A stretch of 27,955 nt of DNA from a virus, in IMG/VR virus record IMGVR_UViG_3300030104_003918, positions 1 to 27,955 of that record. The stretch is one strand, 5' to 3'. Both the position numbers and the translations under genes were made by a program. The notes below the pieces were generated by a model that saw nothing but the letters and a program-made list of their open reading frames with translations, ran no database searches and was not told the DNA's origin. Positions 1 through 27,955 of the stretch are shown here, piece after piece; within the stretch, counting starts at the first letter, position 1; each line of letters starts with the position of its first letter.

Positions 1-2028
1 TTAAACTTTGACCCTGATGTTGTAACTAACACGGGAAATTTAAATATTAAACTTACAGGAGATTGTGAGTTTGATGCCGTAACAGTAAGTAGTGGAGATA
101 CTTTAGATTTGAATGGACAGAGGATAGAGTTAAGTGGAACATTAGACATAGATGGAACATTAGATGCAGATGGTCTTATTGTATGTGCTTCTAATATTAA
201 TGAAGATGGGGGTTTTTCAAATGGTGCTTCTTGTGATATGATTTTAACTGGAGCAGCAAATCACGATTTCCGAAGCACAACTCATCGCAATATTTTAATT
301 AACACAGGAACAGGAACTTCTACTAATAATGATACTAAAGATATGGGAACGACTCCTTTTACTATTGGTTCAGGAACTTTTAGCAACGGAGGGTCGGGTC
401 GAAATTTAACGTGTGGTAATTTTAGGATTGCTACAGGTGGAACTTATACGGCAGATGATGCTACAGTTACAGTAGCAGGAGATTTTACTACCAGTGGTGG
501 TCTTATTGGTAAGAGTGCTTTGGACTTTGATGGAACTAATGATTATGTTGATTTAAGTAATGACAGTGATTGGCAATTTGGAACCAGTAATTTTACGCTT
601 GAAGCGTGGTTTAGGTCAGATGGTGGCTCAGGCAATAGAACAATAATAGCTAATGGAGATGCAAGTAATAATGGATTTTTGCTATATATGCAATCTTCTA
701 ACAATATTAAATTCTTTGTTAATGCTATTGCTGTATGCAATGCTGCTGATGTAAGTTATGAAGATAGCAAATGGCATCACGTTGCCGCAGTTAGAGATGG
801 AAATGATTATTTGCTTTACATTGATGGTAAATTAAAAGATAAAAGCACACAATCTTCACAAAATCTAACACACTCAGGAAAAGCATCTATTGGTGCAAGG
901 GACATAAGTGCTACTCCTGATGCTTATTGGAAGGGACAGATAGCGATGGTTCGTGCATTTAATGATGCAAGAACACAAGCTGAACTTCGAGCTGATATGT
1001 TTAATGCTCACGCAAGTATGGCAAACACAGGAAACCTTGTTGCTATGTATCAATTTGATGAAGGAACTGGAAGCACAGTAGACAACATAGAAACAGACGA
1101 TGACCTTGACGGAACAATATCAGGTGCGTCTTGGGTAGGAGCAGGAACATTTACACACGGCACTTCTACGCTTGTTTTTGCTAAATCTGGAACGCAGACT
1201 TTTACATATAACACTGGAGGAGAAGATGTAAACAATCTTACTGTAAACGATGGTTCTACAACTAATTTAAAATGTTTACAAGACACAGGCGGTGTGTTAG
1301 ATATATTTGGCAATCTAGTAGTAAATGAGAAACTTGGAGTAACTGTAAATGAACAGATTAAAATAAAAACTGGAGACAAAACAATTACAATAGGTTCAGA
1401 TGTTAAAACAAGTGCAGTAGCAGATTTATTTTCTATACAGTTAGACCATACTTCGGGAAATATCAATATACCTGAATTAACTACAAAAAAAATAAATTGT
1501 AGAGCAAGCTCAGCAACTACAACTGCTACAGGAGACCTTACACTTACATCAGAGTTAGAAGTAAACAATGGAGCAACTTTCAATGCTAATGGTAATACAA
1601 TAGCAGCTTTGTTGGTGGATGTAAATAGTTCTGGAACTTTAGATTTAAGAAACTCAAATTTAAATTTTAGCGTAAGTGCATCAGGCGACCAATTAAGATT
1701 TGATGATGACAATTCAATACTTTTGACAGGTAATACAACTATTACAGGCCATTCATCAGCAAGTAAAACAAAAGCTTTGTTAAATCCTGACGGCGGTTAT
1801 GAAGTAGTAGGTGATGTAAAATTCTTAAAAATAGATACAAACAGCGACCTTACAGTAGTTGGAGCAGTTATTGATTGTGACGTAGATACTGAAACTGGTG
1901 CTAACATCAGACAATGGCATCACACCTTAGACACTCAGCAGTTATTGGATGCAGATGAGGCAGGGGATGACGATTTAAGACTTACAAAGCCAGCATTAGA
2001 CAACGCCTTAGAGTTAATGACTAAATGA
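1..2028 (+). CDS. LamG-domain tail fibre or adhesin-like protein (5' partial)
   Basis: The frame is open from base 1, so the true start lies outside the window; 675 residues are visible. A LamG/concanavalin A-like domain spans roughly visible residues 172-338. Its signs are ALDFDGTNDYVDLS at the start, FTLEAWFR, then WHHVAAVRDGNDYLLYIDG and a final YWKGQIAMVRAFNDA strand. The rest is Gly/Thr/Asn-rich repeating beta sequence (for example DGTLDADG and GTLDLRNSNLNF), as in beta-helix fibres. LamG domains bind carbohydrate or protein ligands, so a host-recognition role at the virion surface is likely but inferred. The stop overlaps the next start (ATGA). It could instead be a decoration protein. 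Confidence 0.75.
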   Translation, partial: LNFDPDVVTNTGNLNIKLTGDCEFDAVTVSSGDTLDLNGQRIELSGTLDIDGTLDADGLIVCASNINEDGGFSNGASCDMILTGAANHDFRSTTHRNILINTGTGTSTNNDTKDMGTTPFTIGSGTFSNGGSGRNLTCGNFRIATGGTYTADDATVTVAGDFTTSGGLIGKSALDFDGTNDYVDLSNDSDWQFGTSNFTLEAWFRSDGGSGNRTIIANGDASNNGFLLYMQSSNNIKFFVNAIAVCNAADVSYEDSKWHHVAAVRDGNDYLLYIDGKLKDKSTQSSQNLTHSGKASIGARDISATPDAYWKGQIAMVRAFNDARTQAELRADMFNAHASMANTGNLVAMYQFDEGTGSTVDNIETDDDLDGTISGASWVGAGTFTHGTSTLVFAKSGTQTFTYNTGGEDVNNLTVNDGSTTNLKCLQDTGGVLDIFGNLVVNEKLGVTVNEQIKIKTGDKTITIGSDVKTSAVADLFSIQLDHTSGNINIPELTTKKINCRASSATTTATGDLTLTSELEVNNGATFNANGNTIAALLVDVNSSGTLDLRNSNLNFSVSASGDQLRFDDDNSILLTGNTTITGHSSASKTKALLNPDGGYEVVGDVKFLKIDTNSDLTVVGAVIDCDVDTETGANIRQWHHTLDTQQLLDADEAGDDDLRLTKPALDNALELMTK

Positions 2029-2366
2029 GAGTAAAAGAAGAAATCGGAATGAAAGGGCCACAAAGGCGCCATAAAGGCTCACTTTGGTATGGAATGGGTT
2101 CTTCTACCGAAAGTAACTTTAGCGCAGAAAAAACCCAGCGAAAACGCCCGTATCGAACTAATAGGTTTGGTGCATCAGTTAAAGAATGGAATACCTGTAA
2201 GAAAATGGTAGTTTTAAGAGAAAATGGATATACATATGGTCATATAGCAAAGTATTTAAACAATGCAGGCATAAAGACTAAAGCAAACAGGCCGTGGAAT
2301 TACTACACTGCGCGGTTTGTCACGCTAAGAGCAAAAGAGGAAATCGAGAATGGACGAAACGATTAA
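2025..2366 (+). CDS. Small basic helix-turn-helix protein
   Basis: 113 residues, rich in Arg and Lys. Residues about 58-98 contain ENGYTYGHIAKYLNNAGIKT followed by RPWNYYTARFVTLR. This resembles the helical part of the serine-recombinase 'recombinase' domain (IA..LN..GI.T....W....V), which binds DNA. No catalytic resolvase domain is present, so it is a free-standing DNA-binding module and not a recombinase. It starts inside the stop of the fibre gene (ATGA) and overlaps the next gene by 17 bases, so it belongs to the late operon. Its target is unknown. Confidence 0.6.
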   Translation: MRVKEEIGMKGPQRRHKGSLWYGMGSSTESNFSAEKTQRKRPYRTNRFGASVKEWNTCKKMVVLRENGYTYGHIAKYLNNAGIKTKANRPWNYYTARFVTLRAKEEIENGRND

Positions 2367-2766
2367 GCACAGAATAAAGCAACAATATAACCGTCTAAGC
2401 GCATTACTTGTTTTTATAGCAAATGCGTTCACACTGATGTATGTCGGTGGGATGGCTTATAACGATGCCCTATGGTTTGGTTCGGTAAGTGGTGCTTTCA
2501 CATACACAATCTTGTCTACGATTGCAGACTCACAAGACTTAGAGGATATGATTCCTGAACGTCGACGAAAATCTGCGTCTTATCAAGTACCTAATCAGCC
2601 GATTCCGCAAAACATGATACCGTTTAATCAGTATCAACAAATGCAACAGCAACAACCTATGGCACCAATGCCAGCAGGCGGATATATCAATCCACAGTCA
2701 GGAGAGCTGTTAGATGCGGAACAAGGGCCACACATTGATAAGATAGCAGGTAAACAAAGTGGATGA
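2350..2766 (+). CDS. Two-helix membrane protein with Gln/Pro-rich tail
   Basis: 138 residues. Two hydrophobic segments lie at about 17-38 and 42-60, after a short basic N-terminus. A soluble tail of about 75 residues follows, rich in Gln, Pro and Met (around NQYQQMQQQQPMAPMPAGG). A GAGGAAAT-type site precedes the ATG inside the upstream gene. It is the first of three adjacent membrane-protein genes. Size and topology would fit a holin-like protein or a membrane partner of the MscS-like product next door, but no family is recognised. Confidence 0.6.
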   Translation: MDETIKHRIKQQYNRLSALLVFIANAFTLMYVGGMAYNDALWFGSVSGAFTYTILSTIADSQDLEDMIPERRRKSASYQVPNQPIPQNMIPFNQYQQMQQQQPMAPMPAGGYINPQSGELLDAEQGPHIDKIAGKQSG

Positions 2767-3583
2767 AGGACTAGTCTTTGCATGGTTTATCGCAGTAGCG
2801 TTAGGAGTATCAGCAGCGATAAAAAAAGCAAAGAAGTCTGCATTTAGCGATTATAAAATAAGAAGTTTACAAGGAAAAGCAGCAGCGCAAGTGTTTGGAG
2901 TATTAGGAGCTTTAGTTTTTGGAGTAGGGCTTTTGATGTATAGCGGTTTGCTGGCACGTACCGAATATATAGTTGGAGTATCAGCACTTACGTATGCTGC
3001 CTTTTCCCAATACAGTCCTGTTAACGGAGCTTTATCTTTTCTTACAGTAGCATACAAAACAGAGTTTGCTATTGATGATTGGGTAAAAGTATCTAATGAG
3101 GCAGGAGAAATAAAAGGAAAAGTTAAAGATTTTAGTTTAAAGGGCGTAAGGCTTAAAACATTTGACATGTCTGAGGCGATTGTCTCCTGTGATGAATTAC
3201 TTCATTCAGTCGTGGAAAACCTGACACCCTCCGACATATTCAGATGGGAGACGCCTGTTTCTATTTCCAAGATGGTTCCTGTGAAAAACATAGAAAATAC
3301 AGTAAATGCTGTATTATCACAACACAGTTTAGAATCATTAGTAGATGAAGAAGGGTTTGCACAAAAAGCATACATAGAGTTCCATGATGACAAATTAGAT
3401 TTTAAACCAAACTTTCGTAGGATAAGTATATATACATATCATCCAAAATGGATTCCTATGCCTGAAGGTGCGGAACCAATCGGATACGAGGTCGCCTATC
3501 AACTTTCTAGGGAGTTTAAACGTGACATGTATGAGAAGATGGATTCGCAAAAGAATGCATATGTAGATGTGGTGAGGCCATGA
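2759..3583 (+). CDS. MscS-like mechanosensitive channel family protein
   Basis: 274 residues from a GTG start that overlaps the previous gene; no other in-frame Met occurs before residue 60. There are three hydrophobic segments at about 4-21, 42-62 and 68-100. The third runs into TEFAIDDWVKVSNEAGEIKG and then KGVRLKTFD, which matches the MscS beta domain (PF..GD.V.v....G.V.......T.irT.DG). Residues 164-262 resemble the MscS cytoplasmic alpha/beta domain, with ISIYTYHP and then YEVAYQLSREFKRDMYEKM. The Gly/Ala-rich pore-helix pattern is only partly kept. MscS channels open under membrane tension. A viral copy between two small membrane proteins suggests a role in lysis, egress or osmotic control, which is inference. 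Confidence 0.7.
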   Translation: MDEGLVFAWFIAVALGVSAAIKKAKKSAFSDYKIRSLQGKAAAQVFGVLGALVFGVGLLMYSGLLARTEYIVGVSALTYAAFSQYSPVNGALSFLTVAYKTEFAIDDWVKVSNEAGEIKGKVKDFSLKGVRLKTFDMSEAIVSCDELLHSVVENLTPSDIFRWETPVSISKMVPVKNIENTVNAVLSQHSLESLVDEEGFAQKAYIEFHDDKLDFKPNFRRISIYTYHPKWIPMPEGAEPIGYEVAYQLSREFKRDMYEKMDSQKNAYVDVVRP

Positions 3584-3963
3584 GATTCATAAGAAATATG
3601 TTGTTTGGAACTGGCAGGTATCCTAGCACAATGGGTGCAGGAGGCCAACAGGACGTGGAGTTCTGTAGATACATAGAATGGGTTTGGTTCAAAAGATGTA
3701 TGTGGTTACTCGGACTTGGCTTTGCTTTTGGCGGAGTTGGGTTGTATGTTGGTTATTATTATGAAACTGTAGTTGCAGATTACGGTATGGCAATCTGGGG
3801 AGTTGCTTGGTTATACAATGGATTCCTTATGTTTGTATTGGCTGTAAGTGTTGTATTGTCAGCAATTAAAGCTTTGATAGTCAAGGCGTTTGTCAGCCCT
3901 GAAGTTCAGGTAGGACAGGCAGCAACAAGGACAGCACAGATGATGAGGAAAGGTGGACTATGA
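3580..3963 (+). CDS. Small two-helix membrane protein
   Basis: 127 residues. Hydrophobic segments lie at about 41-60 (MWLLGLGFAFGGVGLYVGYY) and 70-98 (YGMAIWGVAWLYNGFLMFVL and on). The N-terminus is polar and the C-terminus basic (TRTAQMMRKGGL). It overlaps the stop of the MscS-like gene (ATGA), so the two are probably translated together. It is the third membrane protein in a row and may be a partner or holin-like protein. No family was recognised. Confidence 0.6.
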   Translation: MRFIRNMLFGTGRYPSTMGAGGQQDVEFCRYIEWVWFKRCMWLLGLGFAFGGVGLYVGYYYETVVADYGMAIWGVAWLYNGFLMFVLAVSVVLSAIKALIVKAFVSPEVQVGQAATRTAQMMRKGGL

Positions 3964-4034
3964 AGTTTAGATGGCTTAGAGAAATGTTAGAGATATTAGA
4001 AGATTATAGAGACCATAAGGAGGATTTAAAATAA
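3960..4034 (+). CDS. 24-residue micro-protein
   Basis: A 24-codon reading frame starting with MKFRWLREMLEILEDYRD, which would form one amphipathic helix. Its start overlaps the upstream stop and its stop overlaps the next start (TAATG). An AAGGAGG site for the next gene lies inside it at 4017-4023. It may be a true small protein, or a translated spacer that couples the flanking genes. Confidence 0.45.
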   Translation: MKFRWLREMLEILEDYRDHKEDLK

Positions 4035-4396
4035 TGGCTGGGCCACCACAGATGACTACTTTAGCACGTAAACCTCAGCAAGCACAGCAAGAGGAACCCC
4101 AAAGGGAAGTGGCTCCAGCACCTAATGTTCTTACAAGACAACCAGTTCAACAACAGATGATGCCAAGTGCAGAAACAATGTCTGATGATGAATTGGATTT
4201 GTATGTTAAACGTCTCACTATGAGACACAAAAGGCTATCACGAAAGTGGTGGGGGTTAAGGCGTAAACACGGCAAAGACGAGTGTCCTTATTGTGGCATG
4301 ACGACAGGAGGAGGCTTCTGTAAATTACACCAACGCGACTACGATGAGTATCTCTCGGCTTTGTCCACCCGCCAAAACAGGAGGTTTGGACTATGA
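4034..4396 (+). CDS. Gln/Pro-rich protein with C-terminal zinc finger
   Basis: 120 residues. The first 45 are low-complexity (Gln, Pro, Ala); residues 48-75 look helical and basic. A probable zinc site follows: CPYCGMTTGGGFCKLH at about 93-108. A strong AAGGAGG at 4017-4023 lies 10 bases before the ATG. The last residues (RRFGL) are encoded by the ribosome site of the next gene. Its place among late genes suggests a virion or assembly role, but none is known. Confidence 0.6.
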   Translation: MAGPPQMTTLARKPQQAQQEEPQREVAPAPNVLTRQPVQQQMMPSAETMSDDELDLYVKRLTMRHKRLSRKWWGLRRKHGKDECPYCGMTTGGGFCKLHQRDYDEYLSALSTRQNRRFGL

Positions 4397-4596
4397 ACGT
4401 AACAAAATGCCCAGAATGTAAAGTTGATATGTGGATTCCAAATGAAGATAAATATACAGCAGACGTTTTGTGTATAAATGATAAATGTAAATATCATTTG
4501 CTTACAACAGAATTGTGGAAACCTGAATCTCAAGATTACAGGTCTGCTAAGACTTATGTTGAACAAATTACTAAACACAGGAGGTTTGGGCTATGA
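4393..4596 (+). CDS. Zinc-ribbon mini-protein
   Basis: 67 residues with CPECKVDMWIP at the start and CINDKCKYH at about 27-35, a CxxC plus CxxxxC pattern that fits one zinc ribbon. It begins within the stop of the previous gene and uses GGAGG at 4380-4384. It ends in RRFGL, like its upstream neighbour, because both C-termini encode a near-identical ribosome-binding segment. Function unknown. Confidence 0.6.
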   Translation: MNVTKCPECKVDMWIPNEDKYTADVLCINDKCKYHLLTTELWKPESQDYRSAKTYVEQITKHRRFGL

Positions 4597-4670
4597 TATG
4601 GGTCAGGCCTACTTATACAATTACAGTCGAAGGACTTGAAAATTACGAAACATATTGGAGGAGACTATGA
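4593..4670 (+). CDS. 25-residue micro-protein
   Basis: A 25-codon frame starting MIWVRPTYTITVEGLENYE, overlapping both neighbours by ATGA. A GGAGG site for it lies at 4580-4584, and the GGAGGAG serving the next gene lies inside its last codons. The chain of overlaps supports translation. No homology is recognised. Confidence 0.45.
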   Translation: MIWVRPTYTITVEGLENYETYWRRL

Positions 4671-5437
4671 GCGGTTACCACGGCAGCCCATCAGGATATA
4701 TGAATCCTGTAGCGGTAGATAAGATACAGCATCCAGATTACGATGCGAAGGCAGCAGAGAATACAACAATGCGTATGGTGCAATACCTATACCCTGTCAT
4801 TAAGAACTCTGTAGAGATGTTAGAAGCATTATGTAAGGAGACTGATGTTCAGGTTCCTACAGATTTAGCAGATAACATGGAGTTTTTGAAAACAGTTTAC
4901 AATACACAGATAGACTGGCATCCAAGAACTATGTATGGTGACGAGGCAGCAGAGGAGCTTAATGCACGTCTCACCTTGCACGAGGAATGGGCACAAGAAG
5001 ATAATGCACATCACAGTGTTCTAAACTGGCAAAACCCGTATGGAGAAACTGGTAAACTCGAACAAGCTCCTCCTGTTACTCAACCACAGATGAATCCATA
5101 TCAGATGCAACAGCAAGGATACGGACAACAGATGCCAATGCAAGGTGGAGCAAGTATGTTTAAACCATGGACTTGGTTTGGTGTAGGTGCAGCAGCACCA
5201 GCAGTTCAACCATGGCAGATGCCACCACCACAGTTAGATTCTTTACATAATGGAGAACAATATTATACAGCAAATGGAGGGGGGCCACCACCTCTAGCAG
5301 TTCAGCAAGGTTACACGACATTGCCAATAGGCGCAATAGGCTGGAACATGGCAGGACAACCGATTGACTACAATGGAATGGTAGTAGCAACGACGGGCGA
5401 AAAGCTCATGAATACCGCAATCAGTAAGATACTATAA
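4667..5437 (+). CDS. Gln/Pro/Gly-rich late protein
   Basis: 256 residues from ATG 4667. That start overlaps the upstream stop (ATGA) and sits 5 bases after GGAGGAG; a TTG at 4655 is possible but less likely. Residues 1-120 look like an ordered helical domain (TMRMVQYLYPVIKNSVEMLEAL). From about 130 the chain is disordered, with PYQMQQQGYGQQMPMQGG and several Pro-Pro-Pro runs. A short ordered end (PIDYNGMVVATTGEKLMNTA) follows. It lies directly before the head-tail connector, so a minor virion protein is plausible. No family recognised. Confidence 0.55.
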   Translation: MSGYHGSPSGYMNPVAVDKIQHPDYDAKAAENTTMRMVQYLYPVIKNSVEMLEALCKETDVQVPTDLADNMEFLKTVYNTQIDWHPRTMYGDEAAEELNARLTLHEEWAQEDNAHHSVLNWQNPYGETGKLEQAPPVTQPQMNPYQMQQQGYGQQMPMQGGASMFKPWTWFGVGAAAPAVQPWQMPPPQLDSLHNGEQYYTANGGGPPPLAVQQGYTTLPIGAIGWNMAGQPIDYNGMVVATTGEKLMNTAISKIL

Positions 5438-6153
5438 TGGCTTACTGCACACGAAACGACGTATCTGCCTTCTTACAGGTAGCAGATTTTAGTGGTTCAA
5501 CAACGCCAGCAGATGGTGATGTAGATGGTTTTATTTCTATGGCAGAGGAACGTATTGACCAATTAACAGACCATGCGTGGGCTACAAGCAGAGCAAAAAC
5601 AGTAACAGAAGAAAGGGGCAGAATACAAAGAGTAATGTCTAATTCAGTAAATGACAGAGGCAGGATTCAATTAAGGCATTATCCTATTTTAGACATGGTA
5701 GACGGAACCGACAAGCTTCACATTTGGGATGGCGGTAATTATGTAGAATATATTAATAGTAAAACTGGAGACGATACGATTACAAATGTAACAGGTAAAG
5801 ATTATTGGATAGATAAAGAACGCGGAACTATTTATTTGAACAGTTATAATCAATTCAATTTGTTAAGTGATGCGCCTTCTGGAGTAACTGCTTATGTTAC
5901 TTACAGATATGCAACAGCAACTACACCTGCTGACATAAAACAGGCTACAATTTATCTTGTAGCTTCAATGATTGCAATGAATGACGATTTAAATTTAATG
6001 CAAGAGGGCGATGATTCTATGAACAATCAAACTAAATCTGAAAAGTTTGAAGACATGGCAATGAAGATTCTTAAAGATAATAGAAGGTTAGGTAGGTCAA
6101 TGCCTATGGCAAGAGCTATTGGTGGCTTTGGAGCTAGAGGGGTGCTACCATAA
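5437..6153 (+). CDS. Head-tail connector (gp6-like adaptor)
   Basis: 238 residues. YCTRNDVSAFLQV at the N-terminus and DGFISMAEERIDQLTDHAW at about 29-47 resemble the helical start of gp6/gp15-type adaptors. A beta insert follows and then PADIKQATIYLVASMIAMND, the typical second helix. These proteins form a ring under the portal and join head to tail. The gene overlaps its neighbours by one base (TAATG) on both sides. Position just before the tail-completion and tail-tube genes supports the call. Confidence 0.65.
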   Translation: MAYCTRNDVSAFLQVADFSGSTTPADGDVDGFISMAEERIDQLTDHAWATSRAKTVTEERGRIQRVMSNSVNDRGRIQLRHYPILDMVDGTDKLHIWDGGNYVEYINSKTGDDTITNVTGKDYWIDKERGTIYLNSYNQFNLLSDAPSGVTAYVTYRYATATTPADIKQATIYLVASMIAMNDDLNLMQEGDDSMNNQTKSEKFEDMAMKILKDNRRLGRSMPMARAIGGFGARGVLP

Positions 6154-6611
6154 TGGCAGCAACCTATGCGACACTGGCAGACCCTGTATCAGCAGTAGTT
6201 GATTTGTTAAATAATAACTGGTCAGAGGTAGCAAGTGGCGTAGGGACAACTCCTACAATAGACGAATCATGGGACATAGGTAAACATAATTTAAAAAGTG
6301 GAGACATTATTAGATGTTATGAGACGGCATCGAGTCACAATTTTTTAGGAATAGGTAAAGGCATTGACAAACACAATGCAACTATAACTGTAGACATATC
6401 AACAGCAGTAAGTCGAGCAAGGCTTAGAGCTTTATATCAAGGTGTGGTACACATCATTCACGCGGCGCATTCTAAGAGTGCAGGAACCGCACTTAGCAGC
6501 GATTATGCAAGCATCAAGCTTCTTAGTCGCACAGACCAATCTGACAAAAACAGACGTTGGTTTCGTTATGTTCTTAACTGTGAAATCACAAGTTATGAGG
6601 TGGTAAATTAA
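6153..6611 (+). CDS. Putative tail completion or tail terminator protein
   Basis: 152 residues, mixed alpha/beta: an N-terminal helix (DPVSAVVDLLNNNW), then strands, and near the end RRWFRYVLNCEITSYEVV. Size, fold pattern and place between the connector and the tail tube match tail terminator or neck proteins of siphoviruses. The gene order carries most of this call; the sequence alone is not diagnostic. Confidence 0.5.
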   Translation: MAATYATLADPVSAVVDLLNNNWSEVASGVGTTPTIDESWDIGKHNLKSGDIIRCYETASSHNFLGIGKGIDKHNATITVDISTAVSRARLRALYQGVVHIIHAAHSKSAGTALSSDYASIKLLSRTDQSDKNRRWFRYVLNCEITSYEVVN

Positions 6612-6612
6612 A

Positions 6613-7980
6613 ATGGTAAAAATCACACAAAACGTAGAGGCGGCTTACGAAGAAGAAACGGGTGGTTATGGCAATCCACCTGATTCTACTTTGTTACATT
6701 TAGGTCTACTGGACACATTTGACCCACGGCAGGTCGAGATGAACATAACTCCTGTTCCTAGTATAGGGCAATCAACGGATGCATTTCATGCAAAAGGTCC
6801 GAAGAATGTTACACTTCCGTTAAAAATAGCCTGTCAAGGGACGGGTTGGCAAACAATACTTGGGTTTGCAATGGGAAGAACTTATGCAGATGCTTTAGTA
6901 ACTGCTGGAGCGACAGGTTCTAATTTAGGCACACCTATGAAATTATCTAATTCAGTAAATTCTATTGCAGTTTTAGCTAGAGAAACTGGTGGAGATTACA
7001 CATTAGTAGGTGGTGTAGTTCCTAATGAAGTAACACTTGCGGCAGATTACACTACTGGAGGATACATTACTCTTGAAGCAACTTGCACTGCACAAAATAC
7101 TGAAGACAATGCTACAGGAGATTTTAGTGGTGGATTTTACGGTGACGATTATTCAAATAATCCATTTCCTACAGCACCAACATCAGACCCTTTACTTCCT
7201 ACAGACTTAACGGTTAGTTATTCTACAGCAGTTCAAGACGACGATATGTTAAAGTTAAAAGTTACTGACGGAAATTATGTAGAAGTGGGAGAAAGATATA
7301 TTAGAATATTAACTAATGCAGATATATTAGATGGAACTTTTGCAGCAAGTGGAGTAAATTCATCTCCTTATAACGGAGTATTAGATTTAACTCATGCAGA
7401 TGCAGACACTATTACTGATGTAGTGGCTCGTATTAATGCTAAGTATTCTGGCGTAGGAACTAGTGAAGTAGGTTCAGGGGCAGGTAGCGACAAGTCTGTT
7501 AATTTATTAAAAGGAATTTACAAGATGGCAGGTTCAACTTTTGCAAACATTCCGGGAGTTCAATCAACTTCTATTGGTGAAACAGCAGAAGGCAACATGG
7601 CTTTTTTTTCAAATCTTAAAACAGTATCATTAAAGATAGCAAACAACAATACATCAATTCCCGGTAAGACTGGAACTACGTGGTTGCAAAATAATGCAAT
7701 AGCAAGAGGGAAAGCAGATGTAACTTTAGACCTTACTATGACAGCAGAGGATGATACGTTGTATGACAAATATGTAGCAGGGACAGTAATCCCATTAATT
7801 AGATTAGACTTTGGCGCTTCTGTAGGAAGCATTGCATTGACAAACGGAACTATTACTTCGTTCTCAAGACCCCTTTCTCCGGGTGGCGAGATAGTTGATA
7901 CAATGTCTATAAAATTCAGAGGTGCTGGAGATTACAAAGATTTCAGTTCATACGCAATAAGCGCAGACTGGACACTATAG
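6613..7980 (+). CDS. Major tail tube protein
   Basis: 455 residues. It opens MVKITQNVEAAYEEETGGYG, continues with a beta-rich N-terminal domain, and ends with ITSFSRPLSPGGEIVDTMSI and then KFRGAGDYKDF, as in phage tube proteins. A middle part of about 150 residues (about 195-345) is probably an inserted surface domain, since simple tube proteins are nearer 200 residues. Tube subunits stack as rings around the tape measure. It lies between the putative terminator and the chaperone candidate, the usual order. Confidence 0.65.
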   Translation: MVKITQNVEAAYEEETGGYGNPPDSTLLHLGLLDTFDPRQVEMNITPVPSIGQSTDAFHAKGPKNVTLPLKIACQGTGWQTILGFAMGRTYADALVTAGATGSNLGTPMKLSNSVNSIAVLARETGGDYTLVGGVVPNEVTLAADYTTGGYITLEATCTAQNTEDNATGDFSGGFYGDDYSNNPFPTAPTSDPLLPTDLTVSYSTAVQDDDMLKLKVTDGNYVEVGERYIRILTNADILDGTFAASGVNSSPYNGVLDLTHADADTITDVVARINAKYSGVGTSEVGSGAGSDKSVNLLKGIYKMAGSTFANIPGVQSTSIGETAEGNMAFFSNLKTVSLKIANNNTSIPGKTGTTWLQNNAIARGKADVTLDLTMTAEDDTLYDKYVAGTVIPLIRLDFGASVGSIALTNGTITSFSRPLSPGGEIVDTMSIKFRGAGDYKDFSSYAISADWTL

Positions 7981-7988
7981 GTAGGTAA

Positions 7989-8534
7989 ATGGTAAGAGTC
8001 AGAGGTCAGTTAGACGCCCCTCTACTTGACGTAGGAGCAGTAAGAGAAGATTACTGGGAACGCAAGGAGATATTACTTCCAAGTTTATCAAGACTTTACA
8101 AACCAAAAGGTTGGAGAAGGTGGTTTTACAAAGAACAAGCACCTAAAATAGTACTAAAAAGATTAACTTCTAGCGATTGGCAAGAAATAGAAAGTAGGAA
8201 TTATGCATTACAGGCAGAGTTGGAAAAAGCAATACCTGAATTTGCACCTTTAGTAAATAAACATATAGGCGGGCAAAAGTTATCAGAATCAGAATATCAA
8301 AAATTAGATAAATTTAGTGTTAAAATGCGACCTATGAATTATACTATGTTACAATTTATGATTGATGAACCTAAGATGTCTTTTGAAGATGTTAAATATA
8401 TGATGGAAATATTGGATGCTAATGACATAGATACGTTGCTTAGTTATGTAAGTATTATGACTTCTGAAAAAGCATTAGTTGCAAAACACATATTTGATAA
8501 AAAAATGAAAGAATCGGAGATGATTAGTCAATAA
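7989..8534 (+). CDS. Putative tail assembly chaperone
   Basis: 181 residues, largely helical and charged (PKIVLKRLTSSDWQEIESR, then MSFEDVKYMMEILDANDIDT). Its place between tail tube and tape measure is where tail assembly chaperones are found. An A7 run at 8499-8505 could slip by -1, but that frame stops at 8525-8527, so no long chaperone extension is encoded. GGTAA lies before the start and the stop overlaps the next ATG (TAATG). The call rests mainly on position. Confidence 0.45.
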   Translation: MVRVRGQLDAPLLDVGAVREDYWERKEILLPSLSRLYKPKGWRRWFYKEQAPKIVLKRLTSSDWQEIESRNYALQAELEKAIPEFAPLVNKHIGGQKLSESEYQKLDKFSVKMRPMNYTMLQFMIDEPKMSFEDVKYMMEILDANDIDTLLSYVSIMTSEKALVAKHIFDKKMKESEMISQ

Positions 8535-9262
8535 TGGCTGAAGAAGATGTGTTGCTTTTATCAGCACGGATGACGGCAGAAGGGTTTGAAGTAATCGATG
8601 TTATAGATGCTAAATATAAAAGCCTTGGCAACACAATGCAAAAAGGTAAAAAAAGAGCAGAAGGCACTGAACAAGCGTTAAAAGACCTTAATAAGCAGAT
8701 TGAAAAGAATACAAAAACAACAGAAAATTCTTCAGTTAAAAATATTGAATCTTTAATGATTATGGAAGCTGCTACAAGCGGTATTAATCAATTAATTTCC
8801 GCAAGGTATAAAGATATAGATGCACAGTTAGCTTCTGGAGAAATAACGCAAGAAGAAGCTGAGGAATTAAGAAAAAGTGTTAAACAACAAGAACGTTATT
8901 CAAGTAGTTTAGAAAAAACAATAGCCGTAATGCGATTGTATAAAGTAGCACAATTTGCAGCAGCAGCCGCTGTAAATGTATATACGGCCGCTACTATGAA
9001 AAATACAAAAGCAATTTTAGTTAATACTGCTGCTTTGTTAGCAAATCCGTTTGTATTGTTTGCTATGACTTTGGTAAGCGTAGGATTAATTCTTAAAGGA
9101 GTTAGCAAAGAGTTTGGCTTTTTATCTGACCAAATGGAGGCTTTGGGTAGAGTAATGAAACCTGTGACGGACGGTTTTGAATCGTTTGTAGAAATAATTG
9201 ATGCTATTGTTGGAACAGATATACAAAATAATAGATTGTTTGAGGCAATAATAACGGAGTAA
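8534..9262 (+). CDS. Short tape measure protein
   Basis: 242 residues. Residues 1-150 are helical and probably coiled coil (LKDLNKQIEKNTKTTEN, QEEAEELRKSVKQQERY). Two hydrophobic stretches follow at about 140-160 and 168-190 (LLANPFVLFAMTLVSVGLIL), typical of tape measures. The length is small. With the usual 0.15 nm per residue, the tail would be only about 35-40 nm. The gene sits after the chaperone candidate and before the baseplate genes. Confidence 0.6.
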   Translation: MAEEDVLLLSARMTAEGFEVIDVIDAKYKSLGNTMQKGKKRAEGTEQALKDLNKQIEKNTKTTENSSVKNIESLMIMEAATSGINQLISARYKDIDAQLASGEITQEEAEELRKSVKQQERYSSSLEKTIAVMRLYKVAQFAAAAAVNVYTAATMKNTKAILVNTAALLANPFVLFAMTLVSVGLILKGVSKEFGFLSDQMEALGRVMKPVTDGFESFVEIIDAIVGTDIQNNRLFEAIITE

Positions 9263-9263
9263 T

Positions 9264-12200
9264 ATGGGTCAAGAAGGAAATACTGGATTTATTTTTGAAA
9301 CGACAAATGGTGTTGATTTAATAACAGATACTTACATTGATAAAAATGCAACTCGTGACGATGATAATAATTTTACAGACACTTTAGTTCCTATGAAAGC
9401 CGCACTAAGTTCCGATGAGACGGCTATAATTATGCAAATAGATGTTCCTGAACGAGGAGATGTGTTAGATTCAAACAGTAATGTAATACCTGATGATGCG
9501 ATATTTTCACATTTACAACTACAGTTACGTGTTACTACTGCGCCTAGTGAGACAGTAACTCTTTATGGTTATAGATTAAAAGATGATGTAAATTTAGAAG
9601 TTGTTACTGGCAATCATGTAGACGGGACTGCTGCTGGCACAGCATGGGCTCCAGATTTTTCAAACACAGTTAAAGGAAATGCTATTTATGATAGTTTAGC
9701 GTTTGTAACTACTCACGGCGCATCTACAGGAAACACAAGTGCGATAACATTATTTTTCGGCAGAGCACAAAATGACATTACATGGGGTTCTTCATTTCAA
9801 TTAATAATTTATGCAACGACTACCGATATAGAATTTGGTTTGATAGACAATACAAACGATACAAATAAACCAAAATTTAAAGTATTTTTTACTAAACCAA
9901 CGCCCGACTCACCAACAATTCAAGTTGTTCCTGATGCAGGCGGTATAAATGGTATAATTAAAATAACGCCAAGTAAGGATGAAGCTGTAGTAAAACATAG
10001 AATTGATTATAACATGGATGGTACTACAGTGTCAACTGATTTTACAGACATTGGTCGAACAGAAATATTAACAACTGAATTAACAAAAGACAGCGGTATT
10101 GCTATTTATGAGTCTGACGGCAGCTCTGAAGTTGGTTATAATAATGTTTTTCCATTGTCTTTTGATTCTGGCAATAGTATTGATACCACTGGCAACAGCA
10201 CAGGAGACACTCCTGCTAGAACTATATTCAGATTATATGCTGAAGACAATTATAATACAGACACTAATGGCGGCGCTAGTAATGAAGTAACAATTAGCAG
10301 GCCTGCAATCACTTTAACAGATAGTGCAACTGGCGCAATAAATATAGGCGATGAAAATACATTTACTCTTACAACAAGTAGAGATGGCACTACGGGTGCA
10401 GGTTTGGGAAATTATACGGGTCAATTTGAACAATATGCATTTCATCCTAGTGTTGATGACATTGTTTACGACACTGGTATTACTTTAGGTGGTTCTCTTA
10501 CTAACGCTGCAACTGATGAATTTGAAGTTTTTAGTTCAGACGTTCCTTTTGAAATAGGTGATTTAATAAAAATAGATGATGAGTATATGAGAGTTGTAGG
10601 GTTTCAAGGCAGTTTAAACGTAGTTATATTTGTCAGAGGAGCACTAGGCAGTACAAAAACCACACATAGTAGCAGCACTCCTATATTCAAAGTAGATGAC
10701 ACTAAATTTATATTTACAAAATTAGATAATCCAACCGGACTACACACTTTTAATTATAAGTATCCTAAAGCTAAATCTTCACATACTGCGGTTGCTTATG
10801 TTAAAGACCAAGATGGTTGGCGTAGTGACCCTGCACACATAGCAGTAAATGTTAGTGAGTCTAACCCTATAGCTAAACTTAGCGCTAGTAGAACTAAAGT
10901 GCCTTATGCTCAATATGGAGATAATGCGGCAGGATTAACTTTGTCTTTATCAAATTCTAAAGCAATAGGAAGCGATAATGAAATCATTAATTATTTATTT
11001 TCTTATAAAGTAGGTAAAGGAAGTAACAGTAGCACTGAGCCACAGCCTATTGCTTGTGCAAACGGTTTGACTAATGATAACTCATGTTTTGATTCTGGTT
11101 CTAAACGTGTTGCTATTGTTAATGTAGGTGTTAATGAAGACCATTCTGATGCTAAATTTAAGATATTTGGAGTTGCTTCGTTTCAAGCAGACAACACTAG
11201 TGTAACTTCTGATACCTCAACTGGAGGCACTTTTTCTCATTACAAATACGTTAGTGAAACAATAACAGTAAATTCAACGAGATTAACAGAAACAATATCT
11301 ACTAATTATTACAAGTCTATTGATTGTATTGTGGGCGTTGATATTAGTCAATACGATACTGAATGCACTCGATATTTATTAAAAGTAGCAAACGCAGATG
11401 TTGAAACAAACGATGCTGCTTTAGTAAATGGTAGTGGATTAGCTTCAGACCCTACAGTAACTACTGTAACCGTTGATAGTCCTGAAGCTAGGCATTACAC
11501 TGTAGGAGATTTTATTTTATTAGATGGTAGCACAACTTCAGGTTCTGATGAAATAGCACAGATTGTTGCAATTCCTACCACTACTCAATTAACAGTTGAA
11601 AGAGGCATGTTGTTTTCAACAGCAGTTACTCATGCTAATAATACGCCTGTAAAAGTTATTAATCACAATATGATAATTAACAATGACTTACGCATAGCAG
11701 GTAACGAAGATTCAACACCAGATGCATTAAATGGCGAATATTGGAAATGGGGAGGGTTTGCACGCATTGTAGGCGATAGCTCTGGCGACGGTATTGATTT
11801 TGACACGGATGAAACTATTGAGTTACAAACAGTATTAGATGGTAATTCTACAGGAACTACTTCCCTTGATTGGTATGAGCATGGTTTTTTAGAAGGGGAT
11901 GTCATTAAAGTGGGAAACACGACAGATAATGGAACTTATGCGGCACCTAAATATTTTAAGATTATAAAAATATACAACTCAGGCGGAGACCCTGCGCCCG
12001 CATCTGCAAAAGACACAATAAAAATTGCAAACACGACAGATTTATTAACAGATGATGAAGCATTATATATTACAACAAGTATAGGGACTCAAAATACAGA
12101 TACAGCCGCAGACATAGTAAGGTATGATAATGCGTTGAATGTTGCACGAACTGTAACATTAAGTAGTTTTAATTCATCTAGTGATGTTTATGATGGTGAG

Positions 12201-12719
12201 GCAGATGATTTTATTTTTGCAGGGGGTGTTGTAGATGCAAATATTACGGGCACAGTCCCTACTGTTGCCGCAGCGCCTTGGATATATCGGGATTCTTTTA
12301 CAGAAACAATAGTGCGTGGTGTTACTCCTCGAACTCTTGATTTAGATAGTTTGGTGTCTTCATCTGATATTGCAATATTAAATACAAGTATTTCACGTTC
12401 TAACGCTTCTAATTCTGGTATGCCTTTAGGTAATCGACGTTACCCTATTACTGGTTTCAATACTAAATTAGGAGATGTAACGATGTCTGCAAATATTAGA
12501 ATTTTAAGTCAAGCAGGTCTACGTCAGATATGGTCGCTTGTAGAAGGCGACAGATATGATTATGCATTCATAGATAGCAGTCAAATAGACACCCCAACAA
12601 CAGTTTACAAAAGTTATAGATTACAAACTATAAGTGGAACAATAAACAAATCCCCTGATAACGCATCTCAATATTTAGCTAGTTTAAAGTTTGTAGTTGT
12701 TGGTGAGGAAATTGCCTGA
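9264..12719 (+). CDS. Large multidomain distal tail / baseplate protein
   Basis: 1151 residues, the largest gene here, starting after CGGAG. It is beta-rich and Asp/Thr/Ser-rich, with several Ig/FN3-like segments (for example RTIFRLYAEDNYN and THTFNYKYP-like strands). Two copies of a motif common in phage tail proteins are visible: IKIDDEYMRVVGFQG with RGALGSTKTTH near residues 434-470, and IVAIPTTTQLTVERGM with THANNTPV near 767-795. The C-terminal 100 residues (LGDVTMSANIRILSQ, LVEGDRYDYAFID) look like a compact tail-attachment domain. It probably forms the tail tip or a fibre together with the hub next to it. Confidence 0.55.
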   Translation: MGQEGNTGFIFETTNGVDLITDTYIDKNATRDDDNNFTDTLVPMKAALSSDETAIIMQIDVPERGDVLDSNSNVIPDDAIFSHLQLQLRVTTAPSETVTLYGYRLKDDVNLEVVTGNHVDGTAAGTAWAPDFSNTVKGNAIYDSLAFVTTHGASTGNTSAITLFFGRAQNDITWGSSFQLIIYATTTDIEFGLIDNTNDTNKPKFKVFFTKPTPDSPTIQVVPDAGGINGIIKITPSKDEAVVKHRIDYNMDGTTVSTDFTDIGRTEILTTELTKDSGIAIYESDGSSEVGYNNVFPLSFDSGNSIDTTGNSTGDTPARTIFRLYAEDNYNTDTNGGASNEVTISRPAITLTDSATGAINIGDENTFTLTTSRDGTTGAGLGNYTGQFEQYAFHPSVDDIVYDTGITLGGSLTNAATDEFEVFSSDVPFEIGDLIKIDDEYMRVVGFQGSLNVVIFVRGALGSTKTTHSSSTPIFKVDDTKFIFTKLDNPTGLHTFNYKYPKAKSSHTAVAYVKDQDGWRSDPAHIAVNVSESNPIAKLSASRTKVPYAQYGDNAAGLTLSLSNSKAIGSDNEIINYLFSYKVGKGSNSSTEPQPIACANGLTNDNSCFDSGSKRVAIVNVGVNEDHSDAKFKIFGVASFQADNTSVTSDTSTGGTFSHYKYVSETITVNSTRLTETISTNYYKSIDCIVGVDISQYDTECTRYLLKVANADVETNDAALVNGSGLASDPTVTTVTVDSPEARHYTVGDFILLDGSTTSGSDEIAQIVAIPTTTQLTVERGMLFSTAVTHANNTPVKVINHNMIINNDLRIAGNEDSTPDALNGEYWKWGGFARIVGDSSGDGIDFDTDETIELQTVLDGNSTGTTSLDWYEHGFLEGDVIKVGNTTDNGTYAAPKYFKIIKIYNSGGDPAPASAKDTIKIANTTDLLTDDEALYITTSIGTQNTDTAADIVRYDNALNVARTVTLSSFNSSSDVYDGEADDFIFAGGVVDANITGTVPTVAAAPWIYRDSFTETIVRGVTPRTLDLDSLVSSSDIAILNTSISRSNASNSGMPLGNRRYPITGFNTKLGDVTMSANIRILSQAGLRQIWSLVEGDRYDYAFIDSSQIDTPTTVYKSYRLQTISGTINKSPDNASQYLASLKFVVVGEEIA

Positions 12720-13837
12720 TGGCAGTAATAGTATCAGACCCTTTGGTTAACAGTAATGATGTTTCTATAATAATAGATAATAGTGAAACTTTATTAGCAA
12801 CTAAATTAAGATATACTCAAAGTATTAACACAGCACGCATTGCAGAATTTACGGTAAACACATTAGAAGATTCTGTAAAATGCAGAATAGGTGCAGAAGT
12901 AACTATACTAATAGGCCGAGTTCCTCCTAATGTTGCAACAATAACTAACGGAACTTATCAATTTGGACACAACTATACTCATTATTATCATTTCAAAGGT
13001 ATAATAAGACAAGTTAAGCCAACACCTAATGGAGCTACTGTAACTGCTTACGATTATATTTCTTTATTAAAAACATCAGAGTATGTTAATTACAAAGAAG
13101 AAGATGTACTTAATCGTGATTTATATACATTAATAGCAGATGCTGCAAACATTGAGGAAATAAATACTACTGATTTACAAGGTGGCATTGGAATTGTAGC
13201 TACTAAAGAAATGAATCTTGTTGGTTTGAAAACAAGAAAAGAGTTTATTGATTTATGTATTGATAATACAATTTCTATAAACACCGATTCAAGTAAATAC
13301 TTTGATTCTATAAATCCCGTGTATTATCAGTATGCAATAAAACATAACAACGTTTTTGATATATATAAACTAGACCCAGACAATGTGCATAACAAACCTG
13401 TTTTAGAAGTATCATTTAATAGTAACAATGTTTTTGACATTACCCCTACAATAGATGTGCAACGAATAGTAAATTCTTTAACAATACATAATAGCAATGC
13501 TAATTTTATTTTTACACACAACGATAATTCATCTATAAGTGAGTATGGAATTTCATCAAAGCTTATAACTACTAAAGAAACAAAAAGAGAAAAAATAGAG
13601 ACTATGGCATTTGAAATAGTATCAAGATTTTCTAAACCTACAATCAAATATAATATCCGAGTTACTAATGACAACGCATATTGTTTAGGTGAATATGTTA
13701 AAGTGACAAGCAATGTAGTAGGTACAAAAATACTTCCTATACAAAGGATAGTAACTGAGTTTGACATAGGTAGAACAACTCTTTCTTTAGGTGAGAAAGA
13801 ACTGTCTGTACAAGAATTAATTAGATTAATAAATTAA
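12719..13837 (+). CDS. Baseplate hub protein (gp27/gpD-like)
   Basis: 372 residues, start overlapping the upstream stop (TGATG). The N-terminal half has the hub pattern: INTARIAEFTVNT, IGAEVTILIGR, then FKGIIRQVKPTPNGATVTAY and DYISLLKTSEYV. The second half has RIVNSLTIHN, DNSSISEYG, a helix with METMAFE-like spacing and YCLGEYVKVTS near the end. Hub proteins cap the tail tube and hold the fibres or lysin. It is the last gene of the left block; a structured intergenic region follows. Confidence 0.65.
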   Translation: MAVIVSDPLVNSNDVSIIIDNSETLLATKLRYTQSINTARIAEFTVNTLEDSVKCRIGAEVTILIGRVPPNVATITNGTYQFGHNYTHYYHFKGIIRQVKPTPNGATVTAYDYISLLKTSEYVNYKEEDVLNRDLYTLIADAANIEEINTTDLQGGIGIVATKEMNLVGLKTRKEFIDLCIDNTISINTDSSKYFDSINPVYYQYAIKHNNVFDIYKLDPDNVHNKPVLEVSFNSNNVFDITPTIDVQRIVNSLTIHNSNANFIFTHNDNSSISEYGISSKLITTKETKREKIETMAFEIVSRFSKPTIKYNIRVTNDNAYCLGEYVKVTSNVVGTKILPIQRIVTEFDIGRTTLSLGEKELSVQELIRLIN

Positions 13838-13838
13838 A

Positions 13839-13847
13839 TCTATATAG
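13839..13847 (+). promoter_or_regulatory. TATA box upstream of candidate RNA 1
   Basis: TCTATATAG followed by ACT, the same box as at the protein-gene promoters here. Thirty bases on is 13869, inside the left arm of the inverted repeat and with no start codon nearby. Confidence 0.45.
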
Positions 13848-13865
13848 ACTAGACAGACACCTTCA

Positions 13866-14046
13866 TTTCCACTGGAGATTTTTATAATAAAATAAAGAAT
13901 AAATCCTTGTTTTTCCTAATAACCCGTCGCATTAGCTGTGTTTTCCTAAGGGTTAAACTTGCTGTAGTTAAGCACAAATCACCTTAAAACAGTAAAAGTC
14001 TAAGGATTAAACTTGCTGGCACTCATCCAAAAAGTTCCAGTGGAAA
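13866..14046 (+). ncRNA. Candidate structured RNA 1 (closed by 11-bp helix)
   Basis: No reading frame fits this gap. TTTCCACTGGA (13866-13876) pairs perfectly with 14036-14046. At DNA level the repeat continues to GACAGACAC (13852-13860) against GTGTCTGTC (14056-14064). Inside is a hairpin of about 12 pairs: TTGCTGT plus TTAAG (13959-13972) with CTTAA plus ACAGTAA (13983-13995), including one G-U pair that favours the plus strand. CTAAT/ATTAG (13916-13920, 13931-13935) is another. A 19-base unit, CTAAGGRTTAAACTTGCTG, occurs at 13946 and 14000. The upstream TATA box predicts a 5' end at about 13869. It could instead be a DNA control element. Confidence 0.45.
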
Positions 14047-14073
14047 CAAAGGTGTGTGTCTGTCATGCAAACT

Positions 14074-14082
14074 TTTATATAG
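14074..14082 (+). promoter_or_regulatory. TATA box for the 14129 operon
   Basis: TTTATATAG followed by AC. The predicted start is near 14104, which gives a leader of about 25 bases before ATG 14129; GAGTGA lies just before that ATG. The reverse strand (CTATATAAAAG) also reads as a TATA box toward candidate RNA 1. Confidence 0.55.
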
Positions 14083-14128
14083 ACTATGCGTCATAACTCA
14101 AATCCCAATGTAAAACGCGAGTGATACA

Positions 14129-14431
14129 ATGATAAAACAAACAACAATAAAGTTAGGGGTCACAACTCCTACAAGCAAGCAATATGAGTCAGCACGAGCT
14201 GACATAGAGACAACTTATACTTTGTCAGATGAGGTAGCTTTGGATTTAGACAAGGCTATGGATACACACAAGTATGAGCTAAGGCGCGCAAGGATAATGC
14301 TTAAAGACGCGTTAAGGACTGTTAAAGATGAATTGGCAGGTAAGCTACCAGACAAGGTTGGCAAGGGCTTAAAAGCCTCAGAAGCAGAACAACTAAAGAA
14401 ACTACTCAAAGATTATGAGGCAGGTGACTAA
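14129..14431 (+). CDS. Small helical protein, unknown function
   Basis: 100 residues, Lys/Glu/Leu-rich and almost entirely helical from residue 15 (YESARADIETTYTLSDE, then VKDELAGKLPDKVGKGLKAS and EQLKKLLKDYEAGD). It is the first gene of an accessory operon with its own promoter. The stop overlaps the next ATG (TAATG). No family recognised. Confidence 0.6.
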   Translation: MIKQTTIKLGVTTPTSKQYESARADIETTYTLSDEVALDLDKAMDTHKYELRRARIMLKDALRTVKDELAGKLPDKVGKGLKASEAEQLKKLLKDYEAGD

Positions 14432-14562
14432 TGTCTAAGATAGAAGTAGACAGGCAAAAGTATTTGCTTATGTGTATTGATATTCTAAAGTCTCCAGATG
14501 GTATGATTAATATTATGACAAAGGAATTTGCAGAAGAAGAGATATTGAGGTTGTCCCAATGA
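14431..14562 (+). CDS. 43-residue protein
   Basis: Begins MSKIEVDRQKYLLMCIDIL and ends KEFAEEEILRLSQ; two short amphipathic helices are likely. Overlaps of TAATG upstream and ATGA downstream support translation in an operon. Function unknown. Confidence 0.5.
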   Translation: MSKIEVDRQKYLLMCIDILKSPDGMINIMTKEFAEEEILRLSQ

Positions 14563-14723
14563 ATAAAAGATATTATCCAGAACTTACTAATGAAGAGCGT
14601 TACCTTTCTTATATAAGGAATATGTGTGCTATGTTAGAATATGAAGTTCCAATTAAAGAATTAGATGATTGGGCTAGCGATATGATTGAGTTAGGATTAT
14701 ATGAACCAGAAAGCGAAGCGTAA
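14559..14723 (+). CDS. 54-residue acidic protein
   Basis: Begins MNKRYYPELTNEERYLSYIR and ends LGLYEPESEA. It is helical and acidic, and overlaps the upstream stop (ATGA). A gap of 32 bases with AAGGAGA (14742-14748) separates it from the next gene. No family recognised. Confidence 0.5.
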   Translation: MNKRYYPELTNEERYLSYIRNMCAMLEYEVPIKELDDWASDMIELGLYEPESEA

Positions 14724-14755
14724 GTGGAGGGTAAAACTTAAGAAGGAGAAAAACA

Positions 14756-14893
14756 ATGCCTAAAACGGCCTGTAAGACGCTTGAGTGCTCTAACCATACA
14801 AGGATACCCCCAAACCGTTTAGAGCACCATTCTGGCTATTGTAGGGCATGTTATTACAAATATAGGCGAGAGTCTAACGGTAGGTTCAAATAA
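14756..14893 (+). CDS. Zinc-finger mini-protein
   Basis: 45 residues: MPKTACKTLECSNHTR, then HHSGYCRACYYKYRRE. Cys6, Cys11, Cys29 and Cys32 could bind one zinc, with an Arg/Lys-rich tail suited to nucleic acid. AAGGAGA lies 7 bases before the ATG. Resembles small zinc-ribbon proteins of phages and archaeal viruses; function unknown. Confidence 0.55.
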   Translation: MPKTACKTLECSNHTRIPPNRLEHHSGYCRACYYKYRRESNGRFK

Positions 14894-14998
14894 ATGGGAA
14901 AGGTCATAAGGAATAGAGGTATAGGAGAGCTATGCACAACGATTAGTTTTTTTACGTGTTCGTTCATTGAACACCTTATGGCCCCCAAAATAATATGA
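14894..14998 (+). CDS. Doubtful 34-residue frame
   Basis: The ATG follows the previous stop directly and the frame runs to an ATGA overlap with the next gene. Its second half, however, contains a T7 run (14947-14953) and a perfect hairpin GTGTTC/GAACAC (14956-14961, 14969-14974). The stretch may therefore be a terminator or leader and not a gene. Kept because the gene at 14995 has no ribosome site of its own and would need coupling. Confidence 0.3.
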   Translation: MGKVIRNRGIGELCTTISFFTCSFIEHLMAPKII

Positions 14999-15078
14999 GC
15001 TGTAAACACGAAGCCCAAGTAGGAACTGACAAAGGATGGAAGTGCGTTCTTTGTAATCAGATAATAAAGGATGTCTAA
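14995..15078 (+). CDS. 27-residue zinc-binding micro-protein
   Basis: MSCKHEAQVGTDKGWKCVLC and then NQIIKDV. C3, H5, C17 and C20 make a CxH plus CxxC site. It overlaps both neighbours (ATGA and TAATG). Very short, but the pattern recurs across this genome. Confidence 0.5.
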   Translation: MSCKHEAQVGTDKGWKCVLCNQIIKDV

Positions 15079-15263
15079 TGTTCTATGTATTGCGTTGTCC
15101 TAAGTGTTATGTATATAGGACAGGAGAAGCGAAGAATAAATCGTGGAGATGTTATAGATGTCAGTATAATATGAATAGAAAGAATACAAAGATACAAGCA
15201 AAGGCAAATACAATAAAAGAAGTTCAGTTTGTGTTAAATAAACTCAAAAGCCCTAAGGGTTAA
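15078..15263 (+). CDS. Zinc-ribbon protein (DUF1922-like)
   Basis: 61 residues: LRCPKCYVYRTGEAKNKSWR, then CYRCQYNMNR and KANTIKEVQFVLNKLKSPKG. The LRCxxC....GEA+.K..+C..C order and the helical tail recall the small archaeal DUF1922 zinc-ribbon family; this is a resemblance by eye. It ends at a bidirectional terminator facing the minus-strand genes. Confidence 0.55.
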   Translation: MFYVLRCPKCYVYRTGEAKNKSWRCYRCQYNMNRKNTKIQAKANTIKEVQFVLNKLKSPKG

Positions 15264-15275
15264 ACATCCATCCAT

Positions 15276-15289
15276 CCCCGTGCGCGGGG
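15276..15289. terminator. Hairpin between convergent genes
   Basis: CCCCGTGCGCGGGG forms a 5-bp stem with a 4-base loop and is followed on the plus strand by CTTATTCTTCT. It separates the plus gene ending at 15263 from the minus gene ending at 15291, so it may stop transcription from both sides. Confidence 0.5.
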
Positions 15290-15290
15290 C

Positions 15291-15488
15291 TTATTCTTCT
15301 GGAAATTCGGATTTAAAAAGGATTTGATTTTCGTTTGTTCGATTTCTTTTTGCCATAATGCTTCTTTTAAGTTGAATCAGCATTGATTTAAATTCAGAAT
15401 CTTCAAGGACTACTTTATTTTCAGATTCGCCGTAGTAGATTTCTCTTAGTTGCTTGTAGCGTTTGATTTGTAATTGATATTCATTCAT
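15291..15488 (-). CDS. 65-residue helical protein
   Basis: MNEYQLQIKRYKQLREIYYG, then FKSMLIQLKRSIMAKRNRTN. Probably a helical hairpin, basic. Its start lies 8 bases inside the upstream gene, so it is the last of a three-gene minus operon. Function unknown. Confidence 0.5.
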   Translation of the reverse strand: MNEYQLQIKRYKQLREIYYGESENKVVLEDSEFKSMLIQLKRSIMAKRNRTNENQILFKSEFPEE

Positions 15489-15618
15489 CTATACAATCCC
15501 AACAGATTTTATTTTTTAAAGGTTTTAAATGAATCATACAATACATTTGACGTTTACCATTTTCATCAATAAATATTCTTGTCTCATGCTTTTTAAATGG
15601 GTTTTGTAATACTTCCAT
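15481..15618 (-). CDS. 45-residue zinc-binding protein
   Basis: MEVLQNPFKKHETRIFIDEN, then MYCMIHLKPLKNKICWDCID. Cys27, His30, Cys39 and Cys42 form a probable CxxH/CxxC zinc site. It starts 2 bases after the upstream stop and overlaps the next gene. Function unknown. Confidence 0.5.
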   Translation of the reverse strand: MEVLQNPFKKHETRIFIDENGKRQMYCMIHLKPLKNKICWDCIDE

Positions 15619-15620
15619 AA

Positions 15621-15779
15621 TTACCAATCTTCCCATAGAATCTTAGAGATATTCTCTATTGTAGCTTTCTCATATGGATATCTATATTTGTCTTCAAAGT
15701 AATCAGGCTCTTCGCAATTACAAAATACTGATGGCTCATCACAAGCCATACAATGTTTGAATTTGTCTGTCCAACTCAT
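15621..15779 (-). CDS. 52-residue Cys-rich protein
   Basis: MSWTDKFKHCMACDEPSVFC and then NCEEPDYFEDKYRYPYEKAT. Cys10, Cys13, Cys20 and Cys22 may bind zinc. The start at 15779 is chosen because it lies 31 bases after the first base of the TATA box, the spacing of other leaderless genes here. An ATG at 15791 would be only 19 bases away. First gene of the minus operon. Confidence 0.5.
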   Translation of the reverse strand: MSWTDKFKHCMACDEPSVFCNCEEPDYFEDKYRYPYEKATIENISKILWEDW

Positions 15780-15801
15780 AGGATTTCCCATAGAGAACAG
15801 T

Positions 15802-15810
15802 CTATATAAA
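15802..15810 (-). promoter_or_regulatory. TATA box of the minus operon
   Basis: On the minus strand it reads TTTATATAG followed by AC, 31 bases before ATG 15779. Confidence 0.6.
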
Positions 15811-15850
15811 TGTGGTGGTTTAATTGATATTTATTCATGTAATGTAAGGT

Positions 15851-16118
15851 GGTTAGAGTGCAATACTATTTTGCTATTTTCATCTTTCTAACCGTTGAAC
15901 ACGCAGGGTCTAATTCGCCGTTTACTGCCTGTATTCAAGTTCATTGGCCTATAACGTCAATGGGCCTTGACGCCTCGTTATATACCATTGGCACGTGTTC
16001 ATTGCTAGGGTATGCAACCACCTCTAGTTTGGTCAGAGGATTTCACCAATTATACTGCGTTAGCTGTATACAGCTCGACTCATAATATAGCTACTAACTA
16101 TGCCAGCCATCCTAGCAA
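15851..16118 (-). ncRNA. Candidate three-domain structured RNA 2
   Basis: Three closing helices tile this gap almost without spacers. TTGCTAGG (16002-16009) pairs with CCTAGCAA (16111-16118). TGAACACG (15896-15903) pairs with CGTGTTCA (15994-16001). GGTTAGA (15851-15857) pairs with TCTAACC (15887-15893). Inside them are CGTCAA/TTGACG (15955-15960, 15967-15972), CCTCT/AGAGG (16021-16025, 16035-16039), the palindrome AGCTGTATACAGCT (16062-16075) and GCAA/TTGC (15860-15863, 15871-15874). A minus-strand TATA box (16138-16146) predicts a 5' end near 16116, at the outer edge of the first helix. No convincing protein frame. Does not match tRNA; SRP and RNase P RNA motifs were looked for by eye and not found. 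Confidence 0.6.
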
Positions 16119-16137
16119 ATATCCATAGACGGAGGGT

Positions 16138-16146
16138 CTATATAAA
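16138..16146 (-). promoter_or_regulatory. TATA box of candidate RNA 2
   Basis: On the minus strand TTTATATAG followed by ACC. No start codon with a usable frame lies 28-31 bases on: TTG at 16118 gives 6 codons. It therefore probably drives an RNA. Confidence 0.55.
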
Positions 16147-16159
16147 ACCTATGTTGGAA

Positions 16160-16345
16160 TTAATCTTCACTATTTTCTTGTTCTTCTAACCATATATCAG
16201 AAGGTGTCATCTCTTCTTCAATGTCTGACAATCTTATACCATTATACTCTTCGTTTTCACAATCCATAGTATGACATTCATACCTTATTACTTTCTTTAA
16301 TCGCTTATTACAGCAATCACATTTACGTATATATCTAGGTTTCAA
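16160..16345 (-). CDS. Zinc-finger protein, 61 residues
   Basis: Read from a TTG at 16345, which has GGTGA about 7 bases upstream; a stop three codons before rules out a longer form. IRKCDCCNKRLKKVIRYECH and then TMDCENEEY give a Cys-rich site; the rest is acidic (LSDIEEEMTPSDIWLEEQEN). It is the second gene of a minus operon with 16398-16754. Function unknown. Confidence 0.5.
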   Translation of the reverse strand: MKPRYIRKCDCCNKRLKKVIRYECHTMDCENEEYNGIRLSDIEEEMTPSDIWLEEQENSED

Positions 16346-16363
16346 TTTTATTCACCTTTAGCC

Positions 16364-16399
16364 CCACAAGACCGGAGTCCTGTGGTAGCCGGTTTTTTT
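16364..16399. terminator. Competing hairpins and T7 run
   Basis: Two exclusive folds share bases. One pairs CCACA (16364-16368) with TGTGG (16381-16385), with GAC/GTC inside and a CGGA loop. The other pairs ACCGG (16371-16375) with CCGGT (16389-16393), followed by T7 (16393-16399) on the plus strand. It sits between two minus-strand genes, so it may block antisense reading from the left or act as a processing hairpin in the minus mRNA. Confidence 0.35.
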
Positions 16400-16754
16400 A
16401 GGCGTAGTCGTCGTGCCTAATGTTCCTATCCTTACACATTTGTTTAGCCCCATATTCATCTAAGAAATCTGGGATTTCTGTTATAGCGATGTCGTCGGGA
16501 AATATAGGTAGTTTGTCTACCCAAACCCAATCGAAATGAGGTGGAGCTGTCTTAACACAATCATTACAGACGTAATTGAAAATCAATTCACCTGTATCTT
16601 CATCTGTTGATACAGTTCTATGTGTTGGAAGCGGAAACATATTTATCAAACCAGAACCTTGTCCTTGACAGACAAGGCAACCTGTTTCATATGTGTCTCC
16701 ACCCGTGGCTGACTTTTGTATATAGATACTTACTCTTTTGCGTGCTTCGTTCAT
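16398..16754 (-). CDS. Zinc-binding protein, 118 residues
   Basis: Begins MNEARKRVSIYIQKSATGGD. CLVCQGQGSG at about 26-35 and VCNDCVKTAPPHFDWVWVD at about 62-80 supply two CxxC pairs for one zinc. The CxxCxGxG part recalls DnaJ-type zinc repeats, but only one is present. A TATA box at 16811-16819 predicts a leader of about 35 bases. First gene of its operon; function unknown. Confidence 0.55.
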   Translation of the reverse strand: MNEARKRVSIYIQKSATGGDTYETGCLVCQGQGSGLINMFPLPTHRTVSTDEDTGELIFNYVCNDCVKTAPPHFDWVWVDKLPIFPDDIAITEIPDFLDEYGAKQMCKDRNIRHDDYA

Positions 16755-16810
16755 ATTTCATAACCTGATTAAGATTCAAAGCCTTAACCAGAAATCGAGA
16801 GACGAGGCAT

Positions 16811-16819
16811 CTATATATA
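16811..16819 (-). promoter_or_regulatory. TATA box for the 16754 gene
   Basis: Minus strand TATATATAG; predicted start near 16789, about 35 bases before ATG 16754. Confidence 0.5.
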
Positions 16820-16830
16820 CTTGGTGGTGA

Positions 16831-17017
16831 CAATTAGGCTGATTGACAATTCACCAATTAGGTTATTAGACAATTAGGTTTTTTGGTTAAAAGGCGAAAA
16901 GCCTAAATGTATTTTAGACAATATGGATATTAGGATTTTAGGGTTTTAGGTTTTTTGGTTATTAGTTTTTTTAGGATGTTTGGGGTTTTAGGATATTAGG
17001 TTTTTGGGTTTTTAGGA
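16831..17017 (+). repeat. G/T-rich degenerate repeat tract
   Basis: Dense copies of TTAGG-type units with almost no C on the plus strand. CAATTAGG occurs at 16831, 16855 and 16871. The 17-base TTTAGGTTTTTTGGTTA recurs with one difference at 16873-16889 and 16945-16961. GGATATTAGG occurs at 16925 and 16991. A small hairpin AGGC/GCCT lies at 16892-16904, and TAACAAC/GTTGTTA (17018-17036) follows. Related units occur at 19787-19930. Origin, packaging or regulatory use is possible. The rest of the gap to 17274 holds extra TATA-like tracts but no gene. Confidence 0.5.
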
Positions 17018-17274
17018 TAACAACTTGAGGTTGTTAACCTATGGTAAAAATTGGCAGGGAACGCTGTTTTTTGGGCTTGAGATTCATTTGTATACAATCA
17101 TAAGGAGGATATATACACCATATGTCAGAATGCTTTAAAATGGATTTGGCCATTTAGTATATATATTCCTTTTATATAGGCAATCCTTTAAATTTCGATT
17201 TTTTGACCGGTGCTCTTATAAACCCCATTTTAGAGCAATTTCTGTAGAAGGGGGTATTTAAAGAAGGCGTAAAC

Positions 17275-17283
17275 TATATATAG
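17275..17283 (+). promoter_or_regulatory. TATA box for the 17306 gene
   Basis: TATATATAG, 31 bases before ATG 17306; leaderless start. Confidence 0.65.
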
Positions 17284-17305
17284 ACCACCCGCCATTAGGG
17301 AAACC

Positions 17306-17638
17306 ATGAACGAAATCGTAATCCCCCGAAACGGTCAACCAATTTGTTCAAATCGCAAATGCGGTATTGATATGAATATGGGTGGCCCTTTAGGATTTAT
17401 GCCTCGCCGACTTTCCGAAAAGTTGCTTTACAAAGATGACAAAGGAATATTTCAAATGAAGTATGAATGTCAGGAATGTAAAACCAAATATCAAAAGGAA
17501 TTATATGACCAATCCAATCCTTGTTTTATTTGTAAGAAACCTAAAAATAGTGACAAGCCAATGAGATGTGATAATTGTTATCCAGATGCGGATTTGATTA
17601 CTACAGAGGATTGGAGAAAATGGAGGAACTCTAAATGA
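17306..17638 (+). CDS. Zinc-ribbon protein with three Cys pairs or more
   Basis: 110 residues. CSNRKCGIDMN near residue 14, CQECKTKYQ near 55, CFICKKPKN near 73 and CDNCYPDAD near 88 supply eight Cys, enough for two zinc sites. It starts without a leader 31 bases after the TATA box. The stop overlaps the next gene (ATGA). Probably nucleic-acid or protein binding; no family named. Confidence 0.6.
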   Translation: MNEIVIPRNGQPICSNRKCGIDMNMGGPLGFMPRRLSEKLLYKDDKGIFQMKYECQECKTKYQKELYDQSNPCFICKKPKNSDKPMRCDNCYPDADLITTEDWRKWRNSK

Positions 17639-17811
17639 GTTTAACTGGAGCTGGTAATTGGTGGGATAAAAAAGATAAATATTCTCGTTGTCCTAAGTGC
17701 GACAAGAAAGGATTCTATAGCACAAGTCTGGTAGATAAAAATGGCCAGATACACAAGTGGGATTCCTGTATGTTTTGTAAGGAAACCGTGCTCAAATACA
17801 ATAGGACATAG
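17635..17811 (+). CDS. Zinc-ribbon mini-protein
   Basis: 58 residues: RCPKCDKKGFYSTSLVDKNG, then WDSCMFCKETVLKY. Two CxxC knuckles 26 residues apart make a classic zinc ribbon. It overlaps the upstream stop (ATGA) and ends just before the next promoter. Function unknown. Confidence 0.6.
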   Translation: MSLTGAGNWWDKKDKYSRCPKCDKKGFYSTSLVDKNGQIHKWDSCMFCKETVLKYNRT

Positions 17812-17813
17812 GT

Positions 17814-17822
17814 TTTATATAG
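17814..17822 (+). promoter_or_regulatory. TATA box for the 17844 operon
   Basis: TTTATATAG followed by ACC, 30 bases before ATG 17844; leaderless start. Confidence 0.65.
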
Positions 17823-17843
17823 ACCTATATACTTGGGTAAATT

Positions 17844-17972
17844 ATGAACGAGCAACAACAAATCGTTAAGCCTGCTAACGCCCATCCTTTGGGCTGTGAC
17901 TGTCGCAACTGTATTTCTTATCAGTTGGACCTTATGGAAGTATTAAGAGTGGAGTTTGATTTTAATGGATAG
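17844..17972 (+). CDS. 42-residue Cys-rich protein
   Basis: MNEQQQIVKPANAHPLGCDC and then RNCISYQLDLMEVLRVEF. His14, Cys18, Cys20 and Cys23 could bind zinc. Leaderless start 30 bases after the TATA box. Its last codons contain GGAG for the next gene, which it overlaps by 8 bases. Confidence 0.5.
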   Translation: MNEQQQIVKPANAHPLGCDCRNCISYQLDLMEVLRVEFDFNG

Positions 17973-18456
17973 ACCATATTTGCCAGCGGGCGATTATATT
18001 ATTTCAGACCCTTGTTATGTATTCTCGGATGATGACTATGATAGACTATTAGAACAGACAGGATTCTTTGGTCTATATAATCGAGATGGAACTATGAATA
18101 AGAGTCGTAATGATATGGGCGGAATGTTTGTATTAGGATGGGATAGAGAACAAAGAAAGCAACCTTTTGCCTGTTTCTCTACATGGATGGGTGATGGTGG
18201 TTATAGAGGAACTGATAATAACACTTATAGCGTCGATGCAGGTATGATAGCCTGTATTCCTTTAGCTCTTTGTGATTCAGAACAGTTAAAGCACGGATTA
18301 GGAGAACATTATCATGCACATACTTTCGACAAGGATTTTATTTGCGAATCTTACGATGGGACTTTATCCTTTGGTAGGTTATCTATATACACCAATAATG
18401 ACCCAGACGAGCCATGTGAGTGGTGTGATGAATTAGAAGATGAGTGTGAGTGTTAA
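17965..18456 (+). CDS. Phage protein with DPCYV signature
   Basis: 163 residues from ATG 17965, which follows GGAG by about 10 bases. LPAGDYIISDPCYVFSDDDY, then FACFSTWMGDGGYRGTDNNT and YSVDAGMIACIPLAL match a protein type often seen in phages (xYxIGDPCYV ... GDGxY ... VDAGxIG). Its role is not known. The C-terminus adds CEWCDELEDECEC, a possible metal site. Second gene of its operon; its stop overlaps the next ATG (TAATG). Confidence 0.6.
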   Translation: MDRPYLPAGDYIISDPCYVFSDDDYDRLLEQTGFFGLYNRDGTMNKSRNDMGGMFVLGWDREQRKQPFACFSTWMGDGGYRGTDNNTYSVDAGMIACIPLALCDSEQLKHGLGEHYHAHTFDKDFICESYDGTLSFGRLSIYTNNDPDEPCEWCDELEDECEC

Positions 18457-18560
18457 TGGGCAAAATGAGTGAATTAGACGCGTTTCTAAGGTGTGAATGT
18501 GGTAATGCCTATGTTTTCCTTGAGGAGAGTGGAAAGGTCTGTTTGAGGTGTGAAGAATGA
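18456..18560 (+). CDS. 34-residue zinc ribbon
   Basis: MGKMSELDAFLRCECGNAYV, then VCLRCEE. CxC and CxxC 14 residues apart. Overlaps on both sides (TAATG, ATGA). Function unknown. Confidence 0.5.
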   Translation: MGKMSELDAFLRCECGNAYVFLEESGKVCLRCEE

Positions 18561-18820
18561 AAGTCTATGATGAATTGCCTCCTGCTAATCTTTTTACTGA
18601 AAAGAAAAACCGTAGTGTTCCAGTTTTAGAGGGTTGGTTAGAAAAGATGGATAAGTTAGATTCAGGGAAATGGCTACTTTGTAAAACATGGCCCCTCTCA
18701 TCAAAAACTTCAGCTTATACTATTGCAACTAGATATAGGAAACTATATCCCGATTATGAGTTTGCTAATAGAAGAATATCTGAGAATGAAGTTGCATTAT
18801 TTGGGAGGAGAAAACATTAG
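18557..18820 (+). CDS. 87-residue protein, unknown
   Basis: MKVYDELPPANLFTEKKNRS, then KWLLCKTWPLSSKTSAYTIA and ATRYRKLYPDYEFANRR. Alpha/beta, basic. The middle suggests a small helix-turn-helix-like element (SAYTIATRYRKLYP), but this is weak. Last gene of its operon; the next promoter follows at once. Confidence 0.5.
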   Translation: MKVYDELPPANLFTEKKNRSVPVLEGWLEKMDKLDSGKWLLCKTWPLSSKTSAYTIATRYRKLYPDYEFANRRISENEVALFGRRKH

Positions 18821-18829
18821 AACACAATC

Positions 18830-18838
18830 CTTATATAG
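18830..18838 (+). promoter_or_regulatory. TATA box for the 18859 operon
   Basis: CTTATATAG followed by ACC, 29 bases before ATG 18859; leaderless start. Confidence 0.6.
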
Positions 18839-18858
18839 ACCTATGGTTATGGTAAATT

Positions 18859-19056
18859 ATGAGAAACACGGAACAACCCCAAATGGCCCAATATAATTGG
18901 AGGACCAGCGGGGCTGTGTCTATCATGACAAAGGAGAAAACAAATATGAACAACACAGAATTAGAATTTGGAATATGCGAAATGACAGAGTGCAACTCTT
19001 CGGAGTTTGGGACATGGCTATCAAATGGCCTATGTGAAAAATGTAGAGGTCAATAA
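18859..19056 (+). CDS. 65-residue zinc-binding protein
   Basis: Start chosen by TATA spacing. An internal ATG at 18946, after AAGGAGA, could give a 36-residue form. CEMTECNSSEFGTWLSNGLC followed by EKCRGQ supplies four Cys (CxxxxC and CxxC). First gene of a three-gene operon. Confidence 0.5.
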   Translation: MRNTEQPQMAQYNWRTSGAVSIMTKEKTNMNNTELEFGICEMTECNSSEFGTWLSNGLCEKCRGQ

Positions 19057-19058
19057 TA

Positions 19059-19355
19059 ATGACAAAAAATATGTTAACAGGAAAAGCAATGTATACTCAC
19101 AGAATGAGAGTGTATGATGACGATGGTAATTTCATTAGAGATGGTCGAACAGTCGACCCATCTATGGATGATTATGACAGGGCCGTTTCTATTGGTGACA
19201 GGATGGAACGTAGATACGGTGGAACGCATTGTAGGTGGTATAAAGGCAATAAGCTAGTTGCAGTATACCTAAGCGAGTTTGGCACAGTATATGGCCCAGA
19301 ATCAATCGCAAAAGGCCGTCACCCTTCTACCAATTATGTCGGAGGTCAAAAATGA
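19059..19355 (+). CDS. 98-residue basic protein, unknown
   Basis: Starts 2 bases after the upstream stop, with GAGGT before the ATG. MYTHRMRVYDDDGNFIRDGR, then DRMERRYGGTHCRWYKGNKL and VAVYLSEFGTVYG suggest a small alpha/beta fold. The stop overlaps the next ATG. No family recognised. Confidence 0.5.
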   Translation: MTKNMLTGKAMYTHRMRVYDDDGNFIRDGRTVDPSMDDYDRAVSIGDRMERRYGGTHCRWYKGNKLVAVYLSEFGTVYGPESIAKGRHPSTNYVGGQK

Positions 19356-19552
19356 AACAACATTTAGTAGAACCACTTCCAGAAGACATCGCGACAAGAA
19401 TAAAACTAGTAAAAGACATAATAATAGATTTAGCAGATAGTTTAGAAACAGAAAGAGACCTATGGAATGCATGGAAGGAATGCAATCAATCTATGAGTTA
19501 TCTAAATGCTAAACATACAATCGCACAAACTAAGGAGGAATATATAGACTAA
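19352..19552 (+). CDS. 66-residue helical protein
   Basis: MKQHLVEPLPEDIATRIKLV, then IIIDLADSLETERDLWNAWK. Probably a helical hairpin. Its last codons overlap a TATA-like box (19539-19547) that faces candidate RNA 3. Confidence 0.5.
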   Translation: MKQHLVEPLPEDIATRIKLVKDIIIDLADSLETERDLWNAWKECNQSMSYLNAKHTIAQTKEEYID

Positions 19553-19568
19553 TAATATTAGGTAATTA

Positions 19569-19756
19569 GGATACATTATACATCAATGTGTTCGTTCTAG
19601 TCCCTCGCGCAGGCGCGTAGGATGGCGGAGGGTCGTAAGACCTAATGATGCTAATCTTATGCTATAGTAGTTATTCTACTTGTCGCAGGTTAGATTTGGA
19701 ACGTCGGAACCCTAACCGGAGGGGGTATATATACCTTTCGGTGATGGGTTTTTTTT
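19569..19756 (+). ncRNA. Candidate structured RNA 3 (tandem hairpins)
   Basis: No protein frame. Hairpins in order are CCCTC/GAGGG (19602-19606, 19628-19632) with a CGCG stem inside; CGTAAGA/TCTTATG (19634-19640, 19655-19661, one G-U pair); AGTAG/CTACT (19666-19670, 19676-19680); and GGTTAG/CTAACC (19688-19693, 19712-19717). GAGGG at 19719-19723 can replace the first GAGGG and close the whole set. An AATATATAGAC box at 19539 predicts a start near 19569, and T8 at 19749-19756 would end the RNA. A palindromic GGTATATATACC (19724-19735) could also be a minus promoter. Confidence 0.45.
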
Positions 19757-19786
19757 GATTTTCGCAAGGGTTAAATATCTATCTAT

Positions 19787-19930
19787 CCCCCATTTAGGCA
19801 AACCTCCTAATTACCCATTTGGGTATTTGGGTAATTACCCATTTAGGGGCAAACCCTAACTGACAATTAGGGGGAATCCCCAATTAGGGGCAACAACCTA
19901 AAACCCTAATAGGTTTTTAGGGGGTGATTT
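19787..19930 (+). repeat. Palindrome and iteron-like cluster
   Basis: AATTACCCATTT repeats at 19809-19820 and 19833-19844. AATTACCCA (19809-19817) pairs with TGGGTAATT (19828-19836). GGGTAATTACCC (19829-19840) is a perfect palindrome. CCCATTTAGG starts at 19789 and 19838, each followed by CAAAC. CAATTAGGGG starts at 19864 and 19881, with GGGG/CCCC pairing between them. CAATTAGG is shared with the tract at 16831-17017. This looks like a protein-binding iteron array, origin or operator. Between 19931 and 20070 only a TATA-like GCATATAAA and a GGCC/GGCC hairpin were seen. Confidence 0.5.
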
Positions 19931-20077
19931 GCGACCTAGTCCCAAGCCCTTAAGCGGGAGTGCATATAAAGGTTGTGGCCTAATTATTTGGCCTCTAAAA
20001 AAGGGTAAGCGGGATTCCAAAAGGCTCCAGAAAAAAGCCCATTTTAGGAATTTAAGCACAAAATAACAACACGCCTA

Positions 20078-20085
20078 TTATATAC
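20078..20085 (+). promoter_or_regulatory. TATA box for the 20106 operon
   Basis: TTATATAC, 28 bases before ATG 20106; leaderless start. Confidence 0.6.
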
Positions 20086-20105
20086 ACCTTTACAACTACC
20101 TAATC

Positions 20106-20276
20106 ATGAGCGAACAAATACGAACCTCAAAAGACGGCCAGCAATACGAATTGGTAAACGGAATGAATTTCCCGGTTCACTATTGCAGAACTTGTGCATT
20201 GAAAATGCATGAAGCTAACAAGGGCTACGGCTACCGCTGTGCGCCTTGTCATGTTAAAGCTGAGGGGTGGGCATAA
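20106..20276 (+). CDS. 56-residue zinc ribbon
   Basis: MSEQIRTSKDGQQYELVNGM, then HYCRTCALKMHEA and YRCAPCHVKAEGWA. CxxC plus CxxC, with His after the last Cys. Leaderless start from its own TATA box; stop overlaps the next ATG (TAATG). Function unknown. Confidence 0.6.
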   Translation: MSEQIRTSKDGQQYELVNGMNFPVHYCRTCALKMHEANKGYGYRCAPCHVKAEGWA

Positions 20277-20482
20277 TGGAAGGCTATAATGGATGGGCTA
20301 ACCGCGAAACGTGGTTAGTCAATCTCTGGTTTAATCCTGAGACCCTTGAAGATGTAGAATACATTAAAATGCATTTAGAAGACGTTTATTATGAGTCAGA
20401 GACCTTTAAAGGGTTCTGGCAAGACATGATAAGCTATACATCTATAGATTGGGAAGAAATAAGAAACTCAATAGAAGAATAA
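20276..20482 (+). CDS. Small phage protein with NRETWxVxLW motif
   Basis: 68 residues from ATG 20276; a GTG nine bases earlier is less likely. GYNGWANRETWLVNLWFNPE matches a small protein common in tailed phages and haloviruses (NxxTWNVxLWxxN; I associate it with DUF7249, not checked). The rest is acidic and helical. Role unknown. A hairpin follows the stop. Confidence 0.6.
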   Translation: MEGYNGWANRETWLVNLWFNPETLEDVEYIKMHLEDVYYESETFKGFWQDMISYTSIDWEEIRNSIEE

Positions 20483-20498
20483 TCGCAAAAAAGGCTAT

Positions 20499-20520
20499 CT
20501 CCCCACTTTATGTGGAGGGG
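20499..20520 (+). terminator. Hairpin after the 20276 gene
   Basis: CTCCCCAC and GTGGAGGGG pair over eight positions with one bulged A and a five-base loop (TTTAT). It lies 17 bases after the stop. No T-run follows directly, so its strength is uncertain. Confidence 0.4.
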
Positions 20521-20580
20521 TAGTCCATGGTCCCGCAAGGGTAGGTAATCTATAAATTTTTTATAAATTTGAACGGTAAG

Positions 20581-20589
20581 TATATATAG
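20581..20589 (+). promoter_or_regulatory. TATA box of the terminase operon
   Basis: TATATATAG, 30 bases before ATG 20611; leaderless start. Two copies of TATAAATTT (20551, 20562) lie upstream. Confidence 0.65.
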
Positions 20590-20592
20590 CCC

Positions 20593-20607
20593 TATACATG
20601 ATGTATA
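20593..20607 (+). promoter_or_regulatory. Possible operator dyad
   Basis: TATACATGATGTATA is a perfect 7-bp dyad with one central base, placed between the TATA box and the start codon. A protein bound there could block the terminase operon. Confidence 0.4.
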
Positions 20608-20610
20608 TAC

Positions 20611-20982
20611 ATGGTATGGTCAACGACTAAGGAGCGTCCTAAGAGATATTTGATTTCGGCAGGTCGTGATAGATTGCGAGAGAGGGTCATGGAGAACATG
20701 TGGCGTATAGTTACGTTAGAGGGTTCTTCGATGGCGGATGAGATATGGGATGCGTTATTTATGCATGTAGAGCGTCACAAGGATATGCTTGAATTAGATG
20801 TTCAGGAGGATGATGGTGGTGATGGTAGGATACACATGGAGCGAGATGATGATTTTGAGGATACGGTAATAAATGAGTCCCATGCTGCTAGGGAAGAGGT
20901 AGTAGGAGAGATATTAGATGCGGAGCGTAGAGTCGAACAACGAATGGCGACTAGCGATATGTTTAGAAATAAGGTGCGCTAA
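20611..20982 (+). CDS. Acidic protein leading the terminase operon
   Basis: 123 residues. The N-terminus is basic (STTKERPKRYLISAGRDRLR), followed by a helix (MENMWRIVTLEGSSMADEIW) and a very acidic middle (LDVQEDDGGDGRIHMERDDD). Leaderless start, stop overlapping the TerS ATG (TAATG). It may work with the small terminase or regulate packaging; no family recognised. Confidence 0.5.
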   Translation: MVWSTTKERPKRYLISAGRDRLRERVMENMWRIVTLEGSSMADEIWDALFMHVERHKDMLELDVQEDDGGDGRIHMERDDDFEDTVINESHAAREEVVGEILDAERRVEQRMATSDMFRNKVR

Positions 20983-21497
20983 TGAGCGAAGGAAAAGTGG
21001 GCCGCCCGAATACATATAGTTTAGCGGATAAGCAGGAGGCTTTTGGCATGTATCTTAATGGTATGACGTTTAAGGCTATAGCGGAGGAGTTAAACAATAG
21101 GTATGACTGGAATTTGAGTATGCGTACGATACAGAAGTGGGCAGCTAAGATGGGTTGGAAGGAAGAGTTGAAGAGTGTGGAGCATGAGTTAGTTGAGGAG
21201 GTAAAGAAGACAGTAGTGAAGGACATGGGTTCTCGTATGGCAGAGGTTGAAGAGGTAAGGCAGGAATTTTTGGGCCGCCTCCGGCAGGGGGAAGCAGAGA
21301 TACGCGGGCATGAGTTTGCTAAGATGACAGAGATGTTGAACCAGATGGGGGACATACAGAAGGAGAAGGACGAGCTTGTGGAGCATATTAACGAGTGTAT
21401 ACAGCAGGCGTTAGAGGCGACGGACATAAGCAGGGCTAAGAAGCAGCATTTTTTGCGGACATATATTGCGTTGTTGCGAGGTGATTTAGATGAGTAA
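20982..21497 (+). CDS. Terminase small subunit (TerS-like)
   Basis: 171 residues. An N-terminal helix-turn-helix (YSLADKQEAFGMYLNGMTFK, AIAEELNNRYDWNLSMRTIQ, then KWAAKMGWKE) is followed by a long coiled coil at about 65-150 (VEHELVEEVKKTVVKDMGSR, IQKEKDELVEHINECIQQAL). This layout is that of small terminases, which recognise viral DNA and feed it to the motor. It is 2.2 kb before the large subunit in the same operon. Could also be another HTH protein. Confidence 0.6.
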   Translation: MSEGKVGRPNTYSLADKQEAFGMYLNGMTFKAIAEELNNRYDWNLSMRTIQKWAAKMGWKEELKSVEHELVEEVKKTVVKDMGSRMAEVEEVRQEFLGRLRQGEAEIRGHEFAKMTEMLNQMGDIQKEKDELVEHINECIQQALEATDISRAKKQHFLRTYIALLRGDLDE

Positions 21498-21744
21498 GCG
21501 AAATGGTTTGAGTAGTGGGCATATTGCGGGTAAGAGAAAGCATACGTTTACAAAAAAAGACTTGGAGCGAGAAATCAGGTATATGGACATACGCAAGTAT
21601 TGTTTACAGAAGATGAACAACACACAAGAGTTTAGAGAGAAGGATTGGACGATGACAGATTACAATACTCGGATTTACATGCAGGGAATATTTGATGCGT
21701 GTGAGGATGTGTTAGGTTGGTGTGAGGGTAGAATAGACCAATGA
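21490..21744 (+). CDS. 84-residue protein, unknown
   Basis: A basic start (MSKRNGLSSGHIAGKRKHTF) is followed by a helical part (TKKDLEREIRYMDIRKYCLQ, YMQGIFDACEDVLGWCEGRI). GAGGTGA precedes the ATG. Overlaps of 8 bases upstream and 4 downstream fix it in the operon. No family recognised. Confidence 0.5.
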   Translation: MSKRNGLSSGHIAGKRKHTFTKKDLEREIRYMDIRKYCLQKMNNTQEFREKDWTMTDYNTRIYMQGIFDACEDVLGWCEGRIDQ

Positions 21745-21941
21745 GTGCAACGAGTGAGGATGTATGGATAGTTGTTTTGCATGAGATGATGATGCACATC
21801 CAGAAGTTTGTAGATGACAATCCGATGGAGTATAAGGGCAAGGAGAAAAAGGCATATACGACAGCGTTGGGTATGGTAAGTGTTCTTTGTAAAAACATGA
21901 TAGAGGACATATCGGAGGAGAAGTCACATGAGCACCTATAA
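21741..21941 (+). CDS. 66-residue helical protein
   Basis: MSATSEDVWIVVLHEMMMHI, then KAYTTALGMVSVLCKNMIED. Two helices, Met-rich. ATGA overlap upstream; the next start lies 14 bases inside. No family recognised. Confidence 0.45.
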   Translation: MSATSEDVWIVVLHEMMMHIQKFVDDNPMEYKGKEKKAYTTALGMVSVLCKNMIEDISEEKSHEHL

Positions 21942-22092
21942 GTGTAATATGTGTGACAATATAGGATTGCGTCAGTTGTGTCGGGAGCACAAGGTGTTTC
22001 ATGGTCATGGTATGGTGCATATAGACAAGATATACAAGCAGGACAGTAATGCTTGGTGGTTGTGTAATAAATGCTCTGAGAGGGAGCAGTAA
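21928..22092 (+). CDS. 54-residue zinc-finger protein
   Basis: YKCNMCDNIGLRQLCREHKV, then HGHGMVHIDKIY and WWLCNKCSEREQ. CxxC, CxxH and CxxC motifs could hold one or two zinc ions. GGAGGAG lies 8 bases before the ATG. Stop overlaps the next ATG (TAATG). Confidence 0.55.
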   Translation: MSTYKCNMCDNIGLRQLCREHKVFHGHGMVHIDKIYKQDSNAWWLCNKCSEREQ

Positions 22093-22181
22093 TGTGGCGT
22101 TGCAAGGTATGTGGTTATCCGATGAGTACGGTGGAGTATGAGTCTACTAATGGATTTTGTATGGAGTGTCGCTATGAATGA
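22092..22181 (+). CDS. 29-residue zinc ribbon
   Basis: MWRCKVCGYPMSTVEYESTN and then GFCMECRYE. Two CxxC knuckles, so a minimal zinc ribbon. The overlap upstream (TAATG) and the 8-base overlap downstream support expression. Confidence 0.5.
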   Translation: MWRCKVCGYPMSTVEYESTNGFCMECRYE

Positions 22182-22299
22182 TTATGTAGCGGCATTGTTG
22201 ATAGGATTTTCGTTTATTGTAGGATTCTGGGTAGGAGTAGATTGGTATCGTAGAAAGATAATAGAGGAGGCTATTGTTGAGAAAAAGGCACGCACCTAG
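22174..22299 (+). CDS. 41-residue single-span membrane protein
   Basis: MNDYVAALLIGFSFIVGFWV is a hydrophobic helix of about 20 residues, followed by a charged tail (WYRRKIIEEAIVEKKAR). GGAGTG inside the upstream gene serves as ribosome site. Topology resembles small phage spanins or holin helpers, but function is unknown. Confidence 0.5.
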   Translation: MNDYVAALLIGFSFIVGFWVGVDWYRRKIIEEAIVEKKART

Positions 22300-22417
22300 T
22301 CAGGTAGCTCACATGACTATGTGTGGACATGAGGCAACGCCTTGGGAGTATGCAAAGATGAAGACGAGAGATGAAAAATACATAAATTGTAAGAAATGTA
22401 AGGAGTTATTAAAATGA
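22277..22417 (+). CDS. 46-residue zinc-binding protein
   Basis: Start read as TTG 22277 because AGGAGG ends 6 bases before it; an ATG at 22313 would give 34 residues. RHAPSQVAHMTMCGHEATPW and later CKKCKELLK give C, H and CxxC ligands. Overlaps the next gene (ATGA). Confidence 0.45.
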   Translation: MRKRHAPSQVAHMTMCGHEATPWEYAKMKTRDEKYINCKKCKELLK

Positions 22418-22599
22418 AATGGAAATTTAGTTGTTTTGTATGTGGTGAGACATGGCAGCAGGAGCATAGAGATTTACATAAGGATGATTTTATTTTCAGT
22501 AAAAAGAAGGAGGGTCGTCCTATGTTAGATTGTTATCGTTGTAAGATAGACCAGATATATACACCAATAATGGGGGATTTAGTTGGAAATCGTTCATAA
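22414..22599 (+). CDS. 61-residue zinc ribbon
   Basis: MKWKFSCFVCGETWQQEHRD, then MLDCYRCKIDQIY. CxxC plus CxxC about 30 residues apart. AAGGAG precedes the ATG, which overlaps the upstream stop. Function unknown. Confidence 0.55.
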   Translation: MKWKFSCFVCGETWQQEHRDLHKDDFIFSKKKEGRPMLDCYRCKIDQIYTPIMGDLVGNRS

Positions 22600-22603
22600 G
22601 AAG

Positions 22604-22714
22604 ATGACAGACCGTAATTGGACCTATTGTGGTCGGTTTGGCGATGCGGTAAGTCTATCTAAGTCAGATGATGAGGTTACATGCAAGGCATGTCGCAGGT
22701 ATATACATGAATAA
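22604..22714 (+). CDS. 36-residue zinc-binding micro-protein
   Basis: MTDRNWTYCGRFGDAVSLSK, then DDEVTCKACRRYIHE. Cys9, Cys27, Cys30 and His35 are possible ligands. The start has only a weak AAGA site, and it overlaps the next gene by 8 bases. Confidence 0.4.
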   Translation: MTDRNWTYCGRFGDAVSLSKSDDEVTCKACRRYIHE

Positions 22715-23048
22715 ACAGATACAGAGGAACAACATAAGTAGAATGTTGCGAACAAGCAACAGGAATCGCAATGTATTACGTTGGGGTTCGGGTGAGACGG
22801 ACGCGCATATTACTATGAAGTTTAATATTTGCAAAAAGCTAAAGGAATGGGGTCACGAGTTTTACACTGAGGCTATATTTGAGCCGAGTGGATTACGTGC
22901 GGATGTAATAGATGCGGACACGGGTGTGGTGTATGAGGTGCACAATACGGAGCCTAGGGACAGTTTAGTAAGGAAATCAGCAAATTATCCGTTAGAGGTC
23001 AGGTTTGTGGATGCGAATGAGGATTTTGAGGAGGAGATGTTATTATGA
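22707..23048 (+). CDS. PD-(D/E)XK nuclease-like protein
   Basis: 113 residues from ATG 22707; an upstream in-frame ATG at 22668 would overlap the previous gene deeply. GETDAHITMKFNICKKLKEW, then EFYTEAIFEPSGLRADVID and GVVYEVHNTE fit the restriction-endonuclease fold: a leading helix, a strand with Asp66 (ADV), and a strand with Glu77-Val-His79. The usual ExK Lys is His here, so activity is uncertain; CoiA-like members also vary there. Placed just before a second nuclease-like gene and the large terminase. Confidence 0.5.
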   Translation: MNKQIQRNNISRMLRTSNRNRNVLRWGSGETDAHITMKFNICKKLKEWGHEFYTEAIFEPSGLRADVIDADTGVVYEVHNTEPRDSLVRKSANYPLEVRFVDANEDFEEEMLL

Positions 23049-23554
23049 ACAATAATTTTGATGATGATTTGGAAGATGGGCATAAAGGAGAAAAGGTTGT
23101 TAGACATTTTGTAGAGACGGTATGGCACAAGCGGTTTTTGACATACGGTAATACTAACAAGTTTGACATAATGTTTCAAAATGTGGGTCAGTATCCAGTA
23201 TTTTTTGAGGTAAAGACAGATTATTGGGAAAAAGAGATGGATGAGGGTGGTTCAGGTAACATGGCGATTGAGTACAAGTGTAGGGGCAAGCCTAGTGGAA
23301 TAAGGACAACAATAGCTCAATGGTATGCGTATTATTTTCCTAATTTATCAGGCGACCAGCTTTGGATAATAAATGTAGAAAAGTTAAAAGAATTGATAAA
23401 AGAGAACAATTTTAAGCGTGTAAGTGCAGGTGAGACGTATTATGACAGTGATGACAAGGTAGCCAAGTGTTTTTTGATACCTCGATTTGATTTTAAGAAA
23501 TATTTTCAGGTATTTACTTGGGATGGCAGGGGTTGGTTGTTATCATTAGAATAA
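23045..23554 (+). CDS. PD-(D/E)XK endonuclease, possible resolvase
   Basis: 169 residues. GHKGEKVVRHFVETVWHKRF, then NKFDIMFQNVGQYPVFFEVK carries the fold's motif: Asp41, Glu55 and Lys57. GIRTTIAQWYAYYFP and LWIINVEKLKELI follow, as in small phage resolvase or repair-type nucleases. Likely role: cutting branched or incoming DNA before packaging, which is inferred from position. The start overlaps the upstream stop (ATGA). The active residues are intact. Confidence 0.6.
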   Translation: MNNNFDDDLEDGHKGEKVVRHFVETVWHKRFLTYGNTNKFDIMFQNVGQYPVFFEVKTDYWEKEMDEGGSGNMAIEYKCRGKPSGIRTTIAQWYAYYFPNLSGDQLWIINVEKLKELIKENNFKRVSAGETYYDSDDKVAKCFLIPRFDFKKYFQVFTWDGRGWLLSLE

Positions 23555-23670
23555 TTAGAGATGGTAAAGTATTGGAAGAGTCTGACAGTTTACAAGAAGT
23601 GCATGAGAAGTTGATAATTTTAGATGCAGAAACTAAATATATAGAAATAAACATTGCAAAACACAAATGA
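23533..23670 (+). CDS. 45-residue protein, start uncertain
   Basis: No ATG; TTG 23533 (or TTG 23518) is the best start. VVIIRIIRDGKVLEESDSLQ, then EVHEKLIILDAETKYIEINI looks like a real small beta-alpha protein. Its stop overlaps the terminase ATG (ATGA), which supports coupled translation. Confidence 0.4.
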   Translation: MVVIIRIIRDGKVLEESDSLQEVHEKLIILDAETKYIEINIAKHK

Positions 23671-25130
23671 ATAGCAAACACATCACGCAGGCGATAGCAG
23701 GTGCGCTTGAAATAATGAATGAGCAGCCACTTACTTTGAATGAGTTCATAGATGAGGTGATGTCGGACTATATGGAGCAGGAGCCGGGGACTTATGTGCC
23801 GTTAGGTGAGATGCATCAGCAGTGGGAAGAGAACTTTCAGAAGGGTGAGTTTGCATCTATTATATGTGCAAGGGGTCACTTAAAGACAACTTGGGGTTTG
23901 TGTGTATTGGCTTATATGATGCACAAGCAACCTAACTTTAGGGCATTGTATATTTCGGCTACATTGGAGCAGGCATGGGACAAACTTGAGCAGTTTGAGG
24001 AATTATGCAAGCGAAGTTGGCGATTAAACACATTTTTAGAAAAAAGTGACGATAGAAAGGTGACAATACGTAAAGGAGCTAAAAGATTTAACAATGGAAG
24101 TAGAGTAGCTGCTGCAAGTATAGGTAAGGCACTTGAGGGGCCTCACGTTCATATGATAATTCTTGACGACGTATTGCAAGAGTTTCCAAATTTGACGGAT
24201 GAGAAGGTAATCCACTATGTTCAGCGCGTTGTAATGCCGATGAGGTTGCCAGATTCTAAGATGTTATTGGTAGGAACGCAAAAAAGGGTAGGAGACATAA
24301 CAGATTGGGTATCTGAAAGTTCAGAATGGAATGTATTAAGGCATCCTGCGCTTTTGGAAGACGGAACTCCGCGTTGGCCAGAGTATTGGAATCAGGAGCG
24401 TTTGGATAAAGAAAAGGAGACAATGGGAAGTCGGGCGTTCGAGTCTGAGTATATGTTAAATCCTTTGGACCCAGAGAGTGCAGTTATACCGTATGAGGTA
24501 TTACAGAGATGTTTGGATGAAAATTTAGATATGGGGCTTCCAGATTACACGGACGATATAAGCGTCGTTATGGGTGTTGACTTGGCTGTGGGCATGAACA
24601 GTCAAAACGATGAGACAAGCTACTGTATTGTGGCTTATAATAAGAAAAACGAGCATCGTAGGTTGCTTTACAGTTGGACAGGCAAGGTAATGGCCAAAGG
24701 CAGTGGTTGGTTGGAAACTCAGGTGTTAAAGATACGCGAGCTTGCGAAACGTTTTAATCCAGAAACGATAATGATAGAATCGAATGGGTATCAGAGACTT
24801 GTGGTTCATAGTGCGAGTGATTTGGCGGGCTTACCTGTCGAAGGGCACAACACGGGCAGAGAGAAGCACTCCCACGACGTGGGTATACCGGGCTTGGCCT
24901 TGGAGTTTGAGAAAGAGAGATACCAGATTCCGTGGCAAGAAGAAATAAGGGGTGCAAGTCGGCCGGGTCCTAGAAAGTTAACAGATGGTTTGAGTCGTTT
25001 GGTGTATGGTAAGAATGGTAGGTTAGAGGGTCACACGCCAGATGCAGTGATGGCCTTGTGGATGTGTGAATTAGCAATTAAAAGCAAGAATAAACGTGAG
25101 CTTGCATTTGTTGGTTGGGATTACATATAG
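23667..25130 (+). CDS. terL: Terminase large subunit
   Basis: 487 residues. The ATPase half has Walker A at 68-75 (ARGHLKTT), Walker B at 163-168 (MIILDD, then V) and motif III LLVGTQ at 200-205. The nuclease half has Asp305 (GVDLA), Glu371 (IMIESNGYQ) and Asp459 (HTPDAVMALW), an RNase H-like metal triad. The protein pumps DNA into the procapsid and cuts it. Length is typical. It closes the operon that starts at 20611; a new promoter follows the stop. Confidence 0.9.
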   Translation: MNSKHITQAIAGALEIMNEQPLTLNEFIDEVMSDYMEQEPGTYVPLGEMHQQWEENFQKGEFASIICARGHLKTTWGLCVLAYMMHKQPNFRALYISATLEQAWDKLEQFEELCKRSWRLNTFLEKSDDRKVTIRKGAKRFNNGSRVAAASIGKALEGPHVHMIILDDVLQEFPNLTDEKVIHYVQRVVMPMRLPDSKMLLVGTQKRVGDITDWVSESSEWNVLRHPALLEDGTPRWPEYWNQERLDKEKETMGSRAFESEYMLNPLDPESAVIPYEVLQRCLDENLDMGLPDYTDDISVVMGVDLAVGMNSQNDETSYCIVAYNKKNEHRRLLYSWTGKVMAKGSGWLETQVLKIRELAKRFNPETIMIESNGYQRLVVHSASDLAGLPVEGHNTGREKHSHDVGIPGLALEFEKERYQIPWQEEIRGASRPGPRKLTDGLSRLVYGKNGRLEGHTPDAVMALWMCELAIKSKNKRELAFVGWDYI

Positions 25131-25135
25131 TAAAG

Positions 25136-25157
25136 TTTATATACACAAAGTATATAC
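25136..25157 (+). promoter_or_regulatory. Double TATA promoter for the portal operon
   Basis: TTTATATAC (25136-25144) and AAAGTATATAC (25147-25157) share TATATAC units 13 bases apart. The second lies 25-29 bases before ATG 25176 and fits a leaderless start. The repeated unit may also bind the ribbon-helix-helix product encoded next. Confidence 0.5.
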
Positions 25158-25175
25158 GAGACATCCAACCATAAC

Positions 25176-25325
25176 ATGAAAAAGCGAACGAGGTTGGAAA
25201 TTTACGGAATTAGTAATGAGACAAAAGACAGTCTTAAAGAAATTGCTAAGGCTGAGAACGTACCAACGGGCGTCTTAGTGGAACCAGTCCTCAGAAGATA
25301 TGTTCGGGAGTATCATGGGAGATAA
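25176..25325 (+). CDS. Ribbon-helix-helix DNA-binding protein
   Basis: 49 residues: a basic start with one strand (RTRLEIYGIS), helix 1 (NETKDSLKEIAKAENV) and helix 2 (PTGVLVEPVLRRYVREY). This is the Arc/CopG-type RHH layout; such proteins bind operators as dimers of dimers. As first gene after a promoter with repeated TATATAC, it may regulate its own operon. Overlaps the next gene by 11 bases. Confidence 0.65.
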   Translation: MKKRTRLEIYGISNETKDSLKEIAKAENVPTGVLVEPVLRRYVREYHGR

Positions 25326-25710
25326 GCGAGATAGATATAAGATTCCTCGTGGTGTAAAGAAAGAAGCATTGCAGGGTAGAGATTTGCGAGCGATGCATGG
25401 ATATGGTGGCGGTAAGGTTACGAAGGCAATTAATCGTAAGTTAAGATATCAAAAAGACGTAGGATACAAGACTGCGGTAAAGATAGACACATATTACAGA
25501 AGGCACGAAAAAGTAGACCCACCAGCTAAGAACTTTGGCGACAAGAAGAATCCAAGTAAGGGATACATAATGTGGAAGATGATGGGTGGTAATTCTGGAC
25601 AAAGTTGGAGTCGAAGGTTAAAAAAGAGTTTAGATGTTATACAGAAAAAGGAAAAGCTTAATAAGATAATTACTAAAGTGGAGGCGATACAACTTGGCAT
25701 GGTACGATAG
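25315..25710 (+). CDS. Phage protein with WxxxGG-type signature
   Basis: 131 residues from ATG 25315, with GGGAG four bases before; ATG 25300 is possible. IPRGVKKEALQGRDLRAMHG, GGKVTKAINRKLRYQ, IDTYYRRHEKVDPPAKNFGD and GYIMWKMMGGNSGQSWSRRL follow the order of a small phage protein often found near terminase and portal genes (RGL.LR...GG...RA..L ... FF.RHE ... WL.WGGDAG..W). Its role is unknown. It ends inside the portal gene. Confidence 0.55.
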   Translation: MGDKRDRYKIPRGVKKEALQGRDLRAMHGYGGGKVTKAINRKLRYQKDVGYKTAVKIDTYYRRHEKVDPPAKNFGDKKNPSKGYIMWKMMGGNSGQSWSRRLKKSLDVIQKKEKLNKIITKVEAIQLGMVR

Positions 25711-27094
25711 AATTTTGGGGCGTAAGCCAGTGCGGAAGCGTTCTGCGTTAGAGGATTTGATAGAGAGAAACACTGCTAGTGTGTTAAAGGATGCAAGGAC
25801 TCCAGCGTATGGGACAGCAGGCAGTAATCGTGCGTTTAAGGCAGATATACTTCCTCCAGTAGACCAGAATTATCTTGAACAATTAGCAGACAGGTATTCT
25901 CATCTTCGAACTGTTATAACTAGGATAGCTTCTCAGTCGGTCGCAAAGGGGTGGGAATACCACGCCGTTGGTGATGCAGGTGACAAAGAAGAGAGAAACA
26001 TGTTAGAAACATTACTTAGAGACCCTACTGGTGGTAATGCAGATATTACTGCAAGTGAGTTTTTCAAGGCAATGATACGTCAAGTAGAGGTGTTTGACGA
26101 TTGTTGGGTAAGTATTGTTTATGACAGGATTCAGGGAACAGATGGTAAGATAGTCAAGGAGCTTTGGGTAGAGGATGCAAAGCAAATGCGATTTGCAGTT
26201 GACGATTATGGTAAGTTTAAGAATGATGAGTATTTTGATATAATCACACGAAAACCTTTGGCAAAAGGAGAATTAGGAGAGGGTGGATTTGAAGCAGAGC
26301 CGATGGCATATTATTATGACATGGGACAGGATGAAGATAAGATTCCTTTTGCAAGGGATGAGATTATTCATTTTAATAAATACAGTGCGAATGCCAGATT
26401 GTATGGTCAGTCGCCAATTATAGGTCTTTCTAAGAAAATCGAAACAGCTCTCGCTATTGAAAACTTCCAAAACAAGATTTATAAACTAGAAAGGCCACCA
26501 AAAGGTTTCTTAGATATTCCCGGCCATGATGAAGAATCTCTTAACAGATTGGGAGAATACATAGCAGAGGAGACTAGACGTAATCCGAACTTTGTTCCTA
26601 TCATAAGTAGTAGGGGTGAAGGCACAGGTAGCGGTCAGGCTAAGTTTGTGCCTGTTATGCCTAACATGGATGAGTTGATGGCACTGCCATATATGGAGCG
26701 CATTAACAACGATATAAACGCAGCTTATGGCGTTATGCCGATAGTAACAGGAAGCACAGCAGGTGTGGGTGGTTTGAATGCGGAAGGCGAACAGATTTCG
26801 CTTTTTGACCGAACTGTGTTAGAAACACAACAGTGTTTGGAAATGGGATTCCTTAAGCCATTAATGAGATTGATGGGAATAAAAACATGGAAGGTAAAGT
26901 TTGCAGACATTAATACAAAGAACGAGCAACAAGCATTAGCTAATATGTTACAGAAAGCAAATATAATTACAGTATTAAATAAGGTAGGAATAGAAGCTAC
27001 GTTAGACAAAGATGGCAATTTGGTTTTACCAGATAAGCCACAAGTAAGTATGCCAGAAGATGTTAAACCAGAGGTAGGTGCAATAAAACCATGA
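25694..27094 (+). CDS. Portal protein
   Basis: 466 residues from TTG 25694; GGAGG at 25679-25683 and the lack of a nearby ATG fix the start. DRYSHLRTVITRIASQSVAK, then FFKAMIRQVEVFDDCWVSIV, FARDEIIHFNKYSANARLYG and QSPIIGLSKKIETALAIENF are typical of portals (DEIiHf, GxSpI). The stem and clip region is followed by AAYGVMPIVTGSTAG. The dodecameric portal is the DNA gate at one capsid vertex and binds the terminase, encoded 0.6 kb upstream. The C-terminus is Pro-rich. Confidence 0.85.
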   Translation: MAWYDRILGRKPVRKRSALEDLIERNTASVLKDARTPAYGTAGSNRAFKADILPPVDQNYLEQLADRYSHLRTVITRIASQSVAKGWEYHAVGDAGDKEERNMLETLLRDPTGGNADITASEFFKAMIRQVEVFDDCWVSIVYDRIQGTDGKIVKELWVEDAKQMRFAVDDYGKFKNDEYFDIITRKPLAKGELGEGGFEAEPMAYYYDMGQDEDKIPFARDEIIHFNKYSANARLYGQSPIIGLSKKIETALAIENFQNKIYKLERPPKGFLDIPGHDEESLNRLGEYIAEETRRNPNFVPIISSRGEGTGSGQAKFVPVMPNMDELMALPYMERINNDINAAYGVMPIVTGSTAGVGGLNAEGEQISLFDRTVLETQQCLEMGFLKPLMRLMGIKTWKVKFADINTKNEQQALANMLQKANIITVLNKVGIEATLDKDGNLVLPDKPQVSMPEDVKPEVGAIKP

Positions 27095-27324
27095 AGAGTT
27101 GTAAAAAGTGTATGGCAGGAGAAAGTAGGGTAAAGTTAATGTCTAATGGATTTTGTCAAGAGTGTGAGCATGAGAGGGCTTGGAACAACAAGGGCGAGTA
27201 CATGAAGCAGTACAATAAGAATCAGAGGATGTTAATGAGACAGAAAGCTGCACAGGAAGTAAATCGTAAGTGGAAAGAAAAATACGGCGATGCTTCGGTT
27301 GAAGAAGTAGCCTCTTATAAATGA
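27091..27324 (+). CDS. 77-residue zinc-finger protein
   Basis: MKSCKKCMAGESRVKLMSNG, then FCQECEHERAWNNKGEYMKQ. CxxC plus CxxC, then a long basic helix. It overlaps portal and gp10-like genes (ATGA both sides). The pattern resembles small phage zinc proteins with HNH-like surroundings, but no HNH motif is present. Confidence 0.55.
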   Translation: MKSCKKCMAGESRVKLMSNGFCQECEHERAWNNKGEYMKQYNKNQRMLMRQKAAQEVNRKWKEKYGDASVEEVASYK

Positions 27325-27830
27325 GTATAAAAGTAACTGGCGGTAAGAAATTTACGCGAACAATTAATTTTTTTAAAAAAGAAAAAAATTGGGTTTCAAT
27401 TTTAGACAAAGCTGCAAAAAATGTAGCTGGTGCTATAAGGGATGATGCAGAAAAAAAGGTGTATACAAAATTTAAAAGACGTAAAGGTAAGTTAGGTAAG
27501 AGTATTAAATCAAGAATTTATAAAAAAGGAAACAATGTTTATTTGAGTTTGTCATCAGACCATCCTGCTGCAACGATTATGGAGTATGGCGGTTACTCAC
27601 CTATGCCATCCGCACCTTCAAAAACTCACAAAGGTAATCCCGGAATAGTAGAATATGCATATGTTTATTCAAGTACTAACTCAGATGACCCGTTTTTTGA
27701 ACTTGCTTTAGGAATTTTTGAAAATCAACCATTCAAAAAAGGTACTTTTTTTATGAGAAATGCTTTACGTGAAGGGCTTCCTGCGTTAGAGGGTGAAGTA
27801 ATACGTGTTGCAAAGAGCATACCAAAGTAG
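27321..27830 (+). CDS. HK97 gp10-like neck/tail-joining protein
   Basis: 169 residues. ILDKAAKNVAGAIRDDAEKK, then FKRRKGKLGKSIKSRIYKK, HPAATIMEYGGYSP and FFMRNALREGLPALEGEVIR follow the HK97-gp10 family (A..v...ak...p..TG.L..Si ... A..vE.Gt ... pfmrpA). The usual TGxLxxSI appears as KGKLGKSI. In siphoviruses it sits near the neck. Here it is next to the portal and apart from the other tail genes. Confidence 0.65.
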   Translation: MSIKVTGGKKFTRTINFFKKEKNWVSILDKAAKNVAGAIRDDAEKKVYTKFKRRKGKLGKSIKSRIYKKGNNVYLSLSSDHPAATIMEYGGYSPMPSAPSKTHKGNPGIVEYAYVYSSTNSDDPFFELALGIFENQPFKKGTFFMRNALREGLPALEGEVIRVAKSIPK

Positions 27831-27850
27831 TTTCCGGAAAAATATTTTTG

Positions 27851-27859
27851 TTTATATAC
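27851..27859 (+). promoter_or_regulatory. TATA box for the right-edge gene
   Basis: TTTATATAC, 28 bases before GTG 27879. Confidence 0.6.
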
Positions 27860-27878
27860 ACGTATTCAATCTTAGGTT

Positions 27879-27955
27879 GTGGCAGACGCTAAAGACACTA
27901 ACTGGAAAGTCTATCGACCTGAATGGTATAATGACAGAATTTTAGAGACGTTTAT
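27879..27955 (+). CDS. Start of a late protein (3' partial)
   Basis: GTG start placed by TATA spacing; the frame is open to the window end: VADAKDTNWKVYRPEWYNDR and then ILETF. Only 25 residues are visible. Following portal and neck genes, a scaffold, protease or capsid gene is expected, but the visible part does not tell which. Confidence 0.5.
   Translation, partial: MADAKDTNWKVYRPEWYNDRILETF

Follow-up and report, generated by a model that had tools for sequence, protein, structure and literature searches.

A divergent MscS-superfamily protein in a conserved five-gene cassette of a tailed-virus lineage, with a putative role as a late host-membrane channel

In this study, we have analyzed a window of 27,955 nucleotides (the whole stretch of DNA considered here, positions 1 to 27,955 of the IMG/VR virus record IMGVR_UViG_3300030104_003918), in which positions 2759–3583 of the + strand encode a divergent, full-length protein of the MscS superfamily, hereafter c4. 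This protein is a fixed member of a cassette of five genes, placed among the structural genes of a tailed-virus lineage, and comparison of related contigs indicates that the cassette has been swapped as a block between lineages that differ in their heads and tails. The likeliest role of the cassette, which we put forward tentatively, is that of a putative late host-membrane channel complex for virus release.

The c4 gene starts at a GTG codon and codes for 274 residues. Its product matches the Pfam family PF00924 (MS_channel_2nd) with an E value of 2.2e-8 and a score of 34.5 bits, the cut-off being 20.2, and this MscS beta domain, which an earlier note on the same DNA had read by eye in the translation, is found in 10 of 10 c4 homologs of the IMG/VR contig alignment at an E threshold of 0.1. 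Profile–profile alignment by hhalign of the viral c4 family with E. coli and archaeal MscS gave a probability of 97.8% and an E value of 4.6e-12, covering residues 1–269 of 274 at approximately 11% identity. A sequence profile search of solved structures with the c4 profile returned no match, probably because a profile of 10 sequences is too narrow. The AF2 model, built from a shallow alignment, has a mean pLDDT of 51.6, so the better modelled C-terminal domain (approximately residues 153–262) is mainly taken as structural evidence. When aligned with MscS chains in VIA-align, this domain shows an rmsd of 2.3–2.8 Å over 84–91 residues (Z 8.2–8.3), which backs the C-terminal alpha/beta domain also recognized by eye. 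With the c4 model, the best four Foldseek matches are MscS-family structures and rows 1–29 of VIA-align are all MscS-superfamily chains. The MscS identity of c4 is thus borne out both by profile search and by fold, the two checks by which the earlier note had proposed that it could be refuted.

The TM3 region of the model is of low confidence, and the pore helix was compared at sequence level, by mapping onto E. coli MscS positions. At this level, the invariant residues G73, A76 and A81 of c4 map to G101, G104 and G108, involved in TM3 packing, L/I77 and F/L82 map to the seal positions L105 and L109, and the invariant S86-P87 maps to the G113-S114 kink that precedes the beta domain. A Lys-rich loop behind the first helix, as read from the sequence, agrees with the MscS topology with the N-terminus outside. 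E. coli MscS (PDB 6vyk, 2oau), YnaI, YbiO and TtMscS share with c4 the three N-terminal helices, the beta domain and the C-terminal alpha/beta domain; unlike them, c4 is encoded by a virus in a fixed five-gene block and lacks the PN motif of the MscS beta domain.

The c4 gene is flanked by those of two small membrane proteins, c3 and c5, neither of which has a family match. The three open reading frames are found on the + strand at the positions first reported for them, 2350–2766 (c3), 2759–3583 (c4) and 3580–3963 (c5), each overlapping the next, by 8 bases for c3/c4 and by 4 bases for c4/c5. The c5 protein, 127 residues long in every relative (57–92% identity), shows hydrophobic stretches at residues 40–58 and 83–101 in a hydropathy scan, and its AF2 model is a helical hairpin of low confidence (mean pLDDT 60.9). 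In c3, of 138 residues and kept in all relatives, the helix at 18–36 is clear and a second one, at about 42–58, falls below the threshold of the scan. The two membrane helices originally attributed to each flanking protein are therefore clear in c5, while c3 has one clear helix and a probable one. The c3 protein ends in a tail rich in Gln, Pro and Met (Q/P/M); in most relatives (L035:14784-15269) it also carries an insertion resembling a calcium-binding loop, NAMNYMENRTGWDMNRDGHVG, which the window and G006 lack.

Downstream of c5, and on the same strand, lie two further genes. The c6 protein (4034–4396) has a Q/P-rich N-terminus followed by a conserved Cys/His cluster, CPYCG..GGGFC..H, that looks like a zinc ribbon, and has no confident family match. 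The best conserved of the five cassette genes is c2 (4655–5437); its product, of 260 residues, is soluble, with a Q/P/M-rich middle region and a nearly invariant C-terminus that stays almost the same in remote relatives as well. Strongly Q/P/M-rich stretches are confined in the window genome to c3, c2 and c6, with maxima over 40 residues of 57%, 53% and 50%, respectively, and 28% in the next protein; in the distant relative G010 the corresponding values are 85, 62 and 42%, with 30% in the next. By a plain hydropathy scan, the only membrane proteins consistently seen are c3, c4, c5 and the tape measure protein. NCBIfam yields no confident match for any cassette protein.

All relatives with a contig covering this region share the order c3-MscS-c5-c6-c2 (2350–5437 in the window), namely nine further virus contigs of 24–37 kb (G001, G003, G005, G006, G008, G009, G010, G011 and G012); a gene set kept in all of these is not due to chance. 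The survey of gene neighbourhoods in related viruses suggested in the earlier note thus found the c3-MscS-c5 set in the same order in all nine. The trio described there is real and conserved; the unit to which it belongs, however, looks like one of five genes rather than three. The shared map runs through terminase, portal, capsid protein, LamG adhesins, the cassette, head-tail adaptor, tail genes and tape measure. Upstream in the window are a LamG-domain adhesin or fibre gene (1–2028, + strand; PF13385, E 3.8e-27), whose 5' end lies outside the window, and c22 (2025–2366, + strand; PF07508, E 9.7e-6), coding for a short protein with a Recombinase-type domain and missing from G006, G009 and G010. 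That domain is the only one in c22, which sits directly upstream of the exchanged cassette. Downstream, the conserved block is bounded by the head-tail adaptor gene (5437–6153, + strand; phrog_442 E 3.8e-6, phrog_17057 E 1.3e-26), a relative of HVTV-1 gp125. The whole cassette is found directly upstream of the adaptor in 9 of 28 adaptor-bearing contigs, across an assembly gap in one, and at the opposite contig end, as a circular map would give, in another (IMGVR 3300030330_003115); 16 of the 28 end inside c2 (contig starts of L291-L312 and L315), and the remaining contig holds just a fragment of the adaptor. Nothing other than the cassette was found upstream of the adaptor in these 28 contigs, and the breaks inside c2 probably arise where assemblers stall on a very conserved gene. 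The tape measure protein (8534–9262 in the window) has only 242 residues, and 176–250 in relatives, a length that would mean a short tail.

Comparison of the relatives has highlighted the cassette as a unit with a history of its own. Between G001 and G003, the five cassette proteins are 93–98% identical, against 70% for TerL, 65% for the adaptor, 54% for the capsid protein, 32% for c13 and 25% for the tape measure; fourfold-degenerate sites are 71–89% identical in the cassette, as opposed to 39% (TerL), 50% (capsid gene) and 56% (adaptor), and in 200-base windows the limits of the conserved stretch coincide with the c3 start and the c2 end. As both proteins and silent sites are more alike here than in the head and tail genes, we infer that lineages have exchanged the block, and since the silent sites do differ, this is not one sequence copied into several assemblies, although some joins at c2 may be assembly chimeras. 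MscS, c5 and c2 are more conserved than the adaptor in 36/36 genome-pair comparisons, and c2 is more conserved than TerL in 25/28, MscS in only 14/28; as genome pairs are not independent, no probability is attached to these counts. In the closest pairs TerL is conserved as much as the cassette. G011 and G008 carry a different MscS allele, 71–73% identical to that of the G001 group, in an otherwise similar block.

The relatives of the head genes support an archaeal virus, as presumed in the earlier note. The capsid protein and the adaptor match archaeal viruses only, at 25–28% identity, both matching the HVTV/HCTV group and the capsid protein also a Methanofastidiosa virus; the portal has its matches in the HVTV group and in a Methanomassiliicoccales virus, with weak ones in Paenibacillus phages. 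Capsid, portal and adaptor therefore point to what is probably an archaeal tailed virus. TerL matches the haloarchaeal phiCh1 and phiH alongside bacterial phages. Several of the contig names are presumably those of marine virome datasets. A provirus search found none in 250 genomes of the marine group I family and none in 193 of Poseidoniales, and no TerL relative was found among the genome contigs searched. Scans for sigma-70 promoters and terminators, with models unsuited to archaea, remained at chance level. The two most distant relatives carry genes of 7-deazaguanine metabolism (QueC, QueD and QueE; G010 L041:12358-15359 and G009 L051:3946-4494), together with FolE in G009 and a tRNA-ribosyltransferase-like protein adjoining QueC, which suggests a modified viral DNA; the QueC of one relative lies about as far from that of marine group I as from that of Poseidoniales.

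Among 81 proteins, taken from G012 and G010 and from a part of the window, Pfam recognizes no family of lysins, holins or S-layer proteases, in line with the lack of an endolysin or holin reported for the window itself, and no lysis family is present among the 25 of 47 PHROGs families listed for the near-complete G012 and G010. No cassette protein has a holin-family match in Pfam, PHROGs or NCBIfam, holins being too diverse for this to exclude them, and small holin-like open reading frames may still exist elsewhere in these genomes. The presence of three membrane proteins, one of them of a pore family, in the absence of a recognized lysis gene suggests that the cassette acts at the host membrane. 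The same-strand structural block and the overlapping genes would imply late, coupled expression, and the exchange of the cassette against divergent capsids, adaptors and tails suggests that it acts with a partner on the host side and not with one in the virion.

We therefore favour, as a tentative model, a late channel complex serving release, one of the two roles suggested for the trio in the earlier note, the other being to keep the infected cell intact. Late in infection, c4 would oligomerize in the host cytoplasmic membrane into a pore, probably gated by tension, and would be joined there by c3 and c5, while the Q/P/M-rich tail of c3 would gather the soluble c6 and c2 at the inner membrane face. 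Accumulating virions might then strain the membrane, leading to the opening of the complex and to the dissipation of ion gradients; in the least certain step, the opened complex would time or carry out, in a holin-like way, release from a host free of wall polymers. Two-helix bacteriophage holins are, like c5 and probably c3, short membrane proteins encoded with structural genes, but the cassette differs from them in having neither a holin-family match nor a recognized endolysin and in co-encoding a structured channel protein. Against a role in release, the cassette appears unusually conserved, whereas known phage holins are usually variable, MscS normally protects cells against lysis, and c6 and c2 have no obvious part in the process.

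The same properties of c4 bring up an osmotic safety valve, that is, a viral MscS-like relief channel that stops the infected cell from bursting before the virions are finished. The whole MscS architecture, with the small TM3 packing residues and the hydrophobic seal residues, makes classical gating plausible, and MscS has an established protective role, as also described in PMC3386975. We nevertheless consider this reading unlikely, as the candidate hosts already own MscS-family genes (86 of 101 genomes of the marine group I family and 95 of 96 of Poseidoniales) and the constant company of c3, c5, c6 and c2 is left unexplained. A recent capture of a host MscS was considered and rejected: the viral profile, in a search run without a positive control, finds no match in 10 archaeal genomes, marine or related, which argues, in favour of the release model, that c4 has not been captured freshly as a valve of the host. 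A marine archaeal MscS alignment found no relative among viral contigs, in a search limited by a required short-peptide-pattern match. Public phage-record matches of E. coli MscS (H34-H50) were also discarded, since they look like bacterial contigs filed as phage, among them Salmonella contigs of 691 kb and 156 kb.

Another reading, which we hold to be still less probable, places the cassette in virion assembly or entry, either as a membrane platform for head and fibre assembly or as virion-borne membrane proteins opening a path for the DNA. Its position between adhesin and head-tail adaptor genes, the extreme conservation of the soluble c2, and Q/P/M-rich tails that could serve as scaffolds would all fit; however, exchange of the cassette does not follow the alleles of capsid, adaptor and tail, its proteins match no structural-protein family in Pfam, PHROGs or NCBIfam, and we know of no lipid membrane in tailed virions. 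Superinfection exclusion or counter-defence, by a membrane complex blocking other viruses or a host membrane defence, would also fit modular exchange and a host-membrane location, but is highly improbable given that PADLOC models give no confident match to the cassette proteins, only a weak one to c6, and that the cassette lies among structural rather than early genes.

As far as our searches reach, c4 is the first known case of an MscS-type channel among the core genes of prokaryotic tailed viruses; no report of such a gene in archaeal tailed viruses was found in the literature covered, outside which most subscription journals fall. HVTV-1/HCTV-5 (Druskaviridae) and the Methanofastidiosa virus vir519 have related capsid protein, portal and adaptor (24–28% identity) and the same overall gene order, but HVTV-1 and vir519 have no annotated MscS or five-gene cassette between the capsid and adaptor genes. 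An MscS-like protein of 261 residues with three predicted helices is encoded, like c4, by a virus, that of Aureococcus anophagefferens, and MscL-like genes occur in other giant viruses; unlike c4, these are single, mutually unrelated genes of large algal or protist viruses, with no conserved cassette described (PMC6163359). Mechanosensitive channels, MscL by name, have also been reported in estuarine virus contigs (PMC13288924).

The exit of tailed viruses from archaeal cells free of peptidoglycan is an open problem. In a 2015 review, no holin gene was identified among isolated archaeal viruses (PMC4456609), and fold similarity is the only basis of later archaeal-virus holin candidates (PMC12596118). 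It is conceivable, if rather doubtful, that the cassette is the membrane-permeabilization system so far missing from a widespread lineage of tailed archaeal viruses, an MscS-derived, strain-sensing holin within an exchanged five-gene release module. How archaeal tailed viruses control the membrane of the host in the late phase of infection is likewise unsolved, and the cassette may be their means of doing so; a conserved, swappable block of five genes with a recognizable pore protein, it is a specific candidate that can be expressed and tested.

Follow-up and report, generated by a model that had tools for sequence, protein, structure and literature searches.

A portable RNA hairpin of marine viruses and its place in a predicted three-domain viral RNA

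The manA RNA (RF01745), known from marine metagenomes and cyanophages, has been put forward as a candidate for a 5'-UTR riboswitch (PMC2864571). Among the larger structured RNAs of viruses, GOLLD has a conserved 3' region and a less conserved 5' region, and ROOL is built of several domains and lies near tRNA genes (PMC12286853). In tandem riboswitch leaders, several closed domains likewise follow one another, sometimes directly before a start codon. We analyzed a stretch of viral DNA of 27,955 bases (here referred to as "the window"), whose minus strand carries three self-closed domains in a row at 15851–16118, and compared it with these systems. The first-pass annotation had recognised no RNA class here, which holds for Rfam 15: no family, GOLLD, ROOL and OLE included, matched the window up to E 1 or the region 15820–16150 up to E 10. 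No tRNA or tmRNA was found in the window by ARAGORN, and no manA at gathering or relaxed thresholds.

The likeness to GOLLD lies in viral origin, large size, proximity to tRNA genes and a 3'-conserved, 5'-variable plan (PMC12286853). However, the window RNA lacks a match to the Rfam family and is much shorter, and its viruses are probably archaeal, not bacterial; it is alike in plan, unrelated, and not a member of GOLLD. With ROOL it shares a multi-domain viral RNA near tRNA genes (PMC12286853), but again there is no Rfam match, and the likeness, drawn from sequence alone, covers this layout and not an oligomer or cage. Unlike tandem riboswitch leaders, the hairpin that forms the third domain has no shared regulated gene and occurs upstream of tRNA genes and behind ORFs as well; no downstream gene common to the hairpin-bearing contigs was found. 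As for manA, both belong to marine viruses, consist of structured modules and share the 3' end CaCCUU; the window itself is without manA, whereas in other contigs manA is physically joined to the hairpin.

The window encodes head-tail virus proteins, namely a terminase (23667–25130), a portal protein (25694–27094) and a tape-measure-like protein at 8534. An IMG/VR search with the terminase gave 80 close relatives. Among named phages, the haloarchaeal viruses phiH and PhiCh1 are found among its near-full-length matches, and bacterial phages are further, partial matches. In six ORFs of the window the motif TATATAG stands 20–22 nt before the ATG, which is the spacing of leaderless archaeal transcripts, so the host is probably archaeal. 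Group II chaperonin and MCM, the marks of magroviruses, are absent from 17 records, which are possibly fragments.

The three closing helices given by the first-pass annotation, 16111–16118/16002–16009 (8 bp), 15994–16001/15896–15903 (8 bp) and 15887–15893/15851–15857 (7 bp), are all exact, and the linkers between them are 0 and 2 nt as claimed. They close domain 1 (16002–16118), domain 2 (15896–16001, with the core CUUGAnnACAGGCAGUAAACG) and domain 3 (15851–15893), all on the minus strand, and the same three domains dominate the centroid fold of the region. Domain 3 is the portable hairpin, with C15858 unpaired and a loop at 15859–15886 (AAGAUGAAAAUAGCAAAAUAGUAUUGCA), and it is followed by the module tail ACCUUACAU at 15842–15850. 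Dinucleotide shuffling of the whole window gave a chain of 8, 8 and 7 bp with linkers no longer than 2 nt in only 2 of 500 cases. Under the laxer rule of at least 7 bp in each helix and linkers of at most 2 nt, the window has one chain, yet 21 of 200 shuffles also have such a chain, and the minimum free energy is ordinary (z −1.32; equally low in 19 of 200 shuffles). The earlier observation was accurate, and the region is confirmed as a real structured RNA. For domains 1 and 2, with single-sequence support and the chance test of 2 in 500, an RNA structure is likely but unproven.

An archaeal-type promoter box, GGTTTTATATAGACC, is located at 16135–16149 on the minus strand, with its TATATAG at 16138–16144. 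An exact copy of 20 bp is found at 17806–17825, ahead of the gene at 17844. Applying the spacing of the six ORFs, the predicted 5' end of the RNA is at 16115–16117, in agreement with the earlier proposal that the box sets a 5' end near 16116, and this end does not fall on an ATG. With this spacing between TATA box and predicted 5' end, the unit belongs to the archaeal leaderless promoters, and transcription of the window RNA from such a promoter of its own is well supported by these spacings as a prediction. The transcript may then lack 1–3 bases at the outer end of the first 5' arm. The accompanying statement that no usable start codon lies here was too strong, as an ATG at 16110–16108, just inside the 5' end, opens a 16-codon frame in domain 1 (product MAGIVSSYIMSRAVYS, stop at about 16060). 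Behind the tail there is no U-run of the terminator type, and the RNA could therefore extend into the genes that follow.

The third domain proved to be widespread. Its 28-nt loop AAGAUGAAAAUAGCAAAAUANUAUUGCA is nearly unchanged in 26 further viral contigs obtained by pattern scans of IMG/VR, including contigs of 49–70 kb from other virus groups, while the stems differ from copy to copy (GGTTAGAG/CTCTAACC, TCCGAG/CTCGGA, GGGTGGGG/CCCCATCC, AAACAGG/CCTGTTT, GAGCGGG/CCCGCTC, GTGGTAGG/CCTACCAC and others). Covariation was assessed on 14 distinct copies, with the window left out. In these, 93.8% of stem cells are paired, against 66% in shuffled copies, two-sided changes are present in seven of the eight stem pairs, and the covariation is 0.78, compared with 0.23 in shuffles and 0.07–0.20 in slid controls. 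G-U pairs are retained in the stem. Moreover, model R1, which was built without the window, matches 15850–15894 with 57.5 bits (E 5.5e-12), and its next best match within the window has E 2.3. Compensatory changes, which the first-pass annotation had named as the check on its closing helices, are thus strongly evident for the third. The window has both the loop AAGAUGAAAAUAGCAAAAUANUAUUGCA and the covarying stem, and domain 3 represents a genuine RNA family that is new and absent from Rfam.

In 17 of the 27 distinct copies, the sequence CCUUA occurs no farther than 25 nt downstream of the loop (about 0.02 expected per copy), and the consensus end of manA, CaCcuu, resembles this tail. A second form of the hairpin, with an extra hairpin inserted beside the loop, is found in L091, L094, L107 and L112–L114. 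In GTDB genomes the loop motif gave a single match, in Bacillus, which lacks the stem and was rejected as a chance match.

The contexts of the hairpin are diverse, in most cases with further structured RNA modules alongside. It directly follows manA in L094, L107, L109 and L110 and comes after an ORF of about 23 aa in L090, L098 and L101; in L092 and L116 it has an extended stem and stands by itself between genes, and in L099 and L111 it forms a tandem pair. The microprotein, conserved and about 23 aa long (MNKYQSSLLTWLVGISYATRKL), stops immediately 5' of the array in L090, L098, L101, L104, L108 and others. The strand of the hairpin agrees with that of nearby ORFs of at least 70 aa in 73 of 126 cases, a proportion that carries no information. 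We found manA in seven of 17 related records, four of which (G002, G003, G005 and G011) reach the gathering score of 55.2 bits. It is located at L094:3048–3233, L109:5389–5569, L096:4075–4245 and L100:4992–5175, in viruses with archaeal-type promoters, and in L094 and L109 it is joined to other RNA modules and not placed in the 5' UTR of a single gene. In the cyanophage S-SSM7, manA (L149:1501–1701) has a TATAAT box directly upstream and a tRNA-like sequence directly downstream, which suggests that it may have a transcript of its own; manA of P-SSM2 is likewise directly behind a TATAAT box. The hairpin is absent from three manA-bearing cyanophages, and the RNA modules gave no convincing match among named phages.

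A further new module, about 150 nt long (core UUGACAAGAAUGGCGAAG ... GCGGUUGGAAGCCCGUGGUUAGC), was obtained in at least 10 contigs and has no Rfam match. It is located at L091:1101–1250 on the minus strand and L094:3376–3543 on the plus strand, and is also present in L102, L107, L109, L110, L112 and L114. In this module pairing reaches 98.2%, 29 of 43 pairs changed two-sidedly, and none of 500 shuffles was as good; G-U pairs are kept here too. The module runs into a tRNA-Glu gene in L091, L094 and L109, and in L091 and L094 the tRNA gene ends the array and new promoters follow.

At the locus itself, the last 46 nt of the RNA are 96–98% identical in the sister viruses L004, L020 and L071, where 15894–16350 is replaced by other sequence or missing. 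Farther upstream, a conserved hairpin (16351–16397, minus strand), located before the ribosome-binding site AAAGGTGA, is 88–96% identical in L004, L020, L071 and L106. Its counterpart at L025:1287–1336 has paired, compensated changes, and the window hairpin may be pseudoknotted (ACCGG...CCGGT). In the sister viruses the RNA array comes directly after a hairpin of this type. The upstream ORF of 118 aa, used as a query, yielded no relatives. At the same genomic place and with the same promoter spacing, another structured RNA is present on the minus strand of L018 (1890–2290) and L042 (330–740), and in a two-sequence alignment its hairpins appear compensated, for example CCUGUCGAAAGG versus CCGGUCGAACGG.

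No relatives of domain 1 were found among the viral records compared, and an exact 29-mer placed across the boundary between the two 5' domains had no viral match. The 35-nt core of domain 2 is also present in the module 3' of the hairpin in L020, where 14 of 10,000 shuffles were as good; this was one of 22 comparisons, so the value is about 0.03 after correction and the relative is a weak one. It is closed by a different perfect 8-bp helix, CGCAAAAG/CTTTTGCG, and the same module would therefore stand before the hairpin in the window and after it in L020. Other matches of the core, apart from L103 (the same contig as L020), were unrelated sequence with longer open frames and were set aside.

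These data may be read in several ways. That the functional RNA is the third hairpin only, with coincidental helices around unconstrained sequence in domains 1 and 2, is suggested by the missing relatives of domain 1, the ordinary folding energy and the 7/7/7 chains in roughly one tenth of shuffles; we consider it unlikely, given the rarity of the 8/8/7 chain, the differently closed domain 2 core of L020 and the structured RNA that L018 and L042 carry at the same place. A cis-acting 5' leader of the downstream small minus-strand genes, riboswitch-like or acting in translational control, would have the hairpin as sensor or switch and the tail CACCUUA masking or mimicking ribosome-binding sequences. 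The tail is complementary to upstream ribosome-binding sites of the AAGGUG type, the frequent neighbour manA is itself a proposed 5'-UTR riboswitch candidate (PMC2864571), and the same 65-aa ORF (15291–15488 in the window, minus strand; no PHROG match) has its start codon right at the end of the array in L004, L018, L071 and L106. In the window and L020, however, a 56-aa ORF (15621–15791, minus strand) with its own promoter (box at 15808) separates the RNA from the 65-aa ORF, and the ORF start is duplicated (15821–15841 and 15471–15491, repeat D11). Moreover, the arrays ending in a tRNA gene in L091 and L094, together with the hairpin standing alone between other genes in L092, leave no common target gene, and we regard a leader as doubtful, though worth keeping in mind.

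Much less probable is a function at the DNA level, in which cassettes recombine at ACCTTACATT joints and the hairpin acts as folded single-stranded DNA like the attC sites of integrons. Modules do appear, vanish and move among sister viruses at repeated ACCTTACAT joints, and a fixed core with varying stems would fit, but the hairpin is co-oriented with the adjacent manA, tRNA-Glu and preceding tiny ORF, the promoter points into the array at gene-like spacing, and the stem and the 150-nt module both retain G-U pairs, as fits RNA. In the attC consensus the GTT and AAC ends have the opposite orientation to those at the joints of the RNA arrays, which are thus inside-out in comparison. The loop can also be read as five codons (ATG AAA ATA GCA AAA TAG/TAA, giving MKIAK), a micro-ORF in a hairpin that would serve as viral minigene or stalling leader, and its common changes are from TAG to TAA, keeping the stop, and from AAA to ATA. 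Against this, none of the 26 contigs has a synonymous sense change although the scan pattern permitted every synonymous codon, the untranslated flanks (AAG and TATTGC) are conserved equally to the codons, and a ribosome-binding site is not consistently present, so that we give this reading very little credence. The lack of synonymous variants, together with the lack of a PHROG match for a 78-aa ORF on the plus strand, makes a protein unlikely.

We therefore hold it probable, from comparison of sequences, that the locus encodes a viral noncoding RNA of about 270 nt that is modular in build, with a conserved hairpin, presumably for docking, at its 3' end and rapidly changing domains on its 5' side. 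In this RNA, a TATA-type archaeal promoter would start the minus-strand transcript at about 16116, and the product would consist of the three domains in a row and the tail. Since the stem is free to change, the loop is fixed and the contexts are many, the simplest view is that the loop forms the functional surface, and it may be the docking site for one conserved partner. This partner would most likely be a protein or RNA common to the hosts, or else a different module within the RNA itself, and the near letter-perfect loop on changing stems points to a specific one. The 5' domains may be variable adaptors or decoys that are quickly swapped between viruses. As neither a downstream gene nor an upstream context is shared, a stand-alone or processed RNA is favoured over a leader, and it probably functions independently and not as the leader of one particular gene.

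Beyond the window, the main result is that this RNA module is portable and in use across marine viruses. Viruses that are probably archaeal, a group poor in known structured RNAs, thereby gain two RNA families with strong covariation, and a link is drawn to manA, which has had the standing of a riboswitch candidate since 2010. As a tentative extension, to which we would not give quite even chances, marine archaeal viruses could assemble large noncoding RNAs from an exchangeable toolkit of RNA domains (the hairpin, manA, the 150-nt module and others), in which the hairpin would be the docking piece common to all, serving a single conserved partner. On that view manA would be one domain of such assemblies and not a stand-alone riboswitch.

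Elsewhere in the window, a protein with a mechanosensitive-channel beta-domain (PF00924) is encoded at 2759–3583, inside the structural gene region. At 16858–17023, upstream of divergent genes, 8-nt repeats similar to TTAGG(G)TTTT form an AT-rich array that is possibly a replication or regulatory region.
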